DNA of 64,000 bases, taken from assembly GCA_018713335.1 (NCBI GenBank), contig DVOW01000032.1, positions 1-64,000 on the forward strand, in the 5' to 3' direction. The notes beneath the pieces were generated by a model. It worked only from the letters and a program-made list of their open reading frames with translations, made no database searches and was not told the origin of the DNA. The position numbers and the translations under genes were made by a program. This document shows, one piece after another, positions 1-64,000 of this stretch. The first letter of the stretch is position 1. Every line of letters starts with the position of its first letter. The DNA comes from Candidatus Merdivicinus intestinigallinarum (GTDB lineage Bacteria > Bacillota > Clostridia > Oscillospirales > Ruminococcaceae).

Positions 1-2
1 TT

Positions 3-686
3 CATCAAGCTATTGTAATTAACTCTTTAATTTGGGAACATGCTGCTTATGAATATATGAACATAATGAAAATTTCGTTAGAAGAATTTCCAATACAAAA
101 ATTTAATGACAAATCATTACCTCTTGTTATCCATGAAATAGGGCATATTATTGATAATGAAATTCAATATAAGATGTTTGGAACCATAAATACTAAAATA
201 ACATATGATCTTAGATATGAATATGATGAGTATGTAAAACAAATGGCGTTAAGCCTATGGGGGGAATATTACGCAGAAGCGTTTGCTTATCAAATTATTC
301 AAGCTCATGATGATATAACTCTAGATATGGAAAAAGAATTAATAAATTGCATTAATCATTACTCTTTAGGTACGAATAGCAATGCTCTTTGGGAACGAGT
401 TTACAGAATTCTATATTATTTTGTTATTAGGCTCGCTTTTATTCATCATTATAAAAAAAGACCTCAGACTTTCGATTATGCTACTTTTAAGCAAATAGAC
501 GTTGTCTCCGATTATACTCCCTTTTTGGCAAGGACAGAACTGGCGATAATAAATCTATACTCAGATTATCCCAAATGGGGGACGAGTGAACAATTAAATG
601 AGCTTTCGTTTATAATTAATGATTTTTTTACTTTCGAACGAGAAAGGCAACAGGAAAATAATAATTCTTTCAACAAAATAATGTGA
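3..686 (+). CDS. Zincin-like hypothetical protein (5' truncated by window edge)
   Basis: Frame stays open upstream of the listed ATG (57) to the window edge (HQAIVINSLIWEHAAYEYMNIMK...). HExxH motif (VIHEIGHIID) followed by GEYYAEAFAYQ. AT-rich relative to the rest of the window. Confidence 0.6.
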   Translation, partial: HQAIVINSLIWEHAAYEYMNIMKISLEEFPIQKFNDKSLPLVIHEIGHIIDNEIQYKMFGTINTKITYDLRYEYDEYVKQMALSLWGEYYAEAFAYQIIQAHDDITLDMEKELINCINHYSLGTNSNALWERVYRILYYFVIRLAFIHHYKKRPQTFDYATFKQIDVVSDYTPFLARTELAIINLYSDYPKWGTSEQLNELSFIINDFFTFERERQQENNNSFNKIM

Positions 687-790
687 GATGTCTTAACAGC
701 ATTCGAACCGATAAGTTGAATCTAGAGCTAAAAAACTCTTTATTATGCGTATTTTTTTCAATCTGATACCGCCAGTAATTTTGTACAGTA

Positions 791-862
791 AACACAACGG
801 CGAATCGCCGCAGATGGATACGCACTTACTTTAGTAAGTGCGTATTGTTTTTATTTCGCGGT
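791..862 (+). repeat. 72-nt hairpin-containing direct repeat, copy 1
   Basis: aacacaACGGCGAATCGCCGCAGA..ATACGCACTTAC-tttA-GTAAGTGCGTATtgTTTTTATTT. Same architecture as 1771-1842. Confidence 0.6.
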
Positions 863-984
863 GATATAAAGCCAGTATATTTAAGAAAGGACTGGTCTTT
901 GATGAAAAGTTTATCTTTGAGAGGTCATCTATTATAAGCTGGGCAAAATGATCCATTTTGCCCGGGCAGAAAGAGAGGATAAAA

Positions 985-1698
985 ATGGATCATCAAAAAC
1001 AGATCGACAGACTTCAGGAAAGCCAATTCCTGATCAGCATGACGCCCATTGACAGTATCCTGGAAATCGGTTTTTCTTCCGGAATGAACAGCTCGTCATC
1101 CGTGCTGGATCTATGCTGCGGATACGGCGAGATGCTGAAAATATGGCACGAGGCTTTTGGAATCCGGGGGACCGGGGTGGATATTTGCGGCGAGTTCATC
1201 GAACAGGGCAGCAAACGGCTGGCCGCGTCCGGGATCACCGATGTGACTCTAATCGAATCCGATATTTTCAAATGGCATACGGATGAGAAGTATGATTACG
1301 CCTGCCTTTCCGGCGAGGAGTTCGGCGGGCTGAAAAGCACCATTTCCCTGCTGGAGGGCTTTGTGAAGCCGGGCGGGAAGCTGATTATCGGAACCCGTTT
1401 TTCCAAAGTGGAAAATCCGCCCCAGGAGCTAATTGATTTTGAAGGCGAATTGCTGACGTTAAATGAAATCAATGCCGTCTTCCAATCAAAGGAATATTTT
1501 ATTACAGCAATGGCAAGCGATACGCATCAGGAATGGGAACGATACATTATGTGGAGCGCCAGGCGGCACTTGGCGGAGCTGAGAAAGAACCTGAACAATC
1601 CGTCCCAAATGGAATGGTGCAAAAAATGGTATGATATGTATTTCCGTCTGAGAAGGCCGCTGGAGGGCTATGGGACCTTTGTGATAGAAAAAATCTGA
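985..1698 (+). CDS. Class I SAM-dependent methyltransferase
   Basis: VLDLCCGYGEMLKIWHEAFGIRGTGVDIC (motif I, GxG-type). Start at 985 preceded by agagagg. Confidence 0.8.
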   Translation: MDHQKQIDRLQESQFLISMTPIDSILEIGFSSGMNSSSSVLDLCCGYGEMLKIWHEAFGIRGTGVDICGEFIEQGSKRLAASGITDVTLIESDIFKWHTDEKYDYACLSGEEFGGLKSTISLLEGFVKPGGKLIIGTRFSKVENPPQELIDFEGELLTLNEINAVFQSKEYFITAMASDTHQEWERYIMWSARRHLAELRKNLNNPSQMEWCKKWYDMYFRLRRPLEGYGTFVIEKI

Positions 1699-1770
1699 TC
1701 CAAAGGAACTGCGGCGCTCCCCCTCCGGGTCAGTTCCGCAGGACATTTGATGTGGGTTCGTCAGCTAAAA

Positions 1771-1842
1771 TACACCGGCAAACTGCCGCAGAGAAACGCA
1801 CGCACGTTTTTGTGGGTGCGTTTTATTTTTTCTCTTCGCCGC
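1771..1842 (+). repeat. 72-nt hairpin-containing direct repeat, copy 2
   Basis: tacaCCGGCAAACTGCCGCAGA..CGCACgcacgtttttgtgGGTGCGTTTTATTTTTT. Same layout as copy 1 at 791-862. Confidence 0.55.
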
Positions 1843-1992
1843 AGTATCGGTCATTCAGCACCAAATTTCGCGCTGAATCCGCAAAAAAACGGTCGAAGGT
1901 TATATTGACAGGATTTTATTTGTGTGGTAAAATTTGTTTGTTTCCGAACAATCCTGCATGTGCCTTGCAACCGGAGAGGGGGAAGGTTTTCG

Positions 1993-2418
1993 ATGGAAAA
2001 GGACTGTGGTCTGTGGATCAACGTCCTGTCGCACAAGCTAAAAAAACGGATGAACGCCAATATGCAAAGCCTGGGCCTCACTGGAGTGCAGGGCCGCGTC
2101 ATGCACTATATTCTTGTAAAGTGCGCCGACGGGCCGGTGTTCCAGCGTGATGTGGAAAACGCTTTCGATTTGAGCCGTTCCACAGCTACCGGCATTTTGC
2201 AGCTCATGGAAAAGAATGGTTTGATCCTGCGGGAGAACATGGCCAGCGACGCGCGTTTAAAAAGCCTGATCCCTACTGAAAAGGCGGCGCGTCTGGATGC
2301 ACAGATTGGCGAGTATCTTCAGCAGACCGAGCAGCGCCTCACCCAGGGGGTGCCGGAGGAACAGCTCCTGCTGTTTTTAGAAACCGCCGCGCGGATGTCC
2401 GCGAATCTGGATGAATAG
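1993..2418 (+). CDS. MarR family transcriptional regulator
   Basis: Winged-helix pattern (FQRDVENAFDLSRSTATGILQLMEKNGLILRE). Immediately upstream of two ABC exporters. Confidence 0.85.
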   Translation: MEKDCGLWINVLSHKLKKRMNANMQSLGLTGVQGRVMHYILVKCADGPVFQRDVENAFDLSRSTATGILQLMEKNGLILRENMASDARLKSLIPTEKAARLDAQIGEYLQQTEQRLTQGVPEEQLLLFLETAARMSANLDE

Positions 2419-2505
2419 CCAGCGCAAGCCCCATATCTTTTCCCAGTCGTTATGATGATGCCGGACGCACCGGCTGCGTCATATTTTTAAGGAGGAATGC
2501 CACAT

Positions 2506-4254
2506 ATGATAAAAACCCTTGCTCGCAGCATCCGCGAGTTCAAAAAACCAGCCATCCTAACGCCGATCCTCGTTACGGTGGAAGTCATTCTGGAATGTAT
2601 CATTCCGTTTATTATCGCCAACCTGGTGAACCAGATGCAGGCCGGCTGCGGAATGGACGTCATTGTCAATTACGGCGTCCAGCTGCTCATCATGGCCGTA
2701 CTGTCCCTGGTTTTCGGCGTAGCGGCCGGGAACACCTGCGCCACCGCGTCCACGGGCTTTGCCCGCAACCTGCGCAAGGACATGTTCTACCGCATCCAGG
2801 ATTATTCCTTTGAGAATATCGACAAATTCTCAGTATCCAGCCTGGTCACCCGTATGACCACCGACGTGGTAAACGTTCAGATGTCCTTCATGATGATCAT
2901 CCGCGTGGCCATCCGCGGCCCGCTGATGCTGATTTTCTCTTTCATTATGGGCTTTGCCATGGGCGGCCGTTTGGCCATGATCTTCTTGGTCACCATTCCG
3001 CTTCTGAGCGTGGGGCTCATCCTGGTCATCCGCAAGGCCACCCCCATTTTCCGCCGGGTATTCCGCAAGTATGACGCATTGAACGACTCCGTGCAGGAAA
3101 ACGTTCAGGCCATGCGGGTCGTGAAGAGCTATGTGCGGGAGGAATACGAGAAGAAGAAATTCGGCGCCGCCGCTGAGGATGTCTGCAGCGACTTCACCCG
3201 GGCTGAACGCATTATGGCCCTCAACAGCCCCCTGATGCAGATCTGCGTGTATGCAGGCATGGCCTTTGTGCTGTCCTTCGGCTCCTACGCGGTTATCACC
3301 AGCCAGGGCATGGAAGTAGCCGTGGGCCAGATGTCCGCCATCCTTACATACAGCTTCCAGATCCTCATGAGCCTCATGACTGTGTCCATGGTATTCGTCA
3401 TGATCACCATGTCCATGGAATCGGCCGAGCGTATCGTGGAGGTCCTTACGGAAAAGAGCAATTTGACCAGCCCCGAAAACGCGGTCACCGAAGTAAAGGA
3501 CGGCTCCATCGACTTCGAGGGCGTCAGCTTCAAATACTCCAAAAAGGCCGAGCGCATGGCTCTGGCGGATGTGGACCTGCACATTAAATCCGGCGAGATC
3601 ATCGGCGTTTTGGGCGGCACGGGTTCCTCCAAATCCACCCTGGTGCAGCTCATACCCCGCCTGTACGACGCCACTGAAGGCTGCGTCAAGGTAGGCGGCG
3701 TGGACGTCCGCAAGTACGACCTGGAAACTCTGCGCAACAACGTTGCCGTGGTGCTTCAGAAAAACGTGCTGTTTTCCGGCACCATCAAGGACAACCTGCG
3801 CTGGGGCAACCCCGACGCCACCGACGAGGAAATGCTGGAAGCCTGCAAGCTGGCCCAGGCCGACGAGTTCATCCAGCAGTTCCCCAACAAGTACGACACC
3901 TGGATCGAGCAGGGCGGCTCCAACGTTTCCGGCGGCCAGAAGCAGCGTTTGTGCATCGCCCGGGCGCTGATGAAAAAGCCCAAGGTCCTGATCCTAGACG
4001 ACTCCACCAGCGCTGTGGATACGCGCACCGACGCGCTGATCCGCCAGGGCTTCCGCGAATTTATCCCCGAAACGACCAAGATCATTATCGCCCAGCGTGT
4101 GGCCTCTGTGCAGGACGCTGACCGCATCATCGTCATGGACGGCGGCCGCATCTGCGCCATCGGCACCCATGAGGAGCTGCTGAAAACGAGCGAGATCTAT
4201 CGGGAAGTGTATACTACCCAGAATAAGGCAGGTGATCAAGATGGCGAAGAATAA
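2506..4254 (+). CDS. ABC transporter ATP-binding/permease protein
   Basis: Six-TM domain, Walker A GGTGSSKST, signature VSGGQKQR, Walker B VLILDD. RBS aaggagg. Confidence 0.93.
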   Translation: MIKTLARSIREFKKPAILTPILVTVEVILECIIPFIIANLVNQMQAGCGMDVIVNYGVQLLIMAVLSLVFGVAAGNTCATASTGFARNLRKDMFYRIQDYSFENIDKFSVSSLVTRMTTDVVNVQMSFMMIIRVAIRGPLMLIFSFIMGFAMGGRLAMIFLVTIPLLSVGLILVIRKATPIFRRVFRKYDALNDSVQENVQAMRVVKSYVREEYEKKKFGAAAEDVCSDFTRAERIMALNSPLMQICVYAGMAFVLSFGSYAVITSQGMEVAVGQMSAILTYSFQILMSLMTVSMVFVMITMSMESAERIVEVLTEKSNLTSPENAVTEVKDGSIDFEGVSFKYSKKAERMALADVDLHIKSGEIIGVLGGTGSSKSTLVQLIPRLYDATEGCVKVGGVDVRKYDLETLRNNVAVVLQKNVLFSGTIKDNLRWGNPDATDEEMLEACKLAQADEFIQQFPNKYDTWIEQGGSNVSGGQKQRLCIARALMKKPKVLILDDSTSAVDTRTDALIRQGFREFIPETTKIIIAQRVASVQDADRIIVMDGGRICAIGTHEELLKTSEIYREVYTTQNKAGDQDGEE

Positions 4255-6178
4255 GACCAATACCCCTTCTGCCCCCGCCACAACGGCCCGGGGCCAAAAG
4301 GCGCCCAAAGGCGTGCTGGGCCGGCTGCTGAAAACCTTGTTTGAGTTCTATCCGGTGCTGCTGCCTATTACCCTGGTATGTATCCTCATCAACGCCATTG
4401 TCAGCTCTGTCCCCGCGGTGTTTATGCAGAATATCATCGCCATTGTGGACGACACTTATAAATCCGGCGACTGGGCCGCTGTATCCGGCCAAATCTTAGG
4501 CCTGGTGGGAATCCTGATTGCCATGTATGTAATCAGCCTCATCGCTGGTTTCGCTTACACCCAGCTTATGGCCGTTATCACCCAAGGCTCCCTGAAAAAA
4601 ATGCGGGAGAAAATGTTCAACCACATGCAGGATCTTCCCATCCGGTATTTCGACACCCATGGGCACGGCGATATTATGAGCTACTACACCAACGACGTAG
4701 ACACCCTGCGCCAGATGATCAGCCAGAGCTTGCCCCAGACGCTGATTTCCGGCGTAACCCTGTTCACCGTGTTCTGCATCATGATGTATTACAGCGTGAT
4801 CCTGGGCCTGGTGGTGGTACTGGGCGTCGTCTGTATGGTGCTCTCAGCCCGTTATGTCACCAGCCATTCTTCCAAATACTTCCTGCGCCAGCAGGTCACT
4901 ATCGCAAAAGCCGAGGCGTTTATGGAAGAAATGATGACCGGCCAGAAGGTCATCAAGGTGTTCTGCCATGAAGAGGGGGCGAAAGCTGACTTTGACAAGG
5001 TAAACGAAGAGATTTTTTACAACGCCCGAAACGGCAACCGCTTCGCCAATATCCTGATGCCGCTGCTGGGGAATATCGGCAATGTCATGTATGTCGTGGT
5101 CGCCTTAGTAGGCGGCGCGTTAATGCTGACGGACATCCCCAATATCAGCATTGCCGGCATGGCTTTCAGCATCAGCATCGTGGTGCCCTTCTTAAACATG
5201 ACCAAACAGTTCGCCGGCGCCATCGGGCAGGTGTCCAACCAGGTCAACATGGTCATCATGGGCCTGGCCGGCGCACACCGCCTGTTCGCCCTGCTGGACG
5301 AGGAGCCGGAGGCCGACGAGGGTTATGTCACTCTGGTCAACGCCAAGGAGAACGCCGACGGCAGCCTGACGGAATGCAAAGAGCGCACCAACGTCTGGGC
5401 ATGGAAGCATCCCCATCACGACGGCTCCGTCACCTACACCCGCCTGGAAGGCGACGTGCGGTTCTTTGACGTGGACTTCGGCTACACGCCGGAAAAGACC
5501 GTGCTGCACAATGTGTCCCTGTACGCGAAGCCCGGCCAGAAGCTGGCTTTCGTTGGCTCCACCGGCGCGGGCAAAACCACCATTACGAACCTCATCAACC
5601 GCTTCTACGACATTGAGGACGGTAAGATCCGTTACGACGGCATCAATATCAACAAGATTAAGAAAGCGGACCTGCGCCACAGCTTAGGCATCATTTTGCA
5701 GGATACCAACCTCTTTACCGGCACCGTTATGGAAAACATCCGTTACGGCAACCTGGACGCCAGTGATGAAGAATGCATGGCTGCGGCAGAACTGGCCGGT
5801 GCGGACGACTTTATCCGCCGCCTGCCGGAAGGCTACAACACCATGCTGACCGGTAACGGCGCGAACCTCTCTCAGGGCCAGCGCCAGCTGCTGGCCATTG
5901 CCCGGGCGGCTGTGGCCGACCCGCCTGTTATGATTATGGACGAGGCCACATCCTCCATCGACACCCGCACCGAGGCTATTGTCCAGCGGGGCATGGACGC
6001 CCTGATGTATGGGCGCACCGTCTTTGTCATCGCCCACCGCCTTTCCACCGTCCAGAACTCCAACGCCATTATGGTGCTGGACCATGGCCGCATCATCGAA
6101 CGCGGCACCCACGAGGACCTGATAAAGCAGAAAGGCACCTACTATCAGCTGTACACCGGCGCGCTGGAACTGGATTGA
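4241..6178 (+). CDS. ABC transporter ATP-binding/permease protein (heterodimer partner)
   Basis: Walker A GSTGAGKTT, signature LSQGQRQ, Walker B VMIMDEATS. Overlaps the upstream ABC gene. Confidence 0.93.
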   Translation: MAKNKTNTPSAPATTARGQKAPKGVLGRLLKTLFEFYPVLLPITLVCILINAIVSSVPAVFMQNIIAIVDDTYKSGDWAAVSGQILGLVGILIAMYVISLIAGFAYTQLMAVITQGSLKKMREKMFNHMQDLPIRYFDTHGHGDIMSYYTNDVDTLRQMISQSLPQTLISGVTLFTVFCIMMYYSVILGLVVVLGVVCMVLSARYVTSHSSKYFLRQQVTIAKAEAFMEEMMTGQKVIKVFCHEEGAKADFDKVNEEIFYNARNGNRFANILMPLLGNIGNVMYVVVALVGGALMLTDIPNISIAGMAFSISIVVPFLNMTKQFAGAIGQVSNQVNMVIMGLAGAHRLFALLDEEPEADEGYVTLVNAKENADGSLTECKERTNVWAWKHPHHDGSVTYTRLEGDVRFFDVDFGYTPEKTVLHNVSLYAKPGQKLAFVGSTGAGKTTITNLINRFYDIEDGKIRYDGININKIKKADLRHSLGIILQDTNLFTGTVMENIRYGNLDASDEECMAAAELAGADDFIRRLPEGYNTMLTGNGANLSQGQRQLLAIARAAVADPPVMIMDEATSSIDTRTEAIVQRGMDALMYGRTVFVIAHRLSTVQNSNAIMVLDHGRIIERGTHEDLIKQKGTYYQLYTGALELD

Positions 6179-6211
6179 TCTGTCCCCGCCCGCAAATCCC
6201 AGACCAACTAA

Positions 6212-6237
6212 AAAACCCGGGCCGCGGCCCGGGTTTT
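6212..6237 (+). terminator. Rho-independent terminator
   Basis: Perfect palindrome AAAACCCGGGCCGCGGCCCGGGTTTT after the ABC operon. Confidence 0.85.
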
Positions 6238-6448
6238 GTGTTTGAGCAGAAAGAATGGATCAGCTATTTTTCCGCAAAAAGAAAGATCGAAAAATTTTCA
6301 TAAAAGTCCGTAAGAAATTCAATGGCGTACCAGCTGAAAGTGTGGTTTAATCAGAATAGCGGCCGCGTCTTGACTGGGTGCTGCAAAATGGCAGCCAAAT
6401 TTTGGCGGCAGTACGGCAGTTATGACCGGCATTAAGGAGGAAAACACT

Positions 6449-9127
6449 ATGGAAAAATTAAAACTCTACATCATTTCCCACACCCACTGGGACCGGGAAT
6501 GGTACCAGTCCTTTCAAAACTACCGCTACCGGCTGGTGCGGGTTATAGACGATCTGATCGAGGGCCTGGAAAAGGACCCGGAATACAAAGTGTTCCATAT
6601 GGACGGCCAGACCATCGTCCTGGAGGACTACCTGGAAATCCGGCCGGAAAACGCCGACCGGCTGGCGAAACTCATCCGGGACGGCCGGATCCTCATCGGG
6701 CCCTGGTACGTCATGCCCGATGAATTTTTGATCAGCGGCGAGTCCCTGGTGAAGAACCTGCGGATGGGCCACAAGATCTGCAAGGATTACGGTGTGTCTC
6801 CCATGAAAAATGGCTATGTCACCGATATTTTCGGCCACAACAGCCAGTTCCCCCAGATCTTGAACGGCTTTGACATCCATTCCGCTACCCTGTACCGGGG
6901 TATCGGGGACTACGAAAAGGACGCCTTCCGCTGGCGTTCCCCCGACGGCAGTGAAGTCATTGCCGCCAAGCTGGAAGCGGAGCGTTCCTACTCCAACTTC
7001 TACTTCGCTGTCCGCTGGCCCTATGAGGAAAGGGGCTTTGACCCGGAAGACGCCGTGAAACGGATGCAGGTCCTGGTGGACCGGGCCCGGAAGATGGCGG
7101 CCACCGACATGGTGCTGATGATGGACGGCGTGGACCACTGCGGCATGGAGCATCATCTGCCGGAAATGCTCCGGCTCTTTGCAGAAAAGATCCCGGACAT
7201 TGAAATCGTCCACACCAAGCTGGAGGACTATTTTGCCCGGATCAAAGAGGAAACCCTGGACGTTATCGAAGGTTCCCTGTACAATGTGGCCAAAGAGGGC
7301 CTCAACAATCAGGTGCTGAAAAACGTCCTGTCCTCCATGGTCCATGTGAAGCAGGCCAACGACCGCTGCGAAACCCAGCTGACCGCCGTCACCGAGCCTT
7401 TGAACGCCTACTGCGAAATGCTGGGGGATGATTTGAAAGCCTACCGGGAGGACGATTACTCCTTGTCCCCCCGCCGGACATACCTGGATAAAGCCTGGAA
7501 AACCCTGATCCAGAACCACCCCCACGACTCCATCTGCGGATGCTCCCTGTCCGACGTACACCGGGACAACATCTACCGCTACCGCCAGGCCCAGCAGATG
7601 GCGGAAATCGCCGCCCAGGACTGTATTAACGTCCTGACCCGCAACATCCGCTGCAATGGGGAACATCAGGAGGCCGTCCTCCTTTACAACCCCTCCCAGA
7701 AGCCGGTGAAGGGCGTTCATGTCTTTGAACTGCCGGTGGCGGCCCATCCCAACCCCAACCGCCGGTTCTACGACGCCAACAATAATCCCCTGGAAGTCCA
7801 GATCCTGGACCAGCGGGAGGAAACCTTCGCCAACGAGCGCCTTCGCCAGCTGATCCGGTTCGATCCCATGTCGGTGCTGAAAGTTGCCGCCCATGTGGAA
7901 ATTCCCGCCCTCGGCTATACGGTCATTTACTGCGACAACCTGCAAAGCGAATTCCATCCGGAGCGCAAAGCATACGGCCACGACGTCTATTATCCGCCTC
8001 TGCGGCTTTCCGGCAGCCAGATGGTTTCCCACGGCCGCCTGGACAACGGTGCGCTGGTTGTGGAACTGAACAGCCGGGGCCTTTTGGATGTGACGGTGAA
8101 ATCCACCGGCAAGACCTACCGGAACCTGCACCTTCTGGAGGACCGTTCCGACGCCGGAGAAGGCTGGAACTGGCGGCCGGTGCGGTATGATTCCGCGGTT
8201 TACGGGGACAACGCTTTAGAGCAGTTCCAGGTGACGGCGGACGGCCCCTTCTGCACCGTCTGGAAACTCACCTACAACGTAAAGCTCCCTCACGGCCTGG
8301 CGGCGGACGGCATGCACCGGGGCGAAGGGGAGAAATTCCAGCGGGTCACCACCTGGCTCACCATCCCCAAAGACAGCGTACAGCTCACTTTCCGCACTGT
8401 GGTGGAAAACGAAACGGAAAACCACCGGCTGCGGGTGCTGTTCCCCACGGAACTGAAAACCGACTGCTTCTACACCAGGACCCCCTTCGATATGACCAAA
8501 TGGCCGGTGGCCCATCCCGACAACCGGCACCATGCGGAACTGGAAACCAAGGTGCACCCCTCCCAGGGCGTGACCTGGATAACGGACGGCAAGGACAGCG
8601 CTGCTATGTACGCCAAGGGCCTTTACGAGGTGGAAGTGACGGACAACGAGGAGCGGGCCATGGCCCTGACCCTGTTCCGGGCGGCCCAGCATGAAACCGG
8701 CACCTGCCATCCCGAGGACATCAAAATGCTCCGGAAGATGGAATTTGAATATGCCCTGGATTTTGGCACGGCAGAACAGGCCGCCGCTTTGGCAGAGGGC
8801 GAAGCTTACCGGGCAGGCGTCCGCGGCTACCGCTTTGAGCAGAACCCCGCCGCCGGCCCTCTGGGCCCCACAGGCCAGATGCTGGAAATCAGCGGGGACC
8901 AGATCGTGTCCGCTATCTTTGAGGACAGCGGCCGGACTTATGTCCGCCTTTACGACGTCAGCGGCAAGGACGGCAAAAGCGTCCTCACCTTCCCCCGGAA
9001 GGTGAAAGGGGCCCAATATGTCAACCTGAACCTGGAGCCTCAGTCCGATGCTGCTTTTGACAAAAATTCTGTCACCCTTTCCTGCCCGGCCCACAAGATC
9101 GTCACCGTAGCGGTGGAACTGGAATAA
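6449..9127 (+). CDS. Alpha-mannosidase (GH38 family)
   Basis: N-terminus LYIISHTHWDREWYQSF (HxHWDREW), DIFGHNSQFPQI, HDSICGCSLSDVHRDN; about 890 aa. Confidence 0.93.
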   Translation: MEKLKLYIISHTHWDREWYQSFQNYRYRLVRVIDDLIEGLEKDPEYKVFHMDGQTIVLEDYLEIRPENADRLAKLIRDGRILIGPWYVMPDEFLISGESLVKNLRMGHKICKDYGVSPMKNGYVTDIFGHNSQFPQILNGFDIHSATLYRGIGDYEKDAFRWRSPDGSEVIAAKLEAERSYSNFYFAVRWPYEERGFDPEDAVKRMQVLVDRARKMAATDMVLMMDGVDHCGMEHHLPEMLRLFAEKIPDIEIVHTKLEDYFARIKEETLDVIEGSLYNVAKEGLNNQVLKNVLSSMVHVKQANDRCETQLTAVTEPLNAYCEMLGDDLKAYREDDYSLSPRRTYLDKAWKTLIQNHPHDSICGCSLSDVHRDNIYRYRQAQQMAEIAAQDCINVLTRNIRCNGEHQEAVLLYNPSQKPVKGVHVFELPVAAHPNPNRRFYDANNNPLEVQILDQREETFANERLRQLIRFDPMSVLKVAAHVEIPALGYTVIYCDNLQSEFHPERKAYGHDVYYPPLRLSGSQMVSHGRLDNGALVVELNSRGLLDVTVKSTGKTYRNLHLLEDRSDAGEGWNWRPVRYDSAVYGDNALEQFQVTADGPFCTVWKLTYNVKLPHGLAADGMHRGEGEKFQRVTTWLTIPKDSVQLTFRTVVENETENHRLRVLFPTELKTDCFYTRTPFDMTKWPVAHPDNRHHAELETKVHPSQGVTWITDGKDSAAMYAKGLYEVEVTDNEERAMALTLFRAAQHETGTCHPEDIKMLRKMEFEYALDFGTAEQAAALAEGEAYRAGVRGYRFEQNPAAGPLGPTGQMLEISGDQIVSAIFEDSGRTYVRLYDVSGKDGKSVLTFPRKVKGAQYVNLNLEPQSDAAFDKNSVTLSCPAHKIVTVAVELE

Positions 9128-9204
9128 GACGGGAATATCCCTGACGATTGCAAAGCGGGGTACCAGTTATCCCCCTGAAGATTTTGGCTGTGATCTTTCA
9201 TCGG

Positions 9205-9237
9205 TCCCCTCCATGCTTTTACAGAGCATGGAGGGGA
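9205..9237 (+). terminator. Rho-independent terminator
   Basis: TCCCCTCCATGC-ttttacaga-GCATGGAGGGGA followed by a T run. Confidence 0.85.
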
Positions 9238-9277
9238 TTTTTTGCCGGGAGATACCGCATATTCCCGCAATTAATAT

Positions 9278-9324
9278 TTCTCAAATAATTTACAAGCACT
9301 TCCCAAACAATCAGCCTCTATAAT
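9278..9324 (+). promoter_or_regulatory. Promoter P1 with three tandem 11-bp boxes
   Basis: TTCTCAAATAA-TTTACAAGCAC-TTCCCAAACAA, then 8 nt, then TATAAT (9319-9324). Confidence 0.65.
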
Positions 9325-9357
9325 AAAGCCATCATCACAGGGACGAGGTGAAAACGG

Positions 9358-10062
9358 ATGGACGCAAGGACCGCAGGAAATTGGGAACGGGCCGTTCCAC
9401 TGAAAAAGAGGACGGGATCGGGGTGCCCGAAGATTTCATACGCTAGTCTCTTCTGGCTGTTTCTGTTTGGCAGTGTGGCGGGCTTTGTCCTGGAGGGGCT
9501 TTGGTGCATTTTGAAAAAGGGCTATTGGGAGAGCCATCCCGCCACTGTCTGGGGCCCCTTCTGCATCATCTACGGTATCGGCGCGGTGGCGGTCTACCTT
9601 CTGTCGATTCCTTTGAAAGGCAGGGGCCTGCCGGTCCAGTTCCTGGCCTTTTCGGCCGCAGGCGCCGCGGTGGAGTATTTGGCAAGCCTTTTCCAGGAGC
9701 TCTGCTTCGGCTCGGTGTCCTGGAACTACAGCAAGCATTTTTTGAACCTGGGCGGATGGGTCAGCCTGAAGATGTCGCTGATGTGGGGCGTTTTGGGGAT
9801 CGCCTTTGTGTGGCTCGTTTTTCCGCTGCTCACCCGGCTGTTCGCCAAAATGCAGGGGAAGGGCTGGCGGATCGCCAGCGTTGTCCTCACGGTTTTTATG
9901 GCGGTCGATCTGGCGGTGACTGCCGCCGCTGTGGCCAGGTGGCGGGATCGGATCACGGACGGCATACCGTCTGACAGCAAGGTTGTCCAGTTTTTGGATA
10001 CCGCTTATGATGACGAAACCATGGCCCGGCTGTTCCCTAACATGAAATTTTGCCAGGAGTGA
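9358..10062 (+). CDS. Putative ABC_trans_CmpB-type membrane protein (putative ABC transporter permease)
   Basis: LFWLFLFGSVAGFVLEGLWCILKKGYWESHPATVWGPFCIIYGIGAVAVYLL resembles the CmpB-type family; multiple TM segments. Confidence 0.65.
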   Translation: MDARTAGNWERAVPLKKRTGSGCPKISYASLFWLFLFGSVAGFVLEGLWCILKKGYWESHPATVWGPFCIIYGIGAVAVYLLSIPLKGRGLPVQFLAFSAAGAAVEYLASLFQELCFGSVSWNYSKHFLNLGGWVSLKMSLMWGVLGIAFVWLVFPLLTRLFAKMQGKGWRIASVVLTVFMAVDLAVTAAAVARWRDRITDGIPSDSKVVQFLDTAYDDETMARLFPNMKFCQE

Positions 10063-10163
10063 CGGCGCGTCCCTGTAAGGGGCGTGATGGGATGTTTGGT
10101 AGCCCTGAGTCAAAACGCAAATAACGCCGCGGCAAAACAGCGGCATCGAAGGAGGTCCATGAT

Positions 10164-10241
10164 ATGAAAAACGTTTGGTTACCGGCAGCGGGAGCTGCTG
10201 TGCTGGCTGGGATCGCGGCGATCATTACCGCAGTGGTCTGA
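10164..10241 (+). CDS. 25-aa single-TM peptide
   Basis: RBS ggagg at 10151; atgaaaaacgtttgg..gtggtctga = MKNVWLPAAGAAVLAGIAAIITAVV. Absent from the ORF track because of length. Confidence 0.45.
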   Translation: MKNVWLPAAGAAVLAGIAAIITAVV

Positions 10242-10286
10242 AAGCGGAAAAAATTGTATAACAGATAGGCAAAAGGAGGAAGAGTC

Positions 10287-10562
10287 ATGAGCGAATATCA
10301 GCTGAAGCCCGGGAAAATCGGGGAGAAGATCATCGAGGGATACCAAAAAATCGAGGATAAATTTACGGAGACCTTCCTGGAAGAGGACAGTTCCCTGAAA
10401 ACCGGCGGCATGGCCCAAAAGGTTACGGCCGCTTACCAGAAAATTGAGGACACCATTGTCGGCGGTTACCAAAAGATCGAAGACACCTTCGTGGACAGGT
10501 TCCTGGAAAAGTCCGGGGAACCTTCCTCGGACGGGCAAAAACCGGCTGACCCGAAAAATTGA
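10287..10562 (+). CDS. Small repeat protein with (G/A)YQKIED repeats
   Basis: RBS aaaggagg. Repeats GYQKIEDKFTETFLE / AYQKIEDTIVGG / GYQKIEDTFVDRFLEK. Confidence 0.75.
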   Translation: MSEYQLKPGKIGEKIIEGYQKIEDKFTETFLEEDSSLKTGGMAQKVTAAYQKIEDTIVGGYQKIEDTFVDRFLEKSGEPSSDGQKPADPKN

Positions 10563-10626
10563 ACCATATGTCCAAAGACAGTATCCGTGGCTGCTGTCTT
10601 TGAATATATTTCTCCTTGACAAATTT

Positions 10627-10684
10627 TTCATTAACAATTCTCAAACAATTCTGAAACCAAGCCAAAACAAAAGTATTTTACCAT
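10627..10684 (+). promoter_or_regulatory. Promoter P2 with tandem 11-bp boxes
   Basis: TTCATTAACAA-TTCTCAAACAA-TTCTGAAACCA-AGCCAAAACAA, then 8 nt, then TACCAT (10679-10684). Confidence 0.65.
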
Positions 10685-10733
10685 AGATCTGCACTGGAAG
10701 AAGCGATTGCGGTAATATTGCGGAGGGATACTG

Positions 10734-11627
10734 ATGGAACGGCTCAAAAAAGTATGGCGCAGAATCCTGTTTCCCGGCGGGAAGGCCATGATCTGCCTGG
10801 CCATTGCCAGCGCGGTTTTGCTGGCCTGCATTTTTGCCTTTGATTTTCGGAACAACATTTTTGCCTACCTGTCCTATATCCTGTCCGCGTATACCCTGAC
10901 GGTAATCTGCCTGGCGGCATACAAGCAGGTCAGAAAAGGCATTGCCGTCGTGGAAAGCAAAAACAAGCATATCAGCCGCTATCTGAACGATGTGCCCTTC
11001 CGCACCCATGTTTCCCTCTATACCTCGTTGGCCATCAATGTGATTTACGCCATCGCCAAATTCTTTTCCGGCATATTCTACCATTCCTTCTGGTTCGGCA
11101 GCATCGCCGTCTACTATATCTGCCTGGCCGTCATGCGCTTCCTGCTGCTCCGCCACGCAAACCGGCACGCTTTTGGGCAGGACCAGGCAGCGGAATACCG
11201 GAAATACCGGCTCTGCGGCGTTGTTTTGATGGTGCTGAACCTGGCCCTGACCGGCATGGTCATCCTTGTGGTCACCAAAAATCATACCTATCATTATCCC
11301 GGCACCATGATCTACGCTATGGGGGCCTACGCCTTTTACAGCATGATCACCGCTGTGGTCAATGTGGTCAAGTTCCGCAAGCACAACAGCCCTGCCCTTT
11401 CCGCTGCCAAGGCCATCAATCTGGCCTCCGCCCTGGTCTCCATGCTGGCTCTGGAAACGGCCATGCTGTCCCAGTTTGGGGGCGATGATTCCCCCCTGTT
11501 CCGGCGGGCCATGACGTCGGCCACCGGCGGCTTCGTCTGCCTGGCTGTTTTGGGGATGGCGGTATATATGATCGTCCGTTCCATCAAAAAATTAAAGGAA
11601 CTGAAAAGCAGCACAGCAGTTCAATAA
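10734..11627 (+). CDS. Polytopic membrane protein of unknown function
   Basis: 297 aa with about 8 hydrophobic segments; upstream of the two-component genes. Confidence 0.8.
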   Translation: MERLKKVWRRILFPGGKAMICLAIASAVLLACIFAFDFRNNIFAYLSYILSAYTLTVICLAAYKQVRKGIAVVESKNKHISRYLNDVPFRTHVSLYTSLAINVIYAIAKFFSGIFYHSFWFGSIAVYYICLAVMRFLLLRHANRHAFGQDQAAEYRKYRLCGVVLMVLNLALTGMVILVVTKNHTYHYPGTMIYAMGAYAFYSMITAVVNVVKFRKHNSPALSAAKAINLASALVSMLALETAMLSQFGGDDSPLFRRAMTSATGGFVCLAVLGMAVYMIVRSIKKLKELKSSTAVQ

Positions 11628-11689
11628 TGGGGATGATTATGGTACAATAAAGAAAAGAGCACGGCTGCCTGCCGGGAAAGGAAGGAAAT

Positions 11690-12361
11690 ATGGTCCATAT
11701 TCTTGTTTTGGAAGACGACTTAAAGCTCAACCAGACGGTCTGCACCTACTTAAACGACAGCGGGTTCCAGGCAAAGGGGTGTTTAAACGCCAATGACGCC
11801 TATGAGGAGATGTACAACAACCTTTACGACCTGATTATCTCGGACATTATGCTGCCGGGGATTGACGGCTTTGAATTTGCTGAAAACGTGCGGCGGTTGA
11901 ACAAGCACATCCCTATCCTCTTTATGTCCGCGAAGGACGACCTGCCCTCCAAGCAGAAGGGGTTCCAGCTGGGCATCGACGACTACATGGTAAAGCCCAT
12001 TGAGCTGGACGAGCTGCTTTTACGGGTACGGGCCCTGCTGCGCCGGGCCAACATCGAGATGGAGCGCAGGCTGGTGGTAGGGAACCTGGAGCTGGACGCG
12101 GACGGCATGACCGCTTCCATTGACGGGGAGGAAATCCCTGTCACCACCCGGGAATTCAACATCCTCTACAAACTGCTTTCCTACCCCAAAAAGACCTTTT
12201 CCCGTGCCCAGCTCATGGACGAGTTCTGGGGCATCGAAAGCAGCACCAGCCTGCGGGCGGTGGACGTCTATGTGACCAAGCTGCGGGACAAATTCTCCGC
12301 CTGCGACGGCTTTAAGATCGTAACGGTCCGGGGACTGGGATATAAGGCGGTGCTGGAATGA
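11690..12361 (+). CDS. OmpR/PhoB-family response regulator
   Basis: Receiver (LEDD, DIMLPGIDG, MSAKDD, KPIELDEL) and winged-helix output (TTREFNILYKLLSYPKKTFSRAQLMDEFW..VDVYVTKLRDKF). Confidence 0.93.
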   Translation: MVHILVLEDDLKLNQTVCTYLNDSGFQAKGCLNANDAYEEMYNNLYDLIISDIMLPGIDGFEFAENVRRLNKHIPILFMSAKDDLPSKQKGFQLGIDDYMVKPIELDELLLRVRALLRRANIEMERRLVVGNLELDADGMTASIDGEEIPVTTREFNILYKLLSYPKKTFSRAQLMDEFWGIESSTSLRAVDVYVTKLRDKFSACDGFKIVTVRGLGYKAVLE

Positions 12362-13437
12362 AAAGTACAAAATCCGCGGTGCGCCAGTCCCATTTCCCGG
12401 GGAGTTTGTGCGTCGTGTATTTCGTGTCCCTGCTCCTCATGTCCGGGGTCCACATGGGGCTGGTGACGCTGATTAACACCAAAGGGTGGAACGACATCGT
12501 CGCGGTCCTCATCCCAACTGTTTACTGGGCTTTGGTGGCGGTGGCGCTGACCCTGTACGCCCGGTGGCAGATCAAGAAGACCTACGAGGAACCCATGCAC
12601 CGGCTGGCCAAAGCCACCGCCAAGGTGGCCCAGGGGGATTTTTCCGTCTATGTGCCGCCCCTGCACACCGCCGACAAGCTGGACTACCTGGACGTTATGA
12701 TTTTGGATTTCAACACCATGGTGGAGGAGTTGGGGAGCATTGAAACCCTGAAAACCGACTTTTTCTCCAATGTTTCCCACGAGATGAAAACGCCCCTGGC
12801 CGTCATCCAGAATTACGCCCAGCTTCTCCAGAAGGAGAACCTGACGGAGGAGGAGCGCCGGGAATACGCGGATTCCATTTTGCAGTCCACCAGGAAACTG
12901 TCCAGCCTGATTACCAATATTCTCAAGCTGAACAAGCTGGAAAAGCAAACCATCCGTCCGGTGCCGGAGCAGTACGACCTGTGCCAGCAGCTCTGCGACT
13001 GCGCCCTGCAGTTTGAGGACGCCTGGGAAAAGAAGGATATTGAATTCATCGCGGAACTGGAAGACCGAGCCATCATCGAAGCAGATCCGGGACTTTTGGA
13101 ACTGGTCTGGACCAACCTCCTCTCCAACGCCGTCAAATTTACGCCGCCGGGCGGGACGGTGACTCTGACCCAGACCTCTGATGAGAAAGAGATCACGGTT
13201 TCCGTTTCCGACACCGGCTGCGGCATGGACGAAAAGACTCTGCGCCACATTTACGATAAATTCTACCAGGGCGACACCTCCCATTCCACCGAAGGGAACG
13301 GGTTAGGCCTGGCGCTGGTGCAGCGGATCTTGCAGCTTTCCAACGGGACCATTACCGTGAAAAGCCGCGTTGGGCAGGGCAGCACCTTTACCGTCCGGCT
13401 GCCCGCGCCGATTCACAGGGAGGAAATCAGTCAATGA
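12358..13437 (+). CDS. HAMP-domain sensor histidine kinase
   Basis: H-box NVSHEMKTPLAVIQNY, N-box LVWTNLLSNAVKF, G-boxes DTGCGMDEK and GNGLGLAL. Overlaps the RR stop. Confidence 0.93.
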   Translation: MKSTKSAVRQSHFPGSLCVVYFVSLLLMSGVHMGLVTLINTKGWNDIVAVLIPTVYWALVAVALTLYARWQIKKTYEEPMHRLAKATAKVAQGDFSVYVPPLHTADKLDYLDVMILDFNTMVEELGSIETLKTDFFSNVSHEMKTPLAVIQNYAQLLQKENLTEEERREYADSILQSTRKLSSLITNILKLNKLEKQTIRPVPEQYDLCQQLCDCALQFEDAWEKKDIEFIAELEDRAIIEADPGLLELVWTNLLSNAVKFTPPGGTVTLTQTSDEKEITVSVSDTGCGMDEKTLRHIYDKFYQGDTSHSTEGNGLGLALVQRILQLSNGTITVKSRVGQGSTFTVRLPAPIHREEISQ

Positions 13438-13955
13438 GTGAACAGAAAGATTTTGTGGGATACGAATACAAGGAGATCACCGGGCCGGACAGCCGGGTTT
13501 CTCAATACTTAGACTGCTATGAGTGCTTTGGGTGGCAGGCCGATGGAAATCTGCCCGCCGGAAGCCGCATGGGCCAGACCACTATCCGCATGAAGCGGGA
13601 CCGGAAAATCGTCAACAAAATGGAACTGACGCGCTTGCAGCGACATTTTGAAGCCTGCATCAGGGAGACGGAAGCGTTGGAGAAATCCAAGACTTCTGCC
13701 GCTACTATTTGGGCCTTGGTTGTCGGCATCATCGGCACTGCCTTTATGGCGGGGGCCACTTTTGCCGTGACGCATGAGCCGCCGCTGATCCCCCTGTGCA
13801 TCCTGCTGGCGGTGCCGGGCTTTCTCGGGTGGATCCTGCCCTATTTCCTGTACCGGCGCATTGCAGCCAGGCAGGCCAAAAAGCTCCAGCCGGTCATTGA
13901 GGCCAAGGAGGAAGAAATTTACGCAATCTGTGAAAAGGGGCACTCCCTGCTGTGA
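13434..13955 (+). CDS. Conserved membrane protein with FVGYEY..RMKRDRKI motifs (paralogue of 14496-15020)
   Basis: DFVGYEYKEI..DCYECFGW..RMKRDRKIVNKMELTRLQRHF..LEKSK plus two TM segments. Confidence 0.8.
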   Translation: MSEQKDFVGYEYKEITGPDSRVSQYLDCYECFGWQADGNLPAGSRMGQTTIRMKRDRKIVNKMELTRLQRHFEACIRETEALEKSKTSAATIWALVVGIIGTAFMAGATFAVTHEPPLIPLCILLAVPGFLGWILPYFLYRRIAARQAKKLQPVIEAKEEEIYAICEKGHSLL

Positions 13956-13970
13956 CAGGGAACGCCCGCA

Positions 13971-13997
13971 GCCGGCATCCGGGATTCGGGTGCCGGC
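13971..13997 (+). terminator. Rho-independent terminator
   Basis: GCCGGCATCC-gggattc-GGGTGCCGGC followed by ATTTTTG. Confidence 0.8.
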
Positions 13998-14029
13998 ATT
14001 TTTGTTTTCAAAAAAGTTCCGATTAATTT

Positions 14030-14076
14030 TACGCAAACAATTCTGAAGCAATCCGCAAATATTCCGGCGGTACAAT
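14030..14076 (+). promoter_or_regulatory. Promoter P3 with three tandem 11-bp boxes
   Basis: TACGCAAACAA-TTCTGAAGCAA-TCCGCAAATAT, then 8 nt, then TACAAT (14071-14076). Confidence 0.65.
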
Positions 14077-14131
14077 GTAGACATCAAAGGGAACAGATGG
14101 TCCCAATCAAATCAAAAAAGGAGAATCGGTT

Positions 14132-14506
14132 ATGAACACTTATCAGGCAAGCGAAAGAGATCAGAGAAAAGCGGAGGATATCCGCCGCCAGTATGTTTCC
14201 CGGGAGGAAAACAAGATGGAGCAGCTCCAGAAGCTGGACAGCAAGGTAAAGCTGCCGGGAAAGATCGTCGGCAGTATCCTGGGGGTCATCGGGGCCCTGG
14301 TGATGGGGGCTGGCATGTCGCTGGTGATGGTGTGGGGCAATATGACCATGGGTCTGGCCCTCAGCATCCCCGGACTGGCCGTCCTTCTGCTGGGATTCCT
14401 CTCCTACTATCTGATTACCGGCAGCCGGAAGAAAAAATATGCCGCGGAAATCATGCGGCTGAGCAATGATGTGATGAACAAGGAGGGCGCGCAGAATGAG
14501 CGATAA
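14132..14506 (+). CDS. Small membrane protein of unknown function
   Basis: 124 aa; charged N-terminal coil and two TM helices; RBS aaaaggag. Confidence 0.75.
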   Translation: MNTYQASERDQRKAEDIRRQYVSREENKMEQLQKLDSKVKLPGKIVGSILGVIGALVMGAGMSLVMVWGNMTMGLALSIPGLAVLLLGFLSYYLITGSRKKKYAAEIMRLSNDVMNKEGAQNER

Positions 14507-15020
14507 GGGTTTTGTCGGGTATGAATACCAGGAGGTGGCCGTCAAAAACGGCATGACCTCCGTTTACGCGGACGGGTATGAAAATTTCGGATGGAAGCTG
14601 GAAAATTCCGACATGGCTTTGGGGAAACCGGATTCTGTGGTCATGCGGTTCAAGCGCGACCGCAAGATCCGGAACAAACCGGAACTCACCCGGCTCCAGC
14701 GGCAGTTTGACGCCATTGTTTCCGAGATTGTTTCCCTGGAATCCTCCAAACGGCTGAAAGCCTCCATCGCCGCTTTTACCGTTGGGATTTTGGGGACGGC
14801 ATTCATGGCGGGTTCCGTTTTCGCCATTACCTCCGGCCTGCTCCTCCCCTGTATCATCCTTGCAGTCCCCGCCTTTATCGGCTGGATTGTCCCCTATTTC
14901 CTTTACCGTTCTATTGAGAAGAAAAAGACCGCATCCGTCACTCCGCTGATCGATTCCAAATATGACGAGCTGTACACCGTCTGTGAAAGGGCCAACGGCT
15001 TATTGGACCAGGCGGGATGA
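14496..15020 (+). CDS. Conserved membrane protein (paralogue of 13434-13955)
   Basis: GFVGYEYQEV..DGYENFGW..RFKRDRKIRNKPELTRLQRQF..LESSK. Overlaps the upstream ORF. Confidence 0.8.
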   Translation: MSDKGFVGYEYQEVAVKNGMTSVYADGYENFGWKLENSDMALGKPDSVVMRFKRDRKIRNKPELTRLQRQFDAIVSEIVSLESSKRLKASIAAFTVGILGTAFMAGSVFAITSGLLLPCIILAVPAFIGWIVPYFLYRSIEKKKTASVTPLIDSKYDELYTVCERANGLLDQAG

Positions 15021-15130
15021 GCACAAAAAACTCCTGTCTGTGGAAGGCTTCCCGGGCAGGATTTCCGTTTGTTCCTTTACAAAAGTATTGGTATTACCTA
15101 TGCAGGCTTGCTGTGCTGAAAATAGAACAA

Positions 15131-15159
15131 GGACCTGGAACATATTTCGTTCCAGGTCC
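15131..15159. other. Perfect 11-bp inverted repeat (hairpin)
   Basis: GGACCTGGAAC-atatttc-GTTCCAGGTCC between convergent genes; no U-tract on either side. Confidence 0.5.
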
Positions 15160-15211
15160 AATCTGTGTTTGGTGCCCCAATTATTGGAAACGGCAAACTG
15201 AATATATACTT

Positions 15212-15715
15212 TTAGCTTTGCGCGAATAACTCATCTATATAATCAAATTTAATAAAAATGTTTTGATCCATCATTTGTTTGATCTGTTCTTTGCTTGCCC
15301 ATTTCACATCACAGGTTTCCTCTTTTTGAAGGACGACCGTTTCGATATCAATGTTTTGCCGGAACAGCCATACCTCTATATACGCTGCCCCATCGCCGCT
15401 GCTGTGAGGGTAAGTGTAGGATTTTAATACTCTGCCATTTTCAGGGTAAAGTGTGACCCCCAGTTCTTCCTTAGTTTCGCGCAAGGCCGCAGATAGACTG
15501 TCTTCACCGCTGATTGCAGCGCCTCCTGTAGTTTCCCACATATTAGGGGCGATTTTGGTCGGTACTCTTTGGGATACCAGATAGTCCCCCGCATCGTTCT
15601 GAATCCACACACTAACAGATAAATGGTATTCACCTTTTTTCATCGGGGTCCCTTTTACCATCGTTTTTCCGGTTCGATTCCCATGTTCATCAACAATATC
15701 CCACAGTTCTATCAT
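15212..15715 (-). CDS. NUDIX hydrolase
   Basis: Nudix box-like GGAAISGEDSLSAALRETKEELGV. Confidence 0.88.
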   Translation of the reverse strand: MIELWDIVDEHGNRTGKTMVKGTPMKKGEYHLSVSVWIQNDAGDYLVSQRVPTKIAPNMWETTGGAAISGEDSLSAALRETKEELGVTLYPENGRVLKSYTYPHSSGDGAAYIEVWLFRQNIDIETVVLQKEETCDVKWASKEQIKQMMDQNIFIKFDYIDELFAQS

Positions 15716-15756
15716 GATCATCCCTCCTCATCCAATGAATAATAGCATTTATAAAA

Positions 15757-16629
15757 TTATCTATGAGGCTTTTTCCAATGATAGATGTCCCCTTGGCAGC
15801 CATGTAAGATGATTTCTTGGTCGTTATAAGAGCTCAAGGACCAATATACGCTTCGATCGTTCCATCTACATGAATCGCTTGAAAACAGAGATTCATCATA
15901 TGAAAGAGGTAAGTGTGCCTCCATATTATCCTGTATCATATATGCTTCAAATCCCTGTCGGAAATTTTGATTGAATATCACACCTTGATTGGTTGCGGCA
16001 AACCTGGCCGCCCGGCAGTAAATTGAATCCTCAAATAATTCAAAGATATACATATGCTTGTTCGTGTTAATGGTGACGCCGATCAATTGGGAGGCTCCGT
16101 TTACGGGAAGATATTCTTCTTGGACTCCCATATTCCACAGGCGTAAACATTCCCCGATATTATCCTCACATATCGAAGGGGCGGTCGGGTGCAGCGTTTC
16201 ATCCGTAAATTCTTCATCTAATATAAAAGAATACTGGGCGCCGTCAGGAAATGTTACGGTACAGTTCTCAGGCTGTATGTCCAAATCGAAGGGTGCCCCA
16301 ATAAATCGCTTCATCTGTTCACTGGCTATATCTTCATATACAGGAGGGCAATCTCGGGATGCGTTACGGCTTGATTTCAATACTTTGCATTTGCATATGG
16401 CTTCCCCATTAGAGGCAAACGCTGTCTTCCAGCATATCGGCAGTACAAATTTCTTTGTTTCCATAGGACTGGACTGACAGATGCCAATACATAGAAAAGT
16501 CTGATCGTTCTTCTGATACAATCTCGATTCCAATAGATCCAATTTTTTATCCCTTCGATAAGTAATGATGTACCTTTCTGTAACAACCATTTCAAAATCG
16601 GTACCGATATATACACCAGTATGTAACAT
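15757..16629 (-). CDS. Hypothetical protein (290 aa)
   Basis: Long ORF with RBS-like agggaggga upstream; no family recognised; low GC. Confidence 0.6.
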   Translation of the reverse strand: MLHTGVYIGTDFEMVVTERYIITYRRDKKLDLLESRLYQKNDQTFLCIGICQSSPMETKKFVLPICWKTAFASNGEAICKCKVLKSSRNASRDCPPVYEDIASEQMKRFIGAPFDLDIQPENCTVTFPDGAQYSFILDEEFTDETLHPTAPSICEDNIGECLRLWNMGVQEEYLPVNGASQLIGVTINTNKHMYIFELFEDSIYCRAARFAATNQGVIFNQNFRQGFEAYMIQDNMEAHLPLSYDESLFSSDSCRWNDRSVYWSLSSYNDQEIILHGCQGDIYHWKKPHR

Positions 16630-16981
16630 TTCACATCCCTCCCTAAAAGTCCATGCTGTAAATTTATATTAATAATGCACGACCGGTTATATAATCGGTC
16701 ATGCATTATATCTTTATTAATCATTTCATATGACATTGATATTAGTTGCAGATTTTTGGCTTGTAATTTAAAATAATCAATTTTATCCATAAAAGATACC
16801 CCAAAAATAATTATTTTCAGTGCGCCTGTAATCACTAACATAACATAATTATCATTGGCAGGGATATGGACAACGTATGGCTGATCAAATCTTTGCACAG
16901 GCGAGCAGGCTTGCCAAATAACCAACTTCATTATAACAATATGGCAAGAGCCTGTCAAGAAAATTTATTTAACGGTAAAAC

Positions 16982-17010
16982 AAAAACCAGAACAAATTGT
17001 TCTGGTTTTT
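16982..17010. terminator. Terminator downstream of tRNA-Tyr (bidirectional potential)
   Basis: AAAAACCAGAAC-aaatt-GTTCTGGTTTTT. Confidence 0.75.
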
Positions 17011-17011
17011 A

Positions 17012-17097
17012 TGGTGGACGAGGGTGGATTCGGACCACCGAAGCTGAAAAGCAACAGATTTACAGTCTGCCCCCTTTGGCCACTCGGGAACTCGTCC
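17012..17097 (-). tRNA. tRNA-Tyr (GTA), CCA encoded
   Basis: Reverse complement GGACGAGTTCCCGAGTGGCCAAAGGGGGCAGACTGTAAATCTGTTGC..GGTTCGAATCC-like T arm..CTCGTCCACCA; long variable arm. Confidence 0.93.
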
Positions 17098-17118
17098 ATA
17101 TTCAATTAAGGAAGAAAG

Positions 17119-17194
17119 TGGAGCTGGTGGACGGACTCGAACCCCCGACCTGCTGATTACAAATCAGCTGCTCTACCAACTGAGCTACACCAGC
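17119..17194 (-). tRNA. tRNA-Thr (TGT), CCA encoded
   Basis: Reverse complement GCTGGTGTAGCTCAGTTGGTAGAGCAGCTGATTTGTAATCAGCAGGTCGGGGGTTCGAGTCCGTCCACCAGCTCCA. Confidence 0.95.
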
Positions 17195-17217
17195 AAATTT
17201 TTTGCCCTTGCCCCAAA

Positions 17218-17294
17218 TGGTCGGGGCGACAGGACTCGAACCTGCGGCATCTTGGTCCCAAACCAAGCACTCTACCAAACTGAGCTACGCCCCG
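17218..17294 (-). tRNA. tRNA-Pro (TGG), CCA encoded
   Basis: Reverse complement CGGGGCGTAGCTCAGTTTGGTAGAGTGCTTGGTTTGGGACCAAGATGCCGCAGGTTCGAGTCCTGTCGCCCCGACCA. Confidence 0.95.
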
Positions 17295-17364
17295 GCGTTG
17301 GTCCTTGCGACAGCTTAACCATTATATCACAACAAGATGATCTTGTCAAGCACTTTCTTTTAAA

Positions 17365-17399
17365 ATGCAAACCGTAAATTCAGCATTTACGGTTTGCAT
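17365..17399. terminator. Terminator-like hairpin downstream of tRNA-Arg
   Basis: ATGCAAACCGTAAA-ttcagca-TTTACGGTTTGCAT; on the minus strand followed by TTTTAAAAG. Confidence 0.65.
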
Positions 17400-17401
17400 C
17401 A

Positions 17402-17478
17402 TGGCGCGCCCGGAGGGATTCGAACCCGCGACCTTTTGATTCGTAGTCAAACACTCTATCCAACTGAGCTACGAGCGC
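17402..17478 (-). tRNA. tRNA-Arg (ACG), CCA encoded
   Basis: Reverse complement GCGCTCGTAGCTCAGTTGGATAGAGTGTTTGACTACGAATCAAAAGGTCGCGGGTTCGAATCCCTCCGGGCGCGCCA. Confidence 0.95.
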
Positions 17479-17691
17479 GTAAATTGCCGTGAACGTTGTT
17501 GTTCCTGACAACGTACTACATTATATCATAAGAAATTTGGTTTGTCAACAAGATTTTGAAACTTTTTTGGATTTTTACAAATAGAATAAAATTTAAGCGG
17601 GAAATCTGCGGAATCCATTGAAATAGCCGCCGGACCGCCTTGCCATCATCCGGTTTCCGTGATATGATGAAACCATAGAAAGGATGATTGT

Positions 17692-18738
17692 GTGAAAGCG
17701 TATATTTGGCATCAGGACGGAACAGCCGGGCTGGCCGAACGGCCTATGCCCGAGATCCGGCACCCTCGGGACGCCATCGTGCGGGTCACGTTGTCCACCA
17801 TTTGCACCAGCGACCTGCATATCCTCCACGGGGCCGTCCCCAGGGCCGTGCCGGAAACCGCCCTGGGCCATGAATTCGTCGGGGAGATTGTGGAAACAGG
17901 CGGGGATGTCCGGGGGCTTGCTCCCGGGGACCGGGTGGCCGCCAACTGCATCACCTTCTGCGGGGAATGTTGGTTCTGCCGCCGGGGATACATCAACAAC
18001 TGCGAAAAAGGCGGCTGGGAACTGGGCTGCCGAATCGACGGCTGCCAGGCGGAATACGTCCGGGTGCCCTTCGCGGACATGGGGCTCACCAAAATCCCGG
18101 ACAGCGTCACCGATGAAAACGCCCTGTTTTTGGGGGACATTCTGGCTTCGGGCTACTTTGGCGCGGAGCTTTGCGCGTTAAAACCTGGCGACACCGCCGC
18201 CGTCATCGGCGCGGGGCCGGTGGGACTCTGCGCCATGCAGGCCGCAAGGCTTTTCGGCGCGGCCAAGGTCATCGCCATTGACATCGACCAGTCCCGGCTG
18301 GACTTGGCAAAATGGGAAGGGCTGGCGGACGTGTTTTTGAATCCCCTGGAAACTCCGGACCTGGAAGGGGCGGTCAAAGCCGTGACCCACGGCCGGGGCG
18401 CCGACGGCGTCATCGAGGCGGCCGGCGGGGAGGACACCCTCCAGACGGCCTGGAAGATCGCCCGGCCCAATGCGGTGGTGGCTTTAGTGGCCATGTATGA
18501 AAAAGACCAGGTCCTGCCCCTTCCCTCCATGTACGGCAAGAACCTGATCTTTAAAACCGGCGGGGTGGACGCCACCCGGTCGGAAGAGCTGATGGCGCTG
18601 CTGGAAAGCGGCCGCATCCGCACCGATTTCCTCATCACCCACCGGGCGCCCTTAAACGACATCGCGGAGGGTTATCGAGTGTTTGCAAACAAACTGGACG
18701 GCTGCGTCAAATGGGCGGTTACGCCTTATGTTCGCTGA
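17692..18738 (+). CDS. Zinc-dependent medium-chain alcohol dehydrogenase
   Basis: GTG start; GHEFVGEIVETGGDV, GDRVAANC, CGECWFCRRG, AAVIGAGPVGLCAMQAARLFGA. Confidence 0.9.
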   Translation: MKAYIWHQDGTAGLAERPMPEIRHPRDAIVRVTLSTICTSDLHILHGAVPRAVPETALGHEFVGEIVETGGDVRGLAPGDRVAANCITFCGECWFCRRGYINNCEKGGWELGCRIDGCQAEYVRVPFADMGLTKIPDSVTDENALFLGDILASGYFGAELCALKPGDTAAVIGAGPVGLCAMQAARLFGAAKVIAIDIDQSRLDLAKWEGLADVFLNPLETPDLEGAVKAVTHGRGADGVIEAAGGEDTLQTAWKIARPNAVVALVAMYEKDQVLPLPSMYGKNLIFKTGGVDATRSEELMALLESGRIRTDFLITHRAPLNDIAEGYRVFANKLDGCVKWAVTPYVR

Positions 18739-20455
18739 ATCCCAGGAGCTTTTCCCGGATGAGCCCGGCGATCCTTGCGGGGGCCTCCTCCAGGGGGATC
18801 TGCTCCGAAAAGCTCTTGTCCCGGGCGGACAGCTCGCAGACGCCGTTTTTTAAGTTCCGAGGGCTGACAATGACCCGGTAGGGGATCCCCAGCAGGTCGG
18901 CGTCGGAGAACATGACCCCGGCGCTGACGGCCCGGTCGTCATAAAGGACTTCCACCCCGGCTTTTTCCAGGGCGTCGTAAAGCTCGTCGGCCTTGGCGTG
19001 GGTTTCGGCGTTGTCCGCCCGCATACAGCACAAATGCACCTGCCAGGGGGCGATGGACAGGGGCCAGATGGGGCCGTACTCGTCGTGATGGGCCTCGCAG
19101 ACCGACGCCGCCAGCCGCCCCACGCCGATGCCGTAGCAGCCCATAATGGGGTATTGGGCCTGGCCGTTCTGGTCCAGATACTGCATCCCCATGGACTTGG
19201 TGTATTTGGTCCCCAGCTGGAAGATGTTGCCCACTTCGATCCCCCGGGAAATCCGGATTCTGGGCTTTCCGCACTGGGGGCAGACGCCGCCCTCTTTGAT
19301 TTTGGCGAAGTCCCGGTACTCTGCCTCCGGGAACTCCCGATTCATGTCCAGGCCGGTGTAGTGGTACTCCTCCCGGTTGCCGCCGCAGCAAAGGTTGTTG
19401 GCCCCTTTTAAGGACTGGTCCAGCAGCACCGTAACTCCCTCCGGCAGGCCCACCGGCCCCATATAGCCGGGGTGCAGGCCGGATTCCGGGGTCAGGCTGG
19501 CGGGATGGACGCCGCAGCCCAGGAAATTGGTGAGCTTGGTTTCGTTGACGTCCAGATCCCCCCGGATAAAAAGGGCCACAATGCCGCCTTCCGGGATCTC
19601 CTTTTCGTATACCACGGCCTTGCAGCTTTTTTCCGGCGGCAGCCGGAGAAAATCGCAGACCTCCTCAATGGTGTGGACGTTGGGGGTGTATACCAGCTCC
19701 AGGGGCGAGGAAATGTCGTCCCGGGCGTTTTCCACAATGCTTTGGGCCGCTTCCATATTGGCCCGGAAGCCGCATTCCGGGCAGATGGCGATGGAGTCCT
19801 CCCCAACGGGGGTCAGCAGCATGAACTCGTGGGAAAGGTTCCCGCCCATCATGCCGGAGTCCGAGGCAACGGCCACCGTTTCCGGGATGCCGGCCCGGGC
19901 GAAGATCCGTTCATAGGCTTCATAGCAGCGGGCGTAATAGGCCTCCAGGTCCTCCTGGGAGGTGTGGAAGGAGTAGGCGTCCTTCATGGTGAACTCCCGC
20001 ACCCGGATCATGCCGCCCCGGGGCCGGGCCTCGTCCCGGAACTTGGTCTGGATCTGGTAGATCATAAAGGGGTATTTGTTGTAGCTCTGGCCGTACTCCC
20101 GCACCAGCTGGACGGCGGCTTCCTCGTGGGTCATGCCTAAGACCATGGGCGCGCCGTTCCGGTCGGAGAGGCGCATCAGCTCCGCACCCACGCTTTCATA
20201 GCGGCCGGATTCCTGCCAAAGGGAGGCGGGGAGCACCACGGGAAACTGCACCTCCTGGCCGTCGATGGCGTCCATTTCTTCCCGGATGATCTGCTCGATT
20301 TTCCGGGTGATCCGCCGCAGGGGCAGGTAGGAGGAGTAGATCCCGTTGGCCACCCCTTTCATGTACCCGCCCCGAATGAAAAAGGCGTGGCTGTCGATGA
20401 CGCAGTCCGAGGGGCGTTCCTTGAACCGTTCCCCCACTAATTTTTCCAGCTTCAT
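18719..20455 (-). CDS. proS: Prolyl-tRNA synthetase (bacterial type)
   Basis: GMTHEEAAVQLVREY, TKFRDEARPRGGMIRVREFTMKDAYSF, IEVGNIFQLGTKYTKSMGM, MGCYGIGVGRL. Start after trimming the non-coding N-terminal extension. Confidence 0.95.
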   Translation of the reverse strand: MKLEKLVGERFKERPSDCVIDSHAFFIRGGYMKGVANGIYSSYLPLRRITRKIEQIIREEMDAIDGQEVQFPVVLPASLWQESGRYESVGAELMRLSDRNGAPMVLGMTHEEAAVQLVREYGQSYNKYPFMIYQIQTKFRDEARPRGGMIRVREFTMKDAYSFHTSQEDLEAYYARCYEAYERIFARAGIPETVAVASDSGMMGGNLSHEFMLLTPVGEDSIAICPECGFRANMEAAQSIVENARDDISSPLELVYTPNVHTIEEVCDFLRLPPEKSCKAVVYEKEIPEGGIVALFIRGDLDVNETKLTNFLGCGVHPASLTPESGLHPGYMGPVGLPEGVTVLLDQSLKGANNLCCGGNREEYHYTGLDMNREFPEAEYRDFAKIKEGGVCPQCGKPRIRISRGIEVGNIFQLGTKYTKSMGMQYLDQNGQAQYPIMGCYGIGVGRLAASVCEAHHDEYGPIWPLSIAPWQVHLCCMRADNAETHAKADELYDALEKAGVEVLYDDRAVSAGVMFSDADLLGIPYRVIVSPRNLKNGVCELSARDKSFSEQIPLEEAPARIAGLIREKLLGFSEHKA

Positions 20456-20474
20456 AAAAATCCCTCCAAATAAA

Positions 20475-20740
20475 ATAAAAAACGCCCCAAACCAGTGTGA
20501 AACTGGTTCAGGACGGATGATTCTGACGATCCGCGGTACCACCTGAATTCGGATTGCTCCGCACTTTGCCGCACAGGGGGACTCCCGATGCGTTTCTCTG
20601 TGACGGGAGGACCCGGCGAGGCTTACTGGAAGTTTCAGCCCGCAGCTCCAAGGGGGGTTCCCAAATCCGTTCCCGAAGGCTTACACCGGCCGCCTTCTCT
20701 CTGCGCGTCCCGGAAATGGTACTGGTTCTTTTCATTGCTT
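20475..20740 (-). ncRNA. T-box leader of proS (riboswitch)
   Basis: Minus-strand T-box core AGGTGGTACCGCGG (20531-20544), then terminator CGTCCTGAACCAGTttcacACTGGTTTGGGGCGTTTTTT, then proS. Promoter TTGACA(17)TATATT at 20747-20775. Confidence 0.9.
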
Positions 20741-20888
20741 TGTTTCAATATAGCATACCGGGTCCATTTTGTCAATAACAAAGGCGCGTCAAAAAATTTT
20801 GACAGGGCTTTTGGGGCGTTGTCAAGGAGTTTTGCTGGACTTTCGGAAGGCGGTATGATATAATCCAGGCAGAAAGGGGAGTTGGGGT

Positions 20889-21548
20889 ATGGAAATCGGG
20901 CAGAAACTCAAAAACGCCCGGGCGGCGGCAGGCCTCACACAGGAAGCCGCCGCGGAAAAGATCGGCGTCAGCAGGCAGACGGTATCCAATTGGGAAAACA
21001 ACCGGTCCTATCCGGACATTCTCTCCGTTCTATCTATGAGCGAGCTTTACGACGTCAGCCTGGATGAGCTGTTAAAGGGGGACCCGGGCATGACGGCCCA
21101 TTTGGAGGACAGCACCAATCTGGTAAAAAGCAGGAAACGCCTGGCGAAAACAGTGTGGTTTGCCTGTTATCTGCTGGTTTGGGCACTGTGTATCCTGTTT
21201 TTCTGGCTGGGCGGGCGTTCCGACGCCATGGGCTACTCTTTGTCGGTTTTGTATCTCGTCCTGCCGGCGGCCACCATTGCCTTTTCCGTGTTTATGGGAC
21301 AGGCGGAGTGCGGTCCCAATGAACGGTGGCTCCTGCTGCTCCTGTGCGGCTTCCTATACATGTGCGTCCCTTACGCCACGTTCTCCCTTTCCAATATGGC
21401 GCATACCTCTGTGTTCCGCCTGCCGGAGCTTTGGACCATGCTGCCGGGGCTGCTTTGCGCGGCGGCTGGGATGGGGGCCGGAGCTGGGGTGAAAGCCCTC
21501 CGGAACAGGAAAGCCGTTCTTCCTTCCCAAAATGAGGAAGGGCAGTAG
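20889..21548 (+). CDS. XRE-family transcriptional regulator with C-terminal membrane domain
   Basis: HTH: IGQKLKNARAAAGLTQEAAAEKIGVSRQTVSNWENNRSYPD; about 4 TM segments. Confidence 0.88.
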   Translation: MEIGQKLKNARAAAGLTQEAAAEKIGVSRQTVSNWENNRSYPDILSVLSMSELYDVSLDELLKGDPGMTAHLEDSTNLVKSRKRLAKTVWFACYLLVWALCILFFWLGGRSDAMGYSLSVLYLVLPAATIAFSVFMGQAECGPNERWLLLLLCGFLYMCVPYATFSLSNMAHTSVFRLPELWTMLPGLLCAAAGMGAGAGVKALRNRKAVLPSQNEEGQ

Positions 21549-21569
21549 AATGCTTCAACAATCAAAACA

Positions 21570-21594
21570 GGCAGCCTGTTTTAAACAGACTGCC
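21570..21594. terminator. Terminator between convergent genes
   Basis: GGCAGcCTGTTT-TAAACAGaCTGCC followed by CGTTTTTT. Confidence 0.75.
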
Positions 21595-21612
21595 CGTTTT
21601 TTAATGCCTATT

Positions 21613-22029
21613 TTACATAGCCGCCAAATCGGCCCCCAGCTTTTGGCAGGCGGCAAGCCCGTCGGCGTCCGGCGTTTCGTTGAGGATCAGCCCTTCGCCG
21701 CCGCAGAGCTGCGCCCCGGCGCTGACGGCCCGTTCCTGCCATTCCCGCATCCACTGGCCGTCGCCCCAGCCGTAGGAGCCGAAAAGGGCCACCTTTTTTC
21801 CTGCCAGGCTGGCTTCCAGTTCACTGAAAAACGGCTCGAACTCGTTTTCCTCCAGCACCTCGTCCCCCATGGCGGGGCATCCCAGGGCCAGGGCGTCGTA
21901 AGCGGCGGCCTCCGCGGCGGAAATTTCCGAAACGGCAAACAGCTGCCCGCCCGCCCCTTGGGCCACGGCCTCTGCCATGGCCTGGGTGTTGCCGGTTCCG
22001 GACCAATAAATCACAGCGGTTTTGTTCAT
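21613..22029 (-). CDS. Flavodoxin
   Basis: VIYWSGTGNTQAMAEAVAQGA; LGCPAMGDEVLEE; FGSYGWGDGQWMREW. Confidence 0.92.
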   Translation of the reverse strand: MNKTAVIYWSGTGNTQAMAEAVAQGAGGQLFAVSEISAAEAAAYDALALGCPAMGDEVLEENEFEPFFSELEASLAGKKVALFGSYGWGDGQWMREWQERAVSAGAQLCGGEGLILNETPDADGLAACQKLGADLAAM

Positions 22030-22050
22030 AAAGCTCCTCCTTTAAAACAG

Positions 22051-22608
22051 TTATGCAGTGGCGAACAGCCGGGCCAGGGTCTGCCCCTGGCAGATCCTCT
22101 GGCAAAGGGCCGCGCGGCAGCGGTCGTACTGGGCGAACCGGCGCTTGGCCGCGCCTACATCCCCGTACACCTTCCAATGGCCGCAGTACCGGCAGTTTTT
22201 CCCCTGGTTTTCCCAAAAGCCCAGGACATCCTCCACCGGGTACCCTAAAAACAAGCCGATTTCATGGGGGAACTCCTCCTGCCGGAACCGCAGGCCCAGA
22301 TAGTCCAGCATGGCTGAAGTCCCGGCCTTGACCGGATATCCCAGCTTGTTCAGCAGGGCCGACACAGCGGGTTCCGAAAGCTGCCGTTCCAGGCGGTCCG
22401 TCCGGTACACCAGCAAAAGCTGCCGGCTCTTGCAGGAGCAGAGGATGGTGAACCGGATCTTTGCCCCCGCCAGCGCCCGGTTGTACTCGTCCGCCATTCG
22501 GGAAAGCTCCGGGTAGTCCGCAAGCGAGCAGGAAAGCAGGTTGGAGGGCTTGATCCCGGCCAGGGCCGGGGCGCAGAAAAATGCCAGATCTTTTTCAAAT
22601 TGTTCCAT
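22051..22608 (-). CDS. DUF3793 family protein
   Basis: PALAGIKPSNLLSCS..EEFPHEIGLFLGYPVEDVLGFWENQGKNCRYCGHWKVYGD; next to flavodoxin. Confidence 0.85.
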   Translation of the reverse strand: MEQFEKDLAFFCAPALAGIKPSNLLSCSLADYPELSRMADEYNRALAGAKIRFTILCSCKSRQLLLVYRTDRLERQLSEPAVSALLNKLGYPVKAGTSAMLDYLGLRFRQEEFPHEIGLFLGYPVEDVLGFWENQGKNCRYCGHWKVYGDVGAAKRRFAQYDRCRAALCQRICQGQTLARLFATA

Positions 22609-22631
22609 GAAATCACCTCGGCTGTCCTTTA

Positions 22632-22651
22632 AAGTTAATTATGATTAACTT
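22632..22651. promoter_or_regulatory. Fur-like operator palindrome upstream of DUF3793-flavodoxin
   Basis: AAGTTAAT-tatg-ATTAACTT, just downstream of a minus-strand promoter TTGACT(17)TATGAT. Confidence 0.5.
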
Positions 22652-22764
22652 CTTGCTTTTATCATAGCAGATCCCATAGGAGAAGTCAAGGCAAACTGTT
22701 AGCGTTTACAAACTTTTAAGAAATGAAAGCTCCCGGCCGCAGAACAGCCGGGAGATGGAACAGG

Positions 22765-23196
22765 TTATTTTACATAATCCAGCAAATCGATGGTTTCCTT
22801 CTGCCCTGCATACCCAATATCCAGAGTCAGTTCCGTGTATGCCGGGTCGTAGGGGATGGAATAGACCTGGCCGGGCTGCCAGTTCCCGTTTTCCTCCTCC
22901 AGAAAATGCAGGCTGGCGCTGAAGCCGTCCTCATATTCGGCCCGGCCCGCCGCGTGAAGGTTCAATTCTTTGGGGTTTTCCAAGCCCGCGGGAATTTGAA
23001 AAATAATTTGCTCGTTCGCGTAAACAATGCTGCTGGCGAGCTGCTTCACCACAGCTTGTTCCATTGGCCGGAGGAACGCCGCGCAGGCTGCGGCTGCGCC
23101 CATCAGTACAACCGCGGCCGCCCCTATGCCCCAAATGGCTCTCTTTGCTTTCATCACAACGCCCTCCTTCCAGTATGATAACGCCGGAAGGAGCAC
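22765..23196 (-). CDS. Hypothetical secreted/membrane-anchored protein
   Basis: N-terminal hydrophobic segment (AIWGIGAAAVVLMGAAAACAAFL); followed by hairpin CTCCCGGC..GCCGGGAG. Confidence 0.65.
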   Translation of the reverse strand: MLLPALSYWKEGVVMKAKRAIWGIGAAAVVLMGAAAACAAFLRPMEQAVVKQLASSIVYANEQIIFQIPAGLENPKELNLHAAGRAEYEDGFSASLHFLEEENGNWQPGQVYSIPYDPAYTELTLDIGYAGQKETIDLLDYVK

Positions 23197-23246
23197 GGTT
23201 GTGACGGAGCAGGCCGCATAAGAGGGGATTTGCGGAAAAATGGGGC

Positions 23247-23894
23247 CTATTCGCTTTCCGCCTGTTCCAGTTCATTGACCCGGAAGCAGAGTGTGGATAG
23301 GCTGTCCCCCAGGTGGACGTTTTCCACGGCAATACCGTCGTAGTCCAGGGTCAGGTCGTAGTGGCTGAAGTTCCAGAAGCCCCGGATGCCGTGGCGGACC
23401 AGCATGGGCGCCACGGCCTTGGCGGCCTCTTTGGGGATGCAGAGGATGGCGATGTCCGGCCGGTGCAGCTTGCAGAAGGCTTCCAGCCCCGCGCTGTCCT
23501 GCACCGCCTGGTCCCCCACCGCAAGGCCCATCAAAGCGGGGTTGGAATCAAAGATGCCCATGAGCTCAAAGCCCCGGGAAGAAAAGTCCATGTGCAGGGC
23601 AATGGCCCGGCCCAGGTTCCCGGCCCCCAGAAGGATGGCCTTCCGGTGCTTGCCAAGGCCCAGGATCTTGCTGATCTCCTCGTAAAGGTCCCGGACATTG
23701 TAGCCGTACCCCTGCTGCCCGAACCCGCCGAAGCAGTTCAGATCCTGCCGGATCTGGGAAGCGGTGAGGCCCATTTTGGCCGACAGGTCGCCGGAGGAGA
23801 TCCGTACCGTTCCGGCGTTCAATAGGTCCTTTAAAAATCGGTGATACCGCGGCAGCCGGCGGATAACAGAGAGTGAAACGTTGCCTTTCGCCAA
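23247..23894 (-). CDS. rex: Redox-sensing transcriptional repressor Rex
   Basis: IRRLPRYHRFLKDLL..VRISSGDLSAKMGLTASQIRQDLNCFGGFGQQGYGYNV; Rossmann GAGNLGRAIA. TTG start with gggagg. Confidence 0.95.
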   Translation of the reverse strand: MAKGNVSLSVIRRLPRYHRFLKDLLNAGTVRISSGDLSAKMGLTASQIRQDLNCFGGFGQQGYGYNVRDLYEEISKILGLGKHRKAILLGAGNLGRAIALHMDFSSRGFELMGIFDSNPALMGLAVGDQAVQDSAGLEAFCKLHRPDIAILCIPKEAAKAVAPMLVRHGIRGFWNFSHYDLTLDYDGIAVENVHLGDSLSTLCFRVNELEQAESE

Positions 23895-23925
23895 GGTAAA
23901 ACCTCCCTTGATCATTCCATGAGAA

Positions 23926-25137
23926 TCAGGCCATCAGTTCGTCCAGGTGCCGGCCGATGGCAGCCATAAACTCCTCGGTGCCCACCACCTGTTTGCCCGG
24001 GATGGTGCAGAGGGCGGCCAGGTCCCCGGACATGATGCCGTCCCGGATGGTGCCGATGGTGGCTTTTTCCAGCTTGCCGGCGTAATCTACCAGCTCCGGA
24101 ATGCCGTCCAGCTCGCCGCGCTTGCGGAAGGCCCCGGACCAGGCGAAGATGGTGGCGACGGGGTTGGAGGAGGTGGGCTCGCCTTTCAGGTATTTGTAAT
24201 AATGCCGCTGGATGGTGCCGTGGGCGGCCTCGTATTCGTAAACGCCGTCGGGAGAAACCAGGACGGAGGTCATCATGGACAGGCTGCCGTAGGCGGTGGC
24301 AACCATGTCGGACATGACGTCGCCGTCGTAGTTTTTGCAGGCCCAGATGTAGCCGCCGTTAGAACGGACAGTGCGGGCCACAGCGTCGTCAATGAGGGTG
24401 TAGAAGTATTCGATGCCCGCGGCCTCGAATTTTTCCTTGTATTCCTTCTCGTAAATCTCGGCGAAAATGTCCTTGAACCGGTGGTCGTACTTTTTGGAGA
24501 TGGTGTCCTTGGTGGCGAACCAAAGGTCCTGCTTCTGGTCCAGGGCGTAGTTCATGCAGGCCCGGGCGAAGCTCTCAATGGACTTGTCGATGTTGTGGAC
24601 GCCCTGGATGATGCCGGGGGTCTTGAAATCGTGGATCAGCTCCCGGGTTTCAGTGCCGTCGGGGTGGGTCACCACCAGTTCCGCCTTGCAGCCGGCGTCC
24701 ACCCGCATTTCGGTGTTTTTATAAACGTCGCCGTAGGCGTGACGGGCGATGGTGATGGGTTTGGTCCAGCCGGGGATGTAGGGGTTGATGCCCTCCACCA
24801 GGATGGGGGCCCGGAACACGGTGCCGTCCAGCATGGCGCGGATGGTGCCGTTGGGGGATTTCCACATTTCCTTCAGGTTATATTCTTCCACGCGGGCGGC
24901 GTTGGGGGTGATAGTGGCGCACTTGACGGCCACGCCGTATTTTTTGGTGGCGTTTGCGGAGTCAACAGTCACCTGGTCGTTGGTTTCATTGCGGTGGGCC
25001 AGGCCCAGGTCGTAATACTCGGATTTCAAATCCACATAGGGGAGGATGAGGGTGTCCTTAATCATCTTCCACAAGACGCGGGTCATCTCGTCGCCGTCCA
25101 TTTCTACCAGCGGCGTTTTCATTTGGATTTTAGCCAT
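23926..25137 (-). CDS. icd: NADP-dependent isocitrate dehydrogenase
   Basis: [37 protein letters not shown]..; [31 protein letters not shown]. Confidence 0.95.
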
Positions 25138-25159
25138 GGGAATCATCCTTTCTTCAAAA

Positions 25160-27421
25160 TCAGTCCCGGCCGTAGCCGGCGGCGTAGTAGTTGATGAGGC
25201 AGCCTTCCAGGATGATGGTCTTTTCATCGTTGGTCAGTCCCTTGACGTACAGGGTGATGTCCTGGACGCCGTTTTTAGAAACAACCTTGCCGGGGATCAC
25301 TTCCGCGCCGTTTTTCACGGCCTCCCGGATGCCGGGGACATACAGGAAATCGCCGGGTTCGTAATCAAAGGGGGTGTTTTCGTCCAGGGTGAAGGGGAGG
25401 ATGCCCCAGTTGATGCAGTTGGAACGGTACCGCTTGGTGGCGTAGCTGTAAGCGATATTGGCGACGCCTCCCAGCACCTTCTGGCAGGAGGCCGCCTGTT
25501 CCCGGGCGGAGCCGTCGCCGGGGCGGTTGGCGAACACGCCGGAACCTACGGTGGTTTCCTTTAAGGTATCGGCAGGCAGGCTCAGTTTGTCCATGACGGC
25601 GGCCAGCTCTGCGGGGATTTCTCCATTCCGGACAGCGTCGGCCATGTCACGGGCGGCTTTGGAGCGTCCCACATATTCGGGGACACGGCGGGACAGGGCG
25701 AACTCGGAGAGCTTCACCGGGTTGGAACGGTAGGAGGAGGTTTCGCCGGAGGGGATCAGCTCGTCGGTGGTAGTGACCGGGTCGTCGATGACGGCGGCCA
25801 GCTTCACCAGCAGGTTCTCCTGGAGGGGGTACATCTTGGGCCAGTCGGCGATGTTGGGCCCCAGTTTCAGCTGGGCGTCCGGATCGGCCTTGCCGAAGCC
25901 GTAGTAGCAGCGTTTTTTGTAGATTTCCCCGTCATACTCGTAGGGCATGTCCGGCACGTTGTAGTCGATCTCGGTGGCTGCTGTCAGCACGCCGCCGTTT
26001 TTGGCGGTGGCCGCGATGGAACGGGCGTCCATCAGAGCAACGGAGGAAATCTGGCCCTGGCCGGGTTTAGAGCCTTCCCGGTTGGGGAAGTTGCGGGTGG
26101 TGTGGCGGATGGAGAAGCCGTTGTGGGAGGGCACGTCGCCCGCACCGAAACAGGGGCCGCAGAAGGCGGTCTTCATAATGGCGCCGGCTTCCAGCAGATC
26201 GGCGGCCACGCCGTTTCTGGTGACAGCCATGCTCACCGGGACAGAGGCCGGGTAAACGCTCAAGGAGAAGTAATCGCTGCCGGTGGAGCCGCCCTTTAAG
26301 ATGGCCGCCGCTTCCACCAGGTTTTCATACAGGCCGCCTGCGCACCCGGCGATGATGCCCTGGTCCACATGGACCTTGCCGTCTACGATCTTGTCGGTGA
26401 GGCGGAAATCTACCTGTCCGGCGAACTGCTTCTTGCCCTCTTCCTCGATTCTGCCCAAAATGGCGTAGGGGTCGGCCTGCAGTTCCCGGATGGTTACTGC
26501 GTTGGAGGGGTGGAAGGGCAGGGCGATCATGGGTTCGATTTCGGAAAGATCGATTTTCACCATCCGGTCGTAGTAAGCGATTTTGCCGGGCTGCAGTTTC
26601 TGATAGCGTTCCGGCTTGCCGTGGACTTTATAGAAGTTCTCTACCACCTCGTCGGTTTCCCAGATGGAGGTGAGGCAGGCGGTTTCAGTGGTCATAACGT
26701 CAATGCCAAGCCGGAAGTCGGCGGACAAACTTTTGACGCCGGGGCCTGCAAATTCCAGCACCCGGTTGGTGACAAAGCCCTGCTTGAATACCGCGCCGCA
26801 GAGGGCGATAGCCACGTCGTGGGGGCCCACGCCCCGTTTGGGCACACCTTCTAAGTAAACCAGGACCACTTCCGGGGCGTCTACATCGTAGGTGTTTTCC
26901 AAAAGCTGTTTCACCAGCTCCGGGCCGCCTTCGCCCACGCCCATGCAGCCGATGGCGCCGTAGCGGGTGTGGCTGTCGGAACCTAAGATCATTTTGCCGC
27001 AGCCGGCCATTTCTTCCCGGGCGTACTGGTGGATGACGGACTGATGGGCCGGGACATAGATGCCGCCGTATTTTTTGGCCGCGGACAGGCCGAATACGTG
27101 GTCGTCCTCGTTGATGGTGCCGCCCACGGCGCACAGGGAGTTGTGGCAGTTGGTCAGAGCATAGGGAATGGGGAATTTCTGCAAACCGGAAGCTCTGGCC
27201 GTCTGGATAATGCCCACATAGGTGATGTCGTGGGACATGAGGGCGTCAAACCTGATCCGCATTTTCTTGGGGTCCGCGGATTTGGAATGGGCCCGCATAA
27301 TCTGGTAGGCAATGGTTTCTTCCCGGGCCTTTTCCGGGGCGGGAAGATCCGCGCCGGAATCAGCGGGGATGATTTGCACGCCGTCCTTTAAATAGACGCC
27401 GGACTGACAAAGTTCGATCAT
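25160..27421 (-). CDS. Aconitase-family hydratase
   Basis: [46 protein letters not shown], cofactor cysteine contexts; 753 aa. Confidence 0.9.
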
Positions 27422-27687
27422 GGAAAAACCTCCTGTTCATTTCCGCCGGGCGGCGGGGTGTTTATGCTGTTAAGGATGGCCAATGGCGCCCTTATTGAGA
27501 ACCATACAGTTTTATTTTATCACAAAATGGATTGATAAGCAATTAACAATTCTGGATATTTCCAAAAAAATAACATTTCTATTGTAAAAACTGTTTTTTA
27601 ATGTTATAATATATAAGCTTATAGAGAAAAGAAAAAATCGGAACGCTGCGGCAGATTTCGGAAAATGGGCGAAAGGGGATAGATTTT

Positions 27688-28617
27688 ATGACCAAAGTGG
27701 CAGTGTTGATTCCATGCTACAACGAGGAAAAAACCATCGGGAAGGTGGTGGCGGACTACAAAGCGGCCTTGCCGGAGGCGGATATTTATGTTTACAACAA
27801 CAATTCCACCGACCGGACCGCGGAAATCGCGGAAAAAGCGGGAGCCATTGTCCGCAACGAGTACCGCCAGGGCAAGGGCAACGTGGTGCGCAGCATGTTC
27901 CGGCAGATTGACGCCGACTGCTACCTGATGATCGACGGGGACGACACCTACCCGGCGGAAAACGCCCGGGATATGGTGGAATATGTCCTTTCCGGCCAGG
28001 CCGATATGGTCATCGGCGACCGGCTCTCCTCCACCTATTTTACCGAAAACAAGCGGCCCTTCCACAATATGGGAAATGTGCTGGTGCGAAAGCTCATCAA
28101 CTGGCTGTTCCACTCCAATATCAACGACATTATGACCGGCTACCGGGCCTTCAGCAAGGCCTTTGTCAAAGGGTTCCCGGTTCTGTCCCGAGGGTTTGAA
28201 ATTGAAACGGAAATGTCCATCCACGCTGTGGACAAGAACTTCCTCTTAAAGGAGATCCCGGTGACATACCGGGACCGCCCCGACGGCAGCGAGTCGAAGC
28301 TCAATACCTATTCCGATGGCTTCAAGGTGCTGAAAACCATTTTCCGTCTGTTCCGGGAGTACCGGCCCCTGGCCTTTTTCAGCGCCTTTGCCCTTTTATT
28401 CCTGCTGATTACCCTGATTTTGTTCCTGCCGGTGTTTGTGGATTACCTGCGCACCGGGCTTGTAGACCGGGTTCCCACACTGGTAGTGTCCGGCGTGTTC
28501 GGCACCTGCTCCCTGCTTTCCTTCCTGGTGGGCGTCATTTTGGACGTGGTGGTAAAGAAAGACCGGCAGATGTACGAGATCCTTATGAACCTCCGCACAG
28601 AATTGCAGGACAAATAA
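27688..28617 (+). CDS. Family 2 glycosyltransferase
   Basis: VLIPCYNEEKTIGKVVADY, DGDDTYPAENARDMV, two C-terminal TM segments. Confidence 0.92.
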   Translation: MTKVAVLIPCYNEEKTIGKVVADYKAALPEADIYVYNNNSTDRTAEIAEKAGAIVRNEYRQGKGNVVRSMFRQIDADCYLMIDGDDTYPAENARDMVEYVLSGQADMVIGDRLSSTYFTENKRPFHNMGNVLVRKLINWLFHSNINDIMTGYRAFSKAFVKGFPVLSRGFEIETEMSIHAVDKNFLLKEIPVTYRDRPDGSESKLNTYSDGFKVLKTIFRLFREYRPLAFFSAFALLFLLITLILFLPVFVDYLRTGLVDRVPTLVVSGVFGTCSLLSFLVGVILDVVVKKDRQMYEILMNLRTELQDK

Positions 28618-28633
28618 CGGGGACAGACAGGCT

Positions 28634-29851
28634 ATGAAACAACATTTGCGGAATTTTGGGTGGAGCTGCGCCGTCTTTATCCTTTGCATCGCGATTTTTA
28701 CCGGCGCCATGGCCGCCGCCTTTGCCATCCCCAACAGCGCCATCGAAAGCAACCAGCGGCAGGCTGTGGCGGTGATCGAATCGGAGGGCCAGTACCCCCG
28801 GTACTTTTTCGACACACCGGCCTGCCAGCTGGACAACTTTACCGACGGCCTGATGCTGGACCGGGCTATCAATCCGGACGAAAGCCGGGGACCTCTGGTG
28901 TCGGCCATGGACATTGAGGGGTATTCCCGGTACTGGCACGGCTATCAGGTGTTTTTGCGGCCGGCTCTGACCCTCCTCAATTATAAGCAGATCCGGTATC
29001 TGAACATGATGGTGTTTTTCATCCTGCTGGCCGGGGCCTTCGCGCTGATGCAGCGGAAAATGGGGACCCGTCCGGCAGTGGGATTTTTGGTTTCCGTGGC
29101 GGCCTGCTACGCCATTATCATTCCGCTGTCCATGCAGTTTATGTCGGTGTTCGTTCTGATGCTCCTGGGCTGTATCTGGGTTCTGTGGCGGCATGGAAAG
29201 ACGACTCCTTCGGAGGCCGTCCTCTTTTTTATGGTGCTGGGGATGACCACGAATTTCCTGGACCTGCTGACGGCCCCTCTTTTGACCCTGGGGATGCCCC
29301 TGGCCGTGTATCTGTACCTGGAGATCGCCTCCCATCCGGAAAATGGCTGGTTTACCGGTTTTAAGCGGCTCTTTTTCCCGTCCCTGGCCTGGGGGCTGGG
29401 CTACGGCGGCTGCTGGGTATGCAAATGGGCGGTAGGGTCCCTGGTTCTCCGCCGGAACGTCTTTGCGGAAGCCGTTTCCCAGATTTTCTTCCGGGTGTCC
29501 GGCAGCGAGGACTACCCCTTGGACCGGATGGAGGCCCTTTCCAAAAATTTTGACCGGATGTTTGTGGACCCCGGCAAGCGGCTGCTTTTGCTGCTGGGGA
29601 TCATCCTGGGGCTGTGGCTTCTGCTGGCCCTTCTGTTCCGGAAATCATGGAAACAGCTGCTGAATGGGACGGTGCTGCTCCTTGCGGCCCTGTACCCTTA
29701 CGCCTGGATTCTGGTCATGGCCAACCACTGCCAGATCCACTACTGGTTCACCTACCGGATACAGGCTGTGGCTCTCTTTGCCGTCGTCTGCTGGCTGGAT
29801 TTATCGGTGGACGCCGGGAAGATCCGGAGGCTTTTTCAAAAGAAAAACTGA
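28634..29851 (+). CDS. Polytopic membrane protein, probably envelope glycan related
   Basis: About 8-9 TM segments; 16 bp after the GT2 gene, so likely the same transcript. Confidence 0.75.
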   Translation: MKQHLRNFGWSCAVFILCIAIFTGAMAAAFAIPNSAIESNQRQAVAVIESEGQYPRYFFDTPACQLDNFTDGLMLDRAINPDESRGPLVSAMDIEGYSRYWHGYQVFLRPALTLLNYKQIRYLNMMVFFILLAGAFALMQRKMGTRPAVGFLVSVAACYAIIIPLSMQFMSVFVLMLLGCIWVLWRHGKTTPSEAVLFFMVLGMTTNFLDLLTAPLLTLGMPLAVYLYLEIASHPENGWFTGFKRLFFPSLAWGLGYGGCWVCKWAVGSLVLRRNVFAEAVSQIFFRVSGSEDYPLDRMEALSKNFDRMFVDPGKRLLLLLGIILGLWLLLALLFRKSWKQLLNGTVLLLAALYPYAWILVMANHCQIHYWFTYRIQAVALFAVVCWLDLSVDAGKIRRLFQKKN

Positions 29852-29863
29852 ATCTTCATAGCA

Positions 29864-29899
29864 AAACCCGGGGCAGATAATGGTGTCTGTCCCGGGTTT
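29864..29899 (+). terminator. Terminator-like hairpin
   Basis: AAACCCGGGGCAGA-taatggtg-TCTGTCCCGGGTTT. Confidence 0.75.
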
Positions 29900-29975
29900 C
29901 GTCTGGCAATTTATATAAGGGTTTATGCTTTGCTAACGCAAATGCACCGCAGATAAAATTTTAGGAGATTCTAAA

Positions 29976-30162
29976 CCGCCATTTTGCAAGCAAAATGGCG
30001 GTGGCGGGTCATCGCCAGGCGCTCTGCGGAGCGCCTTTTTTCTTGATAGTTCGCGCCCGGGGCGCGAAAAGATTGGATTTCGCCCATTGCGATGGGCGAC
30101 CAAAGGCGTTGCCTTTGGAAACCACAAGCTTTTGAAAAAGCTTGACCAAAACTTTTTATTTT
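29976..30162. repeat. Intergenic hairpin array A
   Basis: Six or seven consecutive perfect stem-loops at 29976-30001, 30002-30017, 30018-30035 (+T6), 30050-30068, 30080-30099, 30100-30118, 30125-30144, ending ACCAAAACTTTTTATTTT. Confidence 0.8.
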
Positions 30163-30208
30163 CCCTCATCATGCGAATTTATTCTGAAAGGAACCGTTCA
30201 ACAACTCG

Positions 30209-30242
30209 AAACCCGGGGCAGACCTTCTATCTGCTCCGGGTT
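30209..30242 (-). terminator. Terminator-like hairpin for the aminotransferase gene
   Basis: AAACCCGGGGCAGA-ccttcta-TCTGCTCCGGGTT. Identical 14-nt left arm to the hairpin at 29864. Confidence 0.7.
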
Positions 30243-30261
30243 GTTTTCACTGTTCCAAAAT

Positions 30262-31560
30262 TTACGCGGCCTGTTCCTGGAGCAGCTTTTCCACTGCGGC
30301 CAGCTTCACGCACAGGCAGAGGATTTCCGCCGCCTTTTCCAGGTCTTCCATGGAAGGATAGGTGGGGGCGATGCGGATGTTGGTGTCCTCCGGGTCCACG
30401 CCGTAGGGGAAGGAAGCGCCGGCGCCGGTCAGGGTGACGCCCGCCTCTTTGCAGAGGGAAACCACCCGTTTGGCGCAGCCGGGCAGGACGTTTAAAGAGA
30501 AGAAATATCCGCCGTTGGGCCGGGTCCAGCTGGCGATGCCGAGGCCGCCCAGCTCTTTTTCCAGCATATTCAGCACCAGCTCGAACCGGGGCTGGATCAA
30601 GGCTTTGTGCTTGGCCATGTGGGCCTTCATGCCCTCGGCGCTGCCGAAGAACCGGACGTGGCGGAGCTGGTTTATCTTGTCAAAGCCGATGGTCTGCATG
30701 GACAGGAATTTTTTCGCCCAGGCAAGGTTTTTCTCGCTCATGCCCATAACGGCCACGCCCGCGCCGCTGAAGGAAATTTTAGAGGTGGAGGCGAAAATGT
30801 ACACCATGTCCTCAGAGCCCAGCTTTTTGCACTCGTCCATAATGTTTAACAGGGTGTCCGGGGTGTCGGTCAGGTCGTGGATGCAGTAGGCGTTGTCCCA
30901 GAAGATCCGGAAGTCCCGGGCCGCGGGCTTTAAGGCGGCGAAGCGGCGGACGGTTTCGTCCGAATAGGTGATGCCGTCGGGGTTGGAATATTTGGGCACG
31001 CACCAGATGCCTTTGACAGACGGGTCGGAGGACACCAGTTTTTCCACCATGTCCATATCCGGGCCGTTTTCCGTCATGGGGATGTTGATCATCTCGATGC
31101 CAAAGGTTTCCGTAACGGCAAAATGGCGGTCGTAGCCGGGGACGGGGCAGAGGAATTTCAGTTTGCCCTGCCGGTTCCAGGGGGCTTCCCCTTGGCAGGT
31201 CCCAAACTGCATGGCACGGGCCACGGTGTCGTACATGAGGTTTAAGCTGGAGTTGCCCCCCACAAAGATTTCAGAGGGTTTTAAGCCCAACAGGTCGGCA
31301 AAAAGCTGCCGCGCTTCCGGGATACCCTCCAGAAGGCCGTAGTTCCGGGCGTCTTCCCCGGCGGCCGTTTGAAGAAGGTCCTTGGAGGTTAGGCAGTCCA
31401 TCATGCCCATGGACAGGTCCAGCTGTTCCGCCGAGGGTTTCCCCCGGGACATATCCAGTTTCAGCCCCTGGGCCTGCACTGCCCGGTACTGCGCATCCAG
31501 TTCTTTTTTCTGCTCCGCCAGCTGTCCGGCGGAAACGCTGCTCATCAACGCCATATTCAT
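30262..31560 (-). CDS. Aspartate aminotransferase-like PLP enzyme (class I, Ic-type)
   Basis: LDMSRGKPSAEQLDLS, NYGLLEGIPEARQLFADLLG, STSKISFSGAGVAVMGMS. Confidence 0.88.
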   Translation of the reverse strand: MNMALMSSVSAGQLAEQKKELDAQYRAVQAQGLKLDMSRGKPSAEQLDLSMGMMDCLTSKDLLQTAAGEDARNYGLLEGIPEARQLFADLLGLKPSEIFVGGNSSLNLMYDTVARAMQFGTCQGEAPWNRQGKLKFLCPVPGYDRHFAVTETFGIEMINIPMTENGPDMDMVEKLVSSDPSVKGIWCVPKYSNPDGITYSDETVRRFAALKPAARDFRIFWDNAYCIHDLTDTPDTLLNIMDECKKLGSEDMVYIFASTSKISFSGAGVAVMGMSEKNLAWAKKFLSMQTIGFDKINQLRHVRFFGSAEGMKAHMAKHKALIQPRFELVLNMLEKELGGLGIASWTRPNGGYFFSLNVLPGCAKRVVSLCKEAGVTLTGAGASFPYGVDPEDTNIRIAPTYPSMEDLEKAAEILCLCVKLAAVEKLLQEQAA

Positions 31561-31763
31561 ACCCTCCAAATGATTCTCCAGTTGCGAATGACTGTATTTT
31601 TTATTATACACCTTTTGAAAATTTTTGCAAGAACTATTTTGAAATCCTGCAAAAAACTCCCTCCAAAGAATTGTATGTATCCAGCGCCGAAACTGTTCAT
31701 GTTGGATAAAATGGCCTTTTCAGAGCAGATTTACAGAAATTATATGAATAAACATTCAGCGGA

Positions 31764-33815
31764 TTATTCTTTTCGGCGGAGAAAACCCATTTTGACGCAG
31801 TGGGCCAGGCTGAGAGTTTTTTCGCCGCAGCTTTCAAAAAAGACCTTGGCCCCGCCGTTTTTGAAGGATTGGATGACGCCTGCGCCAAAAAGACGGTGGG
31901 ACACCGGGTCCCCGACGGCGAATCCATCGTCTTTTGAGGGCCGTTTCGAGGAAGCGGACAAAAAGGCGTACCCAAACCGGGAGAGCCGCAGGTTTGGCAG
32001 CGCTTCCGGCGGGTCAAAGAGCACCAGCCGGTCCCTGGCCCGGGTGGCCCCCACGTAAAACAGCCGCATTTCCTCCCAGTAAGGCCCGTCGTCCTGGTAT
32101 TTGCGGGCCAGCAGGGCGGATTTTCCAGGCAGAACCCCGTCAAAGCAGTCCCAGAGGATGACCGTGTCGAATTCCAGCCCCTTGGCCGAGTGGATGGTGG
32201 AGAGGGTGACCCGGGCCTCCTCCGGCCGGTAAGCCGCCGGGGCGGAGGCCGCCTCCATCCGGACAAAGAGGGTGGGGAAGTCCGGCGAGGTTTCACAGAG
32301 CCACCGAAGCTGGCTGTAACGCATCCGGATCAGCGGGTCGCCCTTTTCCCACCGCTGCCGCAGCCGTTTCCCCAGGGCCAGCTTGGTTTCCAGGGCTTCC
32401 AGGGCCTTATAAGGGGAAAGGGTCTGGCAGGCTTCCAAAACCTCCGCCATATTCAAGGCGGAGCCTCCCCGGGGAGAAAGGGGGGCGGCTTCCCTTAAAA
32501 GCTCCGGCACAGATTTTAAGCCGTCCGCCCTGAGAAGGACGTTTTGGTAAAGAAGCTGGTCCAGGTCCGGCCGGTAATCCAAATACCGGAAGGCCTCCAG
32601 ATCGTAGGGGTTCGCGCAGAGGAACAACAGGGCCGCCATGGTTTTGGCATGGTATTTGATGAGGGAAACTGGCCCGGCGTCCAGGCGGAAGGGAATATGG
32701 GCCTCCTGCAAATACAGGGACAGGGCGCAGGCCGAAAGGTTGTTGCGGTATAAAATCCCCACCGTTTCATTTGGCGGCGTTTCCCGGATGATGGCGGCGG
32801 CCTCCTGGAAAGCGTCGGACATGTCCCGAGGGGAAACCCGTTCCACCGCGCCCCCTTCCGGCCTGGTGGGGATCAGGAGCTTGTCGAAGCGCTCCGGGCT
32901 TTGGCGGATAAAGCCTTCGCAGAGGGAGAGAATCTCCGGCCGGCTGCGGTGATTGTGCTCCATTTTCAGCACCCGGGCATTGGGAAAGGTTTTGGGGAAC
33001 CGCAGGATGCCGCCGGGGTCCGCCCCGCGGAAGCCGTAGATGCTCTGGTCCTCGTCCCCCACCAGGAAAAGGCCATTCCCTTCTGGGGCCAGCAGCTCCA
33101 AAAGGGCGGTCTGCACCGGGGAAAGGTCCTGGCCCTCGTCCACGTTCCAGTAGTCGTACCGTTCCCGCCAGCTTTGCAGGAAGGCCGGGCGCTTTACCAG
33201 GATTTCCCGGGAAAACAGCAGCAGGTCGTCGTAGTCCATGAGGCGCTCCGCCTTTTTTACCGCCTCGTACCGGGTGAAAATGGACAGGAAATAGGGCGGC
33301 AGGTCCGGAAGGGAGGAAATTTCCCCTTTGGAAAGCATCCGGTTTTTGCAAAGGCCGGTTTTGGAAAGCAGGTCGGACAAAAGCTCCTCATCCGGGGACG
33401 CGCCGGTCACCTCCTCCGCGCACCGGCGCATAATGGCCGCGGAACCGGGGGATTCCTCGCTGCCGGCAAGCCTTGGGAGGGGACGCCCCGACTGCCGGGA
33501 AAAATCGGTTAAAATCCGCAGGCAGAGGCTGTGGATGGTGCTGATGTCCGGGGCTTTCGGGAACAGGTCCCCAAACAGTTCCGAGAACCGCCGCCCCATG
33601 TCCCCGGCGGATTCCCGGGAAAAGGAAAGGCAGCAGATCCGTTCCGGCGCAGCACCCCGTTCCAAAAGGGCCGCCAGCCGCGCCACCAGCACCGTGGTTT
33701 TGCCGGAGCCGGGCACTGCCAGCAGCAGGGTGGGGGTCCTGCCGGTGGTCAGGGCCTGGGCCTGTACCGGGTTAAAGTAAATGCCTTTTTCCTCTAAATG
33801 CCGCAGGAGCTCCAT
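31764..33815 (-). CDS. UvrD/Rep-type ATP-dependent helicase
   Basis: Walker A LLLAVPGSGKTTVL, DEGQDLSPVQTALLEL, GDEDQSIYGFRGA, STIHSAKGLEFDTVIL. Confidence 0.93.
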   Translation of the reverse strand: MELLRHLEEKGIYFNPVQAQALTTGRTPTLLLAVPGSGKTTVLVARLAALLERGAAPERICCLSFSRESAGDMGRRFSELFGDLFPKAPDISTIHSLCLRILTDFSRQSGRPLPRLAGSEESPGSAAIMRRCAEEVTGASPDEELLSDLLSKTGLCKNRMLSKGEISSLPDLPPYFLSIFTRYEAVKKAERLMDYDDLLLFSREILVKRPAFLQSWRERYDYWNVDEGQDLSPVQTALLELLAPEGNGLFLVGDEDQSIYGFRGADPGGILRFPKTFPNARVLKMEHNHRSRPEILSLCEGFIRQSPERFDKLLIPTRPEGGAVERVSPRDMSDAFQEAAAIIRETPPNETVGILYRNNLSACALSLYLQEAHIPFRLDAGPVSLIKYHAKTMAALLFLCANPYDLEAFRYLDYRPDLDQLLYQNVLLRADGLKSVPELLREAAPLSPRGGSALNMAEVLEACQTLSPYKALEALETKLALGKRLRQRWEKGDPLIRMRYSQLRWLCETSPDFPTLFVRMEAASAPAAYRPEEARVTLSTIHSAKGLEFDTVILWDCFDGVLPGKSALLARKYQDDGPYWEEMRLFYVGATRARDRLVLFDPPEALPNLRLSRFGYAFLSASSKRPSKDDGFAVGDPVSHRLFGAGVIQSFKNGGAKVFFESCGEKTLSLAHCVKMGFLRRKE

Positions 33816-34062
33816 GGCGCGCCCCCCTTTCCGTCTGTTTTTCCATACTATTATACCCTGTTTTTCCGCAGGAAACAAGCGGCGGGAAGCTTTAGCGTGT
33901 TTGCGCAAGAATATTTTGGAGAGTTATGGGGATGATACCAATAAAAACCCTTGCTGAATCCCTGGGAATGAGTTAAAATAAAAGGGAAGGCAATTGTGCT
34001 GTTTGCCTAAAAATATGCTGCCCCTCTTGTGAAAGATTGGCCGCGTATTTGCTTTCATTCTG

Positions 34063-34091
34063 TTGACAGAAAGGGGGAAAACCAGTATAAT
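34063..34091 (+). promoter_or_regulatory. Consensus sigma-A promoter of adhE
   Basis: TTGACA (34063-34068), 17 nt, TATAAT (34086-34091). Confidence 0.85.
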
Positions 34092-34095
34092 AGAA

Positions 34096-34113
34096 TTGTT
34101 AAAAGATTAACAA
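34096..34113. promoter_or_regulatory. Rex operator
   Basis: TTGTTAA-AAGA-TTAACAA, perfect inverted repeat 4 nt downstream of the -10. Confidence 0.88.
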
Positions 34114-34159
34114 TCATTCCCCGAAGGAAAGTTTGGAACGAATAACAGGAGGTTTTGAA

Positions 34160-36775
34160 ATGGTTCAGGAAAAAGCAACTCCCACCGCACCCGTTGTGGA
34201 CGTACAGGCAATGATCAACCACCTGGCTCAGAAAGCCAAAGCCGCGCTGGCCGAGTATATGAAGCTCGATCAGGAACAGGTGGACAAGATTGCCCATGCC
34301 ATGGCTCTGGCCGGCCTGGATAACCACACCAAGCTGGCGAAGCTGGCGGTCGAGGAAACCGGCCGCGGCGTTTACGAAGACAAAATCATTAAAAACCTGT
34401 TTGCTACCGAATATATCTGGCACGACATCAAGGATCAGAAAACCGTGGGCATCATTGAAGACGATGAGCTGGCCGGCCTCATGCAGGTAGCAGAGCCTGT
34501 TGGTATCGTGGCTGGCGTTACTCCCGTAACCAACCCCACTTCCACCACCATGTTCAAATCCATGATCGCGGCCAAAGCCCGCTGCCCCATCATTTTCGGC
34601 TTCCATCCCTCCGCCCAGAAGTGCTCCGCTGAGGCTGCCCGCGTCGTCCGTGACGCCGCCGTCGCCGCCGGCGCTCCCGAAAACTGCGTGCAGTGGATCG
34701 AAACCCCCTCTCTGGAAGCTACCAACGCTTTGATGAACCATCCTGACGTGGCCCTGGTTCTGGCTACCGGCGGCGCCGGCATGGTAAAGGCCGCGTACTC
34801 CACCGGGAAACCCGCCCTGGGCGTAGGCCCCGGCAACGTGCCCTGCTATGTGGAGAAAACCTGCAATGTGGAGCGCGCCTGCAACGACATCATGCTGTCC
34901 AAGACCTTCGACAACGGAATGATCTGCGCTTCCGAGCAGGCTGTCATCGTGGACAGGGAAGTTTCCGCCCAGTTTGAGAAATATATGAAGGACAACGGCT
35001 GCTACTTTGTCAACGCTGAGGAAGAAAAGAAGCTGGTGGACTACGCGTTCCCCGAAGCGAAAAACCGCGCGCTGAACTCCGCCATCGTCGGCAAGCCCGC
35101 CGCTTGGATCGCGGAACAGGCAGGCCTGAAGGTCCCTGCGGACACTAAAATCCTCATCGGCCGCATTCAGGATGTTGGCCCCGACCAGCCTCTGTCCAAA
35201 GAGAAGCTGTCCCCCATTCTGGCCTATATCGTGGTGAATTCCACGGAGGAAGGCTTCGCCATGGCCAAGAAGATGCTGTACAACGGGGGGTTGGGCCACT
35301 CTGCCGCCATCCATTCCGGCAGCGAGGAAATCATTGAGGCTTACGGCGAGGCCATGGAAGTCGGCCGCGTCATCGTCAACTCGCCTTCTTCTCAGGGCGG
35401 CATCGGCGACATCTACAACGAAAATACGCCTTCTCTGACTCTGGGCTGCGGCTCCTTTGGTAAAAACTCCACCACCTCCAACGTTTCCGCCCTGAACCTG
35501 GTCAACGTGAAACGCATTGCCAAGAGGAGAGTCAATATGCAGTGGTTCAAGATCCCCCCGAAAATCTACTTTGAATATAACGCCATCCAGTATCTGGAGA
35601 AAATGCCCGATATCTCCCGCGCCTTCATCGTCACCGACGAAACCATGGTAAAGCTGGGCAACGTGGACATCCTGCTCCACTACCTCCGGAAACGCAGCAC
35701 CTACTGCCATGCGGAAATCTTCGCGGAAGTTGAGCCCGACCCGTCTGTTGACACCATCATGCGCGGCGTTGAGGCTATGAACCACTTCCAGCCCGATGTC
35801 ATCATCGCGCTGGGCGGCGGCTCCGCTATGGACGCCGCCAAGGGCATGTGGATGTTCTACGAACACCCCGACATCTCCTTCACCGGCATGAAGCAGAAAT
35901 TCTTCGACATCCGCAAGAGAACCTACCACTTCCCCAAGCTGGGCAACAAAGCGCAGCTGGTCTGCGTTCCTACCACCTCCGGCACCGGTTCTGAGGTTAC
36001 CTCCTTCGCGGTAATTACCGACAAGAAGGCCAACATCAAGTACCCTCTGGCCGACTACGAGCTGACTCCCGACGTTGCCATCGTTGACCCGCAGTTCGTG
36101 ATGTCCGTCCCCAAATCCGTGACTGCGGACACCGGTCTGGACGTTCTGACCCACGCCATCGAGGCTTACGTTTCCGTTCTGGCTTCCGACTACACCGACG
36201 GCCTGGCCCTCCATGCCATCCGGCTGGTCTTCAAGTACCTGAAGCGCGCCTACGACAACGGCAACGACCGGGAAGCCCGCGAGAAGATGCACAATGCGTC
36301 CTGCATCGCCGGTATGGCCTTCACCAACGCGTTCTTGGGCATCAACCACTCCCTGGCCCACAAGCTTGGCTCCGCTTACCACATCCCCCACGGCCGCGCC
36401 AACGCCATCCTGCTGCCTTACGTCATCGCTTACAACGCCCAGAAGCCGAAGAAATTCGCCACCTGGCCGAAGTACGAGAAGTTTGTGGCTGACAAGCGTT
36501 ACGCGGAAATCGCCGAGATGCTGGGCCTGCCCTGCCGGACCACGGAGGAGGGCGTCCAGAGCCTGATCAAAGCCATCGTTGACCTGGAGCGCTCCATGAA
36601 CATTGTGAAATCCATCAAGGATTGCGGCGTTGATGAAAAGACCTTCATGGACAACGTGGAAGCTCTGGCGGACGAGGCCCACAGCGACCAGTGCACCCCC
36701 GCGAATCCCCGTTACCCCCTGGTTTCCGAGCTGAAAGAGCTGTATATCAAAGCTTACTACGGTGAAGAGAAATAA
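34160..36775 (+). CDS. adhE: Bifunctional acetaldehyde-CoA/alcohol dehydrogenase
   Basis: Aldehyde dehydrogenase half (ATGGAGMVKAAYSTGKPALGVGPGNVPCYV) fused to Fe-ADH half (ALGGGSAMDAAKGMW, GINHSLAHKLGSAYHIPHGRANAILL). Confidence 0.96.
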   Translation: MVQEKATPTAPVVDVQAMINHLAQKAKAALAEYMKLDQEQVDKIAHAMALAGLDNHTKLAKLAVEETGRGVYEDKIIKNLFATEYIWHDIKDQKTVGIIEDDELAGLMQVAEPVGIVAGVTPVTNPTSTTMFKSMIAAKARCPIIFGFHPSAQKCSAEAARVVRDAAVAAGAPENCVQWIETPSLEATNALMNHPDVALVLATGGAGMVKAAYSTGKPALGVGPGNVPCYVEKTCNVERACNDIMLSKTFDNGMICASEQAVIVDREVSAQFEKYMKDNGCYFVNAEEEKKLVDYAFPEAKNRALNSAIVGKPAAWIAEQAGLKVPADTKILIGRIQDVGPDQPLSKEKLSPILAYIVVNSTEEGFAMAKKMLYNGGLGHSAAIHSGSEEIIEAYGEAMEVGRVIVNSPSSQGGIGDIYNENTPSLTLGCGSFGKNSTTSNVSALNLVNVKRIAKRRVNMQWFKIPPKIYFEYNAIQYLEKMPDISRAFIVTDETMVKLGNVDILLHYLRKRSTYCHAEIFAEVEPDPSVDTIMRGVEAMNHFQPDVIIALGGGSAMDAAKGMWMFYEHPDISFTGMKQKFFDIRKRTYHFPKLGNKAQLVCVPTTSGTGSEVTSFAVITDKKANIKYPLADYELTPDVAIVDPQFVMSVPKSVTADTGLDVLTHAIEAYVSVLASDYTDGLALHAIRLVFKYLKRAYDNGNDREAREKMHNASCIAGMAFTNAFLGINHSLAHKLGSAYHIPHGRANAILLPYVIAYNAQKPKKFATWPKYEKFVADKRYAEIAEMLGLPCRTTEEGVQSLIKAIVDLERSMNIVKSIKDCGVDEKTFMDNVEALADEAHSDQCTPANPRYPLVSELKELYIKAYYGEEK

Positions 36776-36796
36776 GTTTCCCATACGGGAATCACA

Positions 36797-36827
36797 AAGC
36801 CCCCGGACCGAAAGGCCCGGGGGCTTT
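36797..36827 (+). terminator. Rho-independent terminator
   Basis: AAAGCCCCCGG-accgaaagg-CCCGGGGGCTTTT. Confidence 0.9.
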
Positions 36828-36841
36828 TGCGTGCGGAAAAA

Positions 36842-37354
36842 TCAATAGGGGAAAAACGCAAAGGGCTGCGCTTTAAAGGGCGCCAGCTCTCCGGCTTCTT
36901 CCATCTGCCGCAGGGCTTCCTCAGTTACCCATTTGGCGTCCGCCACTTCCTCCGGCTGGAGGGTCAGGGCTTCCAGTGGGATGTCCCGTTCAAAGAGGTA
37001 CACGTCATAATGGGCGCTGTATTGGCCCGGTACCTCCCGGCGGATGGAAAGGGAGGCAAGCAGGACGCCGGGGTTTCCATGAGTCAAATCCACCCCGATT
37101 TCCTCCTTGACCTCCCGCATGGCGGCGGCCAGGGATTCTTCCCCGGCCAAAACGGAGCCGCCGGTGCATTCCCACAAACCGCCGTAATGTTTCTCCGGGT
37201 GCCGTTTGGTCAGCAGGACTTCCCCTTTGGAATTGCGGAGCCAGATCTCCACCACCAGGTGGTAGTCCTCCGGGGATGCGGGGGGCTTGCCCCGTTCCTG
37301 GAACCGGCCGGTTTTCCTGCGGTCCTTGTCGTAAATATCCCAGTATTCCGGCAT
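36842..37354 (-). CDS. NUDIX hydrolase
   Basis: GGSVLAGEESLAAAMREVKEEIGVD Nudix box; ATG 2 nt after the GNAT stop. Confidence 0.9.
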   Translation of the reverse strand: MPEYWDIYDKDRRKTGRFQERGKPPASPEDYHLVVEIWLRNSKGEVLLTKRHPEKHYGGLWECTGGSVLAGEESLAAAMREVKEEIGVDLTHGNPGVLLASLSIRREVPGQYSAHYDVYLFERDIPLEALTLQPEEVADAKWVTEEALRQMEEAGELAPFKAQPFAFFPY

Positions 37355-37356
37355 GG

Positions 37357-37917
37357 TTACTCCTCCTTTGCCCGGATTTCCCGCCATTCATCCTCCAGTA
37401 TGGCCATGAGGACGTCGTCAGCATAGCTGTTCCCATCCTTTACGGCGTCCCGTAGCGCCCCTTCCTGCCGGAATCCTGCCTTCCGGTAAGCGGCAATGGC
37501 TCGGTGGTTAAAGGAAAAAACATCCAGCGCCAGCCGGTGGAGCTTTAAGGTTTCAAAGGCAAAATCCCGGGTTTTCCGGATAACCCAGGAGCCGATTCCT
37601 TTGCCGCAGTCCTCCGGATGAAAAATCCCGATGCGGAAATTGGCGCTGCGGGTTTCCGGGTCAATCTCATTGATGACGCTTTCCCCGATGATCCGCCCGT
37701 CCGGGGAAATCAGCAGAAAATCGTACCGGCTTTCGTCCGCTAGTCACCGGGCAAAATAGCCGGTGACTTCTTCCCGGGTGAATTGGGTTTTGCAGCCTGT
37801 CAGCCGGGCAGTTTCCGGGGGAAGGGGGTCAAAATTCTGGGAAAAATAGGCGTTCGCGTCATCGGCCTTGGCCGGGCGCAGCACATAGCCCTGGCTTTCC
37901 CAAACAGGAATTTCCAT
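37357..37917 (-). pseudogene. GNAT acetyltransferase with in-frame TGA at codon 58
   Basis: Manual minus-strand translation: MEIPVWESQGYVLRPAKADDANAYFSQNFDPLPPETARLTGCKTQFTREEVTGYFAR*LADESRYDFLLISPDGRIIGESVINEIDPETRSANFRIGIFHPEDCGKGIGSWVIRKTRDFAFETLKLHRLALDVFSFNHRAIAAYRKAGFRQEGALRDAV...; TGA at 37744-37746. Confidence 0.8.
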
Positions 37918-37929
37918 GAAATCCTCCTT

Positions 37930-38961
37930 TTACTCGATGAATCCGCCGCCTAACACCACATCCCCCTGGTAGATAGCCCCTGTCTGGCCGGGGGCCGGGG
38001 CCCGCTGAGGTTCCGCAAAGCGCACCTGCACCAGGCCGTTTTCCAGGGTCAGAGTGGCTTTGGCGGGGTTGGCCCGGGAACGGATTTTCACCTCCGCCTC
38101 CATGCCGCTATGGATGGAATCCGGGAAGGTGCAGGACAGGTCGGTCAGGAACACTTCCTCCTCAAAGGAATCCGCCGCATCCGCCAGATATACCCGGTTT
38201 GTGGCAGGGTCGATGGATTTTACAAAGACCGGACGGCCCAGGGCGATCCCTAAGCCCTTGCGCTGACCGATGGTGTAGTGGATGATCCCCTGATGGATGC
38301 CGCAGGGAAGGCCTTCCGGGGAGATAAATTCCCCGGGTTCGCTTTTGCCCAGGCGTTCCTCAATGAACCGGGCGTAGTCGTTGTCCGGGATAAAGCAGAT
38401 TTCCTGGCTGTCCGGCTTTTTAGCGCAGGAAAGCCCCGCCTTCTCGGCAATTTCCCGTACCTGCGGTTTGGGCAGATGGGATAAGGGGAACATCAGCCGG
38501 GACAGGACGTCCTGCCCCAAACGGCAGAGCATATAGGACTGGTCCCGTTCCAGGTTTTCGCCCTTGGTCAGGTAGGTGACCCCGTTTTCCCGGCGCAGTC
38601 CGGCGTAATGGCCGGTGGCAATCCAATCATACCCTTCTGCGTTTGCCGTATCCAGCAGGGCTTTGAATTTCAGCTTGGGGTTGCAGACAACGCAGGGATT
38701 GGGGGTGCGCCCCTTGCGGTATTCGGCGGCAAAATAGCTGACCACCTCCCGGTCAAATTCCGCGGTCATATTTTTCACAAATAAAGGGATCCCCAGCTGG
38801 CTGGCGGCGGTTTTGGCGTCCTCCACCGTTTGCCCGTGGGCAGGCGACATTTTTAAGACCACCCCGGCGACCTCATAGCCCTGCTCCCGCAGCAGGACCG
38901 CGGCGGCGGAACTGTCCACCCCGCCACTCATGGCCAGCAATACCCGCTTATTTTCGTTCAT
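37930..38961 (-). CDS. mnmA: tRNA-specific 2-thiouridylase MnmA
   Basis: VLLAMSGGVDSSAAAVLL, NPCVVCNPKLKFKALLD, ATGHYA, GQRKGLGIALGRP. RBS aggagg. Confidence 0.95.
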   Translation of the reverse strand: MNENKRVLLAMSGGVDSSAAAVLLREQGYEVAGVVLKMSPAHGQTVEDAKTAASQLGIPLFVKNMTAEFDREVVSYFAAEYRKGRTPNPCVVCNPKLKFKALLDTANAEGYDWIATGHYAGLRRENGVTYLTKGENLERDQSYMLCRLGQDVLSRLMFPLSHLPKPQVREIAEKAGLSCAKKPDSQEICFIPDNDYARFIEERLGKSEPGEFISPEGLPCGIHQGIIHYTIGQRKGLGIALGRPVFVKSIDPATNRVYLADAADSFEEEVFLTDLSCTFPDSIHSGMEAEVKIRSRANPAKATLTLENGLVQVRFAEPQRAPAPGQTGAIYQGDVVLGGGFIE

Positions 38962-38983
38962 TCTCATTCCTCCTAATGCCAAA

Positions 38984-39012
38984 AAGGCGGCGTGGAAAAA
39001 CCATGCCGCCTT
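38984..39012 (-). terminator. Terminator/attenuator between iscU and mnmA
   Basis: AAGGCGGCgTGG-aaaaa-CCAtGCCGCCTT followed on the minus strand by TTTGGC. Confidence 0.65.
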
Positions 39013-39029
39013 GTTTTTGGTTGTCCGTC

Positions 39030-39482
39030 TTAGTGGCCGCAGCTGCAGGATTCCGCGTCGTGGCCGCAGGCCTCGCACTCTTCCAGCTTGCCCACAAAGG
39101 GGGTGGGGTCGATGCCCTGACGCTTGTAGTAGTCCGCAATGGCCGCTTTGATGGCCTGCTCCGCCAAGACAGAGCAGTGGATTTTCACCGCCGGCAGGCC
39201 GTCCAAGGCTTCTACAACGGCCTTGTTGGTGAGCTTCAAGGCTTCGCTCAGGGGTTTGCCCTTAATCAGGTCGGTGGCCATGGAGGAGGTGGCGATGGCG
39301 GCGCCGCATCCAAAGGTCATGAAGCTGACGTCGGTGATAACGTCATTTTCCACCTTGATATACATTTTCATGATGTCGCCGCATTTCTGGTTGCCCACTT
39401 CTCCGACGCCGTTGGCGTCTTTCAGTTCGCCCACATTGTGGGGGTTCGCAAAATGCTCCATTACTTTCGCGCTGTATAACAT
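39030..39482 (-). CDS. Fe-S cluster assembly scaffold (IscU/NifU N-terminal type)
   Basis: MLYSAKVMEHFANPHNVGELKDANGVGEVGNQKCGDIMKMYIKV..KIHCSVLAEQAI. Confidence 0.93.
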   Translation of the reverse strand: MLYSAKVMEHFANPHNVGELKDANGVGEVGNQKCGDIMKMYIKVENDVITDVSFMTFGCGAAIATSSMATDLIKGKPLSEALKLTNKAVVEALDGLPAVKIHCSVLAEQAIKAAIADYYKRQGIDPTPFVGKLEECEACGHDAESCSCGH

Positions 39483-39505
39483 GAAGATTCTCCCTTCCTT
39501 TTTCC

Positions 39506-40705
39506 TTACAGATTTTTACCGGCCCGTTCATCGTCGGACCATTCCTGCCACACCGGGGACATGGCCCGGAGGCGTTCCACAACTTTGGGCACCACGCTTA
39601 AGGTGTAGTCAATGTCTTCTTCCGTGGTATCCGCACCAAGGCTCAGCCGCAGGGAGCCGTGGGCGATGCCGTGTTCCAGCCCGATGGACAGCAGCACATG
39701 GGACGGGTCCAGGGAGCCGGAGGTGCAGGCGGAACCGGAGGAGCCCGCCACGCCGTTCATATCCAGCAGCAGGAGCAGGCCTTCGCCCTCAATGCCGCCG
39801 AAGGAGATGTTCACATTGGTGCACAGGCGGTTTTCCCGGCCGCCGTTTAAGCGGGTGCAGGGGATTTGCAGCAGGCCGTCCATGAGCTTATCCCGCAGGG
39901 CGGTCATTTTTGCTACCTTCTGGTCAAAGTTTTCATAGGTTTCCACAATGGCTTCGCCTAAGCCCACAATGGACGCCAGGTTTTCCGTGCCGGCCCGTTT
40001 GCCGGATTCCTGGGCGCCGCCGTCGATAAAGTTGTCCAGGTAAACGCCCCGGCGGATATACAAAGCGCCCACGCCCTTTGGCCCGTGAATTTTATGGGCG
40101 GAAAGGGACAGCATATCAATGTTCTGTTCCTGCACGTCGATGCGGATGTTTCCAACGGCCTGCACCGCGTCGGTGTGGAACAGCACTTTATGCGCCCGGC
40201 AGATTTTCCCGATTTCCCCAATGGGCTGGATAGTGCCGATTTCGTTGTTGGCATACATCACCGAAACAATGGCGGTGTCCGGGCGGATGGCCGCCTCAAT
40301 ATCCGCGGGGTTTACAAAGCCCAGCTTGTCCACCGGCACATAAGTGACCTCAAAGCCCTCTTTTTCCAGGGCCTGGCAGGTGTGGAGGACGGCGTGGTGC
40401 TCAAAAACGGTGGTGATGATGTGCTTTTTCCCCTGCATTCTGGCAAGGCGGCGAGCCGCGCCCTTAATGGCCCAGTTGTCCGATTCGCTGCCGCAGCCGG
40501 TGAAATAAATTTCCTCGGGACGTGCGTTAAAAGCGGCGGCGACTTTTCCTCTGGCCTCCTCAATGGCGGAACGGGCTTCCCGGCCGATGGAGTAAATGCT
40601 GGAGGGGTTGCCGTAATGCTCCGTAAGGTAGGGGACCATGGCTTTGAAAACCCGGTCCGAAATTTTTGTGGTTGCGGAATTGTCCAGATAGACAAAACGA
40701 TCCAT
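39506..40705 (-). CDS. Cysteine desulfurase (IscS/NifS family)
   Basis: [83 protein letters not shown]. Confidence 0.94.
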
Positions 40706-40763
40706 AGCGATTTCCTTTCTTCTATGACTTGCCTTGACGGCGGTAACATCTGTTGACAATCTT

Positions 40764-40792
40764 ATTATATACCTGCCGGGTATAATTTACAA
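40764..40792 (-). promoter_or_regulatory. iscS promoter with palindrome between -35 and -10
   Basis: Minus strand: TTGTAA-17 nt-TATAAT. TATACC-TGCCG-GGTATA (40768-40784) lies in the spacer. Confidence 0.65.
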
Positions 40793-40815
40793 GAGCGTTC
40801 ACAAAAAATTTTCAT

Positions 40816-41253
40816 TTATCGGAACCGCTGGCACTGGGCTACGGCCATTTGGTCGCAGCGCTCGTTTTCCGGGTGGCCGGCGTGGCCCTTGACCCACTGG
40901 TAGGTCATCTGGTGCCGGTCCAGCTGAGGGAGCAGCTTTTCCCACAAGTCAACGTTCAGGGCGGGGGATTTGTCGGCCTTGCGCCAGCCCTTGGCCTTCC
41001 AGGAATAGACCCATCCTTTGGTGATGGCGTCGATCACATATTTGGAATCGCTGACCAGCGTCACGGCGCAGCTGAATTTCAAAGCCGAAAGGCCCTCGAT
41101 GACGGCGGTCAGCTCCATGCGGTTGTTGGTGGTGCTGGCTTCGCCGCCGGAAAGCTCTTTCCGATGGCCCTCGCACTCTAAAATGGCACCCCAGCCGCCG
41201 GGGCCTGGGTTGCCGCTGCACGCGCCGTCGGTGTACAGGGTAACTTGCTTCAT
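40816..41253 (-). CDS. rnhA: Ribonuclease HI
   Basis: [63 protein letters not shown]. Confidence 0.95.
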
Positions 41254-41355
41254 ATGGGTCCCTCCTGATTAGTTCCTGACACTTCAGTATACCCCGTTTT
41301 TCAGAAAAAAACAAGAGAAAAGGGGCTGTTTTGCCGGAAAGATGAAAAAGTCCGG

Positions 41356-42024
41356 TTATTCCGGCAGTTTCCAGCAGAGAGGCTCCCCGTATTTTTGGCA
41401 AAATTCCGAGGCTTTGGAAAAATGGCGGCAGCCGAAAAAGCCCTGGTGGGCCGAAAGGGGGCTGGGGTGCGCCGCTTCCAGCACCAAATGGTCGGGATTG
41501 GTGATCAGGGCATTTTTCTCCCGGGCGCTGGCTCCCCACAGAAGAAAGGCCACAGGTTCTTCCCGGCTGTTCAAAGCGCCGATGACCGCGTCTGTAAAAG
41601 TTTCCCAGCCAAGTTTCCGGTGGGAGTTTGCCATTCCCGCCCGGACGGTCAGGACAGTGTTTAAAAGCAGGACGCCGTTTTCCGCCCAGGCGGTCAAATC
41701 CCCGTGGGCTGGAGGCGAAATGCCGCAGTCCGCCTCCAATTCCTTGTAAATGTTCCGCAGGGAGGGCGGGATCCGCACGCCCCGGGGCACAGAAAAGGCC
41801 AGGCCGTTGGCCTGTCCCGGGCCATGGTACGGGTCCTGGCCCAGGATTACTGCCCGCACTTTGGAAAATGGGGTCAGCTCCAGCGCCCGGAACAGCAGGG
41901 GACGGGGCGGGTAGACATCGCCGTTTTGATATGCCGCGTTGGCCCGTGCCATGATCCGCCCCATGGTGGATATGGAAAGGGACTTATCCAGCTCATCCTG
42001 CCAATCATTTCCAAGTAAAATCAT
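41356..42024 (-). CDS. ung: Uracil-DNA glycosylase
   Basis: VRAVILGQDPYHGPGQANGLAFSV, LLLNTVLTV, AAHPSPLSAHQGFFGCRHFSKA. Confidence 0.95.
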   Translation of the reverse strand: MILLGNDWQDELDKSLSISTMGRIMARANAAYQNGDVYPPRPLLFRALELTPFSKVRAVILGQDPYHGPGQANGLAFSVPRGVRIPPSLRNIYKELEADCGISPPAHGDLTAWAENGVLLLNTVLTVRAGMANSHRKLGWETFTDAVIGALNSREEPVAFLLWGASAREKNALITNPDHLVLEAAHPSPLSAHQGFFGCRHFSKASEFCQKYGEPLCWKLPE

Positions 42025-42234
42025 GGAATCTCCCTTCCTGTATGTAATCTTCATTATTTTAACCTGTTTTCCGGGAAATGTAAAGATGAGGTTCTATCAA
42101 TTTTCTTTTGCTTTTTGGGGCAAAGTATTATATAATGATTTTATTACGCCAAACGGAAAAAGATATAAGGATTTTTAAATGAATCGGACAAATAATAACA
42201 GGAATCGACAAAATACGGCAAAGGAGGGCAAGAA

Positions 42235-43326
42235 GTGAAAAAAGAACAGCTATTGATCCAGCTGTATCAGGAAGAACAGCGGCCGGCTGTGGTGTTTGAC
42301 AGCGGCCTGCGGGTGATATGGATGAACAGTGCCTGCATCCAGCGGTTCCCGTCCATTGTGGAGGAAGCAAGCCTTCAGGACTTTTTTCCGGGGCTGAAAT
42401 TTGAGGAGCTGGCCGCCGGGCAGCCTGCGCCGTCCCGGGTTTTGCAGGACCCGGAAGGCGGGGGACAGATGACAGTGACCGCGTATCCCGGCGAGCCTTG
42501 CTTATTTGCAGGCGTCTGGCAGGACGGTACGTCCTTTTGTCCGGGGCGGGACGGCATCGGGCCGGAAGGGGTCCAGCTGATGGACGCCTGGATCCGCCAG
42601 AACGTGTTCCGGATCTTTAATAATCTGGACCAGCTGGGGGAATATCTGGAACGGGCCAACGTCCCCCAGGGGGAGGAGAACCTGGGGCGGATCGAAAGGC
42701 ACTGCCAGCAGCTCCTGCGGCTGGGCCTTGTCCTGTCCGGCTGCTATGGGCCGGAGGAAAGCAGCGTCCCGGCCCCGGTGGATATGGAGCAGCTTCTGGA
42801 GCAGCTTTTCCGGGATGTAGATTTCCGCCTTGCCCCTTTGGGGATTTTCTTAGAACGGAAGGGCCATTGCCGGGGGGCGGTGTGTATGCTGGACCGGCGG
42901 CAGTTTGTCAGCGCCCTTCTCTGCCTCATCGACCTGTCCGCGGGCCAGATGGAAAAGGGCGGCGTGATGCGGGTGGAGCTTTCCAAAACCCAGAGGGAAT
43001 TTCAGCTGAGCTTTTCGGACAGCACCACTTCCTTTTCCGCCATTGCCCGGCAGAAAGGGGAGATTTCCGCCGAGGAGGGGATGATTGCCGAAAACGGCGG
43101 CTTTTCCCGGCTGGCGGCGGCGTTTCTGGAACGGGTTGTGCGGGAAAGCGGCGGCCAGTGCATGATGGCCGACGGGAAACCCGGCATTCGGGTCACCCTC
43201 CGTCTGCCGCTGACCTTTTCGGAGCAGCCGCCCGCCGTATTCGACCAGCCGGCCTACACGGTCCGGTACCGGCGGCAGGCGCGTTCCAGCCTGGTGAGCA
43301 TCATCCTCTCCGACTTGCCCCGGTAA
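42235..43326 (+). CDS. PAS/HATPase-like sensor protein lacking recognisable kinase motifs
   Basis: PAS-like N-terminus (RPAVVFDSGLRVIWMNSACIQRFPSI). C-terminal RVTLRLPL end of a HATPase fold, but no H-box or canonical N/G boxes. Confidence 0.5.
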   Translation: MKKEQLLIQLYQEEQRPAVVFDSGLRVIWMNSACIQRFPSIVEEASLQDFFPGLKFEELAAGQPAPSRVLQDPEGGGQMTVTAYPGEPCLFAGVWQDGTSFCPGRDGIGPEGVQLMDAWIRQNVFRIFNNLDQLGEYLERANVPQGEENLGRIERHCQQLLRLGLVLSGCYGPEESSVPAPVDMEQLLEQLFRDVDFRLAPLGIFLERKGHCRGAVCMLDRRQFVSALLCLIDLSAGQMEKGGVMRVELSKTQREFQLSFSDSTTSFSAIARQKGEISAEEGMIAENGGFSRLAAAFLERVVRESGGQCMMADGKPGIRVTLRLPLTFSEQPPAVFDQPAYTVRYRRQARSSLVSIILSDLPR

Positions 43327-43418
43327 TCCGGCGGGGAAGCCCCGCGGCTAATCCGACGCGGCCGCACAGCCTCACACCAACCGCTGGAACGGCGAAAATG
43401 TTCGCCGTATGGGAAGGT
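43324..43418 (+). repeat. About 100-bp inverted repeat, left copy
   Basis: TAATCCGGCGGGGAAGCCCCGC..TAATCCGACGCGG..CGCTGGAACGGCgaaaatgtTCGCCGTATGGGAAGGT. Matches the reverse complement of 44134-44234. Confidence 0.75.
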
Positions 43419-43465
43419 GTTGGTTCCTTACGCACGGTTTATAAACTGTTTTATAGAAAAGATTA

Positions 43466-43722
43466 CAGGGACGCCCGGAAAGGGCGTCCCTGCGGTTTTG
43501 ATGAGATTTATTTTTCCGTTTTTCTGAAAGGTACCGACGTTAAATATTTGGGGAACCCCTTGATAGGGTTCCCCACGGTGGAACAGTCCACCGGACTGTT
43601 CCACCTCCCTTCCTGATTTTTTTATCATAAAGATTTCGCTCGTTGCGACGAGCGAGAAGGGACTCCGTCCCCTTCACCCCTGCCACCTTTTAAAAAAGGT
43701 GGACCAAAATTTTTATGATTTT
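43466..43722. repeat. Intergenic hairpin array B
   Basis: Stem-loops at 43466-43492 (11 bp), 43550-43574 (9 bp), 43577-43605 (13 bp), 43636-43655, 43656-43675, 43683-43702, ending ACCAAAATTTTTATGATTTT. Confidence 0.8.
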
Positions 43723-43812
43723 GACGCAATTTGCATCGTTTTTCTGCTTCAGCAGAAAATTTTGCTATGATAAAATACGGGGTGCAATTTTTTATGAAAA
43801 GGCAGGGATTCT

Positions 43813-44040
43813 GTGTATTACAGGCGAATTAAAGAATTACGGGAAGATCAGGACATCAAACAAAGAGAAATCAGCGAGGCTCTTTCCATTACGCAGAAAT
43901 GCTACGCGAATTATGAAAACGGCCACCGGGGGATCCCCACGGAGATTTTGTGCCAGCTGGCGGATTACCATCACACCTCCGTGGATTACCTGCTGGGGCG
44001 GACAGACAAAAAAGAACCGTACCCGCCTGCCAAACGCTGA
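43813..44040 (+). CDS. Small XRE-family HTH protein
   Basis: YRRIKELREDQDIKQREISEALSITQKCYANYENGHRGIPTEILCQLADYHHTSVDYLLGRTD. Confidence 0.85.
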   Translation: MYYRRIKELREDQDIKQREISEALSITQKCYANYENGHRGIPTEILCQLADYHHTSVDYLLGRTDKKEPYPPAKR

Positions 44041-44133
44041 AAACAGGGAGAAAATTGCAGGGGACGATGCCCAGATTTAACGCCCCCTGCAAAGTTTGTT
44101 TTCGTTTGATTTCCCAAAACGATAGGAAATAAA

Positions 44134-44234
44134 ACCTTCCCATACGGCGAGTTTATCGAGCCGTCCAGCGGGCGGATAGGAAATGAAACACCGCGTCGAA
44201 TTAACAGCGGGGTTACCCCGCCCGCGGCGGATTA
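44134..44234 (-). repeat. About 100-bp inverted repeat, right copy
   Basis: Minus strand TAATCCGCCGCGGGCGGGGTAACCCCGC..TTAATTCGACGCGG..CGCTGGACGGCtcgataaacTCGCCGTATGGGAAGGT. The terminal 17 bp are identical to the left copy. Confidence 0.75.
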
Positions 44235-45602
44235 GCCGCCGTATTTTTTAGAGAGCATTTCCACCATCATATGGGCGCATTTGTTCACGTCCCCGCAGCC
44301 CAGGGTGATAATCAAATCGCCGGGCTCCGCGTGCTCCACCACATAACCGGCGATTTCCGGGAATTCCGGGAACCAGACGCAGCCGGGGATCTTCTCCGCC
44401 AAATCTTTGGCGTAAATGTTCCAGGTGTTCTTTTCCCGGGACCCCATGATCTCCGACAGCACCACCCGGTCGGCAATGGACAGGGCCTTGGCGAAATCGT
44501 CCAAAAGCATGGCCGTCCGGGAGTAGGTGAAGGGCTGGTGCACCGCCCAGACCCGTTTAAAGGGCAGCTTTTTGGCGGCGGTTAAGGTTGCGGTGATTTC
44601 GGTGGGATGGTGGCCGTAGTCGTCCGCCACAGTAATGCCGCCGAATTTCCCCAGCACCTCGAACCGGCGCTGGGCCCCGTGGAACGCGTCCAATCCCTTG
44701 GCGCACTGCTCCCATCTGGCCCCGGCTTCATGGGCTGCAATGCAGGCGGCAATGGCGTTTAAGATGTTGTGGTCCCCGGGAACATGGAGCCGGATGGGAG
44801 TAAGGATCTCCGAATCCCGGCAAAGGTCAAAGGAGATGGTGACCCCGTCCACATGCTCGATGTTGGCGGGATAATAGTCGTTAATAGAGGCGTATCCAAA
44901 GGTAATAATCCGCCTATCCAAATCTTTCAATGCCTTCAGAGTGTTTTGGTCGTCCCCGTTGGCGATGACCGCCCGGGTGGCCATGGAAGCGAATTTGTGG
45001 AAGGAGGCAATGAGGTTTTCCATGGTTTTGAAGTAGTCCAGATGGTCGGCGTCAATGTTCAAAATCACGGCAATATCCGGGTGCAGCTTCAAAAAGGTGT
45101 CCACAAATTCGCAGGCTTCGCAGACCATGGTGCCGCTTTTGCCGATGCGGCCGCCGCCGTGGATGGCCGGCAGCTTGCCGCCGATGACGCAGGTGGGGTC
45201 TAAGCCCGCGTCCAGCAGGATCTGGGTGGTCATGGAGGAGGTGGTGGTTTTGCCGTGGGTGCCGCTGACGCAGATGGCCGCCGGGTACCAGGCGGAAATC
45301 TCCCCTAACAGGACGCTGCGCTCAATGGTGGGCACGCCGCTTGCCCGGGCGGCGATCAATTCGGGATTGTCGTCCATAATGGCGGCGGTGTGGACGATCA
45401 GGTCCGCCCCCTCAATGTTCTCCGCCTTCTGGCCCAGGGTGACGGGGATGCCCATTTCCCGGACCATTTGCAGGGTGTCGGTTTCGTTGTTGTCGGAACC
45501 GGTCAGGTAATAGCCCTTTCCGTGCAGAATCTGGGCCAGCGGGAACATGCCGGACCCGCCGATGCCGATAAAATGGATATGTTTTTTATTCTCAAGAAGC
45601 AT
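44232..45602 (-). CDS. murC: UDP-N-acetylmuramate--L-alanine ligase
   Basis: HIHFIGIGGSGMFPLAQIL, AICVSGTHGKTTTSSM, VADDYGHHPTEI. Confidence 0.95.
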   Translation of the reverse strand: MLLENKKHIHFIGIGGSGMFPLAQILHGKGYYLTGSDNNETDTLQMVREMGIPVTLGQKAENIEGADLIVHTAAIMDDNPELIAARASGVPTIERSVLLGEISAWYPAAICVSGTHGKTTTSSMTTQILLDAGLDPTCVIGGKLPAIHGGGRIGKSGTMVCEACEFVDTFLKLHPDIAVILNIDADHLDYFKTMENLIASFHKFASMATRAVIANGDDQNTLKALKDLDRRIITFGYASINDYYPANIEHVDGVTISFDLCRDSEILTPIRLHVPGDHNILNAIAACIAAHEAGARWEQCAKGLDAFHGAQRRFEVLGKFGGITVADDYGHHPTEITATLTAAKKLPFKRVWAVHQPFTYSRTAMLLDDFAKALSIADRVVLSEIMGSREKNTWNIYAKDLAEKIPGCVWFPEFPEIAGYVVEHAEPGDLIITLGCGDVNKCAHMMVEMLSKKYGG

Positions 45603-45624
45603 AGTGATTCTCCTTCCGTCGCGT

Positions 45625-47670
45625 CTAATTCCAACCGTCTTTATTCTGGTCAAAAATCCGGTCGATAATCACCTTTAAGGGATGATTTTCCAATTTTTCC
45701 AGTTCCGGGTCGTCTTTTAACAGGGCTCGGGCCGCCTCCTGTGCCTCGGCGAACATCCCGGCGTCCTCAAAAAGGTCGGCGATGGCCAAAGCGGGCATCC
45801 CCGACTGGCGGCTCCCGAAAAAGTCCCCGGAGCCCCGGAGCTTTAAGTCCTCCCGGGCAATGACAAAGCCGTCGGCGGTGGATTTCATGACCTTTAACCG
45901 CTTCCGGTTCTCCTCCCCATCGTTGTCGGAAACCAGGATACAGTAGGATTTTTTGCTGCCCCGGCCAACCCGGCCCCGCAGCTGGTGCAGCTGGGCCAAG
46001 CCGAACCGTTCAGCGTTTTCCACCATCATGACGGTGGCGTTGGGGACGTCCACCCCCACTTCCACCACGGTGGTGGAAACCAGGAGCTGGATCTCGTTTT
46101 TCTGGAAGGCAGACATGACCGCGTCCTTTTCCGCCGGGCGCATTTTGCCGTGCAGAAGCCCTACCGAAATCCCCGGGAAGGCCCCGGCGATCTGGTCCTT
46201 ATACTGGGAGGCCGCCAGCAGGCCGCTGTCGGATTCCTCCACCAAGGGGCAGACAATGTAAGCCTGCTCGCCTGCGGCAATGTGCTCTTTGACAAAGCCC
46301 AAGGCCCGGTTCCGCTTGTCGGAATGGATCACCAGGGTTTCCACCGTCTGGCGGCCTTTGGGCAATTCGTCCAGGACGGACAAATCCAAATCCCCGTACA
46401 CGATCAGGGCCAGGGTCCGGGGGATGGGGGTGGCCGACATGACCAGGCTGTGAGGGCTTTCCCCCTTGCCCGCCAGCCGCCGCCGCTGTTCCACCCCGAA
46501 CCGGTGCTGTTCGTCGGTGATGACCAGCCCCAGGTTGTGGAAAACAGTGGAATTCTGCACCAAAGCGTGGGTTCCCACCACCGTGTCATAGGTCCCGGCG
46601 GCGATTTCCTCTTTTAACAGCTCTTTCTGCCGGGGGGTCAGGGAGCCGGTGAGCAGGCAGACCTTGACGCCCAAAGGCTCCAAAACCTTGGAAAAGGTGG
46701 CGAAATGCTGGGCGGCTAAGATTTCTGTCGGGGCCATGACCGCCGACTGGTAGCCGTTTTTGGCCGCCGCGTAAACTGCCGCCGCCGCCACCATGGTTTT
46801 TCCGGAGCCAACGTCCCCCTGTAAGAGCCGGTTCATAGGATAGGATTTTTTCATATCCGCCAAAATTTCCCCAATGGCCCGCCGCTGGGCGCCGGTTAGG
46901 GCAAAGGGCAGAGAGGCTTCAAAAGGGGTGATGTCTGTGTTGGCCAACTGCACCGCTGTGGCCGCCTTTTCCCTTCCCCGGAGCTTGATGAGGGCCAGGG
47001 ACATGGTGAAAAACTCCTCAAAAACCAGCCGCCGCCGGGCGATTTCGTAGGCTTCCCGGCCGTTGGGAAAGTGGATATTCTCAATGGCGTACCGCAGCTG
47101 GCAGAGCTTTTGGTCCTGCAAAAGCTCTTTGGGCAGGGGATCTTCCAGCTGGTCGGCGCAGACGATTGCCTCCGTCAGGTTATTGACCACCATGCCGTTT
47201 GTGAGCCCCTCCGTCAGGTTATAAACAGGCCGCAGGATCCCCGCATCCTCCGCCGGCAGGTAAGAGGTCATGGCCAGCTGGAACACCCGGCCCTTGGCGG
47301 AAAACTTCCCGGCAAAAACATATTCCTCCCCGGTCTTGATGCCATAATATGCGTACTCGTTGTTGAATATGGTCACCTGGAAGTTGGAAAGGCCGTCGTT
47401 GGCCAGGATTTTGTAAATCACCAATCCCTTGCGGATGGGGGCGGGCTGGAGTTTTTTCAGGACGTATCCCTTGATGACGCAGGATTCCCCCTCCTGGCCG
47501 TCGGCGGCCATAATGGGGGAGGTGTAGTCGATATAGCTGCGGGGATAAAACCGGAGAAGGTCGGAAACCGTTCGGATCCCCAGCTTTTCATACAGGGCGG
47601 CCCGTTTGGCCCCCACGTTTTTTAAGGCAGTCACCGGGGAATCCAGCGAAAGGCTTACGGTTTTTTCCAA
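45625..47670 (-). CDS. recG: ATP-dependent DNA helicase RecG
   Basis: LQGDVGSGKTMVAAAA, DEQHRFGVEQRRRL, VMSATPIPRTLAL, QLRGRVGRGSKKSYC. TTG start at 47670 with ggaaggagg; the longer ORF overlaps a terminator. Confidence 0.94.
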   Translation of the reverse strand: MEKTVSLSLDSPVTALKNVGAKRAALYEKLGIRTVSDLLRFYPRSYIDYTSPIMAADGQEGESCVIKGYVLKKLQPAPIRKGLVIYKILANDGLSNFQVTIFNNEYAYYGIKTGEEYVFAGKFSAKGRVFQLAMTSYLPAEDAGILRPVYNLTEGLTNGMVVNNLTEAIVCADQLEDPLPKELLQDQKLCQLRYAIENIHFPNGREAYEIARRRLVFEEFFTMSLALIKLRGREKAATAVQLANTDITPFEASLPFALTGAQRRAIGEILADMKKSYPMNRLLQGDVGSGKTMVAAAAVYAAAKNGYQSAVMAPTEILAAQHFATFSKVLEPLGVKVCLLTGSLTPRQKELLKEEIAAGTYDTVVGTHALVQNSTVFHNLGLVITDEQHRFGVEQRRRLAGKGESPHSLVMSATPIPRTLALIVYGDLDLSVLDELPKGRQTVETLVIHSDKRNRALGFVKEHIAAGEQAYIVCPLVEESDSGLLAASQYKDQIAGAFPGISVGLLHGKMRPAEKDAVMSAFQKNEIQLLVSTTVVEVGVDVPNATVMMVENAERFGLAQLHQLRGRVGRGSKKSYCILVSDNDGEENRKRLKVMKSTADGFVIAREDLKLRGSGDFFGSRQSGMPALAIADLFEDAGMFAEAQEAARALLKDDPELEKLENHPLKVIIDRIFDQNKDGWN

Positions 47671-47748
47671 AAAATTCCTCCTTCCGGACAATTTCAACAC
47701 AAAGCGGCAAAACCCCCTCGCCAATACCGGCAGGGGGCTTTGGTTTTC

Positions 47749-49395
47749 TTATTCCACCGAGATGATATAGTAATAAACCGGCTGTCCGCCGTTGATGAGG
47801 CTGATCTCCAAATTGGGGGAGAGCTTGGATTTGAGCAGTTCGCAGGCCGCCTCCGCCTGGCCGTCGGTCACGTCCGACCCGTAGATCAGGGTGACAAAGC
47901 TGGAATCCCGCTTGACCATGGAACGGGTCAGCTTGTAGACCGCCTTTTCCAGGTCCTTTTCCACAAAGGCCAGCTTGCCGTTTTCCATGGCCAGGATCTC
48001 CCCGGCCTTGATGTTGTGGCCGTCGTAATCGCTGTCCCGGGCCGCGAAGGTGATCTGCCCGGACTGGACCCTGGAGGCCGCTTCGGTCATGTTCACCTGG
48101 TTGTCCGCAAAGGACGCCTCCGGGTCAAAGGCCAGCATGGCCGAGATCCCCTGGGGGATAGTGACTGTCTGCAAAACGCAGACCCGCCGGTCGGCCAGCT
48201 TCACCGCCTGCTCCGCCGCCATAATGATGTTTTTATTATTGGGCAGGACGAATACCGTCTGGGCCGGTGTGGCATGGATGGCGTTCAAAATGTCGTCGGT
48301 GCTGGGGTTCATGGTCTGGCCCCCGGTCACCACGTTGTTGACGCCCAGATCCTCAAACAGGGACTGCACCCCCATACCGGCGGCCACTGCCACAAAGCCG
48401 TAGGGAATATCCGGGTCAACGGGGACATAGCTGGCGTTTTCCGCCATCTGTTCCGCCTCCGTCACCTGGGCGGTGTGCTGTTCCTTCATGTTTTCGATCT
48501 TCAGCTTGGTGAGCATCCCGAATTTGAGCCCCGCTTCCAGGGCGTTGCCGGGATGGTTGGTGTGGACATGGACCTTGATGATCTCCTCGTCGTCCACCAC
48601 CACAACGGAATCGCCGATGGATTCCAGATAGGCCCGGAGCTTCAAGGCGTCCTCGCAGCCGGGGGCCTTCAGGACGATAAATTCCGTACAGTAAGTAAAC
48701 AGGATGTCCCCGTCCGCTTCCGCCACAGCGGAGCGTTTGGGTTTGGCCGCGCTCCCGCCTGCCGGGGCCGCTTCCGGTTTTTTCACAGGGCCGCCCTCGA
48801 ACACGTCCAGCATGGCCTGGAGGATAATCACCAGCCCCTGACCGCCTGCGTCCACTACCCCGGCCTTTTTTAAGACCGGCAGCATTTCCGGGGTGCGGGC
48901 CAGGGTTTCCTTGGCCTGGGCCACAGCGGCCCGGAAAACCGTCAAGGCGTCGTTGTCATCCATGGCTACGCTGCGGGCTTTTTCCGAAGCCTCTCTTGCC
49001 ACAGTCAGGATGGTGCCCTCTGTGGGCTTCATCACCGCTTTATACGCGGCGGTAACGCCTTCTACTAACGCGTCCGCAAGGTCGGCGCCGCTGGCCTCGC
49101 TTTTCCCCTGCAAGCCTTTGGAGATTCCCCGGAACAGCAGGGAGAGGATAACGCCGGAGTTGCCCCTGGCGCCCCGCAGCAGGGCGGAAGCCGCCACCTT
49201 GGAGGTTTCCGAAACCGCGGGGTCCTTGAGCATTTCCAGCTCCCGGGCGGCCGCGCCGATGGTCATGGACATATTGGTTCCCGTATCGCCGTCCGGAACA
49301 GGGAAGACGTTCAATTCGTCCACCGACTGTTTCTGGCTGGCCAGGGTATATGCCGCGGAAAGGATTGCGTCCCGCAGCAGACTTCCGTTAATCAC
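47749..49395 (-). CDS. DAK2 domain protein (YloV/FakA-like kinase)
   Basis: LNVFPVPDGDTGTNMSMTI, ALLRGARGNSGVILSLLFRGISKGL, DAGGQGLVIILQAM; 548 aa. Confidence 0.92.
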   Translation of the reverse strand: MINGSLLRDAILSAAYTLASQKQSVDELNVFPVPDGDTGTNMSMTIGAAARELEMLKDPAVSETSKVAASALLRGARGNSGVILSLLFRGISKGLQGKSEASGADLADALVEGVTAAYKAVMKPTEGTILTVAREASEKARSVAMDDNDALTVFRAAVAQAKETLARTPEMLPVLKKAGVVDAGGQGLVIILQAMLDVFEGGPVKKPEAAPAGGSAAKPKRSAVAEADGDILFTYCTEFIVLKAPGCEDALKLRAYLESIGDSVVVVDDEEIIKVHVHTNHPGNALEAGLKFGMLTKLKIENMKEQHTAQVTEAEQMAENASYVPVDPDIPYGFVAVAAGMGVQSLFEDLGVNNVVTGGQTMNPSTDDILNAIHATPAQTVFVLPNNKNIIMAAEQAVKLADRRVCVLQTVTIPQGISAMLAFDPEASFADNQVNMTEAASRVQSGQITFAARDSDYDGHNIKAGEILAMENGKLAFVEKDLEKAVYKLTRSMVKRDSSFVTLIYGSDVTDGQAEAACELLKSKLSPNLEISLINGGQPVYYYIISVE

Positions 49396-49419
49396 AACAG
49401 CTGCACTCCTTCTTTTGGC

Positions 49420-49773
49420 CTAGTTGGTCCGCATCCCGTCCACAAAAACATTGACATGCTCCACGGGGATGCCGGTGACATCCTCCACGGTATAGCTCAC
49501 CTTGTGCATAATGCTTTTGACAATGGCGGCGATGTTGACGCCGTAGGTGACGATGATATGGAGGTCGATAATGAGCCCGCTGCCGCGGGTGCGGATGCGG
49601 ACGCCCCGGGTATCCTCATGACGCCCCTTCAGCCGGCTGAAAAGGTCCGCTGCCGGATGGACCCCGGCCATAGCGGCAACGCCGAAGCAGCTGGACGCGG
49701 CGGACGCCACAAGGTTCACAAAGAAATTCTGGGAAATGGAGATCGTACCCAGATGGTTTTTCAGTCTGACCAT
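49420..49773 (-). CDS. Asp23/Gls24 family envelope stress response protein
   Basis: GTISISQNFFVNLVASAASSCFGVAAM..VNIAAIVKSIMHKVSYTVEDVTGIPVEHVNVFVDGMR. Confidence 0.93.
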   Translation of the reverse strand: MVRLKNHLGTISISQNFFVNLVASAASSCFGVAAMAGVHPAADLFSRLKGRHEDTRGVRIRTRGSGLIIDLHIIVTYGVNIAAIVKSIMHKVSYTVEDVTGIPVEHVNVFVDGMRTN

Positions 49774-49966
49774 ATCGAACCCCCCTGGTTTAATTTATCA
49801 CGAAAACTATCATTCTTATAATACAGTTTAAACAAAACCCGCCTGTTTGTCAAGGGAAACGGCCCCTTTTTGAGATTTCCCACAAGAAACGGCGCGGATT
49901 TTTTCCGGTATAGAAAAGCGCTCTGCCGCATAGTCTAATAGCGGTTCATAGAAAGGGGAGGTTGCC

Positions 49967-51136
49967 ATGCGGACACATTTGCGGAGGAAATACCGGCTTC
50001 AGCGGATCTTCGCGGCTTTAGCCGCCGCAGCCGGAGTGGCCGGGTGCGCGGCCATGTTATTTTACAGCCTGCCGGGGATTTCCGGATATATGGTAAAAGC
50101 GGGGGTAATCTCGGCGGGCTTTGCTTTGCCGGAAGGCGGACTGGCTGTGCTGGAAGGCGGGCTGAACCAGGAGGAGCCCCAGTCGGTTCCTGCGGCAGAG
50201 CCCATTCCGGAAAGCTCCGCTTTGCCGGAGGAATCTGAGGCGGCGGAGGAGCCGGCTCCCCAGGAGGAAAGCGAACCGGCGGAAGCCTCCTATCCGCCCA
50301 TTGAAGTCAGCGTCCCTGCCGTTGCCGATGAAAACAAAGCGGAGCTGGTCCATAAAACCTATACGGTTTCGCCCTCTAATATTTATATTCCCCTGGAAAA
50401 CGGATATATTAAAAACTGCACCAGCATTTCCAAGGCGGATATTGAGGCCCAGGTCCAAAACCCGCCGTATTTTACCATCGAGGATACAGACGAACCCCAG
50501 GTGCTGATTATGCACACCCACACAACGGAAAGCTATGTCCCCTTTACCGGGGATTATTACGACAAAACCATGTCCTTCCGTTCCACCGACAACAGCCGGA
50601 ACATGGCGGTGGTAGGGGACCGGATCGCCTCTGAGCTGGAGGCGGCGGGGATCGGGGTCATCCACGACACCACCCAGCACGATTACCCCTCCTACAACGG
50701 GGCCTATGACCGTTCCCAGAAAACCGTGGAGCAGTATTTGGCGGAATACCCTTCCATTAAGATCGTGCTGGACGTCCACCGGGACGCCATCGCCTCCGGG
50801 GACCAGGTGATCTCCGCCGAAACGGAGATCGACGGGAAAAAGGCCGCCCAGGTGATGATCATTTCCGGCTGCGACGACGGCACCATGGGCTATCCCGATT
50901 ATATGAAAAATCTGAGCTTTGCCGCCGCGCTGCAAAACCAGCTGGAGGGGGACTATCCCACCTTGACCCGGCCCATTCTCTTTGATTACCGGAAATACAA
51001 CCAGCAGCTGACCACCGGCTCCCTGCTTCTGGAAATCGGCAGCCACGGCAACACTTTAGAGCAGGCGGCCTATACCGGGGAGCTCATCGGCAAATCCCTG
51101 GGGCGGCTGCTGAATGAAATGAAAACTGCCGAATAA
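49967..51136 (+). CDS. spoIIP: Stage II sporulation protein P
   Basis: N-terminal TM, PVLIMHTHTTESYVP, VVGDRIASELEAAGIGVIHDTTQHDYPSYNGAYDRS, VLDVHRDAI, LLLEIGSHGNTLEQA. Confidence 0.93.
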   Translation: MRTHLRRKYRLQRIFAALAAAAGVAGCAAMLFYSLPGISGYMVKAGVISAGFALPEGGLAVLEGGLNQEEPQSVPAAEPIPESSALPEESEAAEEPAPQEESEPAEASYPPIEVSVPAVADENKAELVHKTYTVSPSNIYIPLENGYIKNCTSISKADIEAQVQNPPYFTIEDTDEPQVLIMHTHTTESYVPFTGDYYDKTMSFRSTDNSRNMAVVGDRIASELEAAGIGVIHDTTQHDYPSYNGAYDRSQKTVEQYLAEYPSIKIVLDVHRDAIASGDQVISAETEIDGKKAAQVMIISGCDDGTMGYPDYMKNLSFAAALQNQLEGDYPTLTRPILFDYRKYNQQLTTGSLLLEIGSHGNTLEQAAYTGELIGKSLGRLLNEMKTAE

Positions 51137-51147
51137 CGAGGATTTTT

Positions 51148-51489
51148 ATGAAAACATGGATGTGGAACCTGCGGTATTTTCTTCTGGGCTTTATCCCCAC
51201 TCTGTGCCTGTTCGGGCTGGTGGGGGGCATTTTGACGGTGTGGCTCCGTTCGGCTGCCGCCCTGATGCCGGAAACGCCCTCCCTTACCCTGGAAAGGGCG
51301 GAAAACGGCTGGACTGTCACGGCTTTCGGGGAGGAGCACACCCTTTCCCTGCCCGGACAGAAGCTGGAAACCGCCGTGTCCCGTTTCCCCACCCTTGTCC
51401 CAAGGGAGCTGCGGCTGGCGGCCTGGGGCGCGGATGAAATTTTTGGGGAAAACTGGCAGGAATATCTGGAGGAAAAGCTCCCACAATAA
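51148..51489 (+). CDS. Hypothetical membrane protein
   Basis: RNLRYFLLGFIPTLCLFGLVGGILTVWL TM segment; 12 bp after spoIIP. Confidence 0.7.
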   Translation: MKTWMWNLRYFLLGFIPTLCLFGLVGGILTVWLRSAAALMPETPSLTLERAENGWTVTAFGEEHTLSLPGQKLETAVSRFPTLVPRELRLAAWGADEIFGENWQEYLEEKLPQ

Positions 51490-51529
51490 CAAGGGGATTT
51501 CCCCCAGTACAAAAAAGGAGGCTGTCGCC

Positions 51530-51715
51530 ATGCCGCAATTAACTGCCAAAGAGCTGACCGCCCTGGGCGACCAGCTGGGAATGGAATGTTCCCTGGTCAA
51601 AAAATACGAGATGTATGCCCAAGTATGCGCCGACCCGCAGCTCCGCACCAAGTGCGAGGAAACCGCCGCCAAGCATCGGAACCACTACCAGGCCCTGCTG
51701 GGCCTGCTGGGCTGA
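51530..51715 (+). CDS. Small coat-like helical protein
   Basis: MPQLTAKELTALGDQLGMECSLVKKYEMYAQVCADPQLRTKCEETAAKHRNHYQALLGLLG; RBS aaaggagg. Confidence 0.7.
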   Translation: MPQLTAKELTALGDQLGMECSLVKKYEMYAQVCADPQLRTKCEETAAKHRNHYQALLGLLG

Positions 51716-51729
51716 GGAAAGGAGCCGCT

Positions 51730-52008
51730 ATGCAAGCCACTGTGAACACTGCGAATTTTGACGACAAGGAGATTTTGACAGACGCCTTAGCGTCGGAGAA
51801 GTTTGCCGCAGACAGCTACAATACCTTCAGCTGTGAAGCGGCCACCCCCCAGGTAAGGCAGAATTTTCTTTCCCTCCTGTCGGAGGAGCACGAGATCCAA
51901 AACAGTATTTTCCTGGAAATGAGCAAACGGGGCTGGTACCCCACACCTGCCGCCGAACAGCAGAAGATCGACGACGCCAGAGTCAAATACCGCAATATGG
52001 CGCCGTAA
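51730..52008 (+). CDS. CotF-like spore coat protein
   Basis: DDKEILTDALASEKFAADSYNTFSCEAATPQVRQNFLSLLSEEHEIQNSIFLEMSKRGWYPTPAA. Confidence 0.8.
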   Translation: MQATVNTANFDDKEILTDALASEKFAADSYNTFSCEAATPQVRQNFLSLLSEEHEIQNSIFLEMSKRGWYPTPAAEQQKIDDARVKYRNMAP

Positions 52009-52010
52009 AC

Positions 52011-52044
52011 AAAGCCTCCGGAGAAAGGTTCTCCGGAGGCTTTT
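52011..52044 (+). terminator. Rho-independent terminator
   Basis: AAAGCCTCCGGAG-aaaggtt-CTCCGGAGGCTTTT. Confidence 0.9.
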
Positions 52045-52081
52045 GTGTGTTTGGATCAAGGGGGAAAACGTCCGGCGGCTT

Positions 52082-52258
52082 TTATAAGACGCCGCAGTCC
52101 TCGTAGTCCTTCCATTTGTTGCGGTAGGCGCGTTCCGTCAGGAAATGATTGATCAGGTAAGCGCCGCCCATGATGAGGGTCAGCATCCCAAGGACCAGAG
52201 AAATGACCGACATGACTGTCATGCCGCCGTCCCCAGAACAGTTGCGGTTAGATTTCAT
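52082..52258 (-). CDS. 58-aa small membrane protein
   Basis: Manual translation MKSNRNCSGDGGMTVMSVISLVLGMLTLIMGGAYLINHFLTERAYRNKWKDYEDCGVL; directly downstream of ttcA-like gene. Below the ORF-track cutoff. Confidence 0.55.
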   Translation of the reverse strand: MKSNRNCSGDGGMTVMSVISLVLGMLTLIMGGAYLINHFLTERAYRNKWKDYEDCGVL

Positions 52259-53008
52259 TTAAAAAACCTCCTTCACAGGCTCCGTCTGATCGGGAAAGCC
52301 CCAGCCGTCCAGGCCGCTGCGCCGCAATGCGCCGAACACCCGGTACTGGAAGCCGCTGCTTTCCCGTTCTTTCTGGGCCAGAAATTCCTTCATCACCTGC
52401 CGCTGGGTGTGGCCGTCGGCAGGGCATTTGCTTTTGACAACCGGAAGCCCCGTCCGTTCCACCGCCCGGCGGATCTCCTTTTCCGGGGCGAACACCAGGG
52501 GACGGATCATCCAAAGGTCCTTCCGGGACAGATAGGACTTGGGGGAGAAGCACCCCAGCCGCCCTTCGTTGAACAAATTCATCATAAAGGTCTCAATGAC
52601 GTCGTTATAGTGGTGCCCCAAGGCAATCTTGTTGCAGCCTGCTTCCTTGGCCGCGTCATGCAAAGCCCCCCGGCGCATCCGGGCGCAGAGGCTGCAGGGA
52701 TTCGTTTCCTGCCGGGCGTCAAAGACGATCTCCCCGATCTGGGTTTTTTTGACCACATAGGGGATCTCCAGTTCCTCGCATATTTTTCCTATGGCGGAAT
52801 AGTCCCCTGGGGCCCCATGGAACTGCGGGTCCAGCGTAATTGCCGTCAGGCTGTAATCAATGCCGATAAAACGCCGCAGCCGGGCAAGCCCCACTAAAAG
52901 CGCCACGGAATCCTTCCCGCCGGAAATGCCCACGGCGATCCGGTCGCCGTCCTGGATCAAGTCAAATTCCTGAATGGCCTTCCGCATATATCCCAAAACT
53001 CGCTGCAT
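52259..53008 (-). CDS. TtcA-type tRNA 2-thiocytidine biosynthesis protein
   Basis: IAVGISGGKDSVALLVGL, CSLCARMRRGALHDAAKEAGCNKIALGHHYNDVIETFMMN. Confidence 0.9.
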   Translation of the reverse strand: MQRVLGYMRKAIQEFDLIQDGDRIAVGISGGKDSVALLVGLARLRRFIGIDYSLTAITLDPQFHGAPGDYSAIGKICEELEIPYVVKKTQIGEIVFDARQETNPCSLCARMRRGALHDAAKEAGCNKIALGHHYNDVIETFMMNLFNEGRLGCFSPKSYLSRKDLWMIRPLVFAPEKEIRRAVERTGLPVVKSKCPADGHTQRQVMKEFLAQKERESSGFQYRVFGALRRSGLDGWGFPDQTEPVKEVF

Positions 53009-53110
53009 AAAACCTCCCGGTTACGAAAAAATGCCTGTGCTTTGATTATAGCCCATTTCCCGGAGAAAAGCAAGGCCGCAAATCATAAGATTCCTTTAAT
53101 CTTATAAAAA

Positions 53111-53139
53111 TAAGGGACGGGCCGAAGCGCCGTCCCTTG
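53111..53139 (-). terminator. Terminator-like hairpin
   Basis: AAGGGACGG-gccgaagcg-CCGTCCCTT. Confidence 0.7.
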
Positions 53140-53150
53140 GGGATCCTGAA

Positions 53151-55268
53151 TTATTCCGCTTGTGCTTTCAGCTGCGCCATATCAAAGGACAGCATCCGGT
53201 CCGGCGCGGCCAGGTAGAAGGTTTCCCCGTCAAAAATCCCGGTCCGGTAATCCAGGTACTGGCTGCCGTCGGTTTCCATGGGCTGATCCAGCAGCTTCAC
53301 AAAGCCGTTCCGGCTGTCATAGGAGTACAGGACATATCGGATGGGGGTCTCCGCGCCGTAATCCACCACGGAGAAGCCGATCAGGCCGTTTTCCTCGTCC
53401 AGATAGAGGCTTGCCGGATCGTCCCAGCCCAAAAGGCTTACCGGCCCTTCCAGGGTCACGGAATGGAGCTCCTCAAACCCGACAGGGGTCCGGTCCCGGT
53501 ACATGATCAGCTGCAAGCCGGTCTGAACGCCGGTTTCATCGTAAACCGGGGTGACCTTCAGCACCTGGGAGCCAAATTCGTAATACTCGCCGAAGTCCCC
53601 CATCTCCTGGGGCGTTTGATTGAGGAATTCCGGGGATCTTGGCATGGAGCAGTCCACCGAGCAGATAAATTTGCCGGAAGCATCCAGATAGTGGGCAAAA
53701 TACCCGTGGTACCAGACGGACGACACGTTGGTGTCCGGAATAAAGTTCTCCATCTTCCCTAACATATTCAAATTCTTGTCCAGCAGGTAAAGGGAAACGG
53801 AATTCTGGGCGGTGGATACAGACACCCGGATAGAACGGCCGTTGGGGTTTTCGGAAAAACCGTCCATCATCACGCCGTCCACAGTGGCTTCCGCCTCCAG
53901 CCTGATCCGGCTGCCGGTGTAGGAAAACGCGGTGAGGCAGGTTTGGGACTGGCTGGACCGGGCCATGTAGATCTGGCCCTCGTCCAGGTAAAAGGTATCC
54001 CCTTTCCCCAAATAGGAGAGGATATCCTGGAACTCATCGGGCTGCCGCAGGTCTATAAGTCCGATAAAGGTGTACACAGGGGCGTCGGCTTCCGCGCTGA
54101 TCCGGATCTGCTCCTCCGAGGGGAGCACTTCTTCGCCATTTACATAGCATACCGGCAGATAGCTGCTGGTATGCTCCTCAGAAAGCGCCTGGCTGGGGGA
54201 AACCGTATAAGTGGTTACCAGGGCCAGCCGTCCGTTTTGGTTGTAGGAAGCGGTCAGCTGGCCGTCCTGGGCCAGGGTGCTGAGATATACCGGCTTTTGG
54301 GGGTTGCTGATGTCATAGCTGGAAAGTACGGCGACTTCCCGCTGGCGGGTGCCGTTGTCGGACCAGTAATAGGCGGTCCCCACTACTGTTAACGTGTCCT
54401 TTTCCAGATAAAGGCCGGAAAAAGAAACGCTGCTTAAATGCATGCCGTTAAAAACCGGCAGCTGGTATTCCGGCCGGAAAGCGCTGGCCGGGGCTTGAGG
54501 GTTGCTCATGGAGTAAACGCGGACCGTATCGGCGTCTGCGTCTGAGGACAGGGTGCAGATCACAGCTCCGTTCTGCTGTACAGGCAGGGCGGCGGAGCCG
54601 ACCCTGTTCAACTGGACGGAGGTGCCGCGGCTGGAAGCGACGGCAATATCGTTGTTTTCATACACTTCGCTGTTTTGGCGGAAGGCCAGCATGGCCCGGT
54701 AAGCGTCCTCATAAGCGGAGATATCCTGCTGCTGGAGGCTGTCTTCCGGCTGGGAAGGCTCCGGAGCCGGCGCAGAAGACGGTTCCGGGGACTGCGCTTG
54801 GGAAGCGGGAGGCTCCGGCTGCCGGGAAGACGCGCTCCCCTCATCCGAAGCGGCGCCGCCGCTTGATTCCGCCGGCGGTGTTTCAGTGCTTTCCGGCGTT
54901 TCGCCGGAGTTTGCGGGGTCCTGCTGCGGCAGAGATCCCTGGGGGTCCTCATCAGAAGCGGAAGGCTCAGAAGGCTCCGCGGAGGAAGGGCCGCTGCCCG
55001 CCTGGGAAGCGGGGGCGGAGGATTCCGCCTGAATCATGGGGTCGCCGGAAAATTCCCGCAGGAAAAACGTGCCGGAAAGAACCACAAGCAGGCACGCCGC
55101 AGCCGCGGCGGCAGGGATATACCGCCGGATACGGATCATGGGAGCCTGCCGGCGGTCCGGAAGCCTTTTTATGAAGTTTTCCGGTTCCAGCGACGGCGGG
55201 ACCTTGATGGAGTCCGCCATCTCCCGAATGCGCTGCTCCAGCGCATCTTTTTCCGGGGTGTGTTTCAT
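53151..55268 (-). CDS. Membrane-anchored beta-propeller-domain protein (possible anti-sigma partner)
   Basis: Short cytosolic N-terminus, one TM (YIPAAAAAACLLVVLSGTFFL), ~100-aa S/P/E/Q-rich linker, large extracellular domain with repeated LYLEKDTLTVVG-type blades; downstream of an ECF sigma gene. Confidence 0.75.
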   Translation of the reverse strand: MKHTPEKDALEQRIREMADSIKVPPSLEPENFIKRLPDRRQAPMIRIRRYIPAAAAAACLLVVLSGTFFLREFSGDPMIQAESSAPASQAGSGPSSAEPSEPSASDEDPQGSLPQQDPANSGETPESTETPPAESSGGAASDEGSASSRQPEPPASQAQSPEPSSAPAPEPSQPEDSLQQQDISAYEDAYRAMLAFRQNSEVYENNDIAVASSRGTSVQLNRVGSAALPVQQNGAVICTLSSDADADTVRVYSMSNPQAPASAFRPEYQLPVFNGMHLSSVSFSGLYLEKDTLTVVGTAYYWSDNGTRQREVAVLSSYDISNPQKPVYLSTLAQDGQLTASYNQNGRLALVTTYTVSPSQALSEEHTSSYLPVCYVNGEEVLPSEEQIRISAEADAPVYTFIGLIDLRQPDEFQDILSYLGKGDTFYLDEGQIYMARSSQSQTCLTAFSYTGSRIRLEAEATVDGVMMDGFSENPNGRSIRVSVSTAQNSVSLYLLDKNLNMLGKMENFIPDTNVSSVWYHGYFAHYLDASGKFICSVDCSMPRSPEFLNQTPQEMGDFGEYYEFGSQVLKVTPVYDETGVQTGLQLIMYRDRTPVGFEELHSVTLEGPVSLLGWDDPASLYLDEENGLIGFSVVDYGAETPIRYVLYSYDSRNGFVKLLDQPMETDGSQYLDYRTGIFDGETFYLAAPDRMLSFDMAQLKAQAE

Positions 55269-55305
55269 GGATGATCGTCCTTTCCGAAGGATAAAAGCGT
55301 TTTAG

Positions 55306-55812
55306 TCAGGCAAGCGCCTCTCGAAGTTTTGCCAGGGCGCGGCTGTGCTTGGACCGTACCGTATTCCGGTTCAGGTTGAGCATCTTCGCGATTTCGCCGC
55401 TGTCGTACCCGCCGAATACCGTCAGGGAAACGATGAGCCGTTCTTCTTCGCTTAACTGCGCCATAGCGCGCCTGAGCTCCAGGGAATCCTCCCTGGAGTC
55501 CGAAACGGGGATTTCCACCTCTGACAGCTCAGTTTCATCCCGCCTCTGGGAGTAGGATTTCATTTTCCGCTTGCATTTGGCCGAGAGAATCTTAAACATC
55601 CAGGCCCGGAACGCCCCGTCCTCCCGCAGTTTTGGAAGGTTTTCCCAGGCGTCCATGACCGCTTCGCTGACGGCGTCCTCGGCGTCCGTTTCGTTTTTCA
55701 GGCAGTAAAAGGCAAATTTGTATAGATCCTTGTAGATTTCCTGGTAAAGCTGTGAAAAGGCGGATTTATCGCCTTCCTTCGCCGCAGGCACAAGGCTGTG
55801 GATTTCTGCCAT
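55306..55812 (-). CDS. ECF-type RNA polymerase sigma factor
   Basis: FSQLYQEIYKDLYKFAFYCLKNETDAEDAVSEAVMDAWENL; region 4 EERLIVSLTVFGGYDSGEIAKMLNLNRNTVRSKHSRALAKL. Confidence 0.93.
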   Translation of the reverse strand: MAEIHSLVPAAKEGDKSAFSQLYQEIYKDLYKFAFYCLKNETDAEDAVSEAVMDAWENLPKLREDGAFRAWMFKILSAKCKRKMKSYSQRRDETELSEVEIPVSDSREDSLELRRAMAQLSEEERLIVSLTVFGGYDSGEIAKMLNLNRNTVRSKHSRALAKLREALA

Positions 55813-55904
55813 TTCCTCACCTCGTATGGAACAGGGCTGTCCCTTTTCCGAATCTGCCAGCTATTTATATAGTGTCCGGAAAAGGGGAAACTGTTGCGTG
55901 ATTT

Positions 55905-57650
55905 TTAAAATTTTCCATCCTCTGGCAAGCTATTTTCCACGGGCAGGAAAACGGCCGCCGCCTGGCCCAGCAGGTCCTTCCTGCGGTAATTGAAAAGGCA
56001 GCGGCAGGCCGGGCCGCCGGTCAGGGGATGGAAGGGGAAAAAGTCCAGATGGGCCGTTTTTTCAACCTGCTTCGGGTCCTGGCCCTGATATTCCGGAAGG
56101 AATTTTTGAATGTTTTGGGGGTCCTGAAAGAACTCCCGCCGGGCCTGCCGGATTTGGGGGCCGTCTAACCCCGGCAGCCAGACCGGCAGCTTTTTGGCCT
56201 TTTCGTGGGAATAAAGATCGTACCGGATGCGGAAGCCCAGGGCTTCTCCATCGCATCCGGGAAGGGTCAGGCCGAACCGGCAAAGGATTTCGTATTGGCC
56301 AAGCAGGGAATGGGGAACCAGGTGGAGCCCTTTTTCCCGTCGGAACAGTGCCAGCTTTTCAAAGAAGCGGAAGGGGCTTTCCGCCAGGGGGACCAGGTAC
56401 CCCAAAGCCGCCCGGAACCGGCCGGAATTGTAATAAAGCTCCACCTGCTCCTCGATTTCCTTTAAGCGCAGAAGGTCCGAAAAAGGCAGCTCCCGGGTGG
56501 CCAGCACCTCGTAGGGAGCCTCGTCCCGGCAGACGATGCCGTATTTTGCCGCGTCCCGCCGCAGGCCGGAGCCCTTTAACAGCTTTAAAAAGCCCAGCTG
56601 GAGCTGGTCGGGGCTTAGCCGGTACACCGTATCAAAGGAACGGCCGAAGCTCTCATAATCCTCAAAGGGCAGTCCGGCGATCAGGTCCAGGTGCAGGTGG
56701 ATATTTTTCCCGGCTTTCAAGCGTTTTACCACCTGGGCGAGCTTTTCAAAATCCGTCCGGCGGTCCACGGCCTTCAAGGTTTCCGGGTTGGCCGACTGCA
56801 CCCCGATTTCAAACTGGAAAAGGCCAGGCCGCACAGTTGATAAAAATTCCAGCTGCTCCTCGGTGAACAGGTCCGACTCCATTTCAAAATGGAAGTTGGT
56901 GACCCCATTGTCATGCTCCGCCAAAAACCGCCAGATCTCCATGGCGAATTTCCCGCTGGTGTTGAAGGTCCGGTCCACGAATTTCACCTGGGGGACCTTG
57001 GCGTCCAAAAAACGCTTCAGCTCGGATTTCACCTTTTCCAAAGGCTGGAAGCGGACGCCTTTATCCGTGGAGGAAAGGCAGTACTGGCAGTTGAAGGGAC
57101 ACCCCCGCTGGGCCTCGTAGTAAAGGATGCGGTTTTCAAATAGGGAGAAATCCTCATATACAAAGGGGAGCTTGTCCAAATCCAAGGGCTTGGCCATGGG
57201 GTTTGTCCGGACAGTGCCGCCGTCCTTCCAGGTCAGGGAAGGCACTTCCGCCAAGGGCGTCCCGTGTATCAGGGCCAGGCAGAGCTGGGAAAAAGGCTCC
57301 TCCCCTTCGCCGGATAAAATGAAATCCGCCCCGGTTTCTGCAAGGGCCGCCGGCGCGTCAAAGCTCACCTCCGGCCCGCCCAAGAAAATCAGGGTGTCGG
57401 GCAGCACCTTTTTAATAGACCGAACTAAGCGGCGGATTATTTCATAATTCCAAATATAACAGGAAAACCCCAGCAGCTCCGGGGCCTGCCGGTAGATTTC
57501 CCCCAGGATGGCGTCCTCCGACTGGTTGATGGTGTATTCCGCGGCGGAACACCGGATGCCGTACTGCCGCCGGGCGTACTGGGTCAGAAGATGTACTGCC
57601 AGGCAGGAGTGAATAAATTTTGCGCTGATGCCTGCTAAAAGTATTTTCAT
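55905..57650 (-). CDS. B12-binding-domain radical SAM protein
   Basis: GFSCYIWNYEIIRRL..; AQRGCPFNCQYCLSSTDKGVRF (CxxxCxxC); 580 aa. Confidence 0.92.
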   Translation of the reverse strand: MKILLAGISAKFIHSCLAVHLLTQYARRQYGIRCSAAEYTINQSEDAILGEIYRQAPELLGFSCYIWNYEIIRRLVRSIKKVLPDTLIFLGGPEVSFDAPAALAETGADFILSGEGEEPFSQLCLALIHGTPLAEVPSLTWKDGGTVRTNPMAKPLDLDKLPFVYEDFSLFENRILYYEAQRGCPFNCQYCLSSTDKGVRFQPLEKVKSELKRFLDAKVPQVKFVDRTFNTSGKFAMEIWRFLAEHDNGVTNFHFEMESDLFTEEQLEFLSTVRPGLFQFEIGVQSANPETLKAVDRRTDFEKLAQVVKRLKAGKNIHLHLDLIAGLPFEDYESFGRSFDTVYRLSPDQLQLGFLKLLKGSGLRRDAAKYGIVCRDEAPYEVLATRELPFSDLLRLKEIEEQVELYYNSGRFRAALGYLVPLAESPFRFFEKLALFRREKGLHLVPHSLLGQYEILCRFGLTLPGCDGEALGFRIRYDLYSHEKAKKLPVWLPGLDGPQIRQARREFFQDPQNIQKFLPEYQGQDPKQVEKTAHLDFFPFHPLTGGPACRCLFNYRRKDLLGQAAAVFLPVENSLPEDGKF

Positions 57651-57794
57651 TGAAAAATCCGCCTTTGCTTTTTCTTTTATCATAGCATATTCTTCGGGGT
57701 TCCACAATGTTTGATGCTGAATTTTCACATTTTCCCGCAAAATAAACGCTTTTGTTTCGTCTTTTGTGACACATATCAGTTGGATGAAAAAATA

Positions 57795-57809
57795 TTAGAA
57801 TTTTTCTAA
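57795..57809. promoter_or_regulatory. PerR-like box
   Basis: TTAGAATTTTTCTAA, 7-1-7 near-palindrome close to TTATAATNATTATAA, 8 nt upstream of the -35. Confidence 0.55.
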
Positions 57810-57816
57810 AATGTGC

Positions 57817-57845
57817 TTGACAACGTCTTCGTTTTGCGCTATAAT
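57817..57845 (+). promoter_or_regulatory. Consensus promoter of the rubrerythrin gene
   Basis: TTGACA (57817-57822), 17 nt, TATAAT (57840-57845). Confidence 0.85.
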
Positions 57846-57917
57846 AAAGACACAGTCAAGAAAACGACAAAACGGCTGGAAAAGAGATCAATAAAATTAC
57901 ATGAGGAGGAAAATCAT

Positions 57918-58463
57918 ATGAAAAAATTTGTATGCTCCGTTTGCGGTTATGTTCACGAAGGCGATTCCGCCCCTGAATTCTGCCCTCAGTGCAAAGCTCC
58001 TAAAGAGAAATTCAAAGAGCAGGGCGAAGGCAAGACCTGGGCTGCGGAACATGTAGTCGGCGTTGCGGCCGGCGCTCCGGAAGACATCATGGCTGACCTC
58101 CGCGCCAACTTCCAGGGCGAGTGCACCGAAGTGGGCATGTACCTGGCTATGGCCCGGGTCGCTCACCGGGAAGGTTACCCCGAAATCGGCCTGTACTGGG
58201 AAAAAGCCGCTTACGAAGAAGCGGAGCACGCCGCGAAATTCGCAGAGCTGCTGGGCGAAGTCGTTACCGACTCCACCAAGAAGAACCTGGAAATGCGTGT
58301 TGACGCGGAAAACGGCGCTACCGCCGGCAAATTCGACCTGGCCAAACGCGCCAAAGCCCTGAACCTGGACGCTATCCATGACACCGTACATGAAATGGCC
58401 CGCGACGAAGCCCGTCACGGCAAAGCCTTCGAGGGCCTGCTGAACCGTTATTTTAACAAATAA
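57918..58463 (+). CDS. Reverse rubrerythrin (N-terminal rubredoxin-like domain)
   Basis: [30 protein letters not shown]-terminal to ferritin-like [35 protein letters not shown]. Confidence 0.93.
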
Positions 58464-58517
58464 CCGCTATTTCGGCAAATAATCTTTTCTAATTCTCCAG
58501 AATACAATATCTGCAAA

Positions 58518-58543
58518 ACCCGGAAGGACGCCGCCTTCCGGGT
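58518..58543 (+). terminator. Rho-independent terminator
   Basis: ACCCGGAAGG-acgccg-CCTTCCGGGT followed by CATTTTTG. Confidence 0.8.
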
Positions 58544-59259
58544 CATTTTTGTATCAGAAGGAGAAAAACGGCTAAAACAGGCTGGTGCAGCAGGTAGATC
58601 CACAAGCTGTGCCGGCCGCAAAGGGACAGGAACGGGAAAGCCGGTTTCCCGGAACGAAGGAGTCCCTGCCGCCGGAGGAGCCGCCCGCCGAAATATCCGG
58701 CCCAGAATAAGAACAGCCAGGGGATCAGGGGGAAATAATCGCTGGAAGAAAACCCTTCCCCCGGAAACCCCAGCCGGTAAAGGCCGTCCCCGTTCAAAGA
58801 AAGCGCCCGCATCCAGGGCGTCAGCAGATATCCCGCCAAAAAACAGGCCGACGCGGCAAAAAGCCCCCTTTTTTCCGGGGTTTTTCCCAGAAAATCCTCC
58901 AAAAGCCCGGTGAGGGTCATGGACCAGCCCAGCAGGTGCAGGATGCCGAAGCGGATGGACATGCCGGGGACCAGGGCGGTGGCCCCTTCTACAAAAACGG
59001 CCGCCAGCAGGCAGGAAACGCCCCTTTTCAGGTTGTTCCGGGAATACAGGCAGCAGATGCCGGAAATCACAATAAAGGCCCCGGCGAAAATGTCCCGGAT
59101 CAGGTTCATCCAGCCGGAAAAGAAAAAGGGCAGATCCCACACTCCCAGCTTTACCAGGTCGTAGGCCAGGTGGTAAAGGATCATGGCCAAAATATCAAAG
59201 CCCCGCACCTCGTCCAAAATCGGGACCCGGAGGCGCTGGGAGTCAAACGCGGCGGTCAT
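58543..59259 (-). CDS. Heparan-alpha-glucosaminide N-acetyltransferase-like (DUF1624) membrane protein
   Basis: RVPILDEVRGFDILAMILYHLAYDLVKLG..; many TM segments; HSLWIYLLHQPVL. Confidence 0.85.
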   Translation of the reverse strand: MTAAFDSQRLRVPILDEVRGFDILAMILYHLAYDLVKLGVWDLPFFFSGWMNLIRDIFAGAFIVISGICCLYSRNNLKRGVSCLLAAVFVEGATALVPGMSIRFGILHLLGWSMTLTGLLEDFLGKTPEKRGLFAASACFLAGYLLTPWMRALSLNGDGLYRLGFPGEGFSSSDYFPLIPWLFLFWAGYFGGRLLRRQGLLRSGKPAFPFLSLCGRHSLWIYLLHQPVLAVFLLLIQK

Positions 59260-59462
59260 GGCGGCAGCTCCTTTGCATGGTTTTTAAAAATAGTCTGCCA
59301 CATTCCGGCGGGAATTTTCAGGGATCCTGAAGAACGGCTTTTTTTTGCAAAATTATCGAAAAAGGGACTTTTCACGACCCTAAAAATATTTTATAATAGA
59401 AGGATAAGCAACCTGCCCGATCCCGGCGGGTTTTTGCATAGAGATTATGGGAGGCTGTGAAG

Positions 59463-59816
59463 ATGATGAACCGAGTAAAAGTGGTCGTTTGCGGCAAAAC
59501 CTATACCATCCAGACAGAGGAATCCCCTTCTTACCTGGTGAAGCTGTCCAAGGAACTGGACAAACGCATCAATGATTTTATGGACGCCAATGAGAGCGCC
59601 TCCGTCACTACCGCCGCGGTGATGGTGGGGCTGGAGCTCATGGACGAGAGCGCCAAAACGGTGGAGGACGCGGACCATATCCGTTCCCAGATCAAGGGGT
59701 ATGTGGAGGAGTCCGCCAACGCCCGGCTGGAGGCGGACCAGCTGCGCCGGGAGCTGAACCAGGCCAAGCGGGAACTGGACGCCCTCAAAAAACAGCAGAA
59801 GGAGCCCAAGGAATGA
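59463..59816 (+). CDS. zapA: Cell division protein ZapA
   Basis: VKVVVCGKTYTIQTEESPSYLVKLSKELDKRINDFMDAN..TTAAVMVGLELMDE; C-terminal coiled coil. Confidence 0.88.
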   Translation: MMNRVKVVVCGKTYTIQTEESPSYLVKLSKELDKRINDFMDANESASVTTAAVMVGLELMDESAKTVEDADHIRSQIKGYVEESANARLEADQLRRELNQAKRELDALKKQQKEPKE

Positions 59817-61885
59817 AAAAACCGGAAATCCTGGCCCCGGCGGGTTCTTTGGAGGCCTTGGAGGCCGCGGTCCGCTGCGGGGCCGACGCGGTGTACCTGG
59901 GGCAGAAAAATTTCAGTGCCCGGGCAAATTCCCGGAACTTTGACGCCAAGGAGCTGCGGGAGGCCGCCGACTACGCCCACCGCTTCGGCGTAAAAATCCA
60001 TCAGGCCTTAAACACTGTAGTTTTTGAACGGGAACTGGAGGCGTTAAAAGAATGTATCCGCACCGCCTGCGAGGCCGGTGTGGACGCTTTGATCGTCCAG
60101 GACTGGGGCGTTGCCGCCGCGGTCAAGGCTTTTGCACCTTCCATGCCCCTCCACGCCTCCACCCAGATGGCCGTCCATTCCCCCATGGGGGTGGAAACCG
60201 CCACCCGGCTGGGATTTTCCCGGGTGGTGCTGGCAAGGGAGCTTTCCCGGGAGGAAATCAAGGCCATCCGGGAATCCACGGAGCTGGAAATCGAAACCTT
60301 TGTCCACGGGGCCCACTGCATGAGCATGTCCGGCCAGTGCTATATGAGCGCCATGTTCGGAGGGAAAAGCGGCAACCGGGGCCAGTGCGCCCAGCCCTGC
60401 CGCCTGCCCTTTTGGGCGGGGTGCCCCTCTGTGCCCAAAACCGGGGAAAACGTCCTGTCCTTAAAGGACATGTCCTTGGTAAAACGCCTGCCGGAGCTGG
60501 CGGCCATGGGGATCGATTCCTTTAAGATCGAAGGGCGGATGAAGCGGCCGGAATATGTGGCCGCCGCCGTGACGGCCTGCAAAAAGGCACTTTCCGGGGA
60601 ACAGACGGATTTGGATACCTTACAGGCGGTGTTTTCCCGCAGCGGCTTCACCTCCGCTTATTTTGACGGGGAAATGGGCCGGGAGATGTTCGGCTTCCGC
60701 CGGAAGGAGGACGTCACCGCCGCCGCCCCGGTTTTCAAGGAGCTGGCCGGGCTCTATCACAAGGACGTGCCCCGGGTGCCGGTTTCCGTGAACCTTTCCA
60801 TGAAGGCCGGAGAACCGGCGGCGCTGACTGTGACCGACGGGGAGCACATCGTTTCCGTTTCCGGAGAAATCCCCCGGGAAGCGGCTTCCGCCCCGGCGGA
60901 TTTGGAGCAGGCCCGGAAATTTTTGGGGAAACTGGGGAATACTCCCTTTTACCTGGAGAGTTTGACCGGGGAAATCGGGGAAGGCCTGACCATGCCCGCC
61001 TCGGCCTTCAACGCCCTGCGCCGGGATGCTGCGGAAAAGCTGGAGGAAGCCCGGAAGGAGCCGCCCGTCCCCTTTACGGACGGGGAGTGGCCTCCATTGC
61101 CCGAGCGCCGGGATTTCACATCATCACCGGAAAAATGGGGAAAATTCCAGATCGCTTCCCAGGTTTCTTCAGAGGTCCTTGGGGAATTTTCCAAAATCCT
61201 GCTGCCGGTTCCGGAACTGGAGGCCCATTGGGAGGCGCTTTCCGACGCCAAAGAACGGCTGGGGGCGGTTCTGCCCCGGTTTTTGTTTGACAGCGAAACA
61301 GAGTTCCTTTCCCGGCTGGGAGCCTTAAAAGAAAGGGGCCTGCGGTACCTCTACTGCGACAACGCCGCCCACATCGCGCTGGCCCGGAAAACCGGCCTGG
61401 AACCCTTAGGCGGGGCGTTTTTGAACCTCAACAATTCCTATGCCGTGCTCCAGGCGGAAAAGCTGGGGCTTACCGCCGCCCTCCTGTCCTTTGAGGGGAA
61501 ACTGGAGGACATGCGGAAAATCCGGGCGGGAATCCCTCTGGGAGCTGTGGTATACGGTTATCTGCCCCTGATGGCGGTCCGCAGCTGCCCGGTGAAGGCC
61601 CAGATCGGCTGCGCAAAATGCGGGAAAAAGGGCTTTGTCACCGACCGGAAGGGGATCTCCTTCCCGGTGCGGTGCGATTACGATAGATCTGTGAGCTTGA
61701 TTTACAACGCCGTGCCCTTGGAAATGTCCGACCGGAAGGCGGAAATAGGATTTTTGAACTTCTGGCTCTTTTCCTTTACCGGGGAAACGGCGGAGGAAGT
61801 TTCGGCGGTAATCAGGCGGTACAATTCCGGCGCAAAGCCCGCCGGGGAATACACCCGGGGCCTTTATTACCGGGGGATCGACTAA
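59813..61885 (+). CDS. U32 family peptidase
   Basis: PEILAPAGSLEALEAAVRCGADAVYLGQKNFSARA; ETFVHGAHCMSMSGQCYMSAMFGGKSGNRGQCAQPCRLPF. ATGA overlap with zapA. Confidence 0.93.
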   Translation: MKKPEILAPAGSLEALEAAVRCGADAVYLGQKNFSARANSRNFDAKELREAADYAHRFGVKIHQALNTVVFERELEALKECIRTACEAGVDALIVQDWGVAAAVKAFAPSMPLHASTQMAVHSPMGVETATRLGFSRVVLARELSREEIKAIRESTELEIETFVHGAHCMSMSGQCYMSAMFGGKSGNRGQCAQPCRLPFWAGCPSVPKTGENVLSLKDMSLVKRLPELAAMGIDSFKIEGRMKRPEYVAAAVTACKKALSGEQTDLDTLQAVFSRSGFTSAYFDGEMGREMFGFRRKEDVTAAAPVFKELAGLYHKDVPRVPVSVNLSMKAGEPAALTVTDGEHIVSVSGEIPREAASAPADLEQARKFLGKLGNTPFYLESLTGEIGEGLTMPASAFNALRRDAAEKLEEARKEPPVPFTDGEWPPLPERRDFTSSPEKWGKFQIASQVSSEVLGEFSKILLPVPELEAHWEALSDAKERLGAVLPRFLFDSETEFLSRLGALKERGLRYLYCDNAAHIALARKTGLEPLGGAFLNLNNSYAVLQAEKLGLTAALLSFEGKLEDMRKIRAGIPLGAVVYGYLPLMAVRSCPVKAQIGCAKCGKKGFVTDRKGISFPVRCDYDRSVSLIYNAVPLEMSDRKAEIGFLNFWLFSFTGETAEEVSAVIRRYNSGAKPAGEYTRGLYYRGID

Positions 61886-61896
61886 AGGAGAATGTT

Positions 61897-62355
61897 ATGC
61901 AGCTGAAAATCAAAAAGCTCTGTTCGGAGGCGGTTCTGCCCAAACGGGCCACTCCGGAAAGCGCGGGCCTGGATCTTTGCGCCTGCTTAGAGCATGACCT
62001 GACCATCGAGCCGTTCCAGCTGGTGCGGGTGCCCACCGGGCTGGCCATTGCTTTGGAACCGGGGACGGTGGGGCTTGTTTACGCCCGCAGCGGCCTGGCT
62101 TCCAAATTCGGCGTCACCCTTTCCAACTGCGTTGGGGTCGTCGACAGCGACTACCGGGGGGAGCTTCAGGTGGCCATGACCAACCACTCGAAAACCCCCT
62201 ACACCATTCATCCCGGCGACCGGATCGCCCAGCTGGTGGTAAGCCCTGTCTTCCTGCCGGAAGTGGCGGAGGTTTCGGAATTGGATGAAACAGAACGGGG
62301 GGCCGGCGGCTTCGGCTCTACGGGCTTCGGGGAAAAAGGAGGGAACGGCCGTTGA
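61897..62355 (+). CDS. dut: dUTP diphosphatase
   Basis: PESAGLDLCACLEHDLTIEPFQLVRVPTGLAIAL, YARSGLASKFGVTLSNCVGVVDSDYRGE, GDRIAQLVV, RGAGGFGSTG. Confidence 0.94.
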   Translation: MQLKIKKLCSEAVLPKRATPESAGLDLCACLEHDLTIEPFQLVRVPTGLAIALEPGTVGLVYARSGLASKFGVTLSNCVGVVDSDYRGELQVAMTNHSKTPYTIHPGDRIAQLVVSPVFLPEVAEVSELDETERGAGGFGSTGFGEKGGNGR

Positions 62356-62609
62356 AACGCGCTCTTTTGTTGATCCTATACCTGTTCGGCGGGCTGCTCA
62401 TCGGCACCCTGCTGACGGAGATTGCCCGGAACGTATCCTGGCTGTCCTGGCTCTGCTGGGGCAAATCCATCGGCATCAACAGCCTGTCGGTGGACTTATC
62501 GGTGGTGCAGTTTAACTTCGGCATTACTATTTCCATGAACGTGGCGGTACTGATCTGCCTGATTATCGCGGTGGTTTTGTATGTGAAAACCGCCGGGAAA
62601 ATTCACTAA
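62352..62609 (+). CDS. DUF4321 domain protein
   Basis: 85-aa two-TM protein between dut and maf; LLLILYLFGGLLIGTLLTEI. Confidence 0.75.
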   Translation: MKRALLLILYLFGGLLIGTLLTEIARNVSWLSWLCWGKSIGINSLSVDLSVVQFNFGITISMNVAVLICLIIAVVLYVKTAGKIH

Positions 62610-62622
62610 GGAGGGGAAGGGC

Positions 62623-63243
62623 ATGATGGGAGAGTTTTTAAAAGGCCGGAAAATCTGGCTGGCGTCCCGTTCCCCTCGCAGAAAAGAGCTGCTTTCCTTT
62701 ATTACGGAGGATTTTTCCGTGAAAGTTTCCCATTTTGACGAGGAGCCTTTGATGAGAAATGCCGGTTCTATGGCCCCGGAGGAACTGGTGAAGGCATTGT
62801 CTGCTGGGAAGGCCCGGGCGGTTTTGGAGGAGCTGGGCTGCCCGGAAAACAGCCTGGTCATCGGCGGGGACACGGTGGTGGTTTCCCCGGAGGGGGAGAT
62901 TTTCGGCATCCCCAAGGACCGGCAGGACGCGGCCCGGATGCTCCGTTTATTGGCGGGGCGGGAACACCAGGTGACCACCGGCGTCACCCTTTTGGCAAAG
63001 GGAAGGGAAAAGTCCTTTGCCGTCACCACCCGGGTGGAGTTTTACCCCCTGTCGGACGCGGAGATTTCTGACTACTTAGACACCGGCGAGCCCTTCGACA
63101 AAGCCGGGGCCTACGGCATCCAGGGGTACGGCTCCCTTTTGGTCAAAGGGATTTCCGGCAGCTACGACAATGTGGTGGGGCTCCCCACAGCGGAGCTTTT
63201 GAGGGAATTGGCGGCCTTTTTCAAAGAAAAGGAAGAATTATAG
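62623..63243 (+). CDS. maf: Maf family nucleotide pyrophosphatase
   Basis: IWLASRSPRRKELLSFI, GGDTVVVSPEGEIFGIPKDRQDAARMLRLLAGREHQVTTGV. Confidence 0.92.
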   Translation: MMGEFLKGRKIWLASRSPRRKELLSFITEDFSVKVSHFDEEPLMRNAGSMAPEELVKALSAGKARAVLEELGCPENSLVIGGDTVVVSPEGEIFGIPKDRQDAARMLRLLAGREHQVTTGVTLLAKGREKSFAVTTRVEFYPLSDAEISDYLDTGEPFDKAGAYGIQGYGSLLVKGISGSYDNVVGLPTAELLRELAAFFKEKEEL

Positions 63244-63420
63244 AGAAGTTTGACGAAAAAATTGGTTTTTTTACTTATATCATAAATTATGCCTTGTGTA
63301 ATCCGACGGGAAGGGGTATAATAAGCATAGGAATGACCATGAATCGGCCTGCCCATACGCAGGGAAACCGGCAGGCAGCGCGTTATCTATATATTACTGA
63401 ATAAAGGGGTACAGAGATTT

Positions 63421-64000
63421 ATGTTTTCAAGGGATATCGGAATCGACCTGGGTACAGCCAACACCCTGGTGTACATGAAGGGCAAGGGCATTATTATCCG
63501 GGAACCCAGCGTAGTGGCTGTGGACACCAAAACCGACAAGGTCAAATGCGTGGGCCAGGAGGCTAAGGATGTCATCGGCCGCACGCCCGGCTCCATTGTC
63601 ACGGTCCGGCCGCTGAAGGACGGCGTCATCGCGGATTTCGACGTGACCACCAGCATGCTGACGGAATTTATCCATAAGGCCATCGGCGGCGGCTTTTTTG
63701 TCCGGCCCCGGGTGGTCATCTGCATCCCCTCCGGCGTCACCGCTGTGGAACGGCGTGCCGTCCGGGACGCGGCGGAGCAGGCCGGAGCCAAGCGGGTTTC
63801 CATCATTGAGGAGCCCATGGCGGCGGCAATCGGCGCGGGACTCCCTGTGGCGGACCCTCAGGGCTCCATGGTAGTGGACATCGGCGGCGGCACCAGCGAG
63901 GTGGCCGTGATTTCCTTAGGGGGCATTGTGGCCTCCAAGTCCGTCCGGGTGGGCGGCGACGAGTTCGACTCCTCCATCATCAACTTCATCAAGAAAAAAT
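63421..64000 (+). CDS. MreB/Mbl-type rod shape-determining protein (3' truncated)
   Basis: [70 protein letters not shown]; runs to the window end. Confidence 0.93.

Follow-up and report, generated by a model that had tools for sequence, protein, structure and literature searches.

The inverted repeat and its contents

The window analyzed here, a stretch of 64,000 nucleotides from Candidatus Merdivicinus intestinigallinarum, contains two convergent genes that are each followed by one arm of an inverted repeat of about 100 bp. The question raised by this locus is what the two arms are. The first-pass annotation of the sequence had offered three possibilities, namely, a non-autonomous mobile element with long terminal inverted repeats, a structured 3'-UTR family, and a duplicated convergent 3'-end element. 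The features of the locus are given below, in which each arm is called a unit and G004 is a related genome.

43324-43418, plus strand: left unit, beginning at the TAA stop (43324-43326) of the 42235 gene
43324..43330, plus strand: TAATCCG, the TAA stop of the 42235 gene together with the start of the left unit
43331..43345, plus strand: stop-proximal hairpin of the left unit, GCGGGG-AAG-CCCCGC
43346..43361, plus strand: linker of the left unit, GGCTAATCCGACGCGG, in which GCT is complementary to loop AG plus arm C
43362..43380, plus strand: variable loop of the left unit, type a (CCGCACAGCCTCACACCAA), flanked by conserved GCGG and CCGC
43389..43408, plus strand: second hairpin of the left unit, ACGGCGAAAATGTTCGCCGT, with AACGGCAAGATAAACTTGCCGTT in its place in G004
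43409..43440, plus strand: tail of the left unit, starting ATGGGAAGGTGTTGGTTCC; the covariance-model match spans 43348-43437
43455..43740, plus strand: hairpin array B, a separate dispersed repeat family lying between the units
43813..44040, plus strand: XRE-type HTH gene between the units (product: HTH_3 protein)
44115..44204, minus strand: core of the right unit (covariance-model match)
44134-44234, minus strand: right unit, beginning at the murC TAA stop (44232-44234)
44144..44164, minus strand: second hairpin of the right unit, ACGGCTCGATAAACTCGCCGT
44207..44221, minus strand: hairpin of the right unit, GCGGGG-TAA-CCCCGC
44222..44241, minus strand: first linker of the right unit, GGCTAATCCGCCGCGG, fused to the last codons of murC including its TAA stop

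The inverted repeat at two convergent TAA stops, as originally proposed, was confirmed by these coordinates and by a gapped alignment of the left and right units over their whole length, which required several small gaps. In a repeat search, the arms were detected as two inverted pairs (27 nt at 89% and 21 nt at 90%). The identity of the last 17 bp in both arms also held, as the window contains just two occurrences of the 17-mer TCGCCGTATGGGAAGGT, at 43402(+) and 44134(-), with a chance expectation of 0.17 matches when 3 mismatches were tolerated. The arms enclose the XRE-type gene as described, and small XRE-like genes with 33-51% identity to it were found near units at loci L040, L126, L127, and L165; such genes near units occur in other loci and species. 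Array B had 32 matches in its own genome and is itself a dispersed repeat family. Elsewhere in the window, a row of five perfect hairpins with differing stems (29975-30118) showed no sequence kinship to the unit.

Copy number and distribution of the unit

When a genome-wide search was conducted, as the first-pass annotation had recommended, the left unit as a BLAST query gave 47 matches in its own genome, about 40 of them below 1e-6. A covariance model built from 23 copies gave 125 matches in the same 2.76-Mb genome (G000), of which 108 had E<0.01. The unit was neither absent elsewhere nor unconserved; it was present in 7 of 7 searched Candidatus Merdivicinus (Oscillospiraceae) species, its own included, with 1-101 copies each, where membership in the genus follows the label supplied with each genome. 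Copy number is high in G000 and G004 and low in G001 and G003. The genus name derives from chicken-gut metagenomes, and the compared genomes seem to be draft metagenome assemblies, some contigs of which terminate at units. Outside the genus, weak covariance-model matches were obtained in only two genomes among 34 other genera, and the linker word AATTCGACGCGG was at background level in 60 genomes from other genera of the family. The units had no match among phages, plasmids, or viral contigs, both window units scored under the gathering score of every family in Rfam 15, and no description of these repeats was found in the literature. A gathering search of eight unit-bearing loci returned only a THF riboswitch (RF01831, 97.7 bits), located at L098:151-254 in the same genome.

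The arms are individual copies of a dispersed, high-copy unit that is restricted to the genus and almost always intergenic. Most copies are single. Among the 108 matches, 21 adjacent pairs were found; 9 of these were inverted, and adjacent inverted copies always faced each other (9 vs. 0).

Modular anatomy of the unit

The unit reads from 5' to 3' as a stop codon, one to several modules of a hairpin and a linker ending in TCGACGCGG, a variable loop, CCGCTGGA, a second hairpin, and a tail. The conserved blocks TCGACGCGG and CCGCTGGA stand in fixed order and part three variable segments. The first, the stop-proximal hairpin, uses few stem types (..CGGCG, CCCGG, CGGGG, CAGGT, and TCCGG) and few triloops. 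The second, the variable loop, lies between GCGG and CCGC, is followed by TGGA, and is of type a, as in the left unit, or type b (CGTTTCAATTCCTATCCAA). The third is the second hairpin, with the pattern CGGC..GCCG, followed by TATGGGAAGG and an AT-richer tail. The linker is not constant but alternates between GACG and GCCG, and a constant terminal tag on the module was rejected on this ground.

Moreover, the loop of a module matches its own linker. The two final bases of the loop, taken together with the base that opens the 3' arm, were complementary to the linker in 163 of 190 modules, compared with a mean of 33 and a maximum of 49 in 2000 shuffles; since module alleles are related by descent, the shuffles overstate independence, and the result is stronger as few alleles all obeying one rule than as 190 independent events. 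The loop/linker pairs found were GG/CC, AT/AT, AA/TT, GC/GC, AC/GT, and AG/CT. Two functional readings of this pairing were rejected. The alternative hairpin of a bistable RNA switch would be less stable than the main one by 7-11 kcal/mol, and a loop-linker pseudoknot seems sterically cramped by our reasoning, with only about 1 nt crossing the stem. Among the stems, 177 were perfect and 32 had one mismatch, some of these by chance, and the mismatches, small in number, showed no excess of G.U over A.C.

Several variants were observed alongside these modules. A module type CCAGGT-TAC-ACCTGG followed by AGGAA was seen at C2:85538-89227, at C42:3438, and in copies of G003 and G005; its stem varies between species (CCAGCT..AGCTGG and CCGGCT..AGCCGG), while loop and linker are constant. 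Some second hairpins at L017, L022, L025, and L026 carry an extra hairpin inside the stem or loop, for example, the nested palindromes of GGCTCGACTTCGCAAGCAAGCTTGCGGAAGCTCGCC. A second hairpin family, tagged TTGTAGGGG and with variable stems (e.g., GGGCCGGGTTTCCCGGCCC and GGGCGCGCATTGCGCGCCC), lies downstream of many units. These hairpins (L001-L030 and G004 loci) often stand beside modules of opposite orientation and resemble GTAG-tagged REPs; they are a different repeat from the units, and the window itself contains none.

Position at gene 3' ends and stop codons

With gene positions taken from our own simple gene caller, 2 of 106 copies overlapped a called gene. A gene 3' end was located on the upstream side of 76 copies, and only 6 lay between divergent genes. 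The first-pass annotation had asked whether copies abut stop codons, and many do: 33 of the 73 copies with a measurable gap started -24 to +28 nt from a stop, compared with 9.3 expected and a simulated maximum of 23 under uniform placement. In the junctions inspected directly, the hairpin begins right at the stop codon, and the C-termini of familiar proteins at such junctions, AsnRS, CarB, and HIT among them, are presumably native, judging from our knowledge of these families. TAG made up 51% of stops with an adjoining hairpin vs. 14% of other stops, and its G often doubles as the first stem base. TA as a target site was considered and rejected; copies distant from stop codons do not have the TA that stands before the hairpin at TAG stops. 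The early suggestion of a structured 3'-UTR family or convergent 3'-end element fits this placement downstream of genes, often at the stop codon itself.

Hairpins that directly follow stops, often between convergent genes, are also what ordinary intrinsic terminators of the upstream genes would look like. However, the stems of the units run into a GC-rich linker (TCGACGCGG, TATGGGAAGG) or TATGGG, with no T run, and this reading was judged very unlikely. A T-tailed terminator-like hairpin is located farther downstream of the left unit, at 43466-43492.

The window locus in a related species

In G004, the flanks of the orthologous locus are approximately 92% identical and the left unit occupies the same position. 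The alignment of 171 bases showed only a few substitutions at the end of the gene and a different second hairpin, which reads GCGAAAATGTTCGC in one of the two genomes and CAAGATAAACTTG in the other. The murC end of G004 has no unit and the stop is TGA; the region beyond was not alignable, and no target duplication was found there. The XRE gene is absent from the G004 locus, where array B has 81% identity and the reverse orientation. Since G004 has the left unit without the right unit or the XRE gene, and with array B turned around, it was concluded that the arms were not acquired as one block.

These results bear directly on the proposed mobile element, a MITE with the window arms as terminal inverted repeats and the XRE gene and array B as cargo. 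Such an element would explain the inverted arms on either side of a small gene missing from G004, but G004 has the left arm without the right arm or that gene, array B is a separate repeat family, and no target duplication was seen. Moreover, copies are mostly single, and the 9 facing pairs vary in content and spacing. The MITE reading is therefore extremely improbable. Rather, the arms are inverted because two convergent genes each bear one copy of the dispersed family.

Exchange of hairpins at orthologous sites

The change of the second hairpin between otherwise similar left units recurred at other loci. The G004 regions of 63 copies with both flanks located were examined, and 28 orthologous unit pairs (G000 vs. 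G004) were parsed. Conserved blocks were 93-94% identical, and identity below 75% was found for the stop-proximal hairpin in 15 pairs, the loop in 10, and the second hairpin in 11, in varying combinations. Clean cases of single-segment replacement were C26:43348, C42:3438, C27:48189, and C59:62706. By our own count, the two species had different hairpins at roughly 12 of 22 stop codons that bear one in each. Thus, about half of the orthologous hairpins were exchanged, independently of adjacent segments. At one locus, three species have different leading modules and second hairpins at the same stop codon, and G003 and G006 differ in the modules found at one gene end. Chimeric assembly is an unlikely source of these differences, since the exact stretches shared between copies are short. 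Clean insertion junctions were sought in the 63 orthologous regions, and none was found among those inspected because these regions have other hairpins in the second species.

The hairpins might alternatively belong to a selected structured 3'-UTR RNA, that is, ancient gene parts whose transcripts fold and whose stems, selected for pairing, drift through compensatory mutations. Modules recur at the same gene ends across two or three species, the flanking blocks of the left arm are nearly unchanged between species despite a diverged adjacent gene, stems are almost always perfect, and loops match linkers, all of which such an RNA would predict. However, copy number ranges from 1 to 101 per species within one genus, the murC unit is missing in G004, no G.U excess marks an RNA strand (small numbers), and loop-linker pairing, as an alternative fold, falls short of the main hairpin by 7-11 kcal/mol. 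As hairpins change whole, with few mismatched intermediates and, in small numbers, no G.U excess, replacement of modules is favored over stepwise compensation. Consequently, the structured-RNA reading was considered rather unlikely.

Proposed explanation

The arms are probably copies of a REP/BIME-like 3'-end repeat whose hairpins are replaced whole by module exchange; how the exchange and the placement at stops occur is an inference from the patterns described above. Hairpin segments may be swapped whole by short-tract recombination or by replication template switching between copies, for which the conserved blocks could serve as short homology, and stepwise compensatory mutation would not be the route of hairpin change. 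Copies would persist because the 3' side of a gene tolerates them, and the inverted pair in the window would amount to two convergent genes with one copy each. If transcribed, the units could act as 3'-UTR hairpins that shield the mRNA 3' end or influence ribosome release, as reported for stop-proximal E. coli REPs.

In the search for a means of movement, PF01797 (RAYT/Y1 transposase) had no match in G000, which is 98% complete, and a full match only in G005; accordingly, RAYT-driven mobility was rejected. Among traces of movement, no clean empty site or target duplication was identified. As a counterpoint to module exchange, modules of this kind recur at several gene ends across two or three species, and this could also mean old, selected 3'-UTR structures. 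A further possibility, on balance doubtful, is a genus-specific dedicated process that both inserts and exchanges whole modules (stem, loop, and loop-matching linker) at stop-anchored gene 3' ends. The loop-linker complementarity would then be the recognition or copying signature of a recombinase, an enzyme handling single-stranded DNA, or template switching.

Comparison with known repeat systems

Short, non-coding, dispersed, foldable repeats that affect gene 3' regions include MITEs such as RUP, NEMIS/Correia, and similar elements. The units share these properties but differ in that single copies lack bounding terminal inverted repeats and no target duplication was found. CGTC-tagged palindromic repeats, known from Proteobacteria, Chlorobi, Bacteroidetes, Spirochaetes, and Thermotogae (PMC3733652), are likewise palindromic, located at 3' ends, without a known dedicated transposase, and divided into subsets with different stems and loops (PMC3733652). 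In contrast, the tag of the units is not constant (GACG or GCCG in the linker), and their stem, loop, and tail patterns are unlike those described.

The closest comparison is with the REP/BIME repeats of Enterobacteria and Pseudomonas, in which GTAG-tagged REPs are associated with RAYT transposases (PMC2817692, PMC3733652, PMC3116915) and a share of REPs lies within 15 nt of stop codons (PMC12306157). Both are high-copy, extragenic, and palindromic, form clustered mosaics and facing pairs, and lie mostly downstream of genes and in part near stop codons (PMC3733652, PMC12306157). The units show the high-copy extragenic palindromes (108 matches, 2 of 106 overlapping genes, and tandem and facing arrays) and the downstream placement (76 of 106), and they work like REP in position and dispersal. 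However, a conserved palindrome with an unpaired GTAG or CGTC tag was not found, as there are several stem types and the linker carries GACG or GCCG, and the genome yielded no Y1/RAYT gene. Lacking both the tagged palindrome and RAYT, the units were therefore not filed as REP. Further differences from REP/BIME are the constant linkers, the few stem types, the loop complementary to its own linker, and the swapping of orthologous hairpins.

Whole-hairpin replacement at orthologous sites makes the change and spread of palindromes without an obvious transposase testable by sequencing. Moreover, the exact placement at stop codons provides dozens of natural cases for studying hairpin effects on translation termination and mRNA 3' ends. 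The usual definition of a REP-like repeat rests on a conserved palindrome; in the present family, the linkers stay constant and it is the palindromes that can be exchanged.

Follow-up and report, generated by a model that had tools for sequence, protein, structure and literature searches.

A three-hairpin module carried by two kinds of interspersed element in Oscillospirales, with hairpins probably exchanged as units

Two hairpin arrays share a 3′ module

The window analyzed here, 64,000 nucleotides of contig DVOW01000032.1 from Candidatus Merdivicinus intestinigallinarum, carries two arrays of hairpins on its forward strand, array A (29900–30208) and array B (hairpins at 43550–43715). They have in common a 3′ module of three hairpins, H5-H6-H7, and a tail, at 30076–30159 in A and at 43632–43718 in B, and the two modules are spaced 13,556 bp apart. 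The A module consists of H5 (30076–30099; GATT and an 8-bp stem with a TGCG loop), H6 with the tail AAACCA (30100–30124), and H7 (30125–30157; CAAGC-TTTT-GA-AAAA-GCTTG) with the mirror tail ACC-AAAA-CTTTTT. The B module consists of H5 (43632–43655), H6 with the tail ACCCCTG (43656–43682), and H7 (43683–43715; CCACC-TTTT-AA-AAAA-GGTGG) with the mirror tail ACC-AAAA-TTTTT. The two module strings given by the initial annotation are present letter for letter, and the two H5 positions are the only window matches to the descriptor GATTTCGC-N3-TTGCGA-N3-GCGA, for which chance would yield 0.04 matches when up to 3 mismatches are allowed. Both modules fold better than shuffled sequence on the forward strand (z-scores of -5.2 and -5.7), and none of 200 shuffles was as good.

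A search of the window against Rfam at gathering cut-offs returned no family match over arrays A and B, and a permissive search (up to E 0.1) of four other copy-bearing loci returned no match. As far as Rfam and the literature searched show, the structured repeat that A and B share has not been catalogued. The Rfam gathering matches elsewhere in the window are four tRNA genes and a T-box leader, at 17015–17478 and 20506–20744 on the minus strand.

Upstream of its module, array A contains a conserved 5′ motif, TTTGCTAACGCAAATGCACCGCAGA (29929–29953), followed by hairpins H1 (CCGCCATTTTGCAAGCAAAATGGCGG; 29976–30001), H2 (TGGCGGGTCATCGCCA; 30002–30017), H3, which has a T-run and is terminator-like (30018–30041), and H4 (TTCGCGCCCGGGGCGCGAA; 30050–30068). 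The 5′ part of the array occurs in 32 copies in the genome, with none in the control, and copies extracted elsewhere have stems homologous to H1 with other letters. In long copies the order is fixed: 5′ motif, H1 to H7, 3′ end.

Array B has a different upstream part. A terminator hairpin flanks it (43466–43492), and the array itself begins with hairpin P1 (GGGGAACCCC..GGGTTCCCC; 43550–43574) and hairpin P2 (GTGGAACAGTCCACCGGACTGTTCCAC; 43578–43604), the latter conserved or covarying across genera, followed by a conserved, unpaired, pyrimidine-rich linker (CTCCCTTCCTGATTTTTT...; 43605–43631) that leads into H5. B-type elements with the common order P1-P2-linker-H5-H6-H7 are found in several genera; their RNAalifold consensus across genera has 36 pairs, 23 of them changed on both sides, and the linker CTCCCTTCCTG together with the GATT before H5 is conserved and unpaired. 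The terminal-repeat test for IS1182-type miniature elements found no TCAGnnTGTCGAAAAA-like end flanking array B. Thus, the proposal that B repeats the terminal module of A holds for the 3′ module, but the arrays otherwise belong to different elements, one an IS1182-type MITE end and the other a five-hairpin element.

Three further features lie near B-type arrays. A small gene for an XRE-type regulator adjoins array B (43795–44080; L306) and is absent from the orthologous position in sister species G064. A palindromic repeat of the TGTAGGGGCGGATGCNCATCCGCCCGC type is common beside B-type arrays in the genus (L038, L042, L047, L048, L306). B-type arrays in two genera have a further hairpin upstream of P1, around CAATTCACTGGATTG, and a GTACGGTCGG or TCTGTCGTA stretch (L208, L212, L215, L230, L019, L016, L126, L143), so the B-type element may exceed five hairpins.

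Array A resembles a decayed IS1182-type MITE

Array A is bracketed by two copies of a terminator hairpin, the left one at 29864–29899 (AAACCCGGGGCAGA...TCTGTCCCGGGTTT) and the right one at 30209–30243, forming a target duplication; the AAACCCGGGGCAGA block is common to both, and the loops have diverged. The left terminal repeat is lost and the right one is degenerate. The diverged loops and the lost left end indicate that array A is old, and because that end is missing, its assignment to the IS1182-type MITEs draws on the 5′ motif, the hairpin order, and the duplicated terminator. On these sequence grounds, we class array A as a decayed non-autonomous IS1182-type element (MITE) of ~310 bp with an unusual hairpin interior.

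Congeners and the sister species have young copies whose ends are intact. Two of these (L251 and L260) are exactly 360 bp long, with the ends TCAGCCTGTCGAAAAA...TTTTTCGACACTCTGA and matching terminal repeats. An autonomous IS of 1512 bp in congener G063 has the ends TCAGTCTGTCGAAAAA/TTATTCGACAGACTGA, as in the 360-bp MITEs, as well as a duplicated terminator, and its intact transposase of 473 aa (ORF 492–1913 of L297) matches the NCBIfam IS1182 family NF033551 with 396 bits against a cut-off of 270. A complete terminator hairpin, identical on both flanks, surrounds L251, L260, L297, and L357, and genome G008 has another IS with a duplicated hairpin. Among 58 copies, 15, including array A, have flank pairs more alike than 99% of mismatched pairs, and the blocks common to both flanks are mostly 21–35 bp and built around a stem. 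Terminator hairpins are a known target of the IS1182 family (PMC4923244), and duplication of the whole stem-loop has been drawn as an alternative outcome, ‘pathway b’ (PMC5678879). We infer that an IS1182 lineage of the G063 type moved array A.

No IS1182 transposase gene was found in the source genome, so its copies are either relics or were moved in trans. The transposase is also absent from the module-rich genomes G044, G097, and G215, and IS1182 therefore cannot be the sole route by which the module spreads. An internally deleted IS1182 copy in the sister species (L301; G064:C32:51087-51712) has unlike terminator hairpins on its left and right flanks, which suggests recombination between copies.

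The comparison of empty sites that the initial annotation had proposed was run in part. The array A site is empty in two congeners (G062 and G066), which have a lone terminator without the array; the flanking gene is conserved throughout the genus and synteny on its other side is broken, and these two genomes were the only ones with a readable 3′ side. At the B site the sister species has an inverted array and not an empty site: array B is inverted together with its neighboring terminator, and the P1 region is a different allele, a swap of the 5′ hairpin.

The module is dispersed and patchily distributed

In the 2.76-Mb source genome the H7-tail pattern matches 37 sites with at most one mismatch, and 68 sites with at most two, where the reversed control matches 11; other H7 types or chance account for many of the sites with two mismatches. 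With one descriptor, 39 distinct module copies were extracted from this genome; all of these genome copy counts derive from pattern searches. The possibility that only the two window copies exist, which would have spoken against an interspersed element, is thus set aside.

In the family, 5 of 61 sampled genomes matched the strict descriptor, as did 10 of 297 in the order, the latter spread patchily over at least four families, with zero matches in the controls of both searches. A looser pattern found over 113 stretches among 85,462 species genomes, nearly all of them in Clostridia. Only two matching stretches were found in viral contigs, and the phage and plasmid collections had no match to the module pattern, so a phage origin is unlikely. 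The distribution has the pattern of chromosomal elements that are mobile and inherited patchily. One cultured, deposited strain, Butyricicoccus pullicaecorum DSM 23266 (L154), has several modules, and wet-lab tests need not depend on uncultured MAGs.

Hairpins covary and are replaced as whole units

Across 29 distinct H5 sequences, 97.4% of cells pair, and 61 cells are changed on both sides, compared with 15.9 in shuffles; none of 500 shuffles reached as high a count, and sliding the partners by 1–3 columns gave at most 12 both-side-changed cells. Copies chosen by pairing were left out of this test, and in the rows from the family-sample descriptor, which fixes the outer stem, only the inner four pairs are unconstrained. 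The covariation that the initial annotation saw between A and B is therefore strong in a larger set, and with the many copies it bears out the suggestion of a structured interspersed element; the annotation's second ground for refutation, a lack of significant covariation among collected copies, is likewise set aside.

The description of these differences as compensatory stem changes stands only in part: pairing is kept, but comparison with orthologs in the sister species suggests that most changes are swaps of whole hairpins by existing alleles and not stepwise point compensation. At eight orthologous long insertions in G000 and G064, scored by eye from alignments, the two genomes have different alleles of H5 at seven, of H6 at five, of H7 at four, and of H4 at one or two, and they almost always agree in the transposon ends and H1-H2. 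The pair L349/L083 was left out of this set, as L083 contains two copies. Each replacement takes in from one to five neighboring hairpins, and the breakpoints fall between hairpins; in L323/L037 H4 and H5 alone differ within 1.6 kb that is otherwise 97% identical. Where H7 is replaced the tail is replaced with it, and alleles of the replacing type occur elsewhere in the genome. The stem differences between A and B thus appear to reflect largely whole-hairpin replacement, for which gene conversion between dispersed copies would be the simplest reading.

Smaller palindromes (GTCGTCAAG..CTTGACGAC, CCGTGAAC..GTTCACGG, and GTCGTGAAC..GTTCACGAC) are nested in the loops of H2, H3, H5, H6, or H7 in many copies (L014, L017, L033, L034, L040, L298). 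They are present or absent between orthologs and resemble a second layer of tiny mobile hairpins.

The tails keep register with their stems

The number of A residues in the H7 tail equals the number of T residues in the 5′ arm in 117 of 119 distinct modules with a readable tail (mean of 57.7 and maximum of 73 over 5000 permutations), and in 115 of the 119 the stretch that precedes the A-run in the tail falls exactly two short of the one that precedes the T-run in the arm. The match persists even though run lengths range from 2 to 7 and stem lengths from 4 to 7, both between families and inside a single genome, and both parts of the rule are obeyed by 22 of 23 modules in genomes that had not contributed to its discovery. 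The B tail, ACC, departs from the letter rule of most CCACC stems (ACG); its run length conforms. At H6 the relationship is weaker, with the two-shorter register in 33 of 49 distinct forms; the forms that keep it are parallel-complementary at 130 of 172 positions (permuted mean of 105.9 and maximum of 121). The permutation tests on the tails ignore the relatedness of copies.

Each tail is thus roughly a mirror of the 3′ arm. A third tract that is a mirror repeat of one arm, as a triplex calls for, is seen at H7 (by the counts of 115 and 117 in 119) and at H6. A plain triplex code was tried for the letters of the H7 tail and fails at several positions. Tentatively, and with more doubt than confidence, we suggest that H6 and H7 with their tails might form three-strand folds, either an intrastrand DNA triplex or a groove-docked, pseudoknot-like RNA fold, in which the tail registers with the 5′ arm from the third base of the arm through the loop, selected across Oscillospirales; units of hairpin and matching tail would then be exchanged within a modular structured element unlike catalogued repeats. 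Recognition by a protein is a possible basis for the register.

Discussion

We favor the view, with a probability of roughly 0.78, that the module belongs to a modular interspersed element of Oscillospirales, the module of A riding on an IS1182-type MITE and that of B on a five-hairpin element, with hairpins exchanged as units. For A, the transposase would recognize the terminal repeats TCAGnnTGTCGAAAAA and join the ends at both feet of an intrinsic-terminator hairpin, which would place a full copy of the hairpin on either side and leave each of the two neighboring genes with a terminator. For B, the module would be the 3′ part of a five-hairpin element, a carrier other than that of A. After insertion, hairpins would be exchanged as whole units among dispersed copies, most simply by gene conversion, giving rise to many perfectly paired alleles. 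The module itself is probably chiefly selfish DNA with an incidental terminator function.

Among other readings, we consider it unlikely that H5-H7 or the five-hairpin B element is primarily a non-coding RNA or 3′-UTR element retained by the host, for example as a protector of mRNA 3′ ends or a terminator, with mobility secondary. The strong conservation of structure, the covariation, and the conserved unpaired stretches across genera would fit such a role, as would the intergenic location of the copies and the terminator-like character of H3 and the flanking hairpins; however, occurrence in only 10 of 297 genomes in the order, copy numbers that run to dozens in a genome, frequent replacement and decay, and the lack of an Rfam match argue against it. 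Compensatory mutation of the ordinary, stepwise kind, driven by selection for pairing, would explain why every stem is still paired (97.4% of cells), but it is very improbable given that, in orthologs whose flanks are mostly 92–98% identical, whole stems differ at once next to identical hairpins. That the tail rule is a by-product of common descent and low-complexity runs, and not a structural constraint, gains some weight from the relatedness of copies within a genome, which the permutations do not preserve, but is quite improbable when varied run and stem lengths still match, in 117 of 119 modules and in 22 of 23 out of sample.

The module could also be a REP-like substrate of an HUH Y1/RAYT transposase, with H7 and its tail as the recognized hairpin and guide or cleavage site, as in IS200/IS605 and REP systems. 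The tail letters follow the stem in a parallel register that recalls the unusual linear complementarity of guide and cleavage sites (PMC8266576), and the CCACC form is, on the other strand, a CGTC-tagged hairpin, as in CGTC REPs (PMC3733652). Against this, Y1_Tnp (PF01797) is absent from G000, G030, and G044, which have the most copies in that sample, and is abundant in copy-free genomes, and the young long copies carry DDE-type ends and target duplications. Mobilization by IS200/IS605 or REP/RAYT was rejected on the absence of PF01797 from those three copy-rich genomes, and we give the REP-like reading scant credence, at the bottom of our ranking.

Returning to the favored reading of modular elements with exchanged hairpins, the copies would be naturally occurring cases in which an IS1182-type element has duplicated a complete terminator hairpin; this outcome had been proposed for the family and is the opposite of the deletion seen in staphylococci. 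A covariation-like signal among dispersed copies can stem from the swapping of whole hairpins, which calls for caution in the discovery of non-coding RNAs by covariation. The register between stem and tail is a simple and strongly supported rule, directly testable with synthetic oligonucleotides, and it and the unit-wise replacement of hairpins are the points that a specialist would not expect.

The closest known systems each differ in some respect. IS1272 and TnSha1 of staphylococci, also of the IS1182 family (NF033551), likewise target intrinsic-terminator hairpins without sequence preference, but they delete or replace the target hairpin with no target duplication (PMC4923244, PMC5678879), whereas here the entire hairpin is duplicated. 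Intrastrand triplex motifs of the TM_ECO type also have a hairpin and then a mirror-repeat third tract in one strand (PMC4666352); the tracts here are 4–9 nt and obey triplex codes only partly, and register is held through length changes and not by a fixed sequence. Like other bacterial MITEs, the A-type elements are short, non-coding, and dispersed, with target duplications and terminal inverted repeats in common with an autonomous IS, but their interior is seven exchangeable hairpins and not a deleted transposase gene, and part of it is also found in another carrier. GTAG- and CGTC-tagged REPs are stem-loops with a short tag beside the foot, and one form of H7 is CGTC-tagged on the other strand; however, the tag here varies with the stem, the copy-rich genomes tested have no Y1 transposase, and REPs are single hairpins or pairs. 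BOX/RUP and BIME-type modular repeats are, like the module described here, interspersed, intergenic mosaics of modules, but they have other sequences and occur in another phylum, and here the modules are single hairpins that swap at orthologous loci.
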